From Allostella vacuolata (GTDB taxonomy: Bacteria; Pseudomonadota; Alphaproteobacteria; ATCC43930; Allostellaceae), in assembly GCA_006739055.1 (NCBI GenBank), contig AP019702.1, positions 3,373,388 through 3,437,387 on the forward strand: a stretch of 64,000 nt of DNA. Direction: 5' to 3'. Position 1 is the first letter of the stretch. Each line of letters begins with the position of its first letter. Position numbers and translations under genes: made by a program. Of this stretch, positions 1-64,000 are shown piece by piece. The notes below the pieces were generated by a model, which did no database searches, was not told the origin of the DNA, and was given only the letters and a program-made list of their open reading frames with translations.

Positions 1-448
1 GGGTGCATTCGTCGAAGGCCATGGTGATGTCGGCATCCAGCAGGTACTGGATCGCGATCGAGCGCTCCGGCGTCAGCGTGTGGGCACTGCCGTCGAGGTG
101 GGAGCGGAAGGTGACCCCGTTCTCGTCGATCTTGCGCAGGCCGGCCAGGGACATGACCTGGAAGCCGCCGGAATCGGTCAGGATCGGGCGGTCCCAGCCC
201 ATGAAGCGGTGCAGGCCGCCCAACCGCGCCACCCGCTCCGCCCCCGGCCGCAGCATCAGGTGATAGGTGTTGCCGAGCACGATCTCCGCGCCGGTGGCGG
301 CGACCGCGTCGGCCGTCATCGCCTTGACCGTGCCGGCGGTGCCGACCGGCATGAAGGCCGGCGTCTCGACCGTGCCGTGGCCGGTCGTGATGCGCCCGCG
401 CCGCGCCGCGCCATCGGTCGCCAGCAGCTCGAAGCCGAGGCCGCTCAT
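1..448 (-). CDS. tgt: tRNA-guanine transglycosylase Tgt (partial)
   Basis: Exchanges guanine-34 of GU(N) tRNAs for the queuosine precursor preQ1 in the cytoplasm. Only the first 149 codons are inside the window; the gene runs off the left edge. The visible N-terminal part has the TIM-barrel start of the family, including LGNTYHL near residues 58-64 and the TDSGGFQ motif near 91-97, whose Asp92 is the expected catalytic acid. The ATG at 448 overlaps the TGA of queA by four bases, so the two are translationally coupled and act in consecutive steps of queuosine synthesis. The family call is secure; the C-terminal zinc site cannot be checked here. Confidence 0.96.
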
Positions 449-1473
449 GGCGCCCGCTCGATCAGGCAGGCATCGCCGTAGGAATAGAAGCGGTAGCCGG
501 CGGCGATCGCGTGGGCATAGGCGGCCCGCATCCGGTCCAGCCCGGCCAGGGCCGAGACCAGCATGAAGAGGGTGGAACGCGGCAGGTGGAAGTTGGTCAT
601 GAGCAGATCGACGACCTGAAAGCGATAGCCGGGAAGGATGAAGATGTCCGTGGTGCCGGAGAAGGGGCGCACGCGCCCCGCCTCGCCCGCCGCCGCCTCC
701 AGCAGCCGCAGCGAGGTGGTGCCGACGGCCACGACCCGGCCGCCGCGGGCGCGCGCCTGGTCGATCGCCGCCACCGCCTCCGGGCCGACCTCGCCCCATT
801 CGGCGTGCATGCGGTGGTCGGCCGCGCGCTCCGCCTTGACCGGCAGGAAGGTGCCGGCGCCGACATGCAGCGTCACCACCGTGCGCCGGATGCCGGCAGC
901 GTCGAGCGCGGCCAGCAGGTCGGGCGTGAAATGCAGGCCGGCCGTGGGCGCTGCCACCGCCCCGTCGCGGGCGGCGAACAGGGTCTGGTAGTCGGCGCGG
1001 TCGCCGTCGCCCTCCGTCCCGCCGCGGATGTAGGGCGGCAGCGGCATCCGGCCGTGGCGCTCCAGGGCCGCCAGAAGGGCCGGCCCGGCGGCGGAAAAGC
1101 GCAGGGCCACCTCGCCGCCCTCCCCCTTGCCCGTCACCTCGGCCGACAGGTCGTCCGCGAACTGGACGATGTCGCCCGGGCGCAGGCGCTTGGCCGGACG
1201 GGCGAAGGCCAGCCAGCGATCCTCCCCCTCCCGCAGGTGCAGGGTCACCTCGACCGTGGCGGCGCCGCGCCGTCCGGTGAGGCGGGCGGGGATGACGCGG
1301 GTGTCGTTGGACACCAGCAGGTCGCCCGGCCGCAGCAGCCGCGGCAGGTCGCGCACGCCATGGTCGGCCAGCTCGCGGCCGATGGCGAGCAGCCGGGCGG
1401 CGTCGCGCGGTCGCGCCGGGGCCTGGGCGATCCGGTCGGCGGGCAGGTCGAAGTCGAAATCGGCGGTCAGCAT
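445..1473 (-). CDS. queA: S-adenosylmethionine:tRNA ribosyltransferase-isomerase QueA
   Basis: Transfers and rearranges the ribosyl part of SAM onto preQ1-modified tRNA to give epoxyqueuosine, the step after Tgt. The 342-residue length is normal for the family. Recognisable blocks are a start rich in [15 protein letters not shown] around the middle, HVGAGTF, and the C-terminal block with DIFILPGY followed by [10 protein letters not shown]. It is transcribed toward tgt with an ATGA overlap. The 233 bases upstream separate it from a divergent dioxygenase gene and should contain the promoter of this queA-tgt pair; I see no clear -35/-10 there. Confidence 0.97.
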
Positions 1474-1706
1474 TCGGGCGGCAGATATAGGGGGGAGTGC
1501 CGCCCGACGCGAGGATCGTCGATGCCGCGGCCCGGTCGGGCGCCGTCGATGTGGTTGCCGACCATGGACCGACCCGCTGCGACCATCCTTTCGGCATGCG
1601 ATCGGCGCGCTTGAGATTCGGGACGCCCTCGCCCAATCTGACCGTCACAACTTCGCAATCCCGCAACCAACCCCAGATCGCCCTGCGGCGATGGAAAGGG
1701 TGTTCC

Positions 1707-2741
1707 ATGCGCGGCGGCTTCACCGTCAATCCCCTGCCCAACTCCCCCTTCGGCGGCCTGCTGCGCCTGGAGGGCGTGTCGGGCCCCGGCTACACCCAGG
1801 CCCTGATCGAGGCGGCCGAGGCCGAGCCTGCGGCCATTCCGGACGCTCTGGCCGAGCATGAGGGGCTGCTGCTGCTGCCGGGGATGAACGCCATCGCCCA
1901 GGCGCCCGAGCTGCTCGTGCGCCTGAGCCGGCTGTTCGGGTCGGAGGTCGAGAATTATCACGAGACCCTGACCGAGCCGACCAAGGTGCACGAGACGGTG
2001 CCGGAGATCCTGGTCGTCTCCAACATGCCGCCGGCCAGCAAGCCGCCGCCGCCCCTGCCCGACCCGCCGCGCACCGCCGACGGCGGCCTGCCGATGCAGT
2101 ACCCCCATCGCCGCGGCTGGCACACCGACCAGAGCTATCGCCGCCCGCCGCCGGACATCTCGCTGTTCTTCGCCGCGATCGCCGTGCCGAAGGGCCAGGG
2201 CCAGACCTTGTTCGCCAACTGCGCCGGGGCCTACGCGGCGCTGCCGGCGGCGACCAAGGCGCGCATCGCCACGCTGGAGGGGCTGCACGTCATGCCGGGC
2301 AGCAACCGCTCGCCCGAGGCGATCCGCGCCGGCAAGCCGCCCAAGCCGCTGAAGCCGCACGAGCAGCCGCAGCGCCAGCCGCTGGTCCGCATCCATCCGG
2401 TGACCGGCAAGCCGTCCCTCTACCTGTGCGAGAGCGGGCAGATGGACTGGATCAACGGCCCGATCGTCGGGCTGGAGCCGGGCCCGGACGGCGAAGGCGG
2501 CCGACTGATCCACGAACTGATGCACCACCTGACCCAGCCGCAGTTCACCTACGCCCAGGACTGGGACGATGGCGACATGATCATCTGGGACAATCGCTGC
2601 CTGGTGCACGCCGCCACTTGGTTCGATGCCGAGAAGCACCGGCGCCTGATGTGGCGGACGACCGTCCGCGGCAACCCGGGACGGGAGTATGACGGCGAGG
2701 CGCGCAGCTGGATCCCGCAGCGCGAGGCCGAGCCGGCCTGA
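1707..2741 (+). CDS. TauD/TfdA-family Fe(II)/2-oxoglutarate-dependent dioxygenase
   Basis: Predicted to hydroxylate or cleave a small organic substrate using Fe(II), O2 and 2-oxoglutarate. The iron site is visible: HTD at residues 139-141 and the distal His near 301 in [10 protein letters not shown], with 2-oxoglutarate-binding arginines following in [12 protein letters not shown] chose the ATG at 1707 (344 aa) because AAAGGG lies about 7 bases before it; the frame is open further upstream but that part has no family resemblance. A Pro-rich insertion (residues 109-121) lies before the first iron ligand. The gene stands alone, divergent from queA and convergent with the next gene, so the substrate cannot be inferred from context. 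Confidence 0.88.
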
Positions 2742-2750
2742 GAAGGCCAA

Positions 2751-2776
2751 GGGGCGCCCGGTTGCCCAGGCGCCCC
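2751..2776. terminator. Stem-loop between convergent genes
   Basis: An 8-bp perfect stem, GGGGCGCC (2751-2758) with GGCGCCCC (2769-2776), and a 10-base loop lies in the 41-base gap between the dioxygenase and the DUF2817 gene. It can fold on either strand. The flanking T tracts are weak, so a role as a shared bidirectional terminator is inferred from position. Confidence 0.5.
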
Positions 2777-2782
2777 CTTCCC

Positions 2783-3886
2783 TCAACTCTTCGCCAGCGC
2801 CTCGATCCCCTGGCGCATGACCATGCGCGAGCGCCACAGCACCATTTCCCGCCACTCGTCGGTGTCGGGGTAGAACTGCCGGCGGAGCGCCGCCTTGATC
2901 CGCTGCGTCTCCGGCGCGTCCCAGTCGAACGGGCCGCGATTGTGCAGCCAGTGGTCGTCGCGCAGCGCCGCGCGACCCGATTCCGGCGTGTAGGTGCCGT
3001 ACTCGACAGCCACGAACGACACCCGGTCGCCCAGCATCCGCTCCCAGCCGATCTCGCCCAGCCCGTGCTTGGCGACCGAGGCCGACGTGCCGAGCTGCGG
3101 CTCCGTCACCGATTCGCCCCACCATTCCTTGGCCCGGCGGACATTGATGCTGTCGACCGTGTGGTCGCAGATCAGCTCGCCATAGCCGAAGGGGCCGAGC
3201 CCGGTGTGGTAGTCGACGACCGCGACCAGGCGGCGATCGGCCAGCTTCTCGTCGGCGACGATCGCCTCGATGGTGCGGCGCGACCAGGTCGGGCCGCTGC
3301 CACCGTAGAAGAGCCCGCCGGCATGCTTGTACTGCCCGCCCGAGCGCGCGACGGATGCGGCGTGGGCGCCATGCGTCTCCCGGAAGGCGCGGATCCGGGC
3401 CTCGGCCGCCTCGAACACCGGCCCGGACAGCTCGGCCGGGATATAGGCATCGGCCAGCTCGTCATAGCCCGGGTTCTCGGGCAGCGGCTTGGTGAAGTCG
3501 ATGTAGTTGCGGTTGAGGTCGCAGCCCTCCTCCGTCACCCGGCGGATCCAGGCGAAGCCGTGCGGGTTGATGGCGTGCACCAGCAGCACCGCCACGCTGT
3601 CCGGCACCGACTTCAGCGCACCGGACGCCAGCCAGTCCACCTGGCAGCCGGACCCGCAGAAGCCCTCCGCCCCGTGGGTGCCGGAGATCGCGACCATCAC
3701 GGTCGGCGCGTCGGCGGCCCCGAACCAGGCGGTGTCGGTCGCCAGTTCCTCGCCGCGCGGGCCGCGGTTCGGGTTGGCGTAGGTGGCGAGCCGCCCACCT
3801 GCCTGTTCGGCCGCGGCGACGAACTTCCGCCGGGCTTCCGCATAGTCGACGGAAAAGCTCTCCGTCATCGACTGCAACACATCCAT
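2783..3886 (-). CDS. DUF2817 family M14-like zinc carboxypeptidase homologue
   Basis: Belongs to the DUF2817 group, distant relatives of M14 zinc carboxypeptidases and aspartoacylases. The motif GTHGAEGFCG (residues 69-78) supplies the HxxE zinc pair (His71, Glu74), and HAINPHGF followed by LNRNY (124-128) matches the substrate-binding region of the fold. Length 367 aa is typical. It starts 16 bases after the stop of the FAD oxidoreductase on the same strand, so the two are very likely cotranscribed. Together they could deacylate and then oxidise an N-acylated amine or amino acid; that joint role is inference. No signal peptide is visible. Confidence 0.85.
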   Translation of the reverse strand: MDVLQSMTESFSVDYAEARRKFVAAAEQAGGRLATYANPNRGPRGEELATDTAWFGAADAPTVMVAISGTHGAEGFCGSGCQVDWLASGALKSVPDSVAVLLVHAINPHGFAWIRRVTEEGCDLNRNYIDFTKPLPENPGYDELADAYIPAELSGPVFEAAEARIRAFRETHGAHAASVARSGGQYKHAGGLFYGGSGPTWSRRTIEAIVADEKLADRRLVAVVDYHTGLGPFGYGELICDHTVDSINVRRAKEWWGESVTEPQLGTSASVAKHGLGEIGWERMLGDRVSFVAVEYGTYTPESGRAALRDDHWLHNRGPFDWDAPETQRIKAALRRQFYPDTDEWREMVLWRSRMVMRQGIEALAKS

Positions 3887-3902
3887 GGGACCCAGAACCT
3901 CT

Positions 3903-5216
3903 TCAGTGGGACGCGGCCCGCCAGCGGGCGACCCGGTCGGACAGGCGATACCAGGAACCGACCACCGGCAGGAACCAGGGATTGCCCCGGTAGAAGGGCC
4001 GGGTCGGGAACGGCAGCTCGTCGAAGGCCGAGGGGCGGTTGCTGCGCCCGAGGATCTTCAGCGCGACCTGGTTGCCGAGATAGCTGGCCATGGCGACGCC
4101 GCTGCCCTGGCAGCCCAGCGCGTAGTGGACGCCGTCATGCACCCCCATGTGGGGCACCATGTCGAAGGTGAAGGCGACGTTGCCGGTCCAGCTGTGGGTG
4201 ATCTTCGTCGTCGCCAGTTCCGGCCAGACCCCGGTCATGAAGCGGTGCAGCACCGGGCCCGCCGCCTCCGGCGTGGTCTGGCGGAAGCTCGCCCGGCCGC
4301 CGAACAGCACCCGGGTCCCGTCCGGCGACAGGCGGAAATAGTAGAGGACCTTCTTGCTGTCCGAGAACATGCGGCCGCGCGGCGACAGCTTCGCCGTCAC
4401 CTCGGGCGCCAGGGGCTCGGTCGCGATGATGTAGCTGCCGACCGGGATCAGGCGTCGGCGCAGCCAGGGGGTGACGCCGCCGGTATAGCCGTTGGTCGCC
4501 GCCATCACCTCGCGCGCGCGGACCGTGCCGCGCGTCGTCTTGACGAGAAAGCCCCCCTCCTCGCGGACGATGCCCTCGACCCGGGCGTGCGAGCAGAGCG
4601 TGGCGCCCGCGTCCGCCACCCGCTGCGCCAGCGCCCGGACATACTTGGCCGGGTGCAGCGCGCCGGTGCCTTCCACCACCATGCCGCCATAGTAGTAGTC
4701 CGACCCGATCTCCTCGTGCTGGCGCTCCTTCGGCACCATCTCGACGACGGCGCCGGTCACTTCGCGCAGCTTCGGCGCGCGGGCCGCCATCGCCGCATAG
4801 TCGGCCGGGGTATGGGCGCCGACGAAGCGGCCGGAGCGGACATAGTCGCACTCGATCCCCTCGCGCCGGATCAGGTCCTCGATATGGCTGAACGAACTCC
4901 AGCCGTCCTCGCGGATGCGACGGGCGACATCGGCGCCGTAGAGCTTCTCGATCTTCGGGTCGGACACCTTCATGCCGCCCGACACCATGCCGCCATTGCG
5001 CGAGCTCGCCCCCCAGCCGATCTCGGCGGCGTCGACGACGACGACCCGGGTGCCGGCTCGCACCAGCGTCAGGGCGCAGTTGAGCCCGGCATAGCCGCCG
5101 CCGACGACCAGCACGTCGGTCTCGTCCGGCAGGGCGGCGTCGAAGCGGGCGGGTGCGGCGGCTTCCCACCAGTAGGGCGTGGTCTTGAAGCCGTCGGCGA
5201 ACAGCGGATGGGCCAT
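3903..5216 (-). CDS. FAD-dependent amine/amino-acid oxidoreductase (DAO family, PuuB-like)
   Basis: A flavoprotein of the D-amino-acid oxidase (DAO) fold, closest in style to gamma-glutamylputrescine oxidases. The FAD dinucleotide motif is at residues 36-44 (VLVVGGGYAG), and the C-terminal FAD-closing segment QGSGVAMASYLG is present. I chose ATG 5216 (437 aa) because AGAGGAG lies about 10 bases upstream; the longer open frame to 5354 has no ribosome site and no FAD-family sequence. It leads a two-gene unit with the DUF2817 gene. The substrate is probably a modified amine or amino acid; the sequence alone does not decide it. Confidence 0.88.
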   Translation of the reverse strand: MAHPLFADGFKTTPYWWEAAAPARFDAALPDETDVLVVGGGYAGLNCALTLVRAGTRVVVVDAAEIGWGASSRNGGMVSGGMKVSDPKIEKLYGADVARRIREDGWSSFSHIEDLIRREGIECDYVRSGRFVGAHTPADYAAMAARAPKLREVTGAVVEMVPKERQHEEIGSDYYYGGMVVEGTGALHPAKYVRALAQRVADAGATLCSHARVEGIVREEGGFLVKTTRGTVRAREVMAATNGYTGGVTPWLRRRLIPVGSYIIATEPLAPEVTAKLSPRGRMFSDSKKVLYYFRLSPDGTRVLFGGRASFRQTTPEAAGPVLHRFMTGVWPELATTKITHSWTGNVAFTFDMVPHMGVHDGVHYALGCQGSGVAMASYLGNQVALKILGRSNRPSAFDELPFPTRPFYRGNPWFLPVVGSWYRLSDRVARWRAASH

Positions 5217-5589
5217 GGGTCTCGGCTCCTCTCGAAGCGGCGGCGGATGGTCTGGCGCGATGGCTGGGGCGAGACGGGGCCGCAGCAGACGGTAGCCTAC
5301 CTTCGCGGGCGCTTCATGATTTCGTTGGGCGGCGGGTGAGGCGCCCGGGGGCATGGCTCCCGGGCCTGCCCGCCGCGGGCAGATTGGTATTGTCCGCTAT
5401 CGATAAACGGTCGCAGCGTCAATCATATCGAGCGCTCGACAGCCATAGAAAAGCCACGGTCGACAGGACGGTGGCCGCTCTGGCTTCCGAGGGACGGCTC
5501 GCCGCAGCCCACGGCCGGCGCGCCGCGCCCCCCTGCGATACGGCGCCGAGGTGGCTCGCGGCAGGCCCGCCGGTCTATCCTGGCCGGCG
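5217..5589. other. 373-bp divergent intergenic region
   Basis: Non-coding gap between the leftward FAD oxidoreductase and the rightward DUF1045 gene, expected to hold both promoters. It contains a perfect 12-bp palindrome, TCGAGCGCTCGA, at 5428-5439 and, just upstream, an A/T-richer stretch around 5385-5430. No convincing gene, RNA or riboswitch was seen. Confidence 0.5.
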
Positions 5590-6285
5590 ATGAGTCCCCG
5601 ATACGCGATCTACTACGCCCCCGCCGCGGACAGCCCGCTTGCCGCCTTCGCCGCATCCTGGCTCGGTCGCTCCTTCGACGGCCGGCCCGTTGGCGACCGG
5701 CCGGCCCTGCCGGGGATCCCGGCCGGGCGGCTCGAGGCCCTGACGGCGGAGCCTCGCCGCTACGGCTTCCACGGCACCTTGAAGCCGCCCTTCCACCTGG
5801 CCGACGGCCACGCCGAAGCGGAACTGGCGGCGGCCGTGGAGGCGATCGCCCACGGCCTGCGCCCCTTCGCGCTGCCGCCGCTGCGCCTGGAACGGCTGGG
5901 CGGCTTCCTGGCCCTGGTCTCGTCGGGGCCGAGCGCGGCGCTGGCGGCGGTGGAGGCCGCATGCGTCACCCGCCTCGACCGGTTCCGCGCCCCGCCGACC
6001 GAATCCGAGCTGGCCCGGCGCCGGCGCGCGCGCCTGACCGAGCGGCAGGAGCGGCTGCTGGCCGCCTGGGGCTATCCCTATGTGCTGGAGGAATTCCAGT
6101 TCCACCTGACCCTGACGGGACGCATGGAGCCGGACGAACAGGAATGCGTCCGCTCGGGCCTGGAGCCGCTGGTCGCCGCCTTCTGCCGGGCACCGACGCC
6201 GTTCGCCGACCTGGCGCTCTTCATCGAGGCGGAACCGGGCGCCCCCTTCGCCCTCGCCCGGCGGTTTCCGCTGGGCGAGGGGTGA
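5590..6285 (+). CDS. DUF1045 family 2H-phosphoesterase-like protein
   Basis: Member of the DUF1045/TIGR03223 group, proteins often linked to phosphonate use and built like 2'-5' RNA ligases. Both HxT active-site repeats of the 2H fold are visible: FHGT at residues 60-63 and FHLT at 171-174, giving His61 and His172. Length is 231 aa from the ATG at 5590; an upstream in-frame ATG at 5551 is possible but adds no family sequence. It has no phn neighbours here, so a phosphonate role is only a family association. It converges on the TRAP permease with 12 bases between stop codons. Confidence 0.85.
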   Translation: MSPRYAIYYAPAADSPLAAFAASWLGRSFDGRPVGDRPALPGIPAGRLEALTAEPRRYGFHGTLKPPFHLADGHAEAELAAAVEAIAHGLRPFALPPLRLERLGGFLALVSSGPSAALAAVEAACVTRLDRFRAPPTESELARRRRARLTERQERLLAAWGYPYVLEEFQFHLTLTGRMEPDEQECVRSGLEPLVAAFCRAPTPFADLALFIEAEPGAPFALARRFPLGEG

Positions 6286-6300
6286 GGCGCCGGCGCCTCA
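6283..6300. terminator. Perfect palindrome containing both convergent stop codons
   Basis: TGAGGCGCCGGCGCCTCA is an 18-bp perfect palindrome. Its left end is the TGA of the DUF1045 gene and its right end, read on the other strand, is the TGA of the TRAP permease. It can form the same GC-rich hairpin in both transcripts. There is no T tract, so its use as terminator or mRNA 3' end cap is inferred. Confidence 0.45.
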
Positions 6301-8334
6301 GGCCGTCGCCAGCCGGCGTGCAGCCAGGCGGTTGAAGCCCAGCGGGACCATGGCCAGGGCGATGCCGAGCACCGTTGCCGTGACGTTGGGCGAGATCATC
6401 ATCACCGCCGAGATGGCCAGGACGATGCGCGACAGGGCCCCGAGCCGGGCGAAGGCGAAGCCGGCGATGGCCATACCCAGGAAGAAGATCCCGGCGAGGC
6501 AACTTCCGGTGGTGACGGCGAAATCCACCCAGTTGAAGCCCGGCACGGCCACGATCAGCATCACGGGCGAATAGACGAACACGAACGGCACCAGGACCTT
6601 GGCGTTGCCCATCTGGAAGGCCTGCACGCCGGTCCGGAACGGGTTGGATCCGGCGATCCCGGCCGCCGCATAGGCCGCGACGCAGACCGGTGGCGTCAGG
6701 TCCGCCAGGACGCCGTAGTAGAGCACGAACAGGTGGGCGGCCAGCTGCGGCACCCCCATCAGCACCAGCGCCGGGGCGGCAATGGCCGCCAGGATGATGT
6801 AGAGGGCCGTGGTCGGGATGCCCGTCCCCATGGCGATGCAGGCCAGGCCGATGAACACCAGGGTGATGAACAGCGTCACGTCCTTCAGCGTCACGGCATC
6901 GGCCGGCAGGAAGCTGAAGAGCGGCATGATGTCCTCGGCGAACTGGGCTGCCGCCTGGGTCACCGCATAGGACACCTTGAAGCCGAGGCCGGACAGCGTG
7001 ATGACGCCGACGAAGATGCCGACCGCCGCCGCCGCCGTGCCGACGGCGATCGCATAGCGCGAGCCCTCCATCAGCGTATCCAGCACGTCGCGCGGGCTCA
7101 TCCGGTTGCGCGGGTTGATCATGCCCACGGCGAGCGCCGTGATGATGCCCCAGAAGGCCGCCTTGTAGGGCGTGTAGCCCTGGAAGATGATCGTCACCAG
7201 CACGACCAGCGGGATGATCGTCGGCCAGCCATCGCGCAGCACCCGGCCCAGGCGCGGCAGTTCCTCGGCCGTCAGGCCACGCAGCCCGGTGCGCCGGGCC
7301 TCGAAATGGACGATCGTGAAGACGCCGACATAGTGCATCAGCGCCGGCACGGCGGCCGCGATGCAGATGTCGAGATAGGGGATGGCCAGGAACTCGGCCA
7401 TGACGAAGGCGGCCGCACCCATGATCGGTGGGGTGATCTGCCCGCCGGTGCTGGAGGCCGCCTCGACCGCGGCCGCGAAGTGCGGCCGGTAGCCGATCCG
7501 CTTCATCGCCGGGATGGTCAGCGACCCGGTGGTCACCGTGTTCGCGACCGAGGAGCCGGAAATCGTGCCCATCATGGCCGAGGAGATGACGCTGACCTTG
7601 GCCGGCCCGCCCGGCGACTTGCCGGCGATGCAGTAGCCGATGTCGATGAACAGCTGGCCCAGCCCCATGCGGGTGGCGATCACGCCGAACAGCACGAAGT
7701 GGAAGACCAGCGTCGCCATCACCTGGATCGGGATGCCGAAGATGCCCTGGTCGAGCAGGTAGATATGGCTGACCACCCCGCCCCAGGTCGATCCCGGGTG
7801 GGCGAGCAGGCCCGGCACCAGGTAGCCATAGACGGCATAAAGCAGCGAGCCGAGGACGATGACCGTAAGCGGCCAGCCCATGGACCGCCGCGCCGCCTCG
7901 ATCACGACGAAGATCAGGATGGTGCCGAACACCATGTCGGCATCGGTCGGATTGCCGACCCGGAACGCCAGATCGTCCAGCGTCCAGGGGATGTAGAGGG
8001 CCGACACGGCGGCGCCGATCGAGAGCGCCCAGTCGTAGAGCGGCACCCCGCCGGGCGACAGCCAGCGGTTGGCGGGAGCGGAGTCGTGGCCGCGCTTCGT
8101 CGCGCCATAGACCAGGAAGCAGATCGACAGGACGAATGCCAGGTGGATCGCCGCCAGCCAGTGCGTCTGCGGCATGCCGCCCCAGGCGATGTACATGTGC
8201 CAGAGCGACATCGCCAGGAGCATGGCACCGCAGACGATCTTGGCCGGCTGCACGACCTGGCGGAAGTGCATCTCCGGGTCGTATTTGGCTTCCAGCTCCG
8301 CCGTCGTCTTGAGGTCGAGCTTGTCTGTGGTCAT
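6298..8334 (-). CDS. TRAP transporter fused 4TM-12TM permease
   Basis: Fused small and large membrane subunits of a tripartite ATP-independent periplasmic (TRAP) transporter, driven by an ion gradient in the inner membrane. The 678-residue chain has the N-terminal four-helix part (to about residue 200) followed by the large DctM-like domain, with the conserved stretch around GTISGSSVANTVTTGS and later GVPTT-like GTGIPTT. Fusions of this type pair with TAXI binding proteins, and one is encoded directly upstream (stop at 8428). The ATG at 8334 has AGGGG about 8 bases before it. Substrate unknown; the TAXI class often takes dicarboxylates or amino acids. Confidence 0.93.
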   Translation of the reverse strand: MTTDKLDLKTTAELEAKYDPEMHFRQVVQPAKIVCGAMLLAMSLWHMYIAWGGMPQTHWLAAIHLAFVLSICFLVYGATKRGHDSAPANRWLSPGGVPLYDWALSIGAAVSALYIPWTLDDLAFRVGNPTDADMVFGTILIFVVIEAARRSMGWPLTVIVLGSLLYAVYGYLVPGLLAHPGSTWGGVVSHIYLLDQGIFGIPIQVMATLVFHFVLFGVIATRMGLGQLFIDIGYCIAGKSPGGPAKVSVISSAMMGTISGSSVANTVTTGSLTIPAMKRIGYRPHFAAAVEAASSTGGQITPPIMGAAAFVMAEFLAIPYLDICIAAAVPALMHYVGVFTIVHFEARRTGLRGLTAEELPRLGRVLRDGWPTIIPLVVLVTIIFQGYTPYKAAFWGIITALAVGMINPRNRMSPRDVLDTLMEGSRYAIAVGTAAAAVGIFVGVITLSGLGFKVSYAVTQAAAQFAEDIMPLFSFLPADAVTLKDVTLFITLVFIGLACIAMGTGIPTTALYIILAAIAAPALVLMGVPQLAAHLFVLYYGVLADLTPPVCVAAYAAAGIAGSNPFRTGVQAFQMGNAKVLVPFVFVYSPVMLIVAVPGFNWVDFAVTTGSCLAGIFFLGMAIAGFAFARLGALSRIVLAISAVMMISPNVTATVLGIALAMVPLGFNRLAARRLATA

Positions 8335-8377
8335 CTGTCGCCCCTGTTCGCGATCGGTCGCCGGCCACCATACGAAA

Positions 8378-8405
8378 CGGGGCCGGAAGTCACCTCCCGG
8401 CCCCG
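8378..8405 (-). terminator. Intra-operon stem-loop between TAXI binding protein and permease
   Basis: A 9-bp perfect stem, CCGGCCCCG with CGGGGCCGG and a 10-base loop, lies in the 93-base gap between the binding-protein stop and the permease start. On the coding strand it is followed by TTTCGT. It could partially stop transcription or protect the upstream mRNA, giving more binding protein than permease. The other TAXI operon in this window has a stronger hairpin at the same place (46914-46945). Confidence 0.5.
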
Positions 8406-8427
8406 GCTCGGAACGCCCGCAGCGGGC

Positions 8428-9438
8428 CTACTTCAGCAGGCCGGCTTCCTTGTAGAAGCGCTCGGCACCCGGGTGGAACGGGACGCTGACGCCCTTCACC
8501 GCGTTGTCGCGGACGATCGACTTGCCCTTGGCGTGGCCGGCATCCAGCAGCTCGCGCGTGTTCTTGTTCCAGAGGGCCTGGGTGATCTTGTAGATCTGCT
8601 CTTCCGGCAGCTTGGCGTTGGTGACCCACCAGGCGCCGACGGCGACCGTCGGCACGTCCTTGTCGATGCCCTTGTAGGTGCCGGCCGGGATCGTCGTCTC
8701 GGACCAGAAGGGGATCGCCTTCAGGACCTTGTCGCGCATCGCGCCTTCGACCGGCAGCAGGCTCATGCCGACGGTCGAGGCGAGCTCGACCAGGGCCGCG
8801 GTCGGCGTCCCGGCGATCAGGAAGGCCGCGTCGAGCTGGCCGTCGCGGATGCGGTCGGCGGCCGGCTGCGGGTTCAGGTACTCGGGCTGCAGGTCGACCT
8901 TCTCCTTCAGGCCATAGACCTCGAAGAACAGGCGCGCGCCCACCAGCGTGCCGGAGGCCGGCGGGCCGTAGTTCACCTTCTTGCCCTTGAGCTGCTCGAT
9001 CGAGGTGACGCTGCCCGCACCCTTGGCGAACACCTGGATGTGCTCGGGGAACAGGTTGGCGATGACCCGCAGCGATTCGACCTTCGGCTTGCCCTCGAAC
9101 AGCCCCGTGCCGGTATAGGCCCAGTGGGTGACGTCGGACTGGGCGATGCCCGATTCCATCTGCCCGGAATTGACGGCGTTGATGTTGCCGACCGAGCCGT
9201 CCGACGACTGGACGATCGCCACCAGGCCAGGCACGCCGCACGCGCCGCCCTTGTCGCAGGGGCGCGAGCCCGGCGGGTTGGAGATGCCCGTGGCGATGAT
9301 GCCGCCGATCGGGAAATAGGTGCCGCCCGCGCCGCCGGTGCCGATGCGGAAGAACTGCGGTGCCTGGGCCTGGGCCAGCGCCGGCGCCAGCAGGGCCGCG
9401 CCGAGCGTCATCGCGCTCAGGAATTTCAACGTACGCAT
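8428..9438 (-). CDS. TAXI family TRAP transporter solute-binding protein
   Basis: Periplasmic binding protein that delivers substrate to the fused TRAP permease encoded downstream. A signal peptide is clear: a short positive start, a hydrophobic run, and an AQAQA-type cleavage region near residues 20-25. The mature part begins with FFRIGTGGAGGTYFPIGG, the classic TAXI opening, and has the KGKKVNYGPPASGT block in the middle. Length 336 aa is normal. The gene is divergent from a PadR regulator, and the shared 183-base promoter region carries two palindromes with ATATG/CATAT cores, so PadR control is likely. Ligand unknown. Confidence 0.94.
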   Translation of the reverse strand: MRTLKFLSAMTLGAALLAPALAQAQAPQFFRIGTGGAGGTYFPIGGIIATGISNPPGSRPCDKGGACGVPGLVAIVQSSDGSVGNINAVNSGQMESGIAQSDVTHWAYTGTGLFEGKPKVESLRVIANLFPEHIQVFAKGAGSVTSIEQLKGKKVNYGPPASGTLVGARLFFEVYGLKEKVDLQPEYLNPQPAADRIRDGQLDAAFLIAGTPTAALVELASTVGMSLLPVEGAMRDKVLKAIPFWSETTIPAGTYKGIDKDVPTVAVGAWWVTNAKLPEEQIYKITQALWNKNTRELLDAGHAKGKSIVRDNAVKGVSVPFHPGAERFYKEAGLLK

Positions 9439-9530
9439 CGATCAGCCCCCATATCCATTGGTCGGTCCGTTGCACAAATGCGTCGAAAGCAAGGCCGGAT
9501 GTCAAGAGCGGCGGCAATTGTGTTGCACCG

Positions 9531-9552
9531 CGATATGCTCGCCACCATATCG
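9531..9552. promoter_or_regulatory. Candidate PadR operator 1 (inverted repeat)
   Basis: CGATATG (9531-9537) and CATATCG (9546-9552) form a perfect 7-bp inverted repeat with an 8-base spacer in the divergent padR/TAXI promoter region. PadR-family regulators commonly bind AT-rich dyads with ATG...CAT half-sites. The assignment to the adjacent padR gene is inference from position. Confidence 0.5.
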
Positions 9553-9570
9553 GCCCTGAATATGCTGGAC

Positions 9571-9582
9571 CGACATATGTCG
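9571..9582. promoter_or_regulatory. Candidate PadR operator 2 (perfect palindrome)
   Basis: CGACATATGTCG is a 12-bp perfect palindrome, 18 bases from the first dyad and 39 bases before the padR start. The core CATATG repeats the half-site seen in the first dyad. Its place suits autorepression of padR; this is not proven by sequence alone. Confidence 0.5.
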
Positions 9583-9621
9583 CCGGGCCTATGCATGCCG
9601 CCCCCGGGGAGATGCGCGCGA

Positions 9622-10167
9622 ATGGACGTCCCTACCCTTTGCCTGGCGGCACTCGCGCGCGGGCCGGCCAGCGGCTACGACATCCGCAAGGCGTTCGAGG
9701 ACGGCCCCTTCGCGCATTTCCACGAGGCGAGCTTCGGCTCCATTTATCCGGCCCTGCGGCGGCTGGCGGAGTCGGGTGCGGTCACCGTGACGGCGGAGAC
9801 GCAGGACGGGCGGCCGGACCGGCGGATCCATGCCCTGACGGATGCCGGGCGCCGGCGCCTGCGGCAGGCGCTGCTGGCGGCGCCGAAGCCGGACCAGCTG
9901 CGCTCGGATGCGCTGGTGATCCTCTTCTTCGCGCACCTGATCCCGGCGGAGACGGCGGTCGCGGTGCTGGACGGCTATCTCGCCCATCATCGCCGACTGC
10001 TGTCGCAGCTCGACTGCGACGAACTGGGCGCGGAATGCGAAACGCCCGGCCAGCGTTTCGTCCATGGCTTCGGCGTTGCGGTCTACGAAGCCGCCGTTCG
10101 CTATCTGGAAAACCAACGCGACGCTTTCGTCGACCAACTGGCTGACGACGAAGCGAAGATCGCGTAG
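9622..10167 (+). CDS. PadR family transcriptional regulator
   Basis: A 181-residue one-domain-plus-tail regulator. The N-terminal winged helix (residues about 1-75) shows the PadR hallmark SGYDIRKAFE, then GSIYPALRRLAESG and the wing DGRPDRRIHALTDAGRR. The C-terminal half is helical, as in PadR-s2 proteins that dimerise and sense small phenolic or other ligands. I placed the start at ATG 9622 because the family begins at about this point; other in-frame ATGs lie upstream. It is divergent from the TAXI TRAP operon and followed 11 bases later by the RND adaptor gene, so it may control either or both. Confidence 0.9.
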   Translation: MDVPTLCLAALARGPASGYDIRKAFEDGPFAHFHEASFGSIYPALRRLAESGAVTVTAETQDGRPDRRIHALTDAGRRRLRQALLAAPKPDQLRSDALVILFFAHLIPAETAVAVLDGYLAHHRRLLSQLDCDELGAECETPGQRFVHGFGVAVYEAAVRYLENQRDAFVDQLADDEAKIA

Positions 10168-10412
10168 CGGAGCAATCGATGCGCAGTTCCTATTGGCTGG
10201 CGCTGGCCGTGGTGGTCGGCGCCACGGCCTGGATCGCCTCCGGCCAGATCGCCGGCAACGGCGGAACGGCCGAGCCGGCCAAGCCCCCGGCCGCCATCCA
10301 GCCCCCGCCCGCAGGACGACCTGCCGGTTGGGCTCGGTGCGCCCGCGCACGACGATCCGCCGCTCCCGGTCCTGGGCGTCCGACGGCACCACCCGGACAG
10401 CCGGGGCGGGCG

Positions 10413-10803
10413 GACCAGCGTCGCCACCGTGTCGCCTTCCTTCACATAGTCGCCGAGCTCGACCGTGCGGGATTCGAGCACCCCCGGGAAGGGGGCGCGG
10501 ATGGAGGTCGAGATCCGGCGGACGAAGATCCGCCCGGCCCGGCTGGCGGAGGCCCGCGCGCTGCTGACCCAGCGCGAGGTGGAATTCCGCGCCTCGCGCA
10601 CCCTGTCCGACCGCGGCTTCCGGGCCGACAACCAGCACGCCGTCGCCCAGGCCCAGCTCGATGCCGCCCGGGCGATGGTGACGCGGATGGAGGTCGAGAT
10701 CCGGCGGACGAAGATCCGCGCCCCCTTCCCGGGGGTGCTCGAATCCCGCACGGTCGAGCTCGGCGACTATGTGAAGGAAGGCGACACGGTGGCGACGCTG
10801 GTC
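10413..10803. repeat. 90-bp perfect inverted repeat inside the adaptor gene
   Basis: Bases 10413-10502 are the exact reverse complement of 10714-10803, with no mismatch in 90 positions. The right copy is native adaptor sequence coding for the segment from APFPGVLESRTVELGDY to about DTVATLV; the left copy is an antisense insert. Identity without any drift means the duplication is very recent or technical. Confidence 0.93.
10496..10719 (+). repeat. 38-bp perfect direct repeat inside the adaptor gene
   Basis: Bases 10496-10533 equal 10682-10719 exactly, 186 bases apart (62 codons). Both code for the MEVEIRRTKIR stretch in the same frame. The left copy starts inside the last seven bases (CGCGGAT, 10496-10502) of the inverted repeat, so the switch from inverted to direct copy happened at a seven-base microhomology. 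Confidence 0.93.
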
Positions 10804-11285
10804 GACCTCGACCCGGTGATCGTGGTCGGCCACCTGACCGAGATCGAACGCGCCCGGGTCCAGATGGGGCAGACCGGCACCGCCCGGCTCGCCACCGGCC
10901 AGGAGGCGACGCTGCGCGTGCGCTACCTGTCCGCCAACGCCGACAGCGCCACCCGGACCTTCCGCATCGAGCTCGAGGCCACCAACCCGGACCTCGCCAT
11001 CATCGGCGGGGTGACCGCCGAGGTGATGCTGACGGTCGGCCGGGTCTCGGCCCATCGCATCACGCCCGCGCTGCTGGCGCTCGACGAGCAGGGCCAGATC
11101 GGGGTCAAGACGGTGGGCGAGGACGACAAGGTCTCCTTCCACCCGATCCGCGTGCTGGAGGACGGCCCGGACGGGATGTGGGTGAGCGGCCTGCCGGAAC
11201 GGGTGCGCCTGATCTCGGTCGGGCACGAATTCGTGCGGGCCGGTCAGACGGTGCGGCCGGTGGCGGCCGAGGCGGCGCGGGCGCA

Positions 11286-14200
11286 ATGAATACGCTCATC
11301 GCGGCGGCTCTCGACCGCGGCCGGGTGACGGTCGCGATCCTGGTGCTGATCCTGCTGTTCGGGGCCATGGCCTGGCGGACGATCCCCAAGGAGTCCGAGC
11401 CGGACGTCACCATCCCGATGATCTACGTCTCCATGACGCTGGAAGGGGTCTCGCCGGAGGATTCCGAGCGCCTGCTGGCGCGGCCCATGGAGAAGGAGCT
11501 GCGATCGGTCGAGGGCGTGAAGGAGATGCGCTCGAACGCCTATCTCGGCGGCAGCTACGTCATCCTGGAGTTCGAGGCCGGCTTCAACGCCGACAAGGCC
11601 CTGAACGACGTGCGCGAGAGCGTCAACCGCGCCAAGTCCGAGCTGCCCCAGGACACCGACGAGCCGCTGGTCAAGGAGGTCAATGTCAGCCTCTTCCCGG
11701 TGCTGGTCGTCACCCTGTCGGGCGAGGTGCCGGAGCGCACCCTGCTGCGCCTGGCGCGCGACCTGCGCGACCGGCTGGAGACGATTCCGGCGGTGCTGTC
11801 GGTGCGCATTGCCGGCGACCGCGAGGAGCTGGTCGAGATCGTCATCGACCCCCTGCGCATCGAGGCGTACGGCCTGTCGGCGACCGACCTGGCCAATTCC
11901 ATCTCGCGCAACAACCAGCTGATCGCCGCCGGCCAGATCGACACCGGCCAGGGCCGCTTCGCGGTCAAGGTGCCGGGCCTGTTCGAGAGCCTGCGCGAGA
12001 TCCTGGACATGCCGGTCAAGGTCGACGGCGACGCGGTGGTGCGGGTCGGCGACATCGCCGAGGTACGCCGCACCTACAAGGACCGGCAATCCTACGCCCG
12101 GGTCGACGGCCGCCCGGCGATCGCGCTCGAGGTGTCCAAGCGCATCGGCCAGAACATCATCGAGACCATCGACGAGGTGCGCCGCATCACCGACGAGGAG
12201 CGCGCCCGCTGGCCCGACAACATCGTCGTCGGCTACACCCAGGACAAATCCGACGACATCAAGATGATGCTGGCGGACCTGGAGAACAATCTCGGCATCG
12301 CGGTCCTGCTGGTGATGGTCATCGTCCTGGCCTCGCTCGGGATGCGCTCGACGCTGCTGGTCGGGGTGTCGATCGTCGGCTCCTTCCTGGCCGCCATCCT
12401 GATGCTGGCGGGGATGGGGCTGACCATCAACATCGTGGTCCTGTTCGGCCTGATCTTCGCCGCCGGCAACGTCGTCGACGGGGCCATCGTCGTCACCGAG
12501 TACGCCGACCGGCGCATGGCCGAGGGGATGGAGCGGGCCGCCGCCTACCGGATGGCGGCGCAGCGCATGGCCTGGCCCATCATCTCCGCCATCGCTACCC
12601 AGATCGCGGCGTTCCTGCCGCTGCTGTTCTGGCCGGGCGTGGTCGGCGAGTTCATGAAGTACCTGCCGATCACCCAGCTGGTGGTGCTGTCGGCATCGGT
12701 GCTGATGGCGCTCGTCTTCATCCCGGTGCTGGGCAGCTGGATCGGCCGGCGCGGCGAGGCGACGGGGCCGCTCCACGAGCCGCCGCCCGACGATGCCGGC
12801 ACCCGCCTCTATGTCCGCATGCTGGCCTGGTCGCTGCGGCGCCCGGTCGCCGTGCTGGTGGCGACGGTGGTGGCGCTGGTCGGCGTGCAATGGTGGTACG
12901 CGACCCACGGCAACGGGGTCGAGTTCTTCCCCAATGTCGAGCCGGACCTGGCGCTGGTCACCGTATCGGCGCGCGGCAACCTGTCCACCGACGAGAAGGA
13001 CCGCCTGGTCCGCGAGGTCGAGGATCGCATCCTGAAGCTGCATGCCGAGCGGGGCGAGTTCTCCACCATCTACAGCGCCACCCGGGTCCGCGAGCTGGGC
13101 AAGGACATGGCCGAGGACGTGATCGGCGTCATCCAGCTGGAATTCGCCGACTGGAAGACCCGGCGCAAGGCATCCGAGATCCTGGCCGACATCATGGCGC
13201 GCAACCGCGACCTGGCCGGCATCGTCGTCGAGAGCCGCGCCCAGGAATCCGGGCCGCCGATCGGCAAGCCGATCCAGGTGCAGCTGACCGCCCGCGACCC
13301 CGCCCTGCTGGAGCCGGCCGCCCGCCAGGTCCGTGGCCTGCTGGAGCGGATCGAGGGGCTGAAGGACATCGAGGACAGCCGCTCCCTGCCCGGCGTCGAA
13401 TGGCAGGTGCTGGTCGACCGCTCGCAGGCCGCGAAGTTCGGCGCCGACGTCGCCGCGGTCGGCAGTTCGATCCGCCTGGTCACCAACGGGCTGAAGTTCG
13501 GCGAGTACCGGCCGGACGATTCCGACGACGAGATCGACATCGTCGCCCGCTACCCGCGCGAGGAGCGCGGCATCGCCCAGCTCGGCCTGGTGCGCGTCCA
13601 GACCCCGGTCGGGCTGGTGCCGATCGAGAACTTCGTCACCCGCAAGCCCGCCCCCAGCGTGACCGAGCTGCAGCGGGTCGACGGCCGCCGGGCGTTGACG
13701 GTGAAGGCCGACGTGGTCGCGGGCGTGCTGGCCGACGACAAGATGCGCGAGCTCCGGGCGCTGATGCTGGAGCAGCCCGTTCCGCTCGGCGTGTCGGTGC
13801 GCTTCAAGGGCCAGGACGAGGAGCAGCAGAAGGCGCAGGAATTCCTGTCGAAGGCCTTCCTGGCGGCGATCTTCCTGATCTTCGTGATCCTGCTGGCGCA
13901 GTTCAACAGTCTCTACACCACGATGGTGATCCTGACCGGGGTGGTCATGTCGACCATCGGCGTGTTCATTGGCCTGCTGGTGACGGGCCAGCCCTTCGGC
14001 ATCGTCATGACCGGCATCGGCGTGGTCGCGCTGGCCGGGATCGTCGTGCAGAACAACATCGTGCTGATCGACACCTTCGACCAGCTGGTGAAGTCGATGC
14101 CGACCGTGCGCGAGGCGCTGCTGCAGACCGGCCGCGAGCGCCTGCGGCCGGTGCTGCTGACAGCGTTCAACACGGTGCTGGGATTGCTGCCGCTGATGAT

Positions 14201-14423
14201 GGGCGTCAACATCGACATCTTCCAGCGCGAGATCACGGTCGACGCGCCGGCCACCCAATGGTGGATCGGGCTGTCGACGGCGATCTGCTTCGGCCTCGGC
14301 TTCTCCACCATCCTGACGCTGCTGGTGACGCCGTGCGCCCTCATGCTGCGCGGCAATCTCGCGGACTGGCGGGCGCGCCGCCGCCAGGCCCGCGCCGCCG
14401 GCCACCCGGTCGCCGCCGAATGA
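11286..14423 (+). CDS. RND family efflux/multidrug transporter permease
   Basis: Inner-membrane proton-driven exporter of the AcrB/HAE type, 1045 aa, normal for the family. The first TM helix (about residues 13-30) precedes the porter domain starting IPKESEPDVTIP; the second block of helices contains GLIFAAGNVVDGAIVVTEYA around residue 398. In AcrB this place has the proton-relay pair Asp407-Asp408; here Asp398 is kept and the next residue is Gly399, a subfamily variant. The second half repeats the layout from about residue 520. The ATG overlaps the adaptor stop by four bases. Since the adaptor is broken, the pump may be unpaired or borrow another adaptor. No outer-membrane channel gene is adjacent. 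Confidence 0.93.
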   Translation: MNTLIAAALDRGRVTVAILVLILLFGAMAWRTIPKESEPDVTIPMIYVSMTLEGVSPEDSERLLARPMEKELRSVEGVKEMRSNAYLGGSYVILEFEAGFNADKALNDVRESVNRAKSELPQDTDEPLVKEVNVSLFPVLVVTLSGEVPERTLLRLARDLRDRLETIPAVLSVRIAGDREELVEIVIDPLRIEAYGLSATDLANSISRNNQLIAAGQIDTGQGRFAVKVPGLFESLREILDMPVKVDGDAVVRVGDIAEVRRTYKDRQSYARVDGRPAIALEVSKRIGQNIIETIDEVRRITDEERARWPDNIVVGYTQDKSDDIKMMLADLENNLGIAVLLVMVIVLASLGMRSTLLVGVSIVGSFLAAILMLAGMGLTINIVVLFGLIFAAGNVVDGAIVVTEYADRRMAEGMERAAAYRMAAQRMAWPIISAIATQIAAFLPLLFWPGVVGEFMKYLPITQLVVLSASVLMALVFIPVLGSWIGRRGEATGPLHEPPPDDAGTRLYVRMLAWSLRRPVAVLVATVVALVGVQWWYATHGNGVEFFPNVEPDLALVTVSARGNLSTDEKDRLVREVEDRILKLHAERGEFSTIYSATRVRELGKDMAEDVIGVIQLEFADWKTRRKASEILADIMARNRDLAGIVVESRAQESGPPIGKPIQVQLTARDPALLEPAARQVRGLLERIEGLKDIEDSRSLPGVEWQVLVDRSQAAKFGADVAAVGSSIRLVTNGLKFGEYRPDDSDDEIDIVARYPREERGIAQLGLVRVQTPVGLVPIENFVTRKPAPSVTELQRVDGRRALTVKADVVAGVLADDKMRELRALMLEQPVPLGVSVRFKGQDEEQQKAQEFLSKAFLAAIFLIFVILLAQFNSLYTTMVILTGVVMSTIGVFIGLLVTGQPFGIVMTGIGVVALAGIVVQNNIVLIDTFDQLVKSMPTVREALLQTGRERLRPVLLTAFNTVLGLLPLMMGVNIDIFQREITVDAPATQWWIGLSTAICFGLGFSTILTLLVTPCALMLRGNLADWRARRRQARAAGHPVAAE

Positions 14424-15064
14424 CCGGGCATCCGCCGTCGATCGCCGAGGGGATGGCGCGGCTGGTCGCGCGCGAGCCGGGCCTGGCGGCGCTGGTGACG
14501 GCGGCCGGACTGCCCCCGCCCCGCTCCCGGCCGGCCGGCTTCGGCACGCTCCTGCAGATCATCACCGGCCAGCAGGTGTCGACCCACGCGGCCGCCGCCA
14601 TCTGGCAGCGGGTCGCGCGCCTGGCCGACCCGATGACGCCGGCCGCCTGGCTGGCGCTCGACGATGCCGACCTGCGGACGGCGGGCTTCAGCCGGTCCAA
14701 GGCGATCTATGCGCGCGACCTCGCCGCCAAACTGGCCGACCGCACGGTCGACCTGGATACCCTCGATGCGCTCGACGACGAGGCGGCGATCCGCATGCTG
14801 ACGGCGATCCGCGGCATCGGCCGCTGGACGGCCGAGATCTACCTGCTCTTCGCCCATGGCCGGCCGGACGTGTGGCCGGCCGACGACATCGCCATCCAGG
14901 CCGGCTACCAGCACCTCCGCGGGCTGGCGGCGCGCCCGTCGGGCAAGGCGCTGCGCCAGGCAGGCGAGGAGTTCCGCCCCTGTCGCAGCGCCGCTGCCCT
15001 GCTGCTATGGCACCTCTACCGCCACCGCCTGCGGCCGCAGGCCGGCGAGATCGTTCCCGGCTAG
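14420..15064 (+). CDS. DNA-3-methyladenine glycosylase II family (AlkA-like)
   Basis: Base-excision repair glycosylase that removes alkylated purines from DNA. The HhH-GPD core is clear: the helix-hairpin-helix LTAIRGIGRWTAEIYLL at about residues 127-143 and the catalytic Asp in VWPADDIAI, most likely Asp156. The protein has 214 residues and lacks the N-terminal beta domain of E. coli AlkA, which is common in this shorter subfamily. Its ATG overlaps the RND stop by four bases, so it is translated with the efflux operon. The link of a repair enzyme to an exporter could reflect shared defence against toxic compounds; this is inference. Confidence 0.9.
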   Translation: MTGHPPSIAEGMARLVAREPGLAALVTAAGLPPPRSRPAGFGTLLQIITGQQVSTHAAAAIWQRVARLADPMTPAAWLALDDADLRTAGFSRSKAIYARDLAAKLADRTVDLDTLDALDDEAAIRMLTAIRGIGRWTAEIYLLFAHGRPDVWPADDIAIQAGYQHLRGLAARPSGKALRQAGEEFRPCRSAAALLLWHLYRHRLRPQAGEIVPG

Positions 15065-15072
15065 AACGGGCG

Positions 15073-15837
15073 TCAGCCGGGCTCCATGCCGGCCTTCCGA
15101 ACCGCCGCCCCGGATTCCGGCCGCGTGAGGAACTGCACCAGCGCCCTGGCCGCATCCGGGTCGGCCGCGGCCCTGTGCAGGGCAGCGGAATAGACCGTGA
15201 TGTTCTGGATCTCGGCCGGTAGCGGGCCCAGATACTCGATCCCCTTCACATGCAGCAGCTCGCTGACCTGCTGAAAGCCGAGATCGGCCTCGCCGCGTGC
15301 CACCAGTTCGCCGACCTGGGCACCGGAAGGAGGCTGCCTGACCTTGCCTTCGACCTGCTGGGCAATGCCCATCGTCCGGAACAGGTCGGCAATGTAGAAG
15401 CCGCTCGGTCCGGAGGAATAGGCGACCGACCTCGCCTCCAGGACGGCCTTCCGCACCGCCTCGCCCGTGGAGATGTCCGGCTTGGGCAGGCCGGAGCGCA
15501 CGGCCATTCCGACGCCGGATTTCGCGATGTCGGTGCGGCTGCCGGCAAGGAGTCGGCCCCCGGCGATCAATCGGTCGATATTGGCACTGCCGATCAGGAC
15601 GATGTCGACCGCCTCGCCACCGCCGACCCGCTTGGCGATGCCCTCGGTGCCGCCCCAGATCACCGCGACCCTGTGGCCACTCGCTCCTTCGAACTCCATC
15701 AGCAGTCCGCCGATCGCGCCCTTCACGGCGTTGGCGGCCATGAGCTTGATCTCGGCCGCCTGGCCTGGGGCGGCTCCGACGGCGATCCCCAAGACCACGA
15801 GCTTGGCAAGCAATGACACGTTCGTGCTGCTCCGCAT
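15073..15837 (-). CDS. ModA-like periplasmic substrate-binding protein
   Basis: Type II periplasmic binding protein resembling molybdate-binding ModA, 254 aa from ATG 15837. A signal peptide covers about residues 1-27 and ends in APGQA. The mature protein opens with EIKLMAANAVKGAIGGLL and contains the GEAVDIVLIGSANIDRL and SVAYSSGPSGFYIADL blocks typical of the family. GAGGAG lies about 8 bases before the ATG, within a tandem duplication of AATTGAGGAG. No modB or modC gene is nearby, so it is an orphan. Similar orphans are common in alphaproteobacteria and may bind oxyanions or small organics rather than molybdate. Confidence 0.85.
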   Translation of the reverse strand: MRSSTNVSLLAKLVVLGIAVGAAPGQAAEIKLMAANAVKGAIGGLLMEFEGASGHRVAVIWGGTEGIAKRVGGGEAVDIVLIGSANIDRLIAGGRLLAGSRTDIAKSGVGMAVRSGLPKPDISTGEAVRKAVLEARSVAYSSGPSGFYIADLFRTMGIAQQVEGKVRQPPSGAQVGELVARGEADLGFQQVSELLHVKGIEYLGPLPAEIQNITVYSAALHRAAADPDAARALVQFLTRPESGAAVRKAGMEPG

Positions 15838-15862
15838 GGCGAGTCTCCTCAATTCCTCCTCA

Positions 15863-15868
15863 ATTATA
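15863..15868 (-). promoter_or_regulatory. Candidate -10 element for the ModA-like gene
   Basis: The minus strand reads a perfect TATAAT here, 25 bases before the ATG at 15837, inside the short gap after the MATE gene. No good -35 hexamer is found at 16-18 bases, so this is a weak call supported by the -10 consensus and its place only. Confidence 0.35.
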
Positions 15869-15903
15869 CCACCGCACGATGTCGAAGTCGGCCTCGCGGA
15901 GAC

Positions 15904-17319
15904 TCAGGCAGCAGCGGCGGCGATCGCGCGCCGGTCCGGCAGCAACCGGCGCGACCGCTCGGCAAAGCGCAGGTTGAGCAGCAGCGCGACCACCACGAGC
16001 CCGGTCGTCAGGCCGACCCAGACCCCGTTGCCGCCCCAGCCGAGCGGGAAGGCGAGCACCAGGCCGAGCGGGAAGCCGATGCCCCAGTACCCCGCGGCCG
16101 CGATCAGCATCGGCACCCGCGTGTCCTTCAGCCCGCGCAGCGCGCCCGCCGCGATCACCTGCCCGCCATCGGCCAGCTGGAAGATCGCCGCGAAGAACAG
16201 GAACCCCACCGCATAGGACACCGTCGCCGCCGCTTCCGGCGCGGCCGGGTCGAGGAACAGGCCGACGATCGGCCGCGCCAGCAGGAAGAAGACCAACGCC
16301 ATCGCCGCCATGAAGCCGGTGCCCATCGCCTGCGCGGTCCACCCGGCCCGGGCGATCCCGGCGGGGTCGCCGCGTCCCGCCGCCAGCCCGACCCGCACCG
16401 TCGCCGCCTGGCCGATGCCGAGCGGGACCATGAAGGTGACCGAGGCGCATTGCAGGGCGATCTGGTGCGCGGCCACCACGTCGGCGCCGATCAGCCCCAT
16501 GACCAGGGTGGCACCTGAGAAGAGCGCGCATTCGAGCGTCATCATGGCGCCGATCGGCGTGCCCACCGCCAGCAGCTCGCGCAGCCGCGGCCAGTCCGCC
16601 CGCCACGCGCCCGGCCAGATGCGGTAGCGCCGCAGCCCCGGGTCGAAGACGAAGACCAGCCCCAGGGCCACCGCCATGAACAGGGACGCCAGCGTCGACG
16701 CAAGCCCGGCCCCGAACAGGCCGAGCGCCGGGAAGCCGAGCTTGCCGTGGATCAGCACCCAGTTGGCGAGCGCGTTGAACAGGATCGCGACGATGGTCAC
16801 GACCACCGCCGGCCGGGTCCGCTCCAGCGCCGCCAGGAAGGTGCGCAGCACGATGAAGGCGAGCGAGGGCAGCAGGCTCCACATCAGCGGCGCCAGGTAG
16901 CGTTCCGTGTCGGCGACCATCGCCGGCTGCTGGCCCATGGCGAGCAGGATCGGCCCGGCCGCCCACAGCAGGCCGATGCAGGGCAGCCCCACCAGCATCA
17001 CCACCCACAGCCCCTGCTGCACTGTCCGCCGGCTCTCCCGCACCACGTCGCGCCCGCGGCCGCGGGCCTGCGCCACCAGGGGGGCGACCGCGGTGACGAC
17101 CCCCACCCCGAACATCCACAAGGTGAACAGGAGCGCGCTGCCGAGCGCCGAGGCGGCCAGCGCCTGCGGCCCCAGCGTGCCGATCATGACCACGTCGGTC
17201 GTCATGATCGCGATCTGGGCGAGGTTGGTCAGCGTCAGCGGCAAGGCCAGCGCCAGGGTCGCCCGGATCTCCGCTCCCAGGACCCGGCGCGCTGCGGTCG
17301 ATTCGTCGTTTCTTGTCAT
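15904..17319 (-). CDS. MATE family efflux transporter (NorM-like)
   Basis: Inner-membrane Na+ or H+ coupled exporter of cationic drugs and dyes, 471 aa with about 12 hydrophobic segments in two repeated halves. The opening block LALALPLTLTNLAQIAIMTT and the following DVVMIGTLG match the first helix pair of the family, and GTPIGAMMTLECALFSGAT marks the start of the second half. The start is ATG 17319. The gene is divergent from a TTT binding-protein gene and ends 35 bases before the candidate promoter of the ModA-like gene. Substrate cannot be told from sequence. Confidence 0.93.
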   Translation of the reverse strand: MTRNDESTAARRVLGAEIRATLALALPLTLTNLAQIAIMTTDVVMIGTLGPQALAASALGSALLFTLWMFGVGVVTAVAPLVAQARGRGRDVVRESRRTVQQGLWVVMLVGLPCIGLLWAAGPILLAMGQQPAMVADTERYLAPLMWSLLPSLAFIVLRTFLAALERTRPAVVVTIVAILFNALANWVLIHGKLGFPALGLFGAGLASTLASLFMAVALGLVFVFDPGLRRYRIWPGAWRADWPRLRELLAVGTPIGAMMTLECALFSGATLVMGLIGADVVAAHQIALQCASVTFMVPLGIGQAATVRVGLAAGRGDPAGIARAGWTAQAMGTGFMAAMALVFFLLARPIVGLFLDPAAPEAAATVSYAVGFLFFAAIFQLADGGQVIAAGALRGLKDTRVPMLIAAAGYWGIGFPLGLVLAFPLGWGGNGVWVGLTTGLVVVALLLNLRFAERSRRLLPDRRAIAAAAA

Positions 17320-17392
17320 TCTTCACCACCTCGTATCCGGCCGCTGCGGTGCCGGCGTTTTCCGCGCACCTTCGGCTTCTTCGTTCATGCGG

Positions 17393-17412
17393 CGTTGCCG
17401 GGCCGGGCAACG
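17393..17412. promoter_or_regulatory. Inverted repeat in the MATE/TctC divergent promoter region
   Basis: CGTTGCC and GGCAACG form a 7-bp perfect dyad with a 6-base spacer in the 168-base gap between the two divergent genes. It lies 73 bases before the MATE start and 75 bases before the TctC start, a plausible place for a regulator site. No regulator gene is adjacent. Confidence 0.35.
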
Positions 17413-17487
17413 TGCTGTTAGGCTTCGCGCAACGAATGCGGGCATCGGCTCGATCCAAGGGCCGGCTCAAACAGGAGGATTCCCAGA

Positions 17488-18462
17488 ATGAACCGCAGAT
17501 CCCTTCTTGCGCTCGCCGCCGGTGCGGCAATGGTCGCGTTCGCCGGCACGGCGTCGGCGGCATGGCCCACCCGACCGATCACGATCATCGTTCCGTGGGG
17601 TGCCGGCGGCGGCACGGATGCGACCGCCCGCGTCATCGGCAGCCTGTTGGAGAAAGAACTGGGCCAGCCGGTCAACGTCGTGAACCGGACGGGCGGCAGT
17701 GGCGTGGTCGGCCATACGGCGATCGCGACGGCGGCCCCCGACGGCTACACGCTCGGCATCATGACCGTCGAGATCAACATGATGCACTGGCAGGGCCTGA
17801 CGCAGCTCACCCACCAGTCGTACACGCCGGTCGCTATCTACAACAACGACCCGGCCGGCGTCCAGGTGGCCGCCGATGCGCCCTACAAGACGATCAAGGA
17901 CCTGCTGGAGGCGGTGAAGGCCAATCCCGGCAAGCTGAAGTCGTCGGGCACCGGCCAGGGTGGCATCTGGCATCTGGCGATCGCCGGCATGCTGAAGGGC
18001 GCCGGGATCGAGCCGAACGCCGCGCCGTGGGTCCCGAGCCAGGGCGCCGCATCGGGCCTGCAGGACATGGTGGCGGGCGGCGTCCAGATCGTGCCCTGCT
18101 CGATCCCCGAAGCCCGCGCCATGCTGGATGCCGGCAAGGTGCGCTCGCTGGCGATCATGGACGGCAAGCGCAACCCCGCCTATCCGGACGTGCCGACGCT
18201 CAAGGAGGCGACCGGCATCGACTGGAGCATGGCGGCCTGGCGTGCCGTGGTCGGCCCCAAGGGCCTGCCCAAGGAGGTCACCGACCGCCTGCTCCCGGCC
18301 CTGAAGAAGGCGCACGAGAGCAAGGAGTTCCGCGATTTCATGGCCAAGCAGGGCTTCGGCCTGCTGTGGGCCGAGGGCGCGGAGGCGGAGGCATTCCTCA
18401 AGAAGTCGAACGCGGATCTGGGCGCGGTCATGAAGGCCGTCGGGCTGGCGAAGTCGAGCTGA
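17488..18462 (+). CDS. Tripartite tricarboxylate transporter substrate-binding protein (Bug/TctC)
   Basis: Periplasmic binding protein of the Bug family that feeds a TctAB permease. A signal peptide with hydrophobic core covers about residues 1-25 (ends TASAA). The mature start WPTRPITIIVPWGAGGGTDA is the family hallmark, and NRTGGSGVVGH follows the ligand-loop pattern. Length 324 aa is typical. AGGAGG lies 8 bases before the ATG. It leads an operon with tctB, tctA and an RraA-type aldolase, so the ligand is likely a carboxylated compound processed by that enzyme; the exact compound is unknown. Confidence 0.94.
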   Translation: MNRRSLLALAAGAAMVAFAGTASAAWPTRPITIIVPWGAGGGTDATARVIGSLLEKELGQPVNVVNRTGGSGVVGHTAIATAAPDGYTLGIMTVEINMMHWQGLTQLTHQSYTPVAIYNNDPAGVQVAADAPYKTIKDLLEAVKANPGKLKSSGTGQGGIWHLAIAGMLKGAGIEPNAAPWVPSQGAASGLQDMVAGGVQIVPCSIPEARAMLDAGKVRSLAIMDGKRNPAYPDVPTLKEATGIDWSMAAWRAVVGPKGLPKEVTDRLLPALKKAHESKEFRDFMAKQGFGLLWAEGAEAEAFLKKSNADLGAVMKAVGLAKSS

Positions 18463-18495
18463 GCGCCCGGCACGCTATCCGCGCATCCTCCGGTC

Positions 18496-18969
18496 ATGCG
18501 GTTTCATGACGCGATCGTCGGGCTGCTGCTCCTGGTCGGAGCAGTAGCCCTTCTCCTCTACGCCCGCGGCCTGCCGGCGATGCCCGGACAGCAGTTCGGC
18601 CCGGCCGTCTTCCCGACCCTGGTCGGGGCCGGCCTCGGCCTGACGGCGCTGGTGCTGTTCGTCCGCGGCCTTGCCGCGGGCCGCGGCCAACGGCTGGTGG
18701 AGGTCGAGCCGGGACTGTTCGACCCCCGCGGCGCCACCGCCGTGGCCGTGGTGCTGGGCGGCGGGGTCTTCTACCTGCTGACGTCGGACTGGCTGGGCTT
18801 CCTCATCGTCGCGCCGATCGTCCTCCTCGCCCTCTTTCGCAGCCAGCGGATCGGCTGGGCCGCCGGGATCGCGATCGCCATCCTGGCCACCCTGCTGATC
18901 CACTTCGTCTTCTACAAGCTGCTTCGGGTGCCGCTGCCCTGGGGCATTCTCACCCCCATCGCCTGGTGA
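18496..18969 (+). CDS. Tripartite tricarboxylate transporter small permease TctB
   Basis: Small four-helix membrane subunit of the TTT system, 157 aa. Hydrophobic segments lie near residues 8-25, 40-56, 78-95 and 105-145, with the family's LPAMPGQQFGPAVFPTLVG stretch between the first two. It sits between the binding protein (33 bases upstream) and the large permease (7 bases downstream). TctB sequence is poorly conserved in general, so the call rests on the helix pattern, this motif and operon position. Confidence 0.88.
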   Translation: MRFHDAIVGLLLLVGAVALLLYARGLPAMPGQQFGPAVFPTLVGAGLGLTALVLFVRGLAAGRGQRLVEVEPGLFDPRGATAVAVVLGGGVFYLLTSDWLGFLIVAPIVLLALFRSQRIGWAAGIAIAILATLLIHFVFYKLLRVPLPWGILTPIAW

Positions 18970-18976
18970 TCGCCCC

Positions 18977-20470
18977 GTGGATGCGCTGCTGACCGCCTTC
19001 GGGCTCGTCTTCGACCCCTACGTCATCCTGGTCATTGCCTGCTCGGCCGCCTTCGGCCTGTTCGTGGGCGCGGTTCCCGGATTGACGGCGACGATGGCGA
19101 CCGCGCTGCTCGTCCCCGTCACCTTCTTCATGGAGCCGGTGCCGGCGATCGCCGCCATCGTCACGGCGACGGCCATGGCGATCTTCTCGGGCGACATCCC
19201 GGGCTGCCTCGTACGCATCCCCGGCACCCCCGCCTCGGCCGCCTACACGGACGAATCCTATGCCATGACCCGGCGCGGCATGGCCGAGCAGGCGCTAGGG
19301 GCCGGGCTCGTCTTCTCCGCCATGGGCGGCATCTTCGGTTCCATCGTGCTGGTGCTGGCCGCGCCGTCGCTGGCCGAGATGGCTCTGAAGTTCTCCAGCT
19401 TCGAATATTTCTGGCTGGTCTGCCTCGGCCTCACCTGCGCCGTGTTCATCTCCACCGGCGACCCGCTGAAGGGCCTGATCTCGCTCTTCATCGGCCTCAC
19501 CGTATCGCTGGTCGGCCTCGACAACCCGGCCGGCCATCCCCGTCTCACCTTCGGCTCGACCGAACTCATGGGCGGCATCAGCTTCATCCCGGCGATGATC
19601 GGCATGTTCGCCGTGTCGGAGGTGATCCGCTGGGCAGCCACCCCCGACGCCCCGGCCTTCAAGGTGCAGGCGTCGATCGGCAACATCTTCACCGGCATGG
19701 GCCGGATGACGCGCGAGTACAAGAAGCCGCTGCTGCGCGGCAGCATCGTCGGGACCCTGATCGGCGCCCTGCCCGGTGCCGGCGCCGACATCGCCGCCTG
19801 GATCTCCTACGCGATGAGCAAGAAGTTCTCCAAGACCCCGGAGAAGTTCGGCACCGGCCATCCCGAGGGCATCGTCGAGAGCGGCGCCTCCAACAACGCC
19901 GCCGTCAGCGGCGCCTGGATCCCGGCGCTGGTGTTCGGCATCCCGGGCGATTCGATCACCGCGATCGTCATCGGCGTGCTCTACATGAAGGGGATGAACC
20001 CCGGCCCGACGGTCTTCATGAACAATGCGCCGCAGCTCTACGCGGTCTTCATTGTCTTCTTCATCGCCAACATCATGATGATCCCGTTCGGCTGGGCGGC
20101 GATCAAGGCAGCCAAGCAGATCCTGCGCGTGCCGCGCTCGATCCTGATGCCGATCATCCTGCTCTTCTGCATCGTCGGCGCCTTCGCCATCAACAACACC
20201 GTCTTCGGCGTGGGCCTGATGCTGGCCTTCGGCGTGCTCGCCTACTTCATGGAAAGCAACGGCATCCCGGTCGCCCCGGCCATCCTCGGCATCGTCCTCG
20301 GAGCCATGCTGGAGGACACCTTCGTCAGCTCGATGATCAAGGCGGACGGGGACCTGCTCGGCTTCTTCAGCCGGCCGATCTCGGCCACGCTGGGGGTCGT
20401 CACCTTGCTGGTATGGTTCGCGCCGCTCATGATCCGCACCATGCGGCGCTGGCAGACGCCGGCTGCCTGA
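18977..20470 (+). CDS. Tripartite tricarboxylate transporter large permease TctA
   Basis: Large 12-helix permease of the TTT system, 497 aa, moving the substrate into the cytoplasm with an ion gradient. The GTG at 18977 is used as start, 7 bases after the tctB stop. Family blocks visible are the early GAVPGLTATMATALLVP, the GDIPGCLVRIPGTPASAAYT region and, in the second half, GALPGAGADIAAWISYAMSK, which repeats the first. NNAAVSGAWIPALVFGIPGD also matches. It acts with the two genes before it; the RraA gene follows after 19 bases. Confidence 0.95.
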   Translation: MDALLTAFGLVFDPYVILVIACSAAFGLFVGAVPGLTATMATALLVPVTFFMEPVPAIAAIVTATAMAIFSGDIPGCLVRIPGTPASAAYTDESYAMTRRGMAEQALGAGLVFSAMGGIFGSIVLVLAAPSLAEMALKFSSFEYFWLVCLGLTCAVFISTGDPLKGLISLFIGLTVSLVGLDNPAGHPRLTFGSTELMGGISFIPAMIGMFAVSEVIRWAATPDAPAFKVQASIGNIFTGMGRMTREYKKPLLRGSIVGTLIGALPGAGADIAAWISYAMSKKFSKTPEKFGTGHPEGIVESGASNNAAVSGAWIPALVFGIPGDSITAIVIGVLYMKGMNPGPTVFMNNAPQLYAVFIVFFIANIMMIPFGWAAIKAAKQILRVPRSILMPIILLFCIVGAFAINNTVFGVGLMLAFGVLAYFMESNGIPVAPAILGIVLGAMLEDTFVSSMIKADGDLLGFFSRPISATLGVVTLLVWFAPLMIRTMRRWQTPAA

Positions 20471-20489
20471 TCGCCCCGGAGGAACCGCC

Positions 20490-21155
20490 ATGCGTGCCGA
20501 TGACGCCCTGCTCGCCCGCGCCCGCGAGCGCCTGTTCACGGCCGTCCTGTCGGATACCCTGGACGGGCTCGACCGGCCCAACCAGGCTTTCCGCCCCAAC
20601 GTCCGGCCGCTCGACGAGGCGCTGGTCATGTTCGGGCGGGCCCGCACCGGCCTCTATTCCGAGGTCTACTCGGTCGAGCCGGGCGAGAACCCCTACGCGC
20701 TCGAGATCGCGCTCATCGACGACCTGGCGCCGGGCGAGATCCCGGTGCTCGCCTGCCAGGGCAGCCCGCGCATCGCCCCCTGGGGCGAGCTGCTGACGAC
20801 CGCCTCGATGGCGCGCGGTGCCGCTGGCTGCGTCACCGACGGGCTGGTCCGCGACATCAAGCAGATCCGCCAGCTGCGGTTCCCCGTCTTCCATGGCGGC
20901 ATCGGCCCGCTCGATTCGAAGGGCCGCGGCAAGGTCATCGCCATCGACGTGCCGGTTTCCTGCGGCGGGGTGCATGTCCGGACGGGCGACCTCGTCGTCG
21001 GCGACGCCGACGGCATCGTCGTCATCCCGGTGGAGATCGAGCGGCAGTGCCTGGAGGCCGCGCTGCAGAAGGTGGAGAGCGAGGACCGGACGCGGGCCGA
21101 GCTGCAGGCCGGCATGAAGCTGGCGGACGTCTTCGCCCGCCACGGCGTGCTGTAG
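20490..21155 (+). CDS. RraA/4-hydroxy-4-methyl-2-oxoglutarate aldolase family protein
   Basis: Homologue of the class II aldolase (HMG aldolase/oxaloacetate decarboxylase) family, which also includes the RNase E regulator RraA; 221 aa. The active-site loop is seen as TDGLVRDIKQIRQL (Asp and Arg of the GxxxDGxxRD pattern near residues 112-120) and the C-terminal GDLVVGDADGIVVIP binds the divalent metal and closes the site. It ends the TTT operon, so it probably cleaves or decarboxylates a keto acid derived from the imported carboxylate. A purely regulatory RraA role is less likely in this context. Confidence 0.87.
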   Translation: MRADDALLARARERLFTAVLSDTLDGLDRPNQAFRPNVRPLDEALVMFGRARTGLYSEVYSVEPGENPYALEIALIDDLAPGEIPVLACQGSPRIAPWGELLTTASMARGAAGCVTDGLVRDIKQIRQLRFPVFHGGIGPLDSKGRGKVIAIDVPVSCGGVHVRTGDLVVGDADGIVVIPVEIERQCLEAALQKVESEDRTRAELQAGMKLADVFARHGVL

Positions 21156-21159
21156 CCGC

Positions 21160-22920
21160 CTACGGCTTGGGCGGGACGGCCGGCCTGGGCAGGGTGAACA
21201 CCTGCCCTGGATAGATGCGGTCGGGGTTGCGGATGGAATCGCGGTTCGCCTGGTAGATGACGGTGTAGCGGATGCCGCGGCCATACTCGTTGCGGGCGAT
21301 CCGCCACAGGCTGTGGCCCGGCTGGACCACCACCGATCCTTCGGACAGCTCGGCCAGCGGCACTGTCGTGCGCTGGAACGGAAGCGAGACCCGGCCGGCC
21401 ACGCGGCCGTCCCGCGTCACCCGGTCGACCCGCAGCTCATAGGTACCCGGCGCAATCTCGGCCGGCGGGGTATGCTGCCAGCCGCGATCGGTGCCCACCA
21501 CCGTCTCGCCGATCGGCTTGTTGTCGAGATAGAGGCGCAGGGTCGTCCCCGGGTCGGACCGGCCGCTGAAGCGCACCTGACCCTTGTCGCCATAATCGAT
21601 CACATCGACCGTCGGCGGGCCGCCCGGCCGCGATGGCGCCAGGCCGGCGGCTGGCGGTCGCGGCGGGGGATTGGCCGGCGCCGGCGCCGCGCCCGGCGCC
21701 GCGAGCCCGGCCACCGCCGCCGGCGCGGCGCCGGACGGTGCGGGCAGCTGCAGCGGCCGCGAGGGCGTCTCGCCGGTGCGGCTGCTCAGCACCACCAGGG
21801 GCTCGGCCCGCGGCGCGGAAGCCGGCCCGGCCGGCGGCTGGGCGACCGCGACCACCACGACCTGCTCGCCCTCCTTGCGCTCCGTGCCGAGACTGGCCGA
21901 AAGGCTGAAGGAATGGGAGCCGGCCGGCAGCGGCCCGGAGGGAATGAATACCCATTCGCCGCGCGCATTGGCCAATGCCGTGCCGATCGCCCGGCCGCCG
22001 CTCAGAATGGTCACGGTGGCGCCGGGCGCTGCCCGGCCGGCCATCACCGCACGCCCCTTGGGATCGACCCGGACGATGTCGAAGGCCGGCGCCGCGAAGG
22101 GCCGACGCGCGCCGTCGGCCCGGTCCGGCGATGGCGCCGGCGGGCGCGGATCGGGCAAGGTCAGGGCCGCGACGGGTCCATTGTCGGTCCGCGGCGCGCC
22201 CGCCGACGGCCGGGCCGGTGCCGAAGGCTGGGGGGCGGTCGCCTGGGAAGGCCGGGGCTGCGAAGGGGGAGTCGCGGGCGGCGGTGCAGGAACGGCCAGA
22301 GCCGGGCCGGACGCCGGACCGGGTGCCGGGGCCGAGGCGGCCGGACGCTCGGGCACCGGCGGCGCGGCGGCCGGTGGGCGCGGCGGCGTTGCGCCCGTGC
22401 CGGCACCGGTCGCGGATCCCGCGGGGCGGGCCGCCGGCGGCAGCGGCTCGCCACCCAGACGGGCCAGGGAAGCCGGCGGCGCCAGGGCCGGCGGCGGGGC
22501 GGTCGCCGCAGGTGCGGGCCGGGTCGGCGCGAGAGGGGAAGCCGCCGGCGCCGGGTTTGCGGGCGGCCCGGCAGCGCCACGGGGCGGCGGGCTGGTGGCG
22601 GATGGGCTGGTGGCGGATGCGCTTGGGCCGGGCGGACTGGTCGTCGGCGCGACCCCGGCCGCCGCGGTCGGACGCGGCGCCGTCGGAACAGGCGGGGCCA
22701 CAGCCGGCGCGGCCGGCGCCGGTGGGGCAGCCGCGATAGGAGGCGGGCTGGCGGCCGGGGCCGCGGGGGCCGGCGCGCTGCCGTCGATCGCGGGCGGGGT
22801 GGCCGCCGGCCAGAAGGCCACGCCGGCCACCAGGGCTGCGGCCGGAACCGCCGCCAAACCGAGAATCTTCGCGAACTGCACAGGACCCATGGGCGACGAA
22901 CGTAATACGCGCGCTGCCAT
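21160..22920 (-). CDS. Pro/Ala-rich envelope protein with Ig-like repeats and C-terminal LysM
   Basis: A 586-residue envelope protein with a single N-terminal membrane segment (about residues 17-40), a long Pro/Ala-rich linker (about 45-270), two Ig-like domains (about 280-360 and 425-505) and a C-terminal LysM domain (about 525-580, starting VVQPGHSLWRIA and ending IYPGQVFTLPRP). LysM binds peptidoglycan, so the linker probably spans the periplasm. The start is uncertain: ATG 22920 or ATG 22890, neither with a clear ribosome site. It lies 27 bases behind the cytochrome b gene on the same strand. Proteins of this layout are usual in Rhodospirillales and lack an assigned role. Confidence 0.82.
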   Translation of the reverse strand: MAARVLRSSPMGPVQFAKILGLAAVPAAALVAGVAFWPAATPPAIDGSAPAPAAPAASPPPIAAAPPAPAAPAVAPPVPTAPRPTAAAGVAPTTSPPGPSASATSPSATSPPPRGAAGPPANPAPAASPLAPTRPAPAATAPPPALAPPASLARLGGEPLPPAARPAGSATGAGTGATPPRPPAAAPPVPERPAASAPAPGPASGPALAVPAPPPATPPSQPRPSQATAPQPSAPARPSAGAPRTDNGPVAALTLPDPRPPAPSPDRADGARRPFAAPAFDIVRVDPKGRAVMAGRAAPGATVTILSGGRAIGTALANARGEWVFIPSGPLPAGSHSFSLSASLGTERKEGEQVVVVAVAQPPAGPASAPRAEPLVVLSSRTGETPSRPLQLPAPSGAAPAAVAGLAAPGAAPAPANPPPRPPAAGLAPSRPGGPPTVDVIDYGDKGQVRFSGRSDPGTTLRLYLDNKPIGETVVGTDRGWQHTPPAEIAPGTYELRVDRVTRDGRVAGRVSLPFQRTTVPLAELSEGSVVVQPGHSLWRIARNEYGRGIRYTVIYQANRDSIRNPDRIYPGQVFTLPRPAVPPKP

Positions 22921-22947
22921 TGCGGCAACAACCGCGCATGACAGTCG

Positions 22948-23628
22948 TCACCGCGGCGGGTAGGTCACCAGCAGCCAGACGAGGAATCCGACCAGCAGGA
23001 ACAACCCCAGCGCGATCCACGGGCTGACGATGCGCGTCGGCCGGCGGCTGGTGATCGGCAGGCGCCGGATCCCGGTCACCATCGGGCCGATCAGGTCGGT
23101 GCGCTTGACCACCATGTAATAGAGCACGGCCAGGATATGCAGGCCGGCCACGATCTGCAGCACATCGAACACCAGCCCGTGCAGGGCGGCGGCCTGCCGT
23201 CCGGTGTCGAATGAGACCAGGTGGGCGAGCGGGCCGGACTCGATGGCGTCGGTGTCGACGCTGACGAGGCCGAGCAGCACCTGGGCCAGCAGCAGGCCGA
23301 GAAGCGCCACGACGCTGAGCGCGCCCAGCGGGTTGTGGCCGATCCAGATGCTGGCGCGGGGCTTCAGGAAGGAGCGCGCATAGCCCAGCACCGCCGCCGG
23401 GCCGCGCACGAAGCGCGCGAAGCGCGCGGTATCGCTGCCGACGAACCCCCAGACGATGCGGAACAGGACCAGCGTCAGCATGACGTAGCCGGCCGGCAGG
23501 TGGATGTCCATCCGGCCGGCATCGACGCTCCACCAGGACACGGCGAAGGTCGCGACGATCCCCCAATGCACGAGACGGACGGCACCGTCCCATACCTTGA
23601 CCCGTTCGCCGGGCGGTCTGCGCGCCAT
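22948..23628 (-). CDS. Cytochrome b561-type (B561/Ni-Fe hydrogenase b-like) membrane cytochrome
   Basis: Di-haem b-type cytochrome of the inner membrane, 226 aa with four core helices plus a C-terminal helix (about residues 200-222). Candidate haem ligands are His in VRLVHWG (helix 1), HLPAGY just before helix 2, HNPLG before helix 3 and LHGLVFD/LHILA in the last core helices. It follows the cytochrome c' gene by 74 bases, a common pair in which the b561 reduces a periplasmic c-type cytochrome from the quinone pool. The electron acceptor is not known. Confidence 0.9.
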   Translation of the reverse strand: MARRPPGERVKVWDGAVRLVHWGIVATFAVSWWSVDAGRMDIHLPAGYVMLTLVLFRIVWGFVGSDTARFARFVRGPAAVLGYARSFLKPRASIWIGHNPLGALSVVALLGLLLAQVLLGLVSVDTDAIESGPLAHLVSFDTGRQAAALHGLVFDVLQIVAGLHILAVLYYMVVKRTDLIGPMVTGIRRLPITSRRPTRIVSPWIALGLFLLVGFLVWLLVTYPPR

Positions 23629-23702
23629 GGCTTCTTCCCCTCCAGCGCCCGATGGCAGGGCTGGGGCGGGCCGATGGCGGCCGCCCTCGCCCCGCCGGCC
23701 TG

Positions 23703-24176
23703 CTAGTTGCGCTGACGGAAGGGCCGGTGGCAGCCGCCGCAGCTCTTGCCGACATCGCCGTGCGCGGCCTGGATGGCCGCATTGTCGCCGGTCTCGGCGG
23801 CGGCGACCAGCTTGGCCGCGGCCGCCCGGAATTCGCCGATCGCGGTCTTGTAGTCGGCCGGCTTCTCCCAGATGGCCGGCAGGGCAGCCGTCTTGATGCC
23901 GGAGTCGGGCCCGGTGCCGGCCGGGAACCAGCTCCCCATCTGGTTGGCCACCTCGCCGATCCTGGCCGCGCGCGCGGTCGCGTCGGCCTTGGTCAGGGAG
24001 CCGGCCTTGGCCCCGTCGCCGATCGCCTTCATCTCGCCGCCCAGCGCCTTCATCGCCTGCTGCCGGGCCGCGATCACGTCGGCGGGCGCAGCCTGCTGCG
24101 CCGATGCCACCATCCCCACCCCCAGCACCGCGGCGAATGCGACCGCGAAGACCGAGCCTCGACCCAGAACACTCAT
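23703..24176 (-). CDS. Cytochrome c' family protein (class II c-type)
   Basis: Periplasmic four-helix haem protein of 157 aa. The signal peptide covers about residues 1-26 (ends MVASAQ). The single haem-attachment motif CGGCH is close to the C-terminus (residues 148-152), followed by RPFRQRN, as expected for class II cytochromes c where the haem is in the last helix. Upstream helices include MKALGGEMKAIGDGAKAG and WFPAGTGPDSG. It leads a unit with the b561 cytochrome, its likely electron partner. Members bind NO or serve as electron carriers; which applies here is open. Confidence 0.93.
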   Translation of the reverse strand: MSVLGRGSVFAVAFAAVLGVGMVASAQQAAPADVIAARQQAMKALGGEMKAIGDGAKAGSLTKADATARAARIGEVANQMGSWFPAGTGPDSGIKTAALPAIWEKPADYKTAIGEFRAAAAKLVAAAETGDNAAIQAAHGDVGKSCGGCHRPFRQRN

Positions 24177-24306
24177 GCCTTTATCACTCCCCGTTGCGTG
24201 CCTCTCGGCCGGTCGCCGGAGGGAGGGTACAGGCTCCCGCCAGCGACGCGGGAACGACCCTATCGCATCCGATCGAAACCGGGATCACGAGTTCGTGACG
24301 GAACCC

Positions 24307-24891
24307 ATGGCCAACATCCGCTCGCTCTCAGTCTATTGCGGCGCCCGCGCCGGCACCAATCCCCTGCACCGGGCCGCCGCCCGCGAACTGGGCCGGGCGC
24401 TGGCGGAGCGCGGGATCGAACTGGTCTTCGGCGGCGGCCGGGTCGGCATGATGGGGATCGTCGCCGACGCCTGCCTGGCCGCCGGCGGGCGGGTGGTCGG
24501 CATCATTCCCCGCCTCCTGGTCTCGGCCGAGGTCGCCCACGCCCAGGTGACCGAGCTGCTGGTGGTCGAGAACATGCACGAGCGCAAGCGGCGGATGGTG
24601 GAGCGGGCCGATGCGGTAGCCGCCCTGCCGGGCGCGCTCGGCACGCTGGACGAACTGATGGAGATGGCGACCTGGCGGCAGATCGGCCTGCACGACCTGC
24701 CGATCGTCCTGCTCGACGTGGAGGGCTATTGGCAGCCGCTGCTGCGCCTCGTCGACCATGCCATCGCCGAAGGCTACGGCACCGAAGTGCTGCGCTCCTA
24801 CTTCACCGTCGCCCGCACGGTCGAGGAGATGCTGGCGGCGCTTGCCGACGCGCCCGCGCCGCGCTTCGCCTTCCAGGAACGCTGGGCCTGA
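24307..24891 (+). CDS. LOG family protein (nucleoside 5'-monophosphate phosphoribohydrolase-like)
   Basis: Rossmann-fold protein of the LOG/TIGR00730 family, many of which hydrolyse AMP or cytokinin nucleotides to base and ribose 5-phosphate. GGGRVGMMG is at residues 42-50 and HERK at 91-94. The usual PGGxGTxxE motif reads PGALGTLDE at 108-116, so the second Gly is Ala; the Glu is kept. Length 194 aa is normal. I use ATG 24307; a GTG at 24295 in frame is an alternative. Bacteria with no plant contact also carry these, so a hormone role is not implied. Confidence 0.9.
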   Translation: MANIRSLSVYCGARAGTNPLHRAAARELGRALAERGIELVFGGGRVGMMGIVADACLAAGGRVVGIIPRLLVSAEVAHAQVTELLVVENMHERKRRMVERADAVAALPGALGTLDELMEMATWRQIGLHDLPIVLLDVEGYWQPLLRLVDHAIAEGYGTEVLRSYFTVARTVEEMLAALADAPAPRFAFQERWA

Positions 24892-24943
24892 GGCTGGTAT
24901 GGGCCTGAGCCGGTCAGGGGCCTGAGCCGGGCACACGCCGCGC

Positions 24944-24971
24944 TTGCCTCGCGGGGGCGAGGTGCTATCGT
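24944..24971 (+). promoter_or_regulatory. Candidate sigma70-type promoter of icd
   Basis: TTGCCT (24944-24949) and TATCGT (24966-24971) are spaced by 16 bases and end 69 bases before the icd start. The spacer holds a small CCTCGC/GCGAGG hairpin. The hexamers match the housekeeping consensus only in part, so this is tentative. Confidence 0.4.
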
Positions 24972-25040
24972 GCGCCGCTTCCGCCCGCCCGCTCCCTGCC
25001 GAGGCGGGCTTGCCCCGTTTCGAGCCCGGAGACCCTCCCC

Positions 25041-26255
25041 GTGAAGAAGATCAAGGTCGCTAACCCCGTCGTCGAGATGGACGGCGACGAGATGACCCGC
25101 ATCATCTGGCAGATGATCAAGGACAAGCTGATCCTGCCCTATCTCGACATCGACCTGAAGTACTACGACCTGAGCGTCCAGAAGCGCGACGAGACCAACG
25201 ACCAGATCACCATCGATTCGGCCGAAGCGACCAAGAAGTACGGCGTCGCGGTGAAGTGCGCGACGATCACGCCGGACGAGCAGCGGGTCGAGGAGTTCGG
25301 CCTGAAGAAGATGTGGAAGTCGCCCAACGGCACGATCCGCAACATCCTGGACGGGTCGATCTTCCGCGAGCCGATCGTCTGCAAGAACGTGCCGCGCCTA
25401 GTGCCGACCTGGACCCAGCCGATCGTCATCGGCCGCCATGCCTTCGGCGACCAGTATCGCGCGACGGACTTCGTGGTGCCGGGCCCGGGCAAGCTGACGA
25501 TCACGTTCCAGCCCGAGGACGGCAGCGCGCCGATCGAGCACGAGGTCTACAAGTTCCCGGGCGGCGGCGTGGCGCTCGCCATGTACAACCTCGACGATTC
25601 GATCGCCGCCTTCGCCCGCACCTGCTTCAACTATGGGCTGGAGCGCAAGTACCCGGTCTACCTGTCGACCAAGAACACCATCCTCAAGGCCTATGACGGG
25701 CGCTTCAAGGATATCTTCCAGGAGGTGTTCGACCGCGACTTCGCCGACCAGTTCAAGGCGGCCGGGCTGACCTACGAGCACCGCCTGATCGACGACATGG
25801 TGGCGAGCGCGCTGAAGTGGTCGGGCGGCTTCGTCTGGGCGTGCAAGAACTACGACGGCGACGTGCAGAGCGACGTGGTCGCCCAGGGCTTCGGCTCGCT
25901 CGGCATGATGACCTCGGTCCTGCTGACCCCGGACGGCAAGACGGTGGAGGCCGAGGCCGCGCACGGCACGGTCACCCGCCACTACCGCGAGCACCAGAAG
26001 GGCAAGGAGACCTCGACCAACCCGATCGCGTCGATCTTCGCCTGGACCCGCGGCCTCTACTACCGCGCCAAGTTCGACGGCACGCCCGAGGTGGCGAAGT
26101 TCGCCGAGACTCTGGAGAAGGTCTGCGTCGACACGGTCGAGGCCGGCTCGATGACCAAGGACCTGGCGCTGCTGATCGGCCCGAACCAGCCGTGGCTGAC
26201 CACCAACCAGTTCCTGGACAAGCTCGACCAGAACCTGAAGGCCGCCCTCTCCTGA
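25041..26255 (+). CDS. icd: NADP-dependent isocitrate dehydrogenase
   Basis: Oxidatively decarboxylates isocitrate to 2-oxoglutarate in the TCA cycle and makes NADPH. The 404-residue chain is the dimeric eukaryotic-like type usual in alphaproteobacteria. Substrate-binding segments include KSPNGTIRN (about residues 95-103) with Ser and Asn contacting isocitrate and Arg residues in RLVPTW and [11 protein letters not shown]; the metal Asp cluster is in [16 protein letters not shown], and [12 protein letters not shown] binds NADP. The gene stands alone and converges on alaS across a strong hairpin. Expression is likely constitutive. Confidence 0.98.
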
Positions 26256-26282
26256 GGGCTGCCGCCGGGGCACAGAGCAAAA

Positions 26283-26308
26283 AAAGGGGCGGCCGCGGCC
26301 GCCCCTTT
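26283..26308. terminator. Bidirectional intrinsic terminator between icd and alaS
   Basis: A perfect 20-bp palindrome GGGGCGGCCGCGGCCGCCCC (26286-26305) is bordered by AAA and TTT, giving a 13-bp stem. Seven A residues (26279-26285) on its left give a U7 tail to the leftward alaS transcript; the rightward icd transcript gets only UUUC. It should end both transcripts, alaS most efficiently. Confidence 0.85.
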
Positions 26309-26334
26309 CGATTCCGGCTCCCCGGCGGCCGGGC

Positions 26335-28980
<2,646 letters not shown>

Positions 28981-29109
28981 GCGGGGCCTCTCGCTCCTGC
29001 TACGGCGGGGTTCCGGGCCCGGTCGTCAGCCTTTCGACCCCGTGATCATTCAATCGAACCGGTGCTTCTATAGGGTGCCGGAAACCCTGTCCAGAACGGC
29101 AAAAACGGC

Positions 29110-29139
29110 GAAGGCCGGGACCTTGCGGCCCCGGCCTTC
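29110..29139 (-). terminator. Candidate recA terminator hairpin
   Basis: GAAGGCCGGG (29110-29119) pairs perfectly with CCCGGCCTTC (29130-29139) around a 10-base loop, 34 bases after the recA stop. On the coding (minus) strand, five T residues follow after four more bases. This fits an intrinsic terminator separating recA from alaS. Confidence 0.6.
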
Positions 29140-29172
29140 GAAACCTCGAAGGTCCCTCGGAAGCCGCGGGGC

Positions 29173-30243
<1,071 letters not shown>

Positions 30244-30328
30244 AGTCCGGCCCTCTTATTCCACGCCCCGACGGGCGATGCAACGAAGGGCACCGTACTC
30301 CATTTGTTCACCCTCGTCGAGGGCTATT

Positions 30329-30343
30329 GTTCGTTGTTCGTTC
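30329..30343. promoter_or_regulatory. LexA (SOS) box upstream of recA
   Basis: GTTCGTTGTTCGTTC contains the direct-repeat operator GTTC-N7-GTTC that LexA binds in alphaproteobacteria. It is between divergent reading directions only in the sense that dksA ends 50 bases to its right; its distance of 86 bases to the recA start fits repression of the recA promoter. Confidence 0.88.
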
Positions 30344-30392
30344 CCCTGCCGCATGGCCAAAAAGCGACAGGGGTCGGAACGGGCGGGTACCG

Positions 30393-30953
30393 TCAGTCGT
30401 CGCGGTGGGTGCGCTCCATCCGCTCGTGCCGCTCCTGCGCCTCCAGGCTCAAGGTCGCGATCGGGCGTGCCTCCAGCCGGCGCAGGCCGATCGGCTCGCT
30501 CGTCTCCTCGCAATAGCCGTAGCTGCCGTCCTCGATGCGCTCCAGCGCGGCGTCGATCTTGGCAATCAGCTTGCGCTCGCGATCACGGGTCCGCAGCTCG
30601 AGCGAACGGTCGGTCTCCAGCGAGGCCCGGTCGGTCAGGTCGGGTTGCGAGAGGGTGTCTTCCTTCAGGTGCTGCAGGGTCTCGGTCGATTCGCGCTGCA
30701 GCTCGGCCCGCCAGCGCAGCAGCTTCTGCCGGAAATACTCCTGCTGCATCGGGTTCATGAACATCTCCCGCTCGGACGGCACATAGCCGGGCGGAAGCTC
30801 GGGGCGGCTGTTCACGTCCACTCCATCCTGGCCGTCACCGACCGATTCGAAGTTCGCGCTGCGATAGGGATCGGTGCTCTTGGCCCCTGCCGACGCCGCC
30901 ATCGCGGCGAACTTCAGGCTGCCGGAATTCTCGCGATTGGAACTAGCCTTCAC
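30393..30953 (-). CDS. dksA: RNA polymerase-binding transcription factor DksA
   Basis: Binds the secondary channel of RNA polymerase and, with ppGpp, reprograms transcription in the stringent response. The coiled-coil tip has the functional Asp-x2-Asp-x-Ala pattern at Asp105, Asp108 and Ala110 (PDLTDRA), followed by LELRTRDRERKLI. Of the four zinc-finger cysteines only Cys148 (YGYCEE) remains, as in many alphaproteobacterial DksA proteins. I place the start at GTG 30953 (186 aa) because GAGGAG lies 7 bases before it; ATG 30902 would give a shorter protein without a ribosome site. It follows a TctA gene by 46 bases but is a housekeeping gene. Confidence 0.95.
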   Translation of the reverse strand: MKASSNRENSGSLKFAAMAASAGAKSTDPYRSANFESVGDGQDGVDVNSRPELPPGYVPSEREMFMNPMQQEYFRQKLLRWRAELQRESTETLQHLKEDTLSQPDLTDRASLETDRSLELRTRDRERKLIAKIDAALERIEDGSYGYCEETSEPIGLRRLEARPIATLSLEAQERHERMERTHRDD

Positions 30954-30999
30954 GGTCGCGCTCCTCGCCGTCCTCGTCGGTAGGTGGTTAGCGTTTGTT

Positions 31000-32505
31000 C
31001 TAGGATTGCTCAAGCGCGATTGCATTACGGCGCGCGCCAAAGCGTGGCAGGAGCGGTGAAAGCAAGAGCAATGCCGCGACCGCCAGGCAGACCGCCGATA
31101 TCGGCCGCTCGACGAAGGTCGTGAAATCGCCCTGCGCCAGCAGCAGCGCCTTGCGCAGGTTGTTCTCCAGCATCGGGCCCAGCACGAAGGCCAGCACCAG
31201 CGGCGCCGGCTCGTAGCCGAACTTGCGCATCAGGTAGCCGATCACCCCAAAGCCGATCATCAGGTAGACGTCGAAGATGGCGCCGGACGCGGTGTAGACG
31301 CCGATCACGCAGAACAGCAGGATCAGCGGAAAGAGGATCCGGTAGGGCACCTTCAGCACCTGCACCCACATGCCGATGAGCGGCAGGTTGAGGATCAGGA
31401 GCATGATGTTGCCGATATACATGCTGGCGACGATGCCCCAGAAGATGTCGGGCTTCTGGATCATCAGGAGCGGCCCGGGCTGCAGGCCGTGAACGATGAA
31501 GGCGCCGAGCAGCAGTGCCATCACCACGTTGGGGGGGATGCCCAGCGTCATCAGCGGGATGAAGCCGCCGCCGGCCGCCGCGTTGTTGGCGGCCTCCGGC
31601 CCGGCCACGCCTTCGATGGCGCCCTTGCCGAACCGCTCCGGGGTCTTCGACAGGCGCTTCTCCAGCCCGTAGGACAGGAACGAGGAGATGACCGCGCCGC
31701 CGCCCGGCAGGATGCCCAGCACGAAGCCCAGGAGCGAGCCGCGCGCCAGCGGCCCGGCGCTGCGCCGCCAGTCGTCGCGGCTGGGCATGAGGCCGGTGAT
31801 GCGCCGCTGGAACACCTCGCGCGTCAGGTGCTGCTCCAGGTTGGCCAGGATCTCGGCCACGCCGAACAGCCCCATGACGATCGGCACCAGCCCCAGCCCG
31901 TCCACCAGCTCCATCCGGTCGAAGGTGAGGCGCGGAATGGCGGTGATCGAGTCGAGCCCGACCAGGCCCAGGACCAGGCCCGCGGCGGCCATGATGATCG
32001 CCTTCACCAGCGAGCCGTGGGACAGGTAGGCCAGGATCGACAGGCCCAGCACCATCAGGCTGAAATACTCCGCCGGGCCGAACTTCAGCGCGAAGCGGGC
32101 CAGCGTGGGCGCGACCAGCATCAGGCCGACCACGGCCAGCGTGCCGGCCAGGAAGGAGCCGATCGCCGCCATCCCCAGCGCCGCCCCGGCGCGTCCCTGG
32201 CGGGCCATCTGGTAGCCGTCGAGGCAGGTGACGACGGACGCCGCCTCGCCCGGGATGTTGACCAGGATCGCGGTCGTCGACCCGCCATACATCGACCCGT
32301 AATAGACCCCGGCCATCAGGATGATGGCCGACTCGGGTGGGATCGCGAAGGTCGCGGGAAGCAGCAGCGACATCGCCGCCACCGGCCCGATCCCCGGCAG
32401 CACGCCGATCAGCGTGCCGACGAAGACCCCGGCGAAGCAGTAGAGGAGATTGACCGGCGCCAGCGCGACCGAGAAGCCGAGCGCCAGGCTGTTGAGAAGG
32501 TCCAT
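31000..32505 (-). CDS. Tripartite tricarboxylate transporter large permease TctA
   Basis: Second TctA-type large permease in the window, 501 aa from ATG 32505, with about 12 helices. Family blocks are [17 protein letters not shown], the [20 protein letters not shown] segment and, in the second half, [20 protein letters not shown]. The frame is open further upstream but that part overlaps tctB and lacks a ribosome site. It ends the order TctC-TctB-TctA on the minus strand behind a GntR regulator and a CoA-transferase/lyase pair, so it probably imports their substrate or a related carboxylate. Confidence 0.95.
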
Positions 32506-32539
32506 GGGATCCTGCGGCGGGCGCTGGAGGTAGCGGGCG

Positions 32540-32992
32540 CTAGAGGTAGAAGATGCCGCGCGGCAGCCCGACGCCGAGCCACTTGTCGAACACCAGGAAG
32601 GCAAGGCCGGTCGCCGCCAGCGACACCATGAGCGCGGTCAGCGGCGGGTTGCGGTCGACCGTCAGCATCAGCAGCAGCAGGAAGGCGAAGGTCGACAGCA
32701 GGAAGCCGACCGGCAGCAGGGCCATCGCGTAGGCCGCCAGCAGCAGGACCGCGTAGACCGGCCGCCACCAGCGCATGCCCGACCACAGCCCCGCCATGCC
32801 GCCGCCCACCGGCTGCGCCAGGCATTGCCCCAGCTGCACGACGGCCAGCCCCGCCAGGAGCAGCCCGGCCCAGAACAGGACGAAGCCCGAGCCCGGGTCG
32901 TTGGTCGAGCCGAGCCCGAGATCGTATCCCTCCCAGGCGACGAAGGCGCCGGCGGCCAGCCACAGCAGGCCGCTCGGCAGATCCGGACGCAT
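32540..32992 (-). CDS. Tripartite tricarboxylate transporter small permease TctB
   Basis: Small membrane subunit of the second TTT system, 150 aa with four hydrophobic segments. The N-terminal GSTNDPGSGFVLFWAGLLLAG corresponds to the conserved loop and helix 2 of the family. It lies 23 bases after the binding-protein gene and 34 bases before the large permease. The sequence differs clearly from the first TctB at 18496-18969, so the two systems are not recent duplicates. Confidence 0.88.
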   Translation of the reverse strand: MRPDLPSGLLWLAAGAFVAWEGYDLGLGSTNDPGSGFVLFWAGLLLAGLAVVQLGQCLAQPVGGGMAGLWSGMRWWRPVYAVLLLAAYAMALLPVGFLLSTFAFLLLLMLTVDRNPPLTALMVSLAATGLAFLVFDKWLGVGLPRGIFYL

Positions 32993-33015
32993 GGCCGCCC
33001 TGCCCCGCGGCCGGC

Positions 33016-33993
33016 CTACTTCTTCTTCAGGCCCAGCAGTTCCACCAGCTTGCCCTGCTCCTCGATCGTCTGGCGGGCGAACTTGTCGTAGTCCGCGGTC
33101 GACATATAGAAGGGCTCCATGTCGAACTTGCGCATCGCCTCGGCATAGGCCGGCTCCTCCATGCCCTTCTTGAAGGCGTCATGGAGCTTCGCGACCACCT
33201 TCGGATCCATGCCCTTCGGCCCGGCGATGCCGAACGGCGAGTTCGAGATCAGGTCGAAGCCGGCTTCCTTCAGCGTCGGCACGTCGGGCCAGCGCTTGGA
33301 GCGCTCCTTGCCCCAGATCACCAGCAGCCGCAGCTCCTTGGCATCGACCAGGCTGCCCCAGCCGGTCGAATCGGCGACCGCCGAGACATGCCCGCCCAGC
33401 ACCGCCGCATTCGTCTCCGCCCCGCCCTTGAACGGCACGTGGGTGAACTTGACGCCGGCCATGGAAGCGATCTGCTCCATCGTCACGTGCAGCGAGGTGC
33501 CGGCGCCGGGGGTGCCGTAGCTGATCTTGCCGGGATTGGCCTTGGCGTCGGCGACCAGTTCGCCGAACGTCTTCCACTTGGCGTCCGATTTCACAACGAC
33601 GCCAAAGGTATAGCCCGTCACGTTCAGGATATAGGTGAAGTCCTTGGAGGGGTCGAACGAGGTCTTCACCATGTGCGGCAGGCGGAAGACGGTGATCGGC
33701 ATCTGCGCCACGGTGTAGCCGTCGGGCTTGGCCGACGCCGCCATCACCGCCGGCCCGGCGGTGCCGCTGGCCCCGGCCCGGTTCTCGATCACGATCGGCT
33801 GGCCCAGATGCTTGGACGCCGATTCGGCCAGGGCGCGCATGGTGAGGTCGCTCGACCCGCCGGCCGGCCAGGGCACGATGAAGGTGACGGGCTTCGAGGG
33901 ATAGGTGTCGGCCAGGGCCGGCACTGCGGCCACCCAGCCAGAAATGGCCAGAACGCCGGACATACCGCGCAGAATCGTCCTGCGGTTGAGCAT
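33016..33993 (-). CDS. Tripartite tricarboxylate transporter substrate-binding protein (Bug/TctC)
   Basis: Periplasmic Bug-type binding protein of the second TTT system, 325 aa. A Tat- or Sec-type signal of about 28 residues (MLNRRTILRGMSG...ALA) precedes the mature start DTYPSKPVTFIVPWPAGGSS, the family hallmark. ENRAGASGTAGPAVMAA follows the ligand loop pattern. A twin Arg is present at residues 4-5, so export by Tat is possible. It heads the TctC-TctB-TctA run 61 bases behind the GntR gene. Confidence 0.94.
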   Translation of the reverse strand: MLNRRTILRGMSGVLAISGWVAAVPALADTYPSKPVTFIVPWPAGGSSDLTMRALAESASKHLGQPIVIENRAGASGTAGPAVMAASAKPDGYTVAQMPITVFRLPHMVKTSFDPSKDFTYILNVTGYTFGVVVKSDAKWKTFGELVADAKANPGKISYGTPGAGTSLHVTMEQIASMAGVKFTHVPFKGGAETNAAVLGGHVSAVADSTGWGSLVDAKELRLLVIWGKERSKRWPDVPTLKEAGFDLISNSPFGIAGPKGMDPKVVAKLHDAFKKGMEEPAYAEAMRKFDMEPFYMSTADYDKFARQTIEEQGKLVELLGLKKK

Positions 33994-34054
33994 CGTATCC
34001 TCCCCAAATCCTTTTCTTGAGCCGGATACTACGGAGTCGGAGGGGCGGATGCGA

Positions 34055-34738
34055 TCAGAACTTGCGCATGCCGTAGCGCCGAAGAATTTCCATCTGCTCG
34101 TGCCCGCCCCGCTCGCGATGGCGGCGATAGAGCTCGCGCGCGTCGTCGGCGTCGCCCCGGCGGATGGCGTCGGTCACCGCCTGGTGTTCGGCAACCGACA
34201 GCAGGGGCTTGGGCCGCAGGCACAGAGTGAACATGCGCGCGCGATGCGCCTGGTCCCAGCACTGCATGACCATGCCGGCCAGACGGCGATTGCCGCACAG
34301 GCGCAGCAGGTGGAGGTGGTAGTCCTCGTCGGCCGCCGCCCAGGCCACGAGGTCGTTCCGCTCCAGCGCCTCGGCCATGGCCCGGCAGGCCTCGTCGAAC
34401 GGCCGCAACGCCTCTTCGCCAGGTCCGGCGCGGGTCACGAGCTCGACCGCGGTCGGCTCCAGGCTGGCCAGCACCTCGTAGATCTCCTGCATGTCGGCCA
34501 GTTCGAGGGGCAGGATGCGCGCGCCGTGCCGCGGCACGATGGCGACCAGCCCCTCCTCCTGGAGGCGGATCAGCGCCTCGCGCACCGGCGTCCGGCTGAC
34601 CCCGCAGAGGTCGACCAGTTCCTGTTCCAGGAACTGGGCGCCGGGCTGCAGCACATTGTCGAGGATGCGCTGCTTCAGGGCCGCATAGGCGACGTCCCGC
34701 GAGGACCGGCCGCGCGAGGCGGGCTCCGCCGCACTCAT
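34055..34738 (-). CDS. GntR family regulator, FadR/FCD subfamily
   Basis: One-component regulator of 227 aa. The winged helix (about residues 12-80) contains LKQRILDNVLQPGAQFLEQE and the recognition segment CGVSRTPVREALIRLQEEG. The C-terminal FCD effector domain keeps the metal/ligand pattern with DEDYHLHLL, SVAEHQAV and the final His-rich RRHRERGG. It lies 7 bases after the ABC permease and 61 bases before the TTT genes, so it probably controls this block. The repeated AATGTATACG motif at 38807-38858 has the GTATAC core often bound by FCD regulators. Confidence 0.9.
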   Translation of the reverse strand: MSAAEPASRGRSSRDVAYAALKQRILDNVLQPGAQFLEQELVDLCGVSRTPVREALIRLQEEGLVAIVPRHGARILPLELADMQEIYEVLASLEPTAVELVTRAGPGEEALRPFDEACRAMAEALERNDLVAWAAADEDYHLHLLRLCGNRRLAGMVMQCWDQAHRARMFTLCLRPKPLLSVAEHQAVTDAIRRGDADDARELYRRHRERGGHEQMEILRRYGMRKF

Positions 34739-34745
34739 CTTGCGC

Positions 34746-36503
34746 TCACGTCCGTGCCACCACCCCCGACACGGTGCGCGACAGCAGGCTGGCCACGCCC
34801 AGCACGATCAGCAGGATCACCGACTGCAGGACGCTGAAGGCGGCCGTCGCGCCGGCATTGCCGCCCTCGTAGAGGTCGAGCAGCAGCACCGCCATGACGA
34901 TGGTGTCGTTGGTGAACAGGAACAGCGAGGAGCCGAGCTCGCGGATCGACAGGATGAAGAGCAGCGTCATCGCCGCCACCACGCCCGGCCGGGCGATCGG
35001 CAGGACGATGCGCAGGATGGTCTGCACGGTGCCGCGCCCGCAGATGCGCGAGGCCTCCTCCAGCTCCTTGTGGATCTGCATCAGCGAGCTGGACAGGACC
35101 TTCAGTGTGTCCGGCAGGAAGCGGGCGACCAGCGCCAGCGCCAGGATCCAGGTGGTGCCCCACAGGCCGCCCGGCAGGCCGATCCATGCCCACAGGTAGG
35201 CGACGCCGACGACCAGGCCCGGGATGGCGACCGGCGCGGTCGCCAGCAGGTCGAGCCCGCGCCGGCCCGGCAGCTGGGTGCGGGTGACGGTGTAGCCGAT
35301 GGCGAACGCCAGCGCGCCGCCGACGAAGGCGGTGATGAAGCCGACCTCCAGCGTGTTCCAGATCGAGCGCCAGACGATCTCGGTGCCGAGCAGCCGCTCG
35401 AAATGCAGCAGCGAATAGTGCTTCGCCTCGAACAGGCTGCCGAGGTCGGGGATGAACATGAAGCGCCGGAAGGAGGCGATCAGCAGCGCGGCGCAGGGCA
35501 GCACGACGACGAAGAAGAGATAGATGATGGCCAGCGCCAGGGTGAACCAGCGCCAGCGGCCGAGGTTCAGCTCGCGCGGCTTGAACGACTTGCCGGTGAC
35601 GGTGACGAAGCTGCGCCGCGACAGCACCCGCTGCTGCAGCCAGACGCAGAAGCCGGTGACGACGATCAGCAGGATGGCGACGGCCGCGGCGGTGTTGAAG
35701 AGCGGCGGCGACCACGAGGTCAGCGCGAAGATGTAGGTGGTGAGCACGCTGATCTTGGCCGGCGTCCCCAGCACCGCCGGGATGCCGTAGATGCCGAGCA
35801 TGACAATGAAGGTGAGCAGCATGCCGGACACGATCGCCGGCGCCACCAGCGGGAAGGTGATGGTCAGCATGGTGCGCAGCGGCCCCGCGCCCGAGACCTC
35901 GGCCGCCTCCTCCAGCGAGGGGTCCATGTTCTTCAGGGTCGAGACGACGAACATGTAGACATAGGGCGCGTAGTACATGCCGAAGACCGCGATCACCCCG
36001 GCCATGCTGTAGACGTTGATGCGGAAGTCGATCCCGATCTGCTTGAAGAGGGTGTTGAAGAGGCCGGTGGTCGGCGAGGCCAGGATCGACCATGCGACCG
36101 CCCCCACCAGCGGCGGCACGAACAGCGGCATGATGCCGGCGCTCTCGATCAGCCGCTTGCAGGGGGTATTGGTGCGCGCCACGATCCAGGCGAAGCCGAC
36201 CCCGATCACCAGCGCCACCAGCGTGCCGGCGGCGCAGATGACCAGCGTGTTGACCATCGCCGACTGCACGCTCTCGTTGGCCAGCACCTGGGTGAAGTTG
36301 CCGACCGACAGGTCGAACTTGCCGAACCCGTCGACGATCGGGTTGGTCCGGGTCAGCGCCCCCAGCAGCAGCATGGAAACCGGGTAGGCGACCAGGAACA
36401 GCAGGAGCAGGAGCAGCATCCCGGTCCAGATCCGGCCCGGCCAGCGCCCGGCAAAGCGCATCCAGCCCCCGTCCCGTCCCGCCGTGTCCGCGGTCATCGT
36501 CAT
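34746..36503 (-). CDS. ABC transporter permease with two fused membrane domains (FbpB-like)
   Basis: Inner-membrane channel of a ferric-iron/polyamine-class importer, 585 aa. Two complete permease domains of six helices each are fused, and each has the EAA loop that docks the ATPase: EEAAEVSGAGPLRTMLTITFPL (first half; about residues 200-220) and EEASRICGRGTVQTILRIVLPI (second half). The matching binding protein and ATPase are encoded divergently on the plus strand (38993-41167), so the transporter genes are split across the block. AT-rich sequence at 36547-36570 before it may carry an internal promoter. Confidence 0.92.
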   Translation of the reverse strand: MTMTADTAGRDGGWMRFAGRWPGRIWTGMLLLLLLFLVAYPVSMLLLGALTRTNPIVDGFGKFDLSVGNFTQVLANESVQSAMVNTLVICAAGTLVALVIGVGFAWIVARTNTPCKRLIESAGIMPLFVPPLVGAVAWSILASPTTGLFNTLFKQIGIDFRINVYSMAGVIAVFGMYYAPYVYMFVVSTLKNMDPSLEEAAEVSGAGPLRTMLTITFPLVAPAIVSGMLLTFIVMLGIYGIPAVLGTPAKISVLTTYIFALTSWSPPLFNTAAAVAILLIVVTGFCVWLQQRVLSRRSFVTVTGKSFKPRELNLGRWRWFTLALAIIYLFFVVVLPCAALLIASFRRFMFIPDLGSLFEAKHYSLLHFERLLGTEIVWRSIWNTLEVGFITAFVGGALAFAIGYTVTRTQLPGRRGLDLLATAPVAIPGLVVGVAYLWAWIGLPGGLWGTTWILALALVARFLPDTLKVLSSSLMQIHKELEEASRICGRGTVQTILRIVLPIARPGVVAAMTLLFILSIRELGSSLFLFTNDTIVMAVLLLDLYEGGNAGATAAFSVLQSVILLIVLGVASLLSRTVSGVVART

Positions 36504-36580
36504 GGTCGCCTCCCGTTGCTCGTCCGGCGCTTTCCGCTTGCCTGGACTTTCTTTTATATCAGTTGCTTACACAGGAACCC

Positions 36581-37537
36581 TCACATCGGATGGTCGCGTC
36601 CGTGCAGCGCCGCCGAGCGCATGATACGGGCCCGCGTGCCGGCATGCACGACATGGCTGCGCGGTTCGATGCCGAGCATCTCGGCGATGTCGCCGGCCGC
36701 GGCCACGGCGTCCTCGGTCGACACGCCCGTGTCCACGCCCATGTCGTTCAGCATGTGGACGATGTCCTCGGTCGGCAGGTTGCCGACCGACGCCATCGAG
36801 GTCGGCGTCATGATGCCGCCGCCGATGCCGCAGATGCTACCCTCGACGAAGACCGCGCCGGCATCGATCGCGGCCAGGATGTTGGCGGTGCCGGTGCCGG
36901 CCAGGTTGTGGACGTGGAAGCCCAGCTCGACGTCCGGGTGGCGGTCGAGGATGCGCCGGAACAGCCGGCCGACATGGCGCGGGTCCTCCATCCCGAGCGA
37001 TCCCGCCAGGTAGAAGCGGCGGATGCCGGCCGACCGGAAGCGGCCGACCAGGTCCAGCACCCGTTCCTCCGGGATCGGCCCCTCATAGGCGCACCAGAAG
37101 GACATGCCGATCGCCAGCAGGAACGGGATCCCGGCCTGGTCGGCGATGCGGAAGGTCTCGATGGCGGCGTCGACACCCTGCTCGATCGACATGTTCTGGT
37201 TCTTGCGGTTGTAGGCCTCGCTGGCGGTGATCAGGCCCAGCACCTCGTCGACCCTGGCCGCGACGGCGCGCTGGGCGCCGCGCGGGTTGGGCGCCTGGCC
37301 GCGATAGACGGTGCCCGGCCGCCGGCGGATGCGCTCCATCACCTCCTCGGCGTCCTTGAGGTGCGGGATGACCCGGGGGTGGGCGAAGTTGGTGACCTCG
37401 ACCACCGGGAACCCGGCATCCGACAGCCGGTCGACCATCGCCACCTTGACGTCGGTGTCGACCCAGCGATGGAAGCTCTGCAGCCCGTCGCGGGCGGCGA
37501 CGTCGACCACGGTGATGCGCTCGGGGATGTGCAGCAT
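36581..37537 (-). CDS. HMG-CoA lyase-like (DRE-TIM) enzyme with altered active site
   Basis: TIM-barrel lyase of the hydroxymethylglutaryl-CoA lyase family, 318 aa. RDGLQ (residues 16-20) and the metal-binding HVHN (208-211) are kept, as is GNLPTED near 252-258. Two typical features differ: the catalytic Cys of the GGCPYA segment is Gly241 (sequence CGIGGGIMTPT) and the GDTIG segment reads AGSLG. The gene follows the class III CoA-transferase by 15 bases, so the pair could activate a hydroxy acid to its CoA ester and cleave it. Because of the changes the substrate is probably not HMG-CoA itself. Related proteins include citramalyl-CoA-type lyases; the assignment stays open. Confidence 0.82.
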   Translation of the reverse strand: MLHIPERITVVDVAARDGLQSFHRWVDTDVKVAMVDRLSDAGFPVVEVTNFAHPRVIPHLKDAEEVMERIRRRPGTVYRGQAPNPRGAQRAVAARVDEVLGLITASEAYNRKNQNMSIEQGVDAAIETFRIADQAGIPFLLAIGMSFWCAYEGPIPEERVLDLVGRFRSAGIRRFYLAGSLGMEDPRHVGRLFRRILDRHPDVELGFHVHNLAGTGTANILAAIDAGAVFVEGSICGIGGGIMTPTSMASVGNLPTEDIVHMLNDMGVDTGVSTEDAVAAAGDIAEMLGIEPRSHVVHAGTRARIMRSAALHGRDHPM

Positions 37538-37552
37538 GACGGTTTCCCCTTC

Positions 37553-38782
37553 TCAGAGCTTCAGGCCGGCGGCCAGGATCTCATCCTCGGTGAAGCCGAG
37601 CTGGCCGATCAGGACCTCGCGGTTGTGGCCGCCCAGCTTCGGGCCGGCCGTGGCGACGCGTCCCGGCGTGTCGGACAGCTTGCCGACCACGTTCTGGAAG
37701 CGTACCGGCCCGCCCAGTTCCGGATCCTCGACGGTGACGATGTTCTCGCGCGCCTGGTAGTGCGGGTCCGCGAAGATCTGGCTGATGTCGTTGACCGGCG
37801 CTACGGTCGCGTCGACCTTGAGGAAGCGGGCCAGCATCTCGTCATAGTCGAGGCCCGCGATCGCTTCCGCCATCACTGCGTCCAGCGCGTGGACGTTGAC
37901 GAGGCGCAGGCGGTTGTTGAGGAAGCGCGGGTCCTTCGGGACGTGGGGGATCTCCAGCGCGTCGCACATGCGCTCGAAGGTCGACTGCGCCGCCCCGGCG
38001 ATGGCGACGTAGCGGCCGTCGCGGGTGCGGTAGCAGTTCCGCGGCGAGGTGAAGTTGTGCAGGCTGCCGGTGCGCTCCTGGACGATGCCGAGCTGGTCGA
38101 AATTGACCGCGTGCGGGCCCATCAGCGTGAACAGGGGCTCGTAGAGGGCAAGGTCGATGTACTGCCCGCGGCCGCCATTGTTGGCCCGGCCCTGGAGCGC
38201 CACCATGGACAGGTAGGCGCCCATCAGGCCCGCGGTCGAATCCGCCAGGCCGAAGGACGGCAGGATCGGAGGGCGGTCGGGAAAGCCGTTGGTGAAGGCG
38301 AAGCCGCTGTAGGCTTCCGCCAGCGTGCCGAAACCCGGCCGCGAGCTGTTCGGACCGGTCTGGCCGAAGCCGGTGATCCGCAGCATGACCAGCCTGGGGT
38401 TGAGCGCCGACAGCACCTCCCAGCCGATCCCCCACTTCTCCAGGGTGCCGGGCCGGAAGTTCTCGCAGACGATGTCGGCGTCCTTCACCAGCCGCTTCAC
38501 CGCCTCGACGCCGAAGGGGGTGCGCATGTCGATGGTGACCGACCGCTTGTTGCGGTTGATCACCTTGTAATAGAGGCCGACCCCGTCCTTGTCGTTGCCC
38601 CAGTAGCGCATCTCGTCGCCGGTGTCGGGCCGCTCCACCTTGATCACGTCGGCGCCGAAATCAGCCATGAACATCGAGGCGATCGGCGCCGCCAGGAAGC
38701 AGGAGAGGTCGACGACCTTGATGCCGGCCAGCGGCAGGCGCGGCGGTGCGGTCTCGGGTTGCGTGGCGTCCATCGTTTCCAT
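37553..38782 (-). CDS. Class III CoA-transferase (CaiB/BaiF family)
   Basis: Moves CoA between carboxylic acids, 409 aa. The opening LAGIKVVDLSCFLAAP and GADVIKVERPDTGDEMR are family hallmarks, and the catalytic Asp is in GLADSTAGLMGA (about residue 170). Two ATG codons are possible, 38782 and 38773; neither has a strong ribosome site. It is the first gene of the leftward block and is followed by the HMG-CoA-lyase-like gene. Its promoter region is shared with the divergent ABC genes and has two AATGTATACG motifs. Likely role: activation of the imported carboxylate before cleavage. Confidence 0.92.
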   Translation of the reverse strand: METMDATQPETAPPRLPLAGIKVVDLSCFLAAPIASMFMADFGADVIKVERPDTGDEMRYWGNDKDGVGLYYKVINRNKRSVTIDMRTPFGVEAVKRLVKDADIVCENFRPGTLEKWGIGWEVLSALNPRLVMLRITGFGQTGPNSSRPGFGTLAEAYSGFAFTNGFPDRPPILPSFGLADSTAGLMGAYLSMVALQGRANNGGRGQYIDLALYEPLFTLMGPHAVNFDQLGIVQERTGSLHNFTSPRNCYRTRDGRYVAIAGAAQSTFERMCDALEIPHVPKDPRFLNNRLRLVNVHALDAVMAEAIAGLDYDEMLARFLKVDATVAPVNDISQIFADPHYQARENIVTVEDPELGGPVRFQNVVGKLSDTPGRVATAGPKLGGHNREVLIGQLGFTEDEILAAGLKL

Positions 38783-38806
38783 CCCGGGCGTTTCTGATCG
38801 TTGCTT

Positions 38807-38858
38807 AATGTATACGTAGCCGCGGCGACGGGGGTCAATGCATCGGGCAATGTATACG
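38807..38858. promoter_or_regulatory. Pair of AATGTATACG motifs, candidate GntR operators
   Basis: AATGTATACG occurs at 38807-38816 and again at 38849-38858, 42 bases apart (four helical turns), with the palindromic core GTATAC. The first lies 25 bases from the CoA-transferase start and both precede the binding-protein gene. FCD-type GntR regulators often bind palindromes with such a core, and one is encoded in the block at 34055-34738. The link is inferred. Confidence 0.55.
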
Positions 38859-38992
38859 CTGTGGCCATGGATCCGTTGACGGCGAGGCGACCCGTCCCTA
38901 ACGTCGCCGCTGTAGCCGCGGCGGCTCGATCCGCCGCGGCCAATCGCACCCTCGAGAGTGCGACCGAACGAACCCGGAGGAGACCCGAAAGC

Positions 38993-40018
38993 ATGTCCAA
39001 GCTGAAAGATGTCACGCGCATTGCCGCCCCGGCGCTGGCCGCGCTGCTCTGGAGCGGTGCGGGCGCCATGGCGCAGGAATGCTGCTCCAAGGAACTCGTC
39101 GACGCCGCCAACAAGGAGGGCAAGCTCGTCCTCTACACGGCGCTCCTGCTCGACAGCGAGCAGATCGTCATGAAGGAGTTCAACAAGAAGTTCCCCAAGG
39201 TGAAGGTCGACATCGTCCGCGCGCCGGGCGCCCGGCTCTTCACCCGGATCGAGACCGAGGCCGCGGCCGGCAAGCTCGGCGCCGACGTGGTCGACCTGAC
39301 CGACCTGGGCCTCGCCAAGCGCATCGAGAACGTGTTCGCGGACTATGCGCCGCCGAACGCCGCGCAGTGGCAGAAGGAGACGATGATCTCGCCCAAGCTG
39401 TGGCCGCGCACGGTCCACGTCTATGGGCTGGCCTACAACGTCGCCCTGCTCAAGGACCCGCCCAAGTCCTGGAAGGACATGACCAACCCGGCCTACAAGG
39501 GCAAGATGGGGCTGGTGATCGCCGGATCGGGCGGCACCACCTGGACCAAGGCAATGTTCCAGCGCAAGGTGCTGGGCGAGGACTACTGGAAGGCGGTGGC
39601 CGCCGTCGAGCCGCGCCTCTATGAGAGCAACGGCCCGCTCGCCACCGCCGTCGTCAGCGGCGAGGTGCAGGTGGCCATGCTGCTGGTCAACGCCACGCTG
39701 CCGCTGAAGCAGGACGGCGCGCCGATCGAGGTCGTCTACCCGACCGAGGGCATGCCCACTACCCCGGGCGCGGCCGGCATCACCAAGACCGCCGCCAACC
39801 CCAATGCCGCCAAGCTGTTCCTCGACTGGTTCCTGTCGCTCGAGGGCCAGAACGCGATGGTTGGCAAGCTCGGCTTCGTGTCGCTGCTGAACGGGGCCAA
39901 CGTGCCGCCCGGCGCGCCCAAGGACATCAAGCTCTGGATCCCGAACAAGGAAGAGTACGAGAAGCTCCGCGACAAGTGGATCAGCGACTGGAACGTCGTC
40001 TACAAGTATCGCCAGTGA
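38993..40018 (+). CDS. ABC transporter substrate-binding protein (Fe3+/FbpA-like)
   Basis: Periplasmic binding protein of the iron/polyamine class, 341 aa from ATG 38993, which has GGAGGAG about 11 bases upstream. The signal peptide runs to about residue 30 (ends GAMAQ). The mature part starts with CCSKELVDAANKEGKLVLYT, the FbpA-type opening, and shows GARLFTRIETEAAAGKLGAD. The tandem Cys pair directly after the signal region is unusual. FbpA Tyr ligands for iron are not evident at the usual C-terminal place (only LYESNG), so the ligand may be organic rather than Fe3+. The ATPase gene follows after 21 bases. Confidence 0.9.
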   Translation: MSKLKDVTRIAAPALAALLWSGAGAMAQECCSKELVDAANKEGKLVLYTALLLDSEQIVMKEFNKKFPKVKVDIVRAPGARLFTRIETEAAAGKLGADVVDLTDLGLAKRIENVFADYAPPNAAQWQKETMISPKLWPRTVHVYGLAYNVALLKDPPKSWKDMTNPAYKGKMGLVIAGSGGTTWTKAMFQRKVLGEDYWKAVAAVEPRLYESNGPLATAVVSGEVQVAMLLVNATLPLKQDGAPIEVVYPTEGMPTTPGAAGITKTAANPNAAKLFLDWFLSLEGQNAMVGKLGFVSLLNGANVPPGAPKDIKLWIPNKEEYEKLRDKWISDWNVVYKYRQ

Positions 40019-40039
40019 CCGGCTGAGGGAAACGGCGCC

Positions 40040-41167
40040 ATGTCGGCGGACCTCACCGTCGAGGAGCTCGAGAAGAGCTTCGCACCCGGCCTCCGACCGG
40101 CGGTCGATCGGGTTTCCTTCCATGTCCCCGCCGGGGAGATCGTCGTCCTGCTGGGGCCTTCGGGCTGCGGCAAGACGACGACGCTCCGCATGGTGGCCGG
40201 CCTCGAGCGGCCGACCGGCGGGGTGATCTCGATCGGCGGCCGCGTGGTCGCCCGGGCGGCCACGGGCGAACTCGTCTCGGCCCAGCACCGCGAAATCGGC
40301 ATGGTGTTCCAGTCCTACGCCGTCTGGCCGCACATGACGGTACAGGAGAACGTCGCCTACCCCCTGCGGCACCGCAAGGTGAGCCGGGCGGACATCCGCA
40401 TCAAGGTGGCCGAGGCGCTCGAGCTGGTGGGGCTGGAGGACTATGCCGGCCGCTCGGTGACGGCGCTTTCGGGCGGCCAGATGCAGCGCGTGGCGCTCGC
40501 CCGCGCGCTGGTCTACCGCCCGCAGCTGCTGCTGCTCGACGAGCCCCTGTCCAACCTCGACGCCAAGCTGCGGCTCCGGCTGCGCGACGACCTGCGGCGG
40601 ATCATCAAGGAGGCAGGGGTGACGGCCCTCTACGTCACCCACGACCAGGCCGAGGCGGTGGTGCTGGGCGACCGCATCGGGGTGATGCGCGACGGGCACC
40701 TGCTGCAGATGACCGACCCCGTCACCCTCTACAACCGGCCGGCCGACCTGTTCGTCGCCAACTTCACCGGCGCGTCGAACATGCTGGACGGGCGGATCGG
40801 CGGCGACGGCCGGTCGGTCGAGCTGGCCGGCGGCGCCACCCTGGCGGCCGAGCTGCCGGACGGAGCCAGGCCGGGGGAACCGGCGGTGATCGCGATCCGG
40901 CCCGAGAACCTGGTCCTGACCGCCCCCGGCAGCGAGGGGACGGGCCTGCACGGCCGGGTCGTCACCGAGACCTTCCACGGCACCCAGACCATCTACCGGG
41001 TCGAGGCGCTGGGGGCGGTCCTGGAAGCGGTCGAGATGGGCACGGTGCCGCGCTTCGCGCCGGGAGCGCCGGTCACCGTGCAGGTGCCGCCGTCGGCCTG
41101 CCGGGTCTTCACCGGCAAGGCCGCCGACCGCAGCGGCATCGACGCAGAAGCCCGCGTCGAGCATTGA
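40040..41167 (+). CDS. ABC transporter ATP-binding protein (FbpC/PotA-like)
   Basis: Cytoplasmic ATPase powering the split ABC importer, 375 aa. Walker A GPSGCGKTTT (about residues 38-47), signature LSGGQMQRVALARAL, Walker B LLLLDEPLSNLDAK and the switch His in YVTHDQAEA are all intact. The C-terminal TOBE domain (about 280-360) is present, as usual for this group. It is coupled to the binding-protein gene; the fused permease gene is on the opposite strand at 34746-36503. After its stop the sequence changes to a less GC-rich patch. Confidence 0.96.
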   Translation: MSADLTVEELEKSFAPGLRPAVDRVSFHVPAGEIVVLLGPSGCGKTTTLRMVAGLERPTGGVISIGGRVVARAATGELVSAQHREIGMVFQSYAVWPHMTVQENVAYPLRHRKVSRADIRIKVAEALELVGLEDYAGRSVTALSGGQMQRVALARALVYRPQLLLLDEPLSNLDAKLRLRLRDDLRRIIKEAGVTALYVTHDQAEAVVLGDRIGVMRDGHLLQMTDPVTLYNRPADLFVANFTGASNMLDGRIGGDGRSVELAGGATLAAELPDGARPGEPAVIAIRPENLVLTAPGSEGTGLHGRVVTETFHGTQTIYRVEALGAVLEAVEMGTVPRFAPGAPVTVQVPPSACRVFTGKAADRSGIDAEARVEH

Positions 41168-41445
41168 GCGAGCGCGCGACGGCCGGCGGATGCGAGGTCA
41201 GGCCCCCGCTCCGCCGGCCGTCCGCCGCCAAGCGTCGCGGTAGGACGGCAAGAAATTACTGCCCTGCAAACGTGGCGAACGCAAATGGATGCCTTTGCGG
41301 CACGAACTTCTGGCGTTTCCGCATGGCCGCAACGATGACCAATTCGACAGTGTCAGTCAGTTTCTGCCTTGGGCAGCAGAGCCTCACGCAGTCCCCGAAG
41401 TCCCTATCGCGGCCCCGTCCTCGGTAGAAACTGGCACTGCCCGCC

Positions 41446-41558
41446 GGCCAAAGCGTCCCTCGACTACGCTCGGGATGAGGGCCGTCTCAATTGGCGGAAG
41501 CATTTGTGGAATAAAGGAAATTTCCTCACCCTGAGCGCAGTCGAAGGGCGCTTTGGCC
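41446..41558. repeat. REP-like imperfect inverted repeat
   Basis: The 35-base arm at 41446-41480 and the arm at 41524-41558 are reverse complements at 30 of 35 positions. Each arm carries the TCGACTACGCTC / GAGCGCAGTCGA type core known from dispersed intergenic repeats in many proteobacterial genomes. The 43-base centre is A/T-richer. Likely a mobile or dispersed intergenic palindrome; only one copy is in this window. Confidence 0.65.
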
Positions 41559-41590
41559 GTCGGCCAATGCTCCATTCGGCGGCGGCCGGT

Positions 41591-41634
41591 GGGTGAATTC
41601 CCGGCCGGTCGGGTCAACCGGTGGGAATTCACCC
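41591..41634. repeat. Hairpin downstream of the GIY-YIG gene
   Basis: GGGTGAATTCCC (41591-41602) and GGGAATTCACCC (41623-41634) form a perfect 12-bp stem with a 20-base loop that itself contains CCGG/CCGG. It begins 40 bases beyond the stop of the leftward GIY-YIG gene and could end its transcript, although no T tract follows. Confidence 0.5.
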
Positions 41635-41674
41635 CCGGAGCTACCGTTGGCCAATTGACCCCGCTGATTCTGCC

Positions 41675-42523
41675 TCACACCCGGGGCTGTGCAGGCGGCC
41701 TGCCGCAGCCCACGTACGCGATTGGACTGCCGCTCCCGAATGCGACATGCCGGACGCTCCGACCGACCAGTGCCCGGCGAAGATCAGGATCGGTCACCGG
41801 CGTGCCCACAAATCCCCGGCGCGCGTTAATAGCTGCCGATTTGCGGCCGGAGACCGTGCGCCGGGTCGGGTCCATCGTCTCCCGGCGCATGTCTGGATAC
41901 TCCTCCCAGTAGGCGATCTCGTAGGCCTCCCGAACAATCCCGCGCGCTACGGACAGCGCGTGGGTCGGGGGGACCGGATGCCGCTCGGGCCGACAGACCC
42001 AGTACCGCCGAGTTCGCTCGTAGAGTTGTTCGGCTGTGAGGCTCGGGTCCCACTGTCGCTCGATCTTGATGAGGATCGCCGGCACATGGATCTCGGCGGG
42101 TTGGGCGCCGTAGGCCGCGCTGACATCAAGCACGCCCATCACCCCGCGATCGATACCGTGGCCGCTGACCAAGTTCGTGAGCTGTTCGGTGGCATAGGCG
42201 TCGATCAAGGCGGCTTCCACCTCGTGGGCCGTCTCGTCCGTCATGCCGTGCCGATGGATCCGTATCCGGGGCTCCAGGCCTGCCGCACGGATCTCCCGAA
42301 TCCGGTCATATCGTAAGCCCGGGTCGCCGCCTGCTGCCATCCGCTGGTGCTGGAAGACGCGATTTCCCCGACCCTTGCCGATGTAGAACGTCGTGCCGTC
42401 TCGCGGATCCTCCAGCCGATACACATACGCGTCCAGTCGCTGCGAAATCTCGTCGCTGAAGGCATCGACAACTTCGGAGAGGCCGCGCGCGACTTCGATA
42501 TGTGACCGATCGTCTACAGACAT
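41675..42523 (-). CDS. GIY-YIG nuclease domain protein, LEM-3-like type
   Basis: Predicted endonuclease of 282 aa. The GIY-YIG module is near the N-terminus: YVYRLEDPRDGTTFYIGKG at residues 33-51 gives the YVY and YIG strands, followed by GNRVFQH with the catalytic Arg, as in LEM-3/Ankle1-type domains. The rest (about 100-282) has no recognised domain but is rich in Arg and contains a YERTRRYWVC segment. It is an orphan: no methylase or transposition gene is near, and the region is less GC-rich than neighbours, suggesting acquisition. ATG 42523 has AAGGGA about 12 bases before it. Function could be DNA repair, defence or mobile; undecided. Confidence 0.75.
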   Translation of the reverse strand: MSVDDRSHIEVARGLSEVVDAFSDEISQRLDAYVYRLEDPRDGTTFYIGKGRGNRVFQHQRMAAGGDPGLRYDRIREIRAAGLEPRIRIHRHGMTDETAHEVEAALIDAYATEQLTNLVSGHGIDRGVMGVLDVSAAYGAQPAEIHVPAILIKIERQWDPSLTAEQLYERTRRYWVCRPERHPVPPTHALSVARGIVREAYEIAYWEEYPDMRRETMDPTRRTVSGRKSAAINARRGFVGTPVTDPDLRRALVGRSVRHVAFGSGSPIAYVGCGRPPAQPRV

Positions 42524-42669
42524 GTGCAGCACGAATCCCTTCCGACCATTCCGGGGCAAGCGGGACCATCTATTCCAGTGGGCCGTCAGTCCACCACAAT
42601 GAGCCGCTCCGTCATGTGGCCGCTGCGCCGGGGGCGGCTTCCATGTCCGCCCCCGTGCGCCGTCGCCGC

Positions 42670-43098
42670 CTACAGCAGCGTCGCGTCGAGGGTGATCTCG
42701 GCGTTCAGCACCTTCGACACCGGGCAGCCGGCCTTGGCCTTGCCGGCCAGTTCGGCGAAGGTCGCCTGGTCGGTGCCGGGGATCTTCGCCTTCAGGGTCA
42801 GGTGGACGGCGGTGATGGCGAAGCCGGCCTCCACCTTTTCCAGCGTCACCTTGGCGGTGGTGTCCATCTGCTCGGCGGTCAGCCCGGCCTCGCCCAGGAT
42901 CAGGGACAGGGCCATGGTGAAGCAGCCGGCATGGGCGGCACCCAGCAGCTCCTCGGGATTGGTCCCCCGCACGCCCTCGAAGCGGCTGGCGAAGCCGTAG
43001 GGGCGGGCGTCGAGCGCGCCGCTCTCGGTCGAGATCGAGCCCCTCCCATCCTTGAGCCCGCCCTGCCACGCCGCCGACGCCTGCCTGGTGATCTTCAT
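42670..43098 (-). CDS. osmC: OsmC family peroxiredoxin
   Basis: Thiol-dependent reductase of organic hydroperoxides, 142 aa. The two active-site cysteines are visible in HAGCFTMAL (about residue 59) and KAGCPVSK (about residue 124), with the basic residue and Glu of RGTNPEELLGAA nearby. Length and N-terminal TRQASAAWQGGLKDGRG fit the OsmC rather than the Ohr branch. It stands apart from the aconitase X genes by 125 bases. A small GC-rich hairpin (42630-42654) follows it without a T tract. Role: oxidative stress protection in the cytoplasm. Confidence 0.93.
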   Translation of the reverse strand: MKITRQASAAWQGGLKDGRGSISTESGALDARPYGFASRFEGVRGTNPEELLGAAHAGCFTMALSLILGEAGLTAEQMDTTAKVTLEKVEAGFAITAVHLTLKAKIPGTDQATFAELAGKAKAGCPVSKVLNAEITLDATLL

Positions 43099-43223
43099 GC
43101 TCCGCTCCTTCGGTTGGATGGATGATCCTGCGAGAAAATGCCCGCCCGATGTGGGCCGGTTGCCCGCCCTCGCCTACCCCTTCGCCGAGCGTGCCACGCG
43201 AACGTGATTCCCGTGTGACCAGC

Positions 43224-43634
43224 CTATTCCGCCGCCTTCACCTCCCCTGTGGTGCCGTCGACCGACAGCATCTCGCCGTTCTGCATGTTGCCCCAGACGG
43301 CATCGGGGATGTCGGAGACGATCGGGATGCCGGCCAGAATGGCGCCCTGCACCACGCTCGGGTCCGGCGGCTCGCGGCTGACGATGGCGACCGGGTGGTT
43401 GCCGTGCTTGAAGAGCTGGTAGAGGAATCGCCACGCCCCGGCCGAGCCGCGGCTGTAGGGGAAGACCAGCACCGTGCCCTTGACCGACCGGCCATGGACG
43501 CTGGGCAGGTCGCCCACGATCTCGCCCGTGTTGATGTCGACGTCACCCAGGAACGAGATCGCCTCGGCGGCGATCAGGGCGGGGCCGCTGGCGACCCCGT
43601 CGACGATGCCGCGGCCGCGGATCGGGCCCTTCAT
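43224..43634 (-). CDS. Aconitase X small (swivel) subunit
   Basis: Swivel-domain subunit of an aconitase X (AcnX) hydro-lyase, 136 aa from ATG 43634. GRGIVDGVASGPALIAAEAI is the conserved start and PYSRGSAGAWRFLYQL carries the active-site Ser loop. The ATG overlaps the stop of the large subunit by four bases, so the two subunits are made together. In proteobacteria two-subunit AcnX enzymes are known as cis-3-hydroxy-L-proline dehydratases; other members dehydrate mevalonate 5-phosphate. The cluster here does not include the usual pyrroline-2-carboxylate reductase, so the substrate is open. Confidence 0.9.
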   Translation of the reverse strand: MKGPIRGRGIVDGVASGPALIAAEAISFLGDVDINTGEIVGDLPSVHGRSVKGTVLVFPYSRGSAGAWRFLYQLFKHGNHPVAIVSREPPDPSVVQGAILAGIPIVSDIPDAVWGNMQNGEMLSVDGTTGEVKAAE

Positions 43635-44905
43635 GCCGCCCTCCCGTGGCGCACGAAGCGCCCGGTGATCGCGGTCTCGATCGCCTCCGCGGTGCCGGTC
43701 AGCAGCGTGTCGCAGCGGATCATGTCGCGGACATACTTCGCCTGCTTGGCGGAATCGACGACGATCGAGCGCAAGGGCGGCGGCACCACCCCGAGCTTGG
43801 GGTCGGGCGAGACGGTGCGGGCGAAGTGGCACGAGATCGGGCAGGTGTCGGAAATGACCTTGGCGCCGGACGCCTCCAGGGTGCGGATGATGCCCGCCTC
43901 CTCGGCCATGCGGCGCACCGCCCGGCTGGTGGTGATCCAGAACTCCATGCCGTCGGCGATGCGCTTGCCGTCGAGCAGGCGGCCATACTCCTTCATCTCC
44001 TCGAACGAGGCATGCGGGCAGCCGACATGGACGATGTCGAAGACGCCGTCGTCGCGGGTGCAGAAATAGTCGTAGACCGCGTCGAGGTCGGCCCGCCTAG
44101 CGTCGACCACGCTTTCCGGCACCGGGCCGGCGAAGGCCTGGGCGGTGGTGGCATAGGGCGGCGTCACCCCCGGCACGATGAACAGCGCCACCCCGCCCGA
44201 GGTGGCGAGTGCGGCGCCGAGCGCGTCCAGCGCATCCAGGCTGGGCCGCTCGGTGAAGCCCTCGAACACCGGCACCCCCTCGCCGACGATGCGGCCGACA
44301 TGGAAGCCCAGCGCCGAATAGTCGGTGATGGAGTTGAGCGGGGTGTCGACCCGCACCAGGTGGGTGCCGCGCCGGTTCTCGTCCAGGTGATAGCCGAACA
44401 GCGGGTAGCGGCCGGTGATGCCGGCATAGACCGCGAAGAAGCCGTCGCGGTTGCTGCGCGCGCCCAGCACCGAGTTGCAGAAGATGGTGACCGTCGACTC
44501 GATCGAGGTCATGTGGGTGTTCCAGGTCGGCCAGTGGCCGGCCCAGTAGGGCGTGCAGGTGAAGGTGCAGGCCGCGCCCATCTGGTGCTGCGCCCCGGCG
44601 GCACGCTGCTGCAGGCGGGCCAGGCTTTCCGGCGCCCCGGTCGCGCGCCAGTTGACGGTGTCGGCGTTGGCGATGTTGACCGAGGACGGCACCGCCATGG
44701 TGGCGCCCAGGGTCGCCAGATCCTCGATCAGCTCGACGTCGTGCAGGTAGAGCGCCATCCCGGCATGGATGTGGGCGTAGCCGATCTCGACCATGCGGGG
44801 CGCGCCGAACGCCCGGCCGAGCTGCACCAGCCCCGCCATCGCCTTCTGCCGGGCGGGCCCGTCCCCGCCGTCCAGCATCCGTTCCTCCGCCGCCGTCAAC
44901 CGCAT
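43631..44905 (-). CDS. Aconitase X large catalytic subunit
   Basis: Catalytic subunit of the AcnX hydro-lyase, 424 aa. The family start MRLTAAEERMLDG, the Cys-containing segments GAACTFTCTPYWAG, VHVGCPHASFEE and SDTCPISCHF (candidate metal/cluster ligands) and the DTLLTGTAEAIETAITGRF C-terminus are all present. GGGAGG lies about 8 bases before the ATG. It is divergent, with 109 bases between, from an operon of racemase, TAXI TRAP transporter, SDR and aspartate dehydrogenase genes, which suggests one catabolic regulon for a hydroxylated amino acid or similar compound. Confidence 0.92.
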   Translation of the reverse strand: MRLTAAEERMLDGGDGPARQKAMAGLVQLGRAFGAPRMVEIGYAHIHAGMALYLHDVELIEDLATLGATMAVPSSVNIANADTVNWRATGAPESLARLQQRAAGAQHQMGAACTFTCTPYWAGHWPTWNTHMTSIESTVTIFCNSVLGARSNRDGFFAVYAGITGRYPLFGYHLDENRRGTHLVRVDTPLNSITDYSALGFHVGRIVGEGVPVFEGFTERPSLDALDALGAALATSGGVALFIVPGVTPPYATTAQAFAGPVPESVVDARRADLDAVYDYFCTRDDGVFDIVHVGCPHASFEEMKEYGRLLDGKRIADGMEFWITTSRAVRRMAEEAGIIRTLEASGAKVISDTCPISCHFARTVSPDPKLGVVPPPLRSIVVDSAKQAKYVRDMIRCDTLLTGTAEAIETAITGRFVRHGRAA

Positions 44906-45014
44906 CGGTGCTACCTCCCAGTGCCGGCGAGCATAGCCGAGCCGGGCGGCGTTGTGGCCAGTCGATCAGCCTTCTAGATTGGCGGCCGGTTTCGACAACT
45001 GGATCGGACGATCG

Positions 45015-45794
45015 ATGACTTCCCCCGGCTCGCGCATCGCCCATGGCGGCAAGGCCGTCTATGGCGCCCGGCTCGGCATCCTGATGCTGGAGGCGCGCTT
45101 CCCGCGCATCCCGGGCGACATGGGCAATGCCCGCTCCTGGCCCTTCCCGGTCCTCTACAAGGTGGTCTCGGGCGCCTCCCCCGACCGCGTGGTGCGCCGC
45201 CGGGCCGAGGGGCTACTGCCCGACTTCCTGGAGGCAGCGGCCGAGCTGGTGCGGCTGGGTGCCGACGGCATCACCACCAACTGCGGGTTCCTGTCGCTCT
45301 ACCAGCGCGAGCTCGCCGCCCATGTCGGCGTGCCGGTCGCGACCTCGAGCCTGATGCAGGTGCCGATGGTCCAGGCGACCCTGCCGCCCGGCAAGAAAGT
45401 GGGCATCCTGACCATCAGCGCCGCCTCGATGACCAGCGCCCACCTGGAGGCGGCCGGCGTCGACCCGGCGACCCCGGTCATGGGCACCGATGCCGGCCGC
45501 GAGTTCAGCCGCGCCATCATCGAGGACGAGGCCAGCATGGACGTGGCCGCCGCGGAGGCCGACATCCTGGAGTACGGGGCGAAGCTCGCCGCCAGCGACC
45601 CGGCGATCGGCGCCATCGTGCTCGAATGCACGAACATGGTGCCCTATGCGGCGGCACTGCGGGCCCATGTCGGGCTGCCGGTCTTCGACGTCTACAGCTT
45701 CGCCTGCTGGTTCCATGCCGGCCTGTCGCCGCGCGACTTCGGCCACCCCGCCAGCGCCCCGGCCCCGTGGCGCGAGCGTGGCCGTGCCGAATGA
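45015..45794 (+). CDS. Aspartate/glutamate racemase superfamily protein
   Basis: Cofactor-independent racemase/isomerase-type protein, 259 aa. The two active-site cysteines of the superfamily are in TTNCGFLS (about residue 97) and VLECTNM (about residue 205), in the usual symmetric places. The superfamily includes aspartate, glutamate and hydantoin racemases and maleate isomerase, and the sequence does not decide which. I chose ATG 45015, with GGA 7 bases upstream. It leads the rightward operon and is divergent from AcnX. With the aspartate dehydrogenase-like gene downstream, a D-to-L amino-acid step is a reasonable guess. Confidence 0.85.
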   Translation: MTSPGSRIAHGGKAVYGARLGILMLEARFPRIPGDMGNARSWPFPVLYKVVSGASPDRVVRRRAEGLLPDFLEAAAELVRLGADGITTNCGFLSLYQRELAAHVGVPVATSSLMQVPMVQATLPPGKKVGILTISAASMTSAHLEAAGVDPATPVMGTDAGREFSRAIIEDEASMDVAAAEADILEYGAKLAASDPAIGAIVLECTNMVPYAAALRAHVGLPVFDVYSFACWFHAGLSPRDFGHPASAPAPWRERGRAE

Positions 45795-45924
45795 GGCTTC
45801 GGACGAATGTCCGCACGGGCCTGATTGACAAGCACGCGGCCCGGGCCTTGCAATGTCGGTCGGTCGATCCAACAGGCTCGGCCGGCGCAGACCATGCGCC
45901 GGAGGCAACAACGGGAGACGGACG

Positions 45925-46893
45925 ATGATGCGCAACTCACTGCTGCTGGCGGGCCTGGGTGCCGCCCTGACCATGGCGGGGCCCGCTTCGGCCCAGACCA
46001 TCGAGTTCGTGGCCGGACAGCTTGGCGGCGGCTGGTACACCATGTCGTCCGGCATGGCCAAGCTGATGCAGGACAAGAACCCCGGCCTGACCATCAAGGT
46101 GGTGCCGGGCGGCGGCACCGCCAACCCGTCGAAGATCCAGCAGGGCCAGAGCCAGCTCGGCATGGGCCTCGACATCTTCTCGAAGATGGCCCGCGAAGGC
46201 ACCGGCATCTACAACGGCCGCAAGCACGACAAGCTGGTCATGATCGGCCAGAGCTTCTCGGACAATTACGTCCATTTCCTGAAGGCGCAGAACGCGCCCT
46301 ATTCCTTCGATGACGTGTTCAAGCAGAAGAACGTCAAGATCGGCGTCACCAAGGCCGGCTCGTCGGACGAGATGACCTATCGCTTCGTCATGGAAGAGTA
46401 CGGCCAGTCCTACGACAAGCTGCGCGCCAACGGCTGGAAGATCGTCCAGGGCGACTACAACGAGCTGGCCTCGTCCTACAAGGACGGCCAGGTCGACTAT
46501 GTCTTCCTGGTGCTGGGCATTCCCGGGGCCGCGGTGATCGACATGGGCACCGGCCGCAAGGGCGAGCTGATGGGCTGGCCCAAGCCGCTCGCCGACACCC
46601 TGATGACCAAGTACGGCTATTCGCCGGCCGTCTTCCCCAAGGCGACCTACCCCGCCTTCCAGAACGCCGACGTGTCGGCGATCCTGATGGCGACCACGCT
46701 GATGGCGTCGAGCGACCTGTCGGACGACGTCGCCTACAAGGTCGCCAAGACCCTGTGCGAGAACACCGCCGAGCTGCCCAAGATCCACGCCAGCATGAAC
46801 GTCTACAAGTGCGAGACGGCGATCAAGGTCCAGCCGGTTCCGGTCCATGCCGGCGCCATGAAGTACTACAAGGAAAAGGGCTTCGGTTCCTGA
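45925..46893 (+). CDS. TAXI family TRAP transporter solute-binding protein
   Basis: Periplasmic binding protein of the second TAXI TRAP system, 322 aa. The signal peptide is about residues 1-24 (ends GPASAQ), and the mature start TIEFVAGQLGGGWYTMSSGM is typical. ATG 45925 is preceded by GGGAGA; a second ATG at 45928 is equally possible. A strong intrinsic terminator follows the stop, in front of the permease gene. The protein is clearly different from the TAXI protein at 8428-9438, so the two systems likely take different ligands. Neighbours suggest an amino acid or hydroxy acid. Confidence 0.93.
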   Translation: MMRNSLLLAGLGAALTMAGPASAQTIEFVAGQLGGGWYTMSSGMAKLMQDKNPGLTIKVVPGGGTANPSKIQQGQSQLGMGLDIFSKMAREGTGIYNGRKHDKLVMIGQSFSDNYVHFLKAQNAPYSFDDVFKQKNVKIGVTKAGSSDEMTYRFVMEEYGQSYDKLRANGWKIVQGDYNELASSYKDGQVDYVFLVLGIPGAAVIDMGTGRKGELMGWPKPLADTLMTKYGYSPAVFPKATYPAFQNADVSAILMATTLMASSDLSDDVAYKVAKTLCENTAELPKIHASMNVYKCETAIKVQPVPVHAGAMKYYKEKGFGS

Positions 46894-46913
46894 GCCCGAT
46901 CACCCGGACCACC

Positions 46914-46945
46914 GACCCCGCCCATAGGGCGGGGTCTTCTTTTTT
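46914..46945 (+). terminator. Intra-operon intrinsic terminator after the TAXI gene
   Basis: GACCCCGCCC (46914-46923) pairs perfectly with GGGCGGGGTC (46927-46936) around the loop ATA and is followed by TTCTTTTTT (46937-46945). This is a textbook intrinsic terminator, yet the permease continues 25 bases later with AGGAGG before its ATG. It probably lets a fraction of polymerase read through so that binding protein exceeds permease. Confidence 0.9.
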
Positions 46946-46969
46946 CAGATCCAGGACAGGAGGCCGGTG

Positions 46970-48880
46970 ATGCGCCAATTGACCGGGGCGACCGCCCTCG
47001 CCATCGGCGTCTGGGCCGCAGCGGCGACGCTCTTCCATCTCTATACCGCCGGCTTCGGCTTCTTCGAGCCCCGCGAACAGCGGTCGATCCACCTGGCCTT
47101 CCTGCTGCCGCTCGCCTTCCTGCTCTATCCGGCGACCCCGGACCGCTCGCCCCAGCATCGACCGAGCCTGCCGGACGGCGTCATGGCGCTGCTCGCGCTC
47201 GGCTGCTGCGTCTATTCCTACCTGGAATCGCCCCGCATCAACCTGCGGTTCGAGAACGTGGACCCGCTCCTGCCCGGCGAGTGGCTGTGGGGCATCCTGA
47301 TGACGGTGCTGATGATCGAGGCGCTGCGCCGGGCCGTCACGCCCGTGCTGGCCGGCCTGGTGGTCGTCGGCATCGCCTACCTCTTCACCACCGAATACAT
47401 GCCGGGCATCCTCAACTATCGCCATCTCGCCCTCTCCGAGATCGTCGAGACGATGTACCTGCTGAACGGGATGGGCATCTTCGGGTCGATCACCGGCATC
47501 TCGTCGACCATGGTGGCGATCTTCATCATCTTCGGCGCCTTCATCGAGGGCAGCGGGATCGGCCGCCTCTTCCACAATGCCGGCACCCGGCTGACCGGCC
47601 AGCAGGCCGGCGGCCCCGGCAAGGTGGCAGTGGTCAGCTCGGCGCTGTTCGGCACCATCAGCGGCTCGTCCACCGCCAACGTCTTCACCACCGGGTCCTT
47701 CACCATCCCGGCAATGATCCGGCTCGGCTACCGGCGGCCGTTCGCCGGCGGCGTCGAGGCGTCGGCCAGCGTCGGCGGGCAGATCATGCCGCCGGTCATG
47801 GGCGCCGGCGCCTTCGTCATGGCCGAGATCACCAACATCCCCTACTCGCAGATCATCATCGCCGCCACCATCGGCGCGGTCTGCTACTTCTTCATGATCC
47901 TGGTCAGCGTCCATATCGAGGCCCGCCGCCTCGGCCTGAAGGGCGTGGCACCCGAGGACGTGCCGCCCTGGAAGGCGGTGTGGCGGGACATCCACCTGCT
48001 GCTGCCGGTCCTGGTCCTGCTGGCGCTGATGGCGATCGACTTCTCGCCGCACTATTCGGCGTTCTGGTCGATCCTGTCGGTCTTCGTCTGCTGCTGGTTG
48101 CGGCGCCACACCCGGGTCGGGCCGCGGGCCATCTGGGACATGCTGGTCGCGGGCGGCCGCAACATGGTCGTGGTGGCGCTCGCCTGCGCCGGGGCCGGCA
48201 TCTTCGTCGCCTGCCTGACGGTGACCGGCCTCGTCATCTCCCTGTCGACCGTCATCACCTCTATCTCGGAGGGCAATCTCCTCGTTGCCGGCATGCTGCT
48301 GATGGTGACGACGCTGATCCTCGGCATGGGCGTGCCCACCACCGCGGCCTACATCATCGGCGCCTCGATCGGGGCGCCGATCCTGGTCAAGCTCGGCGTG
48401 CCGGTGCTGGGCGCGCACCTCTTCGTGTTCTATTTCGCCATCCTGGCCGACGCGACCCCGCCCGTCTCGGTCGCCTCCTATGCCGCCGCATCGATCGCCA
48501 AGGCCGAGCCGATGCAGACCGGCCTCGTCGCCTTCCGCCTGTCCCTGGCGGGCTTCGTCATCGGCTACAGCTACCTCTACACGCCGAGCCTGATGATGAT
48601 CGGCCCGGTCGACGAGATCATCGGCCAGATCGCCGTCAACCTGGTCGGCCTCACCATCCTGGCGTCGGCCATGTTCGGCTATTGCCGCTGGCGGGTGCAC
48701 TGGCTGTGGCGGCCGCCGCTGGCGGCGCTGGCCCTGGTCACCGTGCTGATCGAGACCTATCCGGTGTGGCCGCGGGTGGGGTTGCTCGCCGTCGTGCTTG
48801 CCATGCTGGTCTGGCTGCCGCAGGTGTTCGCGCTCGGGTCCTTCGGGACGAACCCCATCCCAGCCGAGGCGAAGAAATGA
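46970..48880 (+). CDS. TRAP transporter fused 4TM-12TM permease
   Basis: Fused membrane subunit of the second TAXI TRAP system, 636 aa. The N-terminal four helices (to about residue 160) are followed by the DctM-like domain with [18 protein letters not shown] (about residues 222-239) and [15 protein letters not shown] (about 455-469). AGGAGG lies 6 bases before ATG 46970; a GTG just before it is a less likely start. It is placed 76 bases after the binding-protein stop, behind a terminator. Its stop overlaps the SDR start by four bases, so permease and SDR are translationally coupled. Confidence 0.94.
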
Positions 48881-49635
48881 CGACCATCACCCGCACCATC
48901 CTTCTGACCGGCGCCGCCACCGGCATCGGCAAGGCGATCGCCCGCCGGCTCGCCGCCCCCGGCGTGGGGCTGGTGCTGACGACCAAGGGCAATGCCGCGG
49001 GCCTGGCCGCGGTCGCGGCCGAGGCCGAGGCGAAGGGGGCGTCCGTCGCCCAGGTTCTGGGCGACCTGACCGAGGCGGAGACCGCGCCCAGGCTGGTGGC
49101 GACCGCGGTCGACCGCTTCGGCGGCCTCGATTCAATCGTCTCCAACGCCGGCTTCGCCGACCGGCGGCGCTTCGGCGAACTCGACATCGAAGGCTTCGAG
49201 CAGTCGATCGCCGCCATCCAGAAGGCCTTCTTCCGCCTGGCGACCGCCGCCCTGCCGCACCTGGAGCAGTCCACGGGTGGCCGGGTCGTCGCCATCAGCA
49301 CCTTCCTTGCCCATGTGTTCAAGCTGGGCGGCGGCATCTTCCCGGCCTCGGCGTCGGCCAAGGCGGGGCTGGAGGGGCTGGCCAAGTCGCTGGCGATCCA
49401 GCTGGCGCCGAAGGGCGTCACCGTCAACGTGGTGGCGCCCGGCTACATCGAGAAGGAACCCGGCACCCACAGCTCGCTGACGCCGGAACAATGGACCCAG
49501 GTATCCGGCCGGATCCCGCTCGGCCGCATCGGCCGCCAGGACGAGATCGCCGCCATGGTGGCCTTCCTTCTGTCGCCCGATGCGAGCTACGTTACCGGGC
49601 AGGTCGTCCATGTCGACGGCGGGCTGACCCTCTAG
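48877..49635 (+). CDS. SDR family protein without the catalytic tyrosine
   Basis: Short-chain dehydrogenase/reductase fold, 252 aa, of the 3-hydroxybutyrate dehydrogenase-like group. The nucleotide motif TGAATGIG (residues 11-18), SNAGF (89-93) and the catalytic-type Ser141 (AISTF) are present, and Lys162 is in the right place, but the Tyr of YxxxK is Ser158 (sequence PASASAKAG). C-terminal [14 protein letters not shown] is normal. Oxidoreductase activity would need another residue, so it may act differently or only bind a nucleotide. Coupled by ATGA to the TRAP permease. Confidence 0.85.
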
Positions 49636-49686
49636 GGCTGTCCGGCGGGGCTGGGCGACGTCCAGCCCCGCCACGGAAGCAGCCCT
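49634..49686 (+). other. Long nested hairpin in the aspartate dehydrogenase leader
   Basis: An inner perfect 11-bp stem, GGCGGGGCTGG (49644-49654) with CCAGCCCCGCC (49662-49672), is enclosed by an outer 7-bp stem AGGGCTG (49634-49640) with CAGCCCT (49680-49686). The likely ribosome site GGAAG (49675-49679) is in the internal loop, and the ATG is at 49692. The structure can hide or space the start site of the next gene; no T tract follows. Confidence 0.55.
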
Positions 49687-49691
49687 ACCCC

Positions 49692-50510
49692 ATGTCCCAA
49701 ACGATGCGCATCGGCCTCGCCGGCTTCGGCAATGTCGGCCAGGACCTCGCCCGCCGCCTGACCGCGGGCGCCATTCCCGAGGCGACCCTGGTCGCGGTCG
49801 CCGCGACCGACCTCGCCAAGGCGGCCGGCAACGCCGCCGCGATCGACGCCGGGATCCGCGTCGTGCCGCTGGCCGAGCTGGCCGGCCTCTGCGACGTCGT
49901 CGTGGAATGCGCCACCGCCGACGCCTTCCCGGAGATCGCGCGCGCGGTGGTCGGCGCCGGCAAGCTGCTGGTCGCGGTCAGCGTCGGCGGGCTGCCGAAC
50001 TGCCCGGAGCTGGTCGAGCTGGCCCGCACCCATGGCGGCCGGGTCAAGGTCGCCTCCGGCGCCCTGCCCGGGCTCGACATCATCCGCAGCGTCAAGGAAG
50101 GCACCATCCGCAGCGTGCAGCTGACGACGCGGCTGCGGCCCAACTCGCTGGCGCACGAGGCCTACATCATCGCCCAGGGCTTCGACTTCACGACCCCGCC
50201 GGCCCAGGCGGTGAAGGTGTTCGACGGCAGCGCCGGAGAGGCCGCGGCCTCCTTCCCGCGCCATTTCAACGTCGCCGTGACGCTGAGCCTGGGCGGCATC
50301 GGCTTCGACCGCACGCGCGTCACGGTCTATTGCGACCCGGACGTGCCGGGCGCCATCCACCAGGTCGACGTCGAGGCCGACGACGCCAGCCTGACCCTGA
50401 TCAGCCGCAACCGCCCCTCGCCGACCAACCCGCGCACCAGCCGGATCGTCGCCCCCAGCATCCTCGCCGCGCTGCGCAGCCTGGTGGACCCGATCGTCGT
50501 CGGCAGCTGA
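49692..50510 (+). CDS. Aspartate dehydrogenase-like (NadX family) oxidoreductase
   Basis: NAD(P)-dependent L-aspartate dehydrogenase family, 272 aa. The Rossmann motif IGLAGFGNVG (about residues 8-17), ECATADAF, the SGALPGLD segment and NVAVTLSLGGIGFDRT match AspDH. ATG 49692 is chosen; the frame continues upstream across the SDR gene but not as family sequence. The known reaction converts L-aspartate and NAD to iminoaspartate or oxaloacetate plus ammonia. In this operon, behind a racemase-family gene and transporter, a catabolic role in amino acid breakdown is more likely than NAD synthesis, as no nadA or nadC is near. Confidence 0.87.
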   Translation: MSQTMRIGLAGFGNVGQDLARRLTAGAIPEATLVAVAATDLAKAAGNAAAIDAGIRVVPLAELAGLCDVVVECATADAFPEIARAVVGAGKLLVAVSVGGLPNCPELVELARTHGGRVKVASGALPGLDIIRSVKEGTIRSVQLTTRLRPNSLAHEAYIIAQGFDFTTPPAQAVKVFDGSAGEAAASFPRHFNVAVTLSLGGIGFDRTRVTVYCDPDVPGAIHQVDVEADDASLTLISRNRPSPTNPRTSRIVAPSILAALRSLVDPIVVGS

Positions 50511-50516
50511 CCGGCG

Positions 50517-51314
50517 ATGCTCCTCGAACTCGGCATGCTGCTGGTGAAGATGATCTTCACGGCGGCGGTGGTGGTCGGCGCCTCGGTGGTGGCGGAGCGG
50601 TCGGGACCGCTGCTGGGCGGTGTCATCATCAGCCTGCCCATCTCGTCCGGGCCCGGCATGTTCTTCCTGGCGCTCCAGGCCGAGGACCGGTTCATCGCCG
50701 ACAGCATCATCTATACGCTGGCGATGAGCTCGGCGATTGCGGTGTTCCTGATCGTCTATCCGCGCCTGGCGGTGCGCTACGGGGCCTTCACCAGCGTCGG
50801 CGGGGCGCTGCTGGTGTGGTGCGGCGTCGCCTTGATCGTCCAGCGGCTGCCGCTGCAGTTGTGGTCGGCCCTGGGCCTGACGCTGGCGGCCTTCGCGCTG
50901 GCGATCTGGATCCCGCGCCCGCCCGGGCTGCGGCCGCCGCCGCGGCCGGTCGGCGTGTCGGGGCTGGAGCTGGTCGGCCGCGCCCTCATCACCGGCGGCA
51001 TCATCGCCACGGTGGTCAGCATCAGCGCGCTCATCGGGCCGCGCGCGACCGGCATCCTGATGGCGTTCCCGACCGCCTTCACCGCCATCGCCTTCATCAT
51101 GCACCGTCGCCATGGCGGCGGTGCGGCCGCGGCCACGCTGCTCTCCAGCACCGTCGGCATGCTATCCTTCCTCGCCTATCTGATCGCGCTGTACCTGCTC
51201 ACCATTCCGATCGGTGCGCTGCCGGCGCTGGGCGTGGCCCTGTGCGTCGCGGCGATCGCCTCGACCGGGATCGCCCTCGTCGGGCGCCGCCGGGCGCTCG
51301 CCCGCCGCCGTTGA
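50517..51314 (+). CDS. Multi-helix inner-membrane protein with internal repeat, family unassigned
   Basis: A 265-residue membrane protein with about eight hydrophobic segments. Two half-repeats are visible: ERSGPLLGGVIISLPISSGP near residues 27-46 and IGPRATGILMAFPTAFTAIA near 178-197, each a Gly/Pro-containing re-entrant-like stretch after a positively charged turn. This layout recalls small transport proteins of the drug/metabolite or GlpM-like type, but I do not recognise the family. It starts 6 bases after the aspartate dehydrogenase gene and 22 bases before the VOC gene, so it could export a product of the pathway. Confidence 0.7.
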   Translation: MLLELGMLLVKMIFTAAVVVGASVVAERSGPLLGGVIISLPISSGPGMFFLALQAEDRFIADSIIYTLAMSSAIAVFLIVYPRLAVRYGAFTSVGGALLVWCGVALIVQRLPLQLWSALGLTLAAFALAIWIPRPPGLRPPPRPVGVSGLELVGRALITGGIIATVVSISALIGPRATGILMAFPTAFTAIAFIMHRRHGGGAAAATLLSSTVGMLSFLAYLIALYLLTIPIGALPALGVALCVAAIASTGIALVGRRRALARRR

Positions 51315-51336
51315 GACCAAGCCAGGAGACCGGACC

Positions 51337-52269
51337 ATGACCCCCACCGAAGCCCATGCGATCGCCGCCCGGCAGGTCCCGACCGGCGACCAGGTCGTGC
51401 TCGACCACCTGGCCCACTGGGTCCCCAACGAGCCGGCCGCGTCGCGGCGCCTGGCCGCGCTGGGCTTCACCATGGCGCCCTTCTCGCACCAGGTGACGCG
51501 GGCGGCGCCGGACGCGCCGCCGGTGTCGGCCGGCACCGCCAACCGCACCATCATGCTGCGCGAAGGCTACATCGAGATCCTGACCACGACCGGCGACACC
51601 CCCAACGCCCGCACCCTGCTGGCCGGCATGGGCCGTTATGTCGGCGTCCACCTGATCGCCTTCGGCCTGGCCGACCCGGATGCGACCGCCGAGCGGCTCG
51701 CGGGCGCGGAGTTCAAGCCCCTGCCGGTGGTCCGCCTCGAGCGCGAGATCGAGACCGAGGGCGGCGGCGCCGGCCATGTCCGCTTCCAGGTCCTGCGGGT
51801 AGCGCCCGACGCCATGCCCGAGGGCCGGGTGCAGTTCTGCCGCCACCTGACGCCGGAGAACATGTGGCAGGGGCGCTGGCTCGACCATGCCAACGGCGCC
51901 GTCGGCCTGCGCTCCATCCTGATCGCATCCGGCGACCCGGAGGAAGCCGCCGAGCGCTTCGGCCGCTTCACCGGCCGCCCGCCGGTGCGTCGCGACGACG
52001 GCGCCTGGCTGCTGGCCTTCGACCGCGGCAGCATCGTCATCGCCGACCAGGAACAGGCCCAGCGCCTGCTGCGCGCCCCCATCCCGGCCCTGCCCTGCAT
52101 GGCCGCCTATGCGCTGACGGTCGCCGACCCGGACGCCACCCGCCAGCATCTGGTCGAGAACAAGGTCGCCTTCACCGACATCGATGCCGCCATGCTGGTC
52201 GACGGCGGGCCCGCGCTCGGCGGCCAGATCGCCTTCATGCCGGAGGGGGCGGAGGCGCCCTGGGAATAG
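51337..52269 (+). CDS. VOC superfamily (glyoxalase/dioxygenase-fold) protein
   Basis: Cytoplasmic metal-binding beta-alpha-beta protein of 310 aa with two VOC modules. The first begins VVLDHLAHWVPNEPAASRR (about residues 28-46, candidate His ligand), the second in the MAAYALTVADPDATRQHL region (about 245-265). This layout matches the Glyoxalase_3-like domain proteins rather than extradiol dioxygenases. ATG 51337 has GGAGA about 8 bases upstream. It ends the racemase-TRAP-SDR-aspartate dehydrogenase operon. The VOC fold covers isomerases, lyases and dioxygenases, so the reaction is not assigned. Confidence 0.82.
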   Translation: MTPTEAHAIAARQVPTGDQVVLDHLAHWVPNEPAASRRLAALGFTMAPFSHQVTRAAPDAPPVSAGTANRTIMLREGYIEILTTTGDTPNARTLLAGMGRYVGVHLIAFGLADPDATAERLAGAEFKPLPVVRLEREIETEGGGAGHVRFQVLRVAPDAMPEGRVQFCRHLTPENMWQGRWLDHANGAVGLRSILIASGDPEEAAERFGRFTGRPPVRRDDGAWLLAFDRGSIVIADQEQAQRLLRAPIPALPCMAAYALTVADPDATRQHLVENKVAFTDIDAAMLVDGGPALGGQIAFMPEGAEAPWE

Positions 52270-52294
52270 GCCCGGCCGGCCGGGACCGGCTCCG

Positions 52295-53752
52295 CTACAC
52301 GAACAGGAAGTCGTCGGCCTGAAGCTGGGCGCGCGTGACCCCGACGAGGACGAGGCTGTTGCCGCCGCCGAGGTCGACATGGGCGGTGGCCTGGTCGGCA
52401 TGCACGATGTCGACGATGCGGGCCAGCAGCGACGCGAAGTCGCTGGCCGGCGTGCCGTTGATACCGGCGGGCAGCTCGATCCGAGAGGGGCCGTCGGCGA
52501 AACCCAGGATCACGTCTCGGCCATGGCCCTGGCCGATGGCGAAGATGTCGCCGTCGGCGTCGCCCTGCATGGTGTCGTCGCCGAGGTCGCCCGACATCCG
52601 GTCGTGCCCCGGACCGCCGATCAGCAGGTCGTCGCCCGGTCCGCCGAAGAGTGTGTCGTTCCCGCCGCCGCCATGGACCGTGTCGGCACCGATGTTGCCG
52701 TTGAGGTGCCAGTCGTCCCCGTCGCCGCCGTCGACCAGATCGTTGCCCTGGCCGCCCCGGACATAGTCGGCGCCGGCGCCGCCCAGGACGGTGTCCTCGC
52801 CCCGGTTGCCGTTGACGTCGTCGTCGCCCTCGTCGCCATTGATCGTATCGTTGTCGTCGCCGCCGAGGATCAGGTCGTTGCCCTCGTTGCCGCGCAGCGT
52901 GTCGGCCCCTGCCTCGCCCAGGATCAGGTCGTTCCCACCGACGCCGCGCGCGCCATCGTCCCCGGCGCCGAGCAGGATGGCGTCGTCGCCGCCCTGCCCA
53001 TGCATCCAGTCGGTGTTCTCGGTGCCGACGATCGTATCGGCGGACTCGCTGCCATAGGTCATGTTGCCGATCGTCCCCGGCTCCGACATGCCGTAGGCAT
53101 ATTGCAGCGCCCGGATGTCGAAGGGGCCGAGTACCGCCGGCCAGCCGCCGCTGGCGCCGAAGTAGTAGGACATGATCGTGTTGTCCCGGTTGTCCAGTTC
53201 CGGCGGCAGGTAGGGCGGTGGCGGCGGGGCCCTCGTCCCGCTGTTGTAATTGCCCGGATGGGCCAGCCCCACCGCATGGCCGATCTCGTGAATCAACGTC
53301 CCGTAGACCCCGCCGCCCGGCAGGACCGGCTGGAAGACGATGCTCTCGCGCGCGTCGAGCCACACGTCCCCGCCGCTCTCCGTATCGAGCCACACGTCGT
53401 TGGCGCTCACCAGGCCGAGACGCGGATAGTTGGCGCGCCCGATGGCGCCTCGGGTGAGGTCGTCGCTCATGCCGAAGCGGATCAGGCCACCAGCCCCGGC
53501 ATCGTCGACTTCGACGAAGCGCAGGTTGGAGACGGACTCGTAGTGCTTCAGGATTTCCCGCGTCGCGTCCTTGAGGCTGTCGGTGAACTCGGCGAAGAGG
53601 CCGGCCGCGGCATAGTCGGGAAGCCGGGTCATGAAGGAGTAGGTGACCGTCATCGGCGTGCCGACGATCTCGCCCGAAGCGGTGTTCCACAGGCGCAGCG
53701 TCGGCCGGCGGATCAACGTGCCCACGATCGGGTCGTTGCTCGTGGTGTCCAT
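52295..53752 (-). CDS. RTX-type zinc metalloprotease (M10/serralysin-like)
   Basis: Secreted protease of 485 aa. The zinc site HEIGHAVGLAH is at residues 155-165 (His155, Glu156, His159, His165) and the Met-turn is in TIMSYY (Met194). A Pro-rich loop (about residues 174-184) separates them. Residues about 250-420 are Gly/Asp-rich RTX nonapeptides of the GGxGxD type that bind calcium, and the C-terminus lacks charged tail residues in the style of type I secretion substrates (ends DDFLFV). I start at ATG 53752, preceded by AGAGG; the frame continues upstream without a ribosome site. No ABC/MFP/OMP exporter genes are nearby. Confidence 0.9.
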   Translation of the reverse strand: MDTTSNDPIVGTLIRRPTLRLWNTASGEIVGTPMTVTYSFMTRLPDYAAAGLFAEFTDSLKDATREILKHYESVSNLRFVEVDDAGAGGLIRFGMSDDLTRGAIGRANYPRLGLVSANDVWLDTESGGDVWLDARESIVFQPVLPGGGVYGTLIHEIGHAVGLAHPGNYNSGTRAPPPPPYLPPELDNRDNTIMSYYFGASGGWPAVLGPFDIRALQYAYGMSEPGTIGNMTYGSESADTIVGTENTDWMHGQGGDDAILLGAGDDGARGVGGNDLILGEAGADTLRGNEGNDLILGGDDNDTINGDEGDDDVNGNRGEDTVLGGAGADYVRGGQGNDLVDGGDGDDWHLNGNIGADTVHGGGGNDTLFGGPGDDLLIGGPGHDRMSGDLGDDTMQGDADGDIFAIGQGHGRDVILGFADGPSRIELPAGINGTPASDFASLLARIVDIVHADQATAHVDLGGGNSLVLVGVTRAQLQADDFLFV

Positions 53753-53944
53753 GGGAACGACCTCTCGGGGACGGCGTGGGACGCGGAGGCTTTCCAGGCC
53801 GGGCGCGCGCTGGCACGTTAGCGGTAAAGGGAACGGACACAACCCACGGTTTGGTCCAGATAGCCTGGAGTTCGGCGATTTCCGGGGGTTCATTCGTCCG
53901 ATCTGGACGCAGTCGAGGGACGCGCCGGCGGGAGCGCCGGTCCC

Positions 53945-54570
<626 letters not shown>

Positions 54571-54635
54571 GCCCGGACGGGCCGGGCGGACCATGGTAAA
54601 TGGACCGGATTCGGGGGCGGTTGCGGAGGACCGGC

Positions 54636-54920
54636 ATGCAGGGCAGCTTCATGCGCTATGCGGCGATCTGGGTGCTGGTCCTGGCGACGATCTATATCGG
54701 CGACCAGCTGGTCCGCGACCTGTGGCTGATCGGCGACGAGCCCCGCGCGGTGACCGCCCGGGGCGAGCTGGCGCCCGCCGAGCAGCACACGATCGCGCTG
54801 TTCGAGAACGCCGCGCCGTCGGTCGTCTACATCTTCACCGAGGGCGCGCTGGTCTCCACCCCCCAGGGCCGGACGCGGCAGAGCGGCACCGGCACCGGCT
54901 TCCTGTGGGATGCGACCGGC
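54636..54920 (+). pseudogene. HtrA/DegP-type protease, N-terminal anchor fragment (inverted)
   Basis: Starts at ATG 54636 with GGAGG about 6 bases upstream. It encodes an N-terminal membrane anchor (about residues 7-25) and the start of the protease domain: HTIALFENAAPSVVYIFTEG and SGTGTGFLWDATG, where family members go on to the His of the catalytic triad. Homology stops at 54920, just before the GMC oxidoreductase ribosome site. Its orientation is opposite to the C-terminal half at 53945-54570, with 65 bases of leader between. The simplest history is inversion of promoter plus N-terminal half with loss of the middle. Confidence 0.85.
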
Positions 54921-54939
54921 CGACCGCCCGGAGAGGCGC

Positions 54940-56544
54940 ATGTCCCCGCAGGAGTTCGACTATATCGTCGTCGGTGCCGGATCGTCCGGCTGCGTGCTGG
55001 CCAACCGGCTGTCGGCCGACGGCCGCAACCGGGTGCTGCTCCTGGAGGCGGGGCCGAAGGACACCAACCCCTGGATCCACATCCCGGTCGGCTATGTGAA
55101 GAACCTGCGCAACACCGCGGTCAACTGGTGCTACGAGACCGAGCCCGACCCCGGCATCAACGGCCGCAAGTCCTTCTGGCCGCGCGGGCGGGTGCTGGGC
55201 GGGTCGAGCTCGATCAACGGCCTCATCTACATCCGCGGCCAGCACGAGGACTACGACCACTGGCGCCAGCTCGGCAACCGCGGCTGGAGCTTCGAGGACT
55301 GCCTGCCCTACTTCAAGCGGGCCGAGCGGCAGGAGCGTGGCGCCTCGGACCTGCATGGCGCGGACGGCCCGCTCAGCGTCGAGGACCTGCGCCAGAAGCA
55401 CGAGCTGTGCGAGGCCTTCATCGAATCCTGCGAGGCGATCGGCATCCCGCGCAACGACGACTTCAACGGCTCCCTGCAGGAGGGGGCCGGCTACTACCAG
55501 CTGACCAACCGCAACGGCCGCCGCTGCTCGGCCGCGGTCGCCTACCTGCGCCCGGCCAAGGGCCGCACCAACCTGGTCATCGAGACCGAGGCGCTGGCCG
55601 GACGGGTGCTGATGGAGGGCAAGGCCGCCGTCGGAGTCGAGTACCGGCGCCGCGGCGAGGTGCGCCAGGCCCGGGCCCGGCGCGAGGTGATCCTGTCGGG
55701 CGGGGCGATCAACTCGCCGCAGCTGCTGCAGCTGTCGGGCATCGGGCCGGCCGAGCATCTGCGCCAGCATGGCATCGCGGTGGTGCATGACCTGCCCGGC
55801 GTCGGGAGCAACCTGCAGGACCATTTCCAGGCACGCATCGCCTATCGCTGCACCCGGCCGATCACCGTCAACGACGACATCCGCAGCCTGTGGCGCACCT
55901 TCCGCATGGGCCTCGAATACGCCACCCGCCGGACCGGGGCCATGACCATCGGCGCCGGCCAGGCCGGCCTCTTCGCCCGCACCCGGCCGGAACTGGCCAC
56001 GCCCGACGTGCAGTACCACTTCATCCTGTTCAGCTCCGACGGGGCCGGGCTGACGCCCCACCCCTTCCCCGGCTTCACCAACTCGGTCTGCCAGCTGCGG
56101 CCGGAGAGCCGGGGCACGGTGATGATCCGCAACGCCGACCCGGCCACGCACCCGTCGATCCGGCCCAACTACCTGTCGACCGAGACCGACCGGCGGACCA
56201 TGGTCGACGGGCTGAAGCTCGCCCGGAAACTCGGCGAGCAGGCGCCGCTCGCCGCCTACGTCGCGGCCGAGCACATCCCGGGGCCGGGGGTCGCGTCCGA
56301 CGCCGACCTGCTGGAGTTCGCCCGCCAGACCGGCTCCACCATCTACCACCCGACCAGCACCTGCATGATGGGCCAGGGCCCGGGTGCCGTGGTCGACGAG
56401 GAGCTTCGCGTGCACGGCATCGGCCGGCTGCGCGTCGTCGACTGCTCGACCATGCCGACGGTCGTGTCCGGCAACACCAACGCCCCCGCCATCATGATCG
56501 GCGAGAAGGCGAGCGACCTCATCCTCAACGCCAAGGCGGCCTGA
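54940..56544 (+). CDS. GMC family FAD oxidoreductase (choline dehydrogenase-like)
   Basis: Flavoprotein that oxidises an alcohol to aldehyde, 534 aa. The FAD motif VGAGSSGCVLANRLS is at residues 11-25, the GMC signature RGRVLGGSSSINGLIYIRG near 86-104, and the active-site His470 (IYHPTSTCMMG) and Asn514 (SGNTNAPA) are kept. I use ATG 54940, which has GGAGAGG about 4 bases upstream. The gene begins 20 bases after the broken htrA fragment, so its promoter may have changed by that event. The ThDP enzyme gene follows after 24 bases. Substrate not known; choline-like alcohols or other polyols are possible. Confidence 0.92.
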   Translation: MSPQEFDYIVVGAGSSGCVLANRLSADGRNRVLLLEAGPKDTNPWIHIPVGYVKNLRNTAVNWCYETEPDPGINGRKSFWPRGRVLGGSSSINGLIYIRGQHEDYDHWRQLGNRGWSFEDCLPYFKRAERQERGASDLHGADGPLSVEDLRQKHELCEAFIESCEAIGIPRNDDFNGSLQEGAGYYQLTNRNGRRCSAAVAYLRPAKGRTNLVIETEALAGRVLMEGKAAVGVEYRRRGEVRQARARREVILSGGAINSPQLLQLSGIGPAEHLRQHGIAVVHDLPGVGSNLQDHFQARIAYRCTRPITVNDDIRSLWRTFRMGLEYATRRTGAMTIGAGQAGLFARTRPELATPDVQYHFILFSSDGAGLTPHPFPGFTNSVCQLRPESRGTVMIRNADPATHPSIRPNYLSTETDRRTMVDGLKLARKLGEQAPLAAYVAAEHIPGPGVASDADLLEFARQTGSTIYHPTSTCMMGQGPGAVVDEELRVHGIGRLRVVDCSTMPTVVSGNTNAPAIMIGEKASDLILNAKAA

Positions 56545-56568
56545 AGCCGCGACCCAGGGAGCGACCCG

Positions 56569-58200
56569 ATGAAGGCAGGACTAGCGATCGCCGAGATCCT
56601 CAAGAAGGAAGGGGTGGAGATCGTCTTCGGCTACCCCGTCAACCACATCCTGGAATACGTGGCGCACGTCGACATCCGCCCCGTGATCGTCCGCCAGGAG
56701 CGCATCGGCCTGCACATGGCCGACGCCTATTCCCGCCTGTCGCGCGGCAAGAAGATCGGCGTCTTCGCCATGCAGCACGGGCCGGGCGCGGAGAACGCCT
56801 ATGGCGGCGTCGCCCAGTGCTTCGGCGAATCGATCCCCGTCCTGGTGATGCCGATGGGCTATCCGCGGCGCATCGCCCACGTGCCGCCGAACTTCAACTC
56901 GGTCCAGGCGATGCAGCACGTCACCAAGAGCGCCGAGCCGGTGACGACCGCGGCCGAGATCCCCAACGTCATGCGCCGCGCCTTCACCCAGCTGCGCAAC
57001 GGCCGCCTGGGCCCGTGCCTGGTCGAGGTGCCGACCGACGTCTTCAGCGAGGAGGTGCCGGAGCCGATCGCCTACCAGCCGGTGATGACCACCCGCTTCG
57101 GGCCCGACCCGATGGCGGTGCGCAAGGTGGCCGACGTGCTGGCGGGCGCCAAGGACCTGGTCATCCATGCCGGCCAGGGCGTCCATTGGGCCGATGCATA
57201 CGCGCAGCTGAAGGAACTGGCGGAGCTGCTGGGCGCCCCGGTCATGACGACCCTGCAGGGCAAGAGCTGCTTCCCCGAGGACCATCCGCTGTCGCTCGGC
57301 TCGGGCGGGCGCGCCTATGCCAAGACGATCGACGTCTTCCTGAAGAAGGCCGACGTCATCTTCGGCATCGGCTGCAGCTTCACCGAGACCAACTTCGGCA
57401 CCGCCATCCCCAAGGGCAAGACCATCGTCCACTCGACGCTGGACCCGCTCGACATCAACAAGGACGTGATCGCCGCCCACGCGCTCGTCGGCGACGCCGC
57501 GCTGACGCTGGAAGCGCTCATCGCCGAGCTGAAGCAGCGCATCCCCACCCCGCGCGACGCCGCGGCGGTCAGCCAGGAGATCGCGACCGTCAAGGCGGAG
57601 TGGCTGGCGGAGTGGATGCCGAAGCTGACCTCCGACGAGGCACCGCTGTCGCCCTACCGGGTGCTGTGGGACCTCGCCCACACCGTCGACCGCAAGAACA
57701 CGATCATCACCCATGACGCCGGCAGCCCGCGTGACCAGCTGTCGCCCTTCTGGGAATCGACCGAGCCGCTGTCCTACATCGGCTGGGGCAAGACCACCCA
57801 GCTCGGCTACGGCCTGGGCCTGGCCATGGGCGCCAAGCTCGCCTGCCCGGACAAGCTGTGCATCAACGTCTGGGGCGACGCCGCGATCGGCTTCACCGGG
57901 ATGGACTTCGAGACCGCGGTGCGCGAGCGCATCCCGATCCTGTCGATCCTGCTCAACAACTTCTGCATGGCGATCGAGCTGCACATCATGCAGGTGTCGA
58001 CCGAGAAGTACCGCTCGACCGACATCTCGGGTGACTATGCGGCGATGGCGCGGGCCTTCGGCGGCTATGGCGAGCGGGTGACGAAGCCCGAGGACATCAT
58101 CCCCGCCATCAAGCGCGGCATCGAGCAGACCCAGAAGGGTATCCCGGCCCTGATCGAGTTCATCACCTCGAAGGAGACGTCGATCTCGACCTTTAAATAG
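56569..58200 (+). CDS. Thiamine diphosphate-dependent enzyme (acetolactate synthase-like)
   Basis: ThDP-dependent decarboxylase/synthase family, 543 aa. The catalytic Glu is Glu44 in VRQERIGLHMADAY; the C-terminal ThDP/Mg site reads WGDAAIGFTGMDFETA and LLNNFCMA instead of the common GDGxF. It forms a two-gene unit with the GMC oxidoreductase. Its TAG stop overlaps the stop of soxG by eight bases, tail to tail. Acetolactate synthase proper is unlikely because no small subunit is present; benzoylformate-, sulfo- or oxalyl-type decarboxylation are all possible. Confidence 0.85.
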   Translation: MKAGLAIAEILKKEGVEIVFGYPVNHILEYVAHVDIRPVIVRQERIGLHMADAYSRLSRGKKIGVFAMQHGPGAENAYGGVAQCFGESIPVLVMPMGYPRRIAHVPPNFNSVQAMQHVTKSAEPVTTAAEIPNVMRRAFTQLRNGRLGPCLVEVPTDVFSEEVPEPIAYQPVMTTRFGPDPMAVRKVADVLAGAKDLVIHAGQGVHWADAYAQLKELAELLGAPVMTTLQGKSCFPEDHPLSLGSGGRAYAKTIDVFLKKADVIFGIGCSFTETNFGTAIPKGKTIVHSTLDPLDINKDVIAAHALVGDAALTLEALIAELKQRIPTPRDAAAVSQEIATVKAEWLAEWMPKLTSDEAPLSPYRVLWDLAHTVDRKNTIITHDAGSPRDQLSPFWESTEPLSYIGWGKTTQLGYGLGLAMGAKLACPDKLCINVWGDAAIGFTGMDFETAVRERIPILSILLNNFCMAIELHIMQVSTEKYRSTDISGDYAAMARAFGGYGERVTKPEDIIPAIKRGIEQTQKGIPALIEFITSKETSISTFK

Positions 58201-58807
58201 CCGGCGCCCCGCCTTCCCGAGCCGTGGGGATCGGCGCCAGGTGGAATTCCGCCATGGCGTCGATCACCCAGCGGGCGAGATAGACCGAGAAGGACGGGCG
58301 CACCAGCAGCCAGAAGGTCGGCCGCTCGTCGCGCTGCAGGACGATCACCGGCACCCGGGCATAGGCCGACTGCGCGACATGGCCCGGCCCGAACTTGCGC
58401 GGGTGCAGGTCGAGGTGGCAGCCCTTCTCCATCACCGTGCGCGCCCGCGGGCCGGAGATTTCCAGGCCGAGCCGGCCGGCCGAGGTGTCGACCGCCGAGA
58501 AATGATAGCCGGCCAGCGCCATGTCGAAGCGCGCGATGGTGGTCGCGACCTCGTGCGTGGGCACCAGCACCAGCCATTCGTCCGGCCCGAGCCAGAGGGC
58601 CGCGCGGGCGCCATCGGATTCGAAGCGGTTCGCCGTCGCCGGTAGCTCGACGCCCAGTGCGGCGGACGCGAGCGGCAGGCAGGCGGCCTCCGCCCGGAGC
58701 GTGATCTGCCCGACCGGGGTCAGCGCCGAAAGCGCGACGTCGGGCCCCGATGCCGCCGCCATGTCGGGACCGAGCGCATCGAGCAGGGTGGTTGCCGGTT
58801 CAGCCAT
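58193..58807 (-). CDS. soxG: Sarcosine oxidase gamma subunit
   Basis: Smallest folded-leaf subunit of heterotetrameric sarcosine oxidase, 204 aa. SAVDTSAGRLGLEISGPRARTV and the WLLVRPSFSVYLARWVIDAM tail match the GcvT-like fold of SoxG. The ATG at 58807 overlaps the soxA stop by eight bases. The 3' end overlaps that of the ThDP gene on the other strand. The subunit stabilises the complex that demethylates sarcosine to glycine and transfers the one-carbon unit to tetrahydrofolate. Confidence 0.93.
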   Translation of the reverse strand: MAEPATTLLDALGPDMAAASGPDVALSALTPVGQITLRAEAACLPLASAALGVELPATANRFESDGARAALWLGPDEWLVLVPTHEVATTIARFDMALAGYHFSAVDTSAGRLGLEISGPRARTVMEKGCHLDLHPRKFGPGHVAQSAYARVPVIVLQRDERPTFWLLVRPSFSVYLARWVIDAMAEFHLAPIPTAREGGAPAI

Positions 58808-61793
58808 CGCGCCGCTTCCCTGCCGCATCGTAGAACACCGGGTCGACGATCCGCGCCGCCACCATCAGGTCGCCGGAGGCCGGCTTGACCAGGGGGACAT
58901 AGACCCGCTCGCCGATCCGCGCCCGGCCGTTGCGCACCAGCGCCAGGGCGAAGGTCCGGCCCAAGGCCGCGCTGCGGTAGCTGGAGGTGACGTGGCCCAC
59001 CATCGGCATGGGGATCCGCACCACCGGCTCGTCCACCAGCTGCGCGCCCTCGGTCAGCAGGGTCTGCGGGTCGTCCGGCAGCAGGCCGACCAGCTGCTTG
59101 CGGTCCGTGCGCGCCGTGTCGGAGCGCGCGAGCGAGCGCTTGCCGAGGAAGTCCTTGCGCTTGGCGACCATGCGCTCCAGGCCGAGATCGATCGGCGTCA
59201 CCGTGCCGTCGGTCTCGTGCCCGACCATGAAATACCCCTTCTCGGCCCGCAGCACATGCATGGCCTCGGTGCCGTAGGGCTCGATGCCGTGCGGCCGCCC
59301 AGCCTCGGCCACCGCGTCCCAGAGGGCGGTCGCCAGCGTCCCCTCGACGCTGACCTCGAAGGCGAGCTCGCCCGAGAAGCTGACCCGGGCGATGCGGGCC
59401 GGCAGGCCGGCCACCACCCCGTCGCGGAAGGTCATGAAGGGGAAGGCCGAGGCCGACAGGTCGACGTCCGGCATCAGCTGGCCCAGCACCCGCCGCGCCG
59501 CCGGCCCGGCGATCGCGACCGTCGCCCACTGCTCGGTGACCGAGGTCGAGAAGACCCGCATCTCCGGCCATTCGGTCTGCTGCCATTCCTCGAGCCAGTC
59601 CAGCACCCGGGCCGCGCCGCCGGTGGTCGTGGTCAGGAAGAAGCGGTCCGGGGCGAGCCGCATGACCACCCCGTCGTCGAACACCATGCCGTCCTCGCGG
59701 CACATGACGCCGTAGCGGCACGACCCGACCGCCAGGCTGGCGATCGGGTTGATGTAGAAGCGGTCGAGGAAGCGCGCGGCATCCGGCCCGCGCACCTCGA
59801 TCTTGCCGAGCGTCGAGGCGTCCATCATCCCGGCGGCGTTGCGCACCGAGGCGCATTCCCGCAGCACCGCGCGCTCCAGGTCCTCGCCGTTGCGCGGGAA
59901 ATAGTGCGGCCGCTTCCACTGGCCGACATTCTCGAACACGGCATGTGCGGCGAGGTGGCGGGGATGGATCGGGGTGATCCGCTCCGGGTCGAACAGCGCG
60001 CCGACATGCCGCCCGGCCAGCGCGCCATAGGCGACCGGGACGTAGGGCGCGCGATAGGTGGTGGTGCCGGTCTCGCCCATCGGCCGGGCGAGCGCCCGGG
60101 ACAGGATGGCGATCGTGTTGACGTTGCCGCTCTTGCCCTGGTCGGTGCCCATACCGGCGGTGGTGTAGCGCTTCACATGCTCGATCGAGCGGAAGCCCTC
60201 GCGCGCGGCCAGCTCGATGTCCGGCACCGTGACGTCGTTCTGCAGGTCGACGAAGGCCTTGCCGCGGTAGCCGGCCGCCAGGCCCCAGAACGGCCGGATC
60301 GCCGCACCGGGCTGGGCGGGTGCCGCCGTCGGCGCCAGGGCCTGGACCCGTCGTCCGACCGCCGCGGCGACGCCGGCCGCATGGCCCGACCGCAGACAGG
60401 CGGCCAGGTCGAACTCCCCGGCCGCGGCGCCGGCGACCGTCACCCCCGGCGGCGGCGCGGTGGGGCGGAAGCAGGCGAGTTCCTCGTCATAGGCCAGGCC
60501 GCCGCGCAGCTGGCCCAGCAGGTGCACCGCCGGGTTCCAGCCGCCCGACACCGCCACCAGGTCGCAGTCGATCGGCCGGGCCGAGCCGGATGCGCGCTCG
60601 CCGTCCAGCGTGCGCACGACCAGCGCCGACACTGCCCGGCGCCCCCGCACGCCGACGGGCACGCGGCCGTTCAGGATCTCGATCCCGCGCGCCGCCAGGG
60701 CGGCCGCCGCGGGCGAGCCGCCGGGCCGGACGTCGACGATCGCAGCCACGCTGCCCCCGGCAGCCGCAAAGGCCTCTGCTGCGACATAGGCCGAATCATT
60801 GTTGGTGACGAAGACCGCCTGCCGGCCGCAGGCGACGGCGAAGCGGCGGGCATAGGTGCAGACCGCGCCCGCCAGCATCACGCCCGGCCGGTCGTTGCCG
60901 CCGAACAGCAGCGGGCGCTCATGGGCACCGGCCGCGACGATGGTCCGCGCGGCGCGGATGTGCCAGATCCGCTGCCGGGCATGGCCGGGGGCAGCGCCCG
61001 GCAGGAGATGGTCGGTGCGGCGCTCGACCGCCACCGCATAGCCATGGTCGTAGAGGCCGAGCACGGTGGTCCGCGGCAGCACCGTCGCATCCGCCTGCGC
61101 CCGGAGGCCGTCCGCCGCCAGCCGCGCCCAGGCCGGCGCCGGCTGGCCGTCGACCGTCGCGGCGGAATCGAGCAGGTCGCCGCCCGGCCGCGGCCCGTCG
61201 TCGGCCAGGATCACCCGCAGCCCGGCCGATGCCGCGGCCCGCGCCGCCGCCAGGCCCGCCGGGCCCGCCCCCACCACCAGCAGGTCGGCATGGACATGGG
61301 TGTGGTCGTAGAGGTCCGCGTCGGGCTCGGCCGGGGCGCGGCCCATGCCGGCCATCCGCCGGATCGCCGGCTCGTAGACCCGCCGCCACCAGCCGGCGGG
61401 GCCGAGGAAGGTCTTGTAGTAGAAGCCCGCCACCAGGATCGGGGCCAGGGCCTGGTTCACGGCCCCGAGGTCGAAGCGCAGGCTGGGCCAGGCGTTGACC
61501 GGCATGGCCTCGAGCCCGGCATGGAGCTCCACCTGGGTCATGCGCACGTTCGGCTCCGACCAGGCGCCGGAGCCGAGCTGGACCAGCGCGCTCGGCTCTT
61601 CCACCCCGGCCGAATAGATGCCGCGCGGCCGGTGGTACTTGAAGCTGCGGGCGACCACCGACACGCCGCTGGCGATGAGGGCGGACGCCAGCGTGTCGCC
61701 GGCGAAGCCCGAATATTCGCGTCCGTCGAAGGTGAAGCCGAGCGGCCGGGCGCGGTCGATGGCGCCGCCCTGGGGAAGCCGGAAGCCGCTCAT
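58800..61793 (-). CDS. soxA: Sarcosine oxidase alpha subunit
   Basis: Large subunit of heterotetrameric sarcosine oxidase, 997 aa, holding NAD+, folate-binding and oxidoreductase domains. N-terminal 2Fe-2S-like ferredoxin fold and pyridine-nucleotide motif GAGPAGLAAARAAAS (about residues 170-185) precede the GcvT/aminomethyltransferase-like part (from about residue 610) which binds tetrahydrofolate. LTTTTGGAARVLDWLEEWQ and GTEAMHVLRAEKGYFMVGHE are clear GcvT-type blocks. The ATG overlaps the soxD stop by four bases. Oxidises sarcosine and passes electrons to O2 with H2O2 formation. Confidence 0.96.
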   Translation of the reverse strand: MSGFRLPQGGAIDRARPLGFTFDGREYSGFAGDTLASALIASGVSVVARSFKYHRPRGIYSAGVEEPSALVQLGSGAWSEPNVRMTQVELHAGLEAMPVNAWPSLRFDLGAVNQALAPILVAGFYYKTFLGPAGWWRRVYEPAIRRMAGMGRAPAEPDADLYDHTHVHADLLVVGAGPAGLAAARAAASAGLRVILADDGPRPGGDLLDSAATVDGQPAPAWARLAADGLRAQADATVLPRTTVLGLYDHGYAVAVERRTDHLLPGAAPGHARQRIWHIRAARTIVAAGAHERPLLFGGNDRPGVMLAGAVCTYARRFAVACGRQAVFVTNNDSAYVAAEAFAAAGGSVAAIVDVRPGGSPAAAALAARGIEILNGRVPVGVRGRRAVSALVVRTLDGERASGSARPIDCDLVAVSGGWNPAVHLLGQLRGGLAYDEELACFRPTAPPPGVTVAGAAAGEFDLAACLRSGHAAGVAAAVGRRVQALAPTAAPAQPGAAIRPFWGLAAGYRGKAFVDLQNDVTVPDIELAAREGFRSIEHVKRYTTAGMGTDQGKSGNVNTIAILSRALARPMGETGTTTYRAPYVPVAYGALAGRHVGALFDPERITPIHPRHLAAHAVFENVGQWKRPHYFPRNGEDLERAVLRECASVRNAAGMMDASTLGKIEVRGPDAARFLDRFYINPIASLAVGSCRYGVMCREDGMVFDDGVVMRLAPDRFFLTTTTGGAARVLDWLEEWQQTEWPEMRVFSTSVTEQWATVAIAGPAARRVLGQLMPDVDLSASAFPFMTFRDGVVAGLPARIARVSFSGELAFEVSVEGTLATALWDAVAEAGRPHGIEPYGTEAMHVLRAEKGYFMVGHETDGTVTPIDLGLERMVAKRKDFLGKRSLARSDTARTDRKQLVGLLPDDPQTLLTEGAQLVDEPVVRIPMPMVGHVTSSYRSAALGRTFALALVRNGRARIGERVYVPLVKPASGDLMVAARIVDPVFYDAAGKRRDG

Positions 61794-62080
61794 GCGGTGG
61801 TGCCGGGCAGCGGCGGGCGCTCCGCGCCGGGCGGATAGGCGGCCGCGATCTCGTGCGTCACCGTATGGCGCACCAGGTTGAACCAGCGCCGGCAGCCCTG
61901 GGCGTGCATCCAGCGCTCGCGCATCCAGCCCTTGGGGTTGTCGCGCAGGAAGACGTAGTCGGCCCAGTCCGCTTCCGGCACCGCGGCCGGGTCGAGCGGC
62001 CGGGCGATATGCGCCTCGCCGCCGTTGGCGAACTCCGACTCCTCCCGGGGGCCGCACCAGGGACAGGGAATGAGCAGCAT
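61790..62080 (-). CDS. soxD: Sarcosine oxidase delta subunit
   Basis: Small zinc-binding subunit of heterotetrameric sarcosine oxidase, 96 aa from the ATG at 62080. The start LLIPCPWCGPREESEF carries the CPxCG zinc pair, and the later His/Cys region (AHIARPL, HAQGCRRWFN) gives the other ligands. It is set between soxB (10 bases upstream) and soxA (ATGA overlap). A longer upstream start is possible but is inside the soxB end. Role is assembly of the complex. Confidence 0.94.
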   Translation of the reverse strand: MLLIPCPWCGPREESEFANGGEAHIARPLDPAAVPEADWADYVFLRDNPKGWMRERWMHAQGCRRWFNLVRHTVTHEIAAAYPPGAERPPLPGTTA

Positions 62081-62090
62081 CTGCGGGCTC

Positions 62091-63341
62091 TCAGTGGGCG
62101 ACCGCGGCCGCGCCATGCTCGTCGATGAGCGCGCCGGTCGTGAAGCGGTCGAGGCTGAAGGGGGCGTTCAAGGGGTGCGGCTCGCCGGTGGCGACGGTGT
62201 GGGCGAAGACCCAGCCCGACCCGGGCGTGGCCTTGAAGCCGCCCGTGCCCCAGCCGCAATTGAGGAACAGGCCGTCGACGGGCGTGCGGCCGATGATCGG
62301 CGAGGCATCCGGGCAGACGTCGACGATGCCGGCCCAGGTGCGCATCATGCGCAGGCGGCTGAAGATCGGGAACAGCTCCAGCAGCGCCCCCATCTGGTGC
62401 TCGACGACGTGGAACGAGCCGCGCTGGGCGTAGGAGTTGAAGGCGTCGATTCCTGCCCCCATCACCAGCTCGCCCTTGTCGGACTGGCTGACATAGACAT
62501 GGACCGCATTGGACATGACCACGCAGTCGAGCACCGGCTTGATCGGCTCCGACACCAGGGCCTGCAGCGGGTGCGACTGCACCGGCAGGCGGAAGCCCGC
62601 CATGCCGGCCAGCACCGAGGAATGGCCGGCGCCGACCAGCGCCACCTTGCCCGCCTTGATGGCGCCGCGGGTGGTCTGGACGCCGGTCACCCGGCCGCCC
62701 GCCACGTCGATGCCGGTCACCTCGCAGTTCTGGATGATGTCGACGCCGCGGGCATCGGCCGCCCGGGCATAGCCCCAGGCGACGGCGTCGTGGCGCGCGA
62801 CGCCGCCACGCCGTTGCAGGGTGGCGCCCAGCACCGGGTGCCGCCGGCGGGCGTCGATGTCGATGATCGGGCAGAACTCCCGCACCTCCTCGGGCGACAG
62901 CCACTCGCCGTCGATGCCGTTCAGCCGGTTCGCCTGCACCCGCCGCACCCCCTCGCGCACGTCATGCAAGGTGTGGGCGAGGTTCAGCACCCCGCGCTGG
63001 CTCAGCATGACGTTGAGGTTGAGGTCGGCCGACAGGCCCTCCCAGAGCTTCAGGGAGTGCTCGTAGAGGCGGGCGCTCTCGTCCCACAGGTAGTTGGAGC
63101 GGATGATGGTGGTGTTGCGGCCCGTGTTGCCGCCGCCGAGCCAGCCCTTCTCCAGCACCGCGACATTGGTGATGCCGTGGTTCTTGGCCAGGTAGTAGGC
63201 GGTCGCCAAGCCATGCCCGCCGGCCCCGACGACGACCACGTCGTAGGCATCGCGCGGCTGGGCGTCGCGCCAGTAGGCCGGCCACGCACGGTGCCGGTCG
63301 AGCGCGTTGAGCGCCAGTTGAAAGAACGAGAAACGCTGCAT
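62091..63341 (-). CDS. soxB: Sarcosine oxidase beta subunit
   Basis: Catalytic flavin subunit, 416 aa. The FAD motif [20 protein letters not shown] is at about residues 35-54, and the covalent-FMN His is in [13 protein letters not shown] (about residue 260). The C-terminal [21 protein letters not shown] matches the substrate-binding end of the family. It leads the soxBDAG operon. It oxidises the N-methyl group of sarcosine. The glyA gene often placed beside sox is not in the window; the next gene upstream belongs to the HPF/cold-shock protein. Confidence 0.96.
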
Positions 63342-63418
63342 CCATCCTCGGGCCGCGGGGCGCGGGCGGCCCGAGGGTAGGCGAGCGGAAGCCGGCTGTC
63401 TAACGCCCCGAGCGCGAC

Positions 63419-64000
63419 CTAGACGCGAACGCGCTCGACCGGCGGCGGATTGTGGTTGATGGGCCGCACCGTGGAGGCCTGGGCCCCCTTGATGCCCTCG
63501 CCCTCGGCCACCTCGCAGCGCACCTTGTGGCCGACCTCGAGCCCGTCGAAGCCCTCGTCGACGACCGCGTTGCGGTGGAAATAGACCTCCTGCCCGTCCG
63601 GCATCCGCACGAAGCCGTAGCCCTTCTGGGCGAAGATGCGCTCGACCACCCCGTGCGTCGGCACCTCGTGCGACTTGACGATCCCGGCCTGGCGCTCCGC
63701 CTTATCGGCGAGCTGGCGGCGCGCCGCCTCGAAGGCCTCGTTGACGGCGACGTAGATGCCGTCCTGCGCCTGGCCGTCATGGTGCTCGCGGGCCACCGCG
63801 ATCTCGCCCCCCGGATAGGTTATGTCGACGCGCACCTTGAAGAGCTTGGCGACACCCTGCTTGCGCACGGCCTCGATGGCGACGCGGCAGCTGGTGATGC
63901 GGTCCTTGAACTTGGACAGCCGGTCCGCTCGCTCGCGCACGCGCTTCTCGACGCTTTCGGAGGAGTCGATGTTGCGGAAGGTGATCTGCAGCGGGATCTG
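63419..64000 (-). CDS. HPF/RaiA-type ribosome-associated protein with cold-shock domain (partial)
   Basis: Only the C-terminal 193 codons are inside the window; the start is beyond the right edge. The N-terminal part ([20 protein letters not shown], then [13 protein letters not shown] and [13 protein letters not shown]) is the ribosome hibernation-promoting factor fold. After a linker the C-terminal 70 residues are a cold-shock domain with RNP1 KGYGFVRM and RNP2 VYFHRNAVV. This HPF-CSD fusion is known in alphaproteobacteria. Acts at the ribosome and binds nucleic acid. The 77 bases between it and soxB hold no feature I can support. Confidence 0.9.

Follow-up and report, generated by a model that had tools for sequence, protein, structure and literature searches.

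A scrambled RND adaptor gene in Stella vacuolata, consistent with serial template switching at short microhomologies

The closest described counterparts of the locus presented here are MMBIR/FoSTeS events, including the amplification junctions of starving Escherichia coli (PMC3161906, PMC2621351), which it resembles in its multiple junctions of short microhomology, in the inverted and direct copies lying beside a deletion, and in the paired inverted switches that restore orientation. In starving E. coli, template switching occurs with strand switches at short inverted repeats (PMC3161906), a pattern matched by both strand switches in the gene studied here. The present event differs in being confined to about 0.6 kb of one gene, in showing no amplification, and in coming from a reference genome rather than a laboratory-selected one. 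The short-range template switch mutations of great apes (PMC7954356) are alike in copying locally from a nearby template and then returning, at the scale of a gene, but our case has four switches, a 90-bp copy and a bacterial host. In yeast, the fold-back insertions made at double-strand breaks (PMC11724301) are also local inverted copies whose synthesis is primed at short inverted microhomology, although they are mostly shorter than 14 bp, involve one inverted insert and have their second end captured by end joining. As to its family, the gene resembles RND periplasmic adaptors (TIGR01730, HlyD/AcrA type) in the score of its residual part and in its position before an AcrB-type permease gene, and departs from them in the missing first lipoyl half-motif and in an anchor that lies out of frame. 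The kind of event is already known; the adaptor gene of the star-shaped bacterium Stella vacuolata is a clear new example of it, and a second, racemase-like site in the same genome is also new.

The window, i.e., the whole stretch of 64,000 nucleotides that was analysed (AP019702.1, positions 3,373,388 to 3,437,387), comes from the single-contig genome (5,834,761 bp) of Stella vacuolata ATCC 43931 (G000; Allostella vacuolata in the record header), which was compared with three congeners: Stella sp. ATCC 35155 (G001), S. humosa ATCC 43930 (G002) and a third genome (G003). Four genes follow one another on the plus strand: an intact PadR-family regulator (9622-10167, ATG at 9622; PF03551, E 1.8e-14), the scrambled RND adaptor (10179-11289, corresponding to G000:C1:3383566-3384676; identified by family searches and by alignment with the congeners), an intact AcrB-type RND permease (11286-14423; PF00873, E 2.4e-165), and an intact HhH-GPD DNA glycosylase of AlkA type (14420-15064; PF00730, E 4.4e-15). 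This order of regulator, adaptor, pump and alkA is common to S. vacuolata, G001 and G002, where regulator counterparts about 50% identical adjoin the adaptor, the permease is about 87-89% identical, and the glycosylase gene likewise lies next to the pump.

As the adaptor runs uninterrupted in all three congeners (361-363 aa), its scrambling is a derived feature of S. vacuolata. Their intact order is anchor, a post-anchor segment (B), the first lipoyl half-motif (H1), coiled coil, second lipoyl half-motif (H2) and barrel, whereas S. vacuolata reads anchor, B inverted, 90 bp of H2 inverted, 38 bp of coiled-coil tail, coiled coil, H2 and barrel. The native start and membrane anchor (10179-10311, plus strand; MRSSYW..., aligning with the congener gene starts) are followed by B as a single inverted copy (10312-10412, minus strand): translated from the minus strand, about 10304-10413 gives PAPAVRVVPSDAQDRERRIVVRGRTEPNRQVVLRA, the counterpart of the post-anchor segment of S. 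humosa, PAPAVRVAESVAENRARRIVLRGRTEPNRQVVIRA. The last 8 bases of the anchor, CCGCCCGC (10304-10311), recur inverted as GCGGGCGG (10406-10413), and because these 8 bp are common to the anchor and the inverted segment, the edges of B are uncertain by that amount. Next, in the place expected for H1, stands a 90-bp inverted copy of 10714-10803 (10413-10502, minus strand; 90/90 identical as reverse complement in an exact string test), followed by a 38-bp direct copy of 10682-10719, the tail of the coiled-coil hairpin (10496-10533, plus strand; 38/38 identical in an exact string test); the 7 bp CGCGGAT (10496-10502) belong to both copies. Native sequence then resumes on the plus strand with the coiled-coil hairpin (10534-10713, aligned with the orthologues of the three congeners), H2 itself, which is the source of the inverted copy (10714-10803, by exact string test), and the beta-barrel and C-terminal part (10804-11289), whose frame is conserved, though not that of the anchor. 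H1 is absent, i.e., about 30 codons (in S. humosa ETMGRVATIGAGRGSAVAKDTPIIELAEDD) expected 5' of the coiled coil. No copy of it above 45% protein identity was found elsewhere in the S. vacuolata genome, the best match being a paralogous adaptor at 45%, and relocation of the lost half-motif was rejected on these grounds. In net terms B was inverted, two duplications were gained, about 90 nt were lost and the frame was shifted.

The original prediction, made from the letters of the window, had described a reversal of about 100 bases after the anchor, exact 90-bp inverted and 38-bp direct copies, a switch between them within CGCGGAT and a lipoyl domain missing one part, and had proposed a comparison with orthologues in close relatives. 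Each of these observations holds against the string tests and the alignments with the whole genes of G001, G002 and G003, and the account is now refined to four junctions, 30 codons lost and a second event in the genome.

Relative to the three intact orthologues, four novel junctions are clustered within 10304-10533. The first (J1, 10304-10311) carries (CC)GCCCGC, and the last (J4, 10530-10533), joining the 38-bp copy to native sequence, carries CGC or CCGC; the ancestral S. vacuolata sequence at both is known only through the congeners. J1 counts as 6 certain bp, to which 2 more are added should S. vacuolata originally have had the alanine codon GCG of S. humosa, making 8, and J4 counts as 3-4 bp. 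Between them, J2 (10413) shows 1 bp of homology and J3 (10496-10502) 7 bp, CGCGGAT. J1 and J3 are strand changes, each at a short inverted repeat, J3 using both arms of a 7-bp hairpin with a 25-nt loop at 10682-10720, and J2 and J4 are same-strand jumps. When four junctions were placed at random breakpoints in the S. humosa gene, their summed homology averaged 3.4 bp and came to at least 17 bp in 5.5e-5 of draws. The locus therefore combines clustered junctions of short microhomology and no long homology with copies in both orientations whose sources are retained, in an arrangement derived with respect to an intact ancestral one, as template switching of the MMBIR/FoSTeS type would leave.

Local exact inverted repeats of at least 17 bp were listed in about 2.05 Mb of S. 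vacuolata, the window included, setting aside a REP-like family of dispersed hairpins and an apparent terminal repeat of an insertion sequence, present in two copies. The standouts were the 90 bp of the adaptor and one site of 43 bp; all others measured 17-18 bp, so the adaptor repeat is not a product of chance. Self-comparison of the same 2.05 Mb (at least 88% identity over at least 28 bp) returned only these two sites; applied to samples from G001 and G002, of 0.39 Mb each, it found no such event. The second site (L139 18183-18591, or G000:C1:238183-238591) lies in a tandem pair of Asp/Glu-racemase-like genes, a family named by eye from the sequence, and affects the second gene. About 480 nt of the middle of this gene are lost and replaced by 43 bp copied exactly and inverted from the preceding one, with junction overlaps, read by eye, of about 7-8 and 5 bp; the gene is whole in G001 and G002. 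It represents a plain two-switch case, like those of the great apes (PMC7954356). With two undiverged cases per 2.05 Mb, the whole genome would perhaps hold about six. One might tentatively propose that strain ATCC 43931 has undergone a burst of local fold-back rearrangements that break genes, owing to unusually active short-range template switching or to relaxed purging in culture, yet we regard this as doubtful. The second site raises the question of how frequent such events are in the strain or in its assembly, and, if they are real, a second case makes their rate within one strain measurable.

Three other kinds of repeat were noted in the course of this survey. The REP-like hairpins (GCGTCCCTCGACT..GCTCGGGATGAGG and complement, 40-150 bp apart) are abundant and apparently intergenic, numerous in both S. 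vacuolata and ATCC 35155 (e.g., L081:6804-6902, L121:16618-16763 and L139:18789-18890). Direct-repeat arrays with a period of about 228 bp (L110:11104-20000, L078:9564-14612) probably encode large repetitive proteins, and identical 17-bp inverted ends (GGCGTTGTTGCATGGAG) 1103 bp apart at L146:10074-11210 and L179:14386-15522 probably mark copies of one insertion sequence.

We interpret the adaptor locus as the probable outcome of a single recent replication-repair accident in the S. vacuolata lineage, by serial template switching of the fold-back or MMBIR/FoSTeS type, and assign this reading a probability of roughly 0.6. The growing strand would have copied the anchor and changed strand at the inverted microhomology CCGCCCGC / GCGGGC(GG) flanking segment B; B would then have been copied backwards, followed by a jump over 1 bp of homology to 10803 and backward copying of H2 to 10714. 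At CGCGGAT / ATCCGCG the strand would have returned to its original template, copied 10682-10719 forward, jumped back over 3-4 bp of homology to where the coiled coil begins, and resumed normal copying, leaving pump, regulator and alkA untouched. That this took place in a cell, as one event and in this order, is what we infer, the single-event order being a matter of parsimony and not of proof. A cellular origin as such, whether by template switching or by end joining, appears quite likely. Among the repair genes compared (RecJ, Ku and SbcCD), each of the four Stella genomes has RecJ and Ku, and none has an SbcCD match above the cut-off, a lack that may help hairpin intermediates survive. As all three are alike in the four genomes, a mutator state through repair-gene loss limited to S. 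vacuolata was rejected. A mobile element was also rejected, given that the site shows neither element ends nor a target duplication and that its pieces derive from the adaptor gene itself.

The main rival to template switching in the cell is a technical origin, which we consider rather unlikely: chimeric library molecules (snap-back or inverted) from a poorly covered GC-rich stretch would have entered the short-read graph or the local reassembly by Pilon, while the gene of the living strain is intact. The genome was assembled with Unicycler from deep MiSeq 2x300 (Nextera XT) and Nanopore libraries and polished with Pilon (PMC6687932), and chimeric reads with inverted repeats are known to arise in the preparation of short-read libraries (PMC10908179) and are reported for Nanopore ligation libraries (PMC13141652). 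Such an origin would fit the perfection of the copies and the occurrence of a second similar site in the same assembly, in a stretch of 77.7% GC, and microhomology does not tell events in living cells from library chimeras. It would fit, too, that both events found in 2.05 Mb are perfect and no decayed one was seen, and that the smaller samples from the two congeners yielded no event, although selection purging knock-outs would give the same picture. Joins of 1-8 bp, on the other hand, are too short for the overlaps of k-mer assemblers to create, and must therefore have existed in the sequenced molecules. A four-junction molecule would have had to dominate despite a deep reported coverage (330x); the adaptor locus has 73.4% GC against 70.9% for the genome, so that no special drop-out is expected there; and nothing comparable was found in 0.39 Mb of G001, a small sample of a genome produced by the same pipeline. 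The short-read artefact calls described are, moreover, of low frequency (PMC10908179). The analysis presented here rests on the assembly, and the raw reads are public (DRA008500). If technical, the event would define a class of assembly fault to screen for in hybrid assemblies of GC-rich genomes; if real, it would document with unusual legibility a natural bacterial template switch of four steps, each joint showing microhomology and sister species supplying intact genes for comparison.

A close rival in mechanism, though an improbable one in our view, is fold-back repair of a real double-strand break, healed away from a replication fork by end joining of the Ku/LigD or alternative type with fold-back templated insertions. 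Ku occurs in all four genomes, J2 has only 1 bp of homology, and the fold-back inverted insertions of yeast arise when one end primes synthesis and end joining captures the other (PMC11724301). However, a 90-bp insertion together with an inverted native block would require several rounds of such repair, most yeast fold-back inversions are shorter than 14 bp (up to about 150), and J1 (6-8 bp) and J3 (7 bp) exceed the 0-5 bp of the yeast end-joined junctions (PMC11724301). Ku is encoded twice in S. vacuolata, G001 and G002; the two genes of S. vacuolata lie about 3 kb apart in opposite orientation (G000:C1:1209702-1213924), a pair seen also in the other two. Finally, an invertible phase-variation switch turning the adaptor on and off was rejected as extremely improbable, because, although long perfect inverted repeats 211 bp apart can recombine, flipping 10503-10713 brings back neither B nor the 30 lost codons and does not correct the frame, so that neither orientation yields an intact gene, and the congener genes are uninterrupted.

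The break is expected to have cost the gene its function. With 1111 nt instead of the 1086-1092 of the congeners, the gene no longer has its anchor in the frame of 10534-11289. A GTG-started frame of 274 codons (10465-11289) keeps hairpin, H2 and barrel, with no anchor or signal; its product (10465-11286) scores 101.5 bits against TIGR01730 RND_mfp (cut-off 94.9), which together with its position before an RND permease identifies the gene as an RND adaptor by descent, while no single frame unites the anchor, both half-motifs, hairpin and barrel. Searched against the genome_contigs collection, the damaged protein retrieved distant relatives only. The frame of the anchor, read from 10179, is open for 369 codons and runs into the pump in frame and without a stop. 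This fusion was rejected as a sign of selection, since the same alternative frame is equally open in G003; it is a by-product of composition, the frame having no stop in G003 and one each in G001 and G002. The adaptor is best described as a putative fresh pseudogene, the loss of function being predicted from the absence of H1, the inversion of B and the displaced anchor, in agreement with the original prediction, which had the adaptor inactivated and the pump and alkA frames intact; the latter are borne out by family searches and frame analysis. The break may affect translation of the pump, whose start codon overlaps the stop of the adaptor (ATGA, 11286-11289), although the pump frame itself is whole.

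Between S. humosa and the remaining part of the gene, 13.9% of nonsynonymous sites and 37% of synonymous ones have diverged, against copies identical over 128 bp. The dN of this part to S. humosa (0.153) is not above those between intact congeners (S. humosa to G001, 0.186; G001 to G003, 0.199), and this comparison gives no sign of relaxed selection in the rest of the adaptor (dN/dS rows of the pump involving S. humosa, drawn from a 30-codon fragment, were left out). Because dN is not raised, the break would be recent, and an old pseudogene was rejected on this ground and on the identity of the copies; the earlier suggestion that perfect copies make the event either recent or technical is upheld, as far as sequence can tell. 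A related intact pair of adaptor (48% identical) and pump (55% identical) lies at G000:C1:4276769-4280802 (L109, L130), and no second adaptor of like closeness was found in the three congeners. Redundancy with this pair may explain why a broken adaptor is tolerated; if the event is real, this pump of S. vacuolata is left without an adaptor of its own, in a genome that keeps a related pair of pump and adaptor elsewhere.
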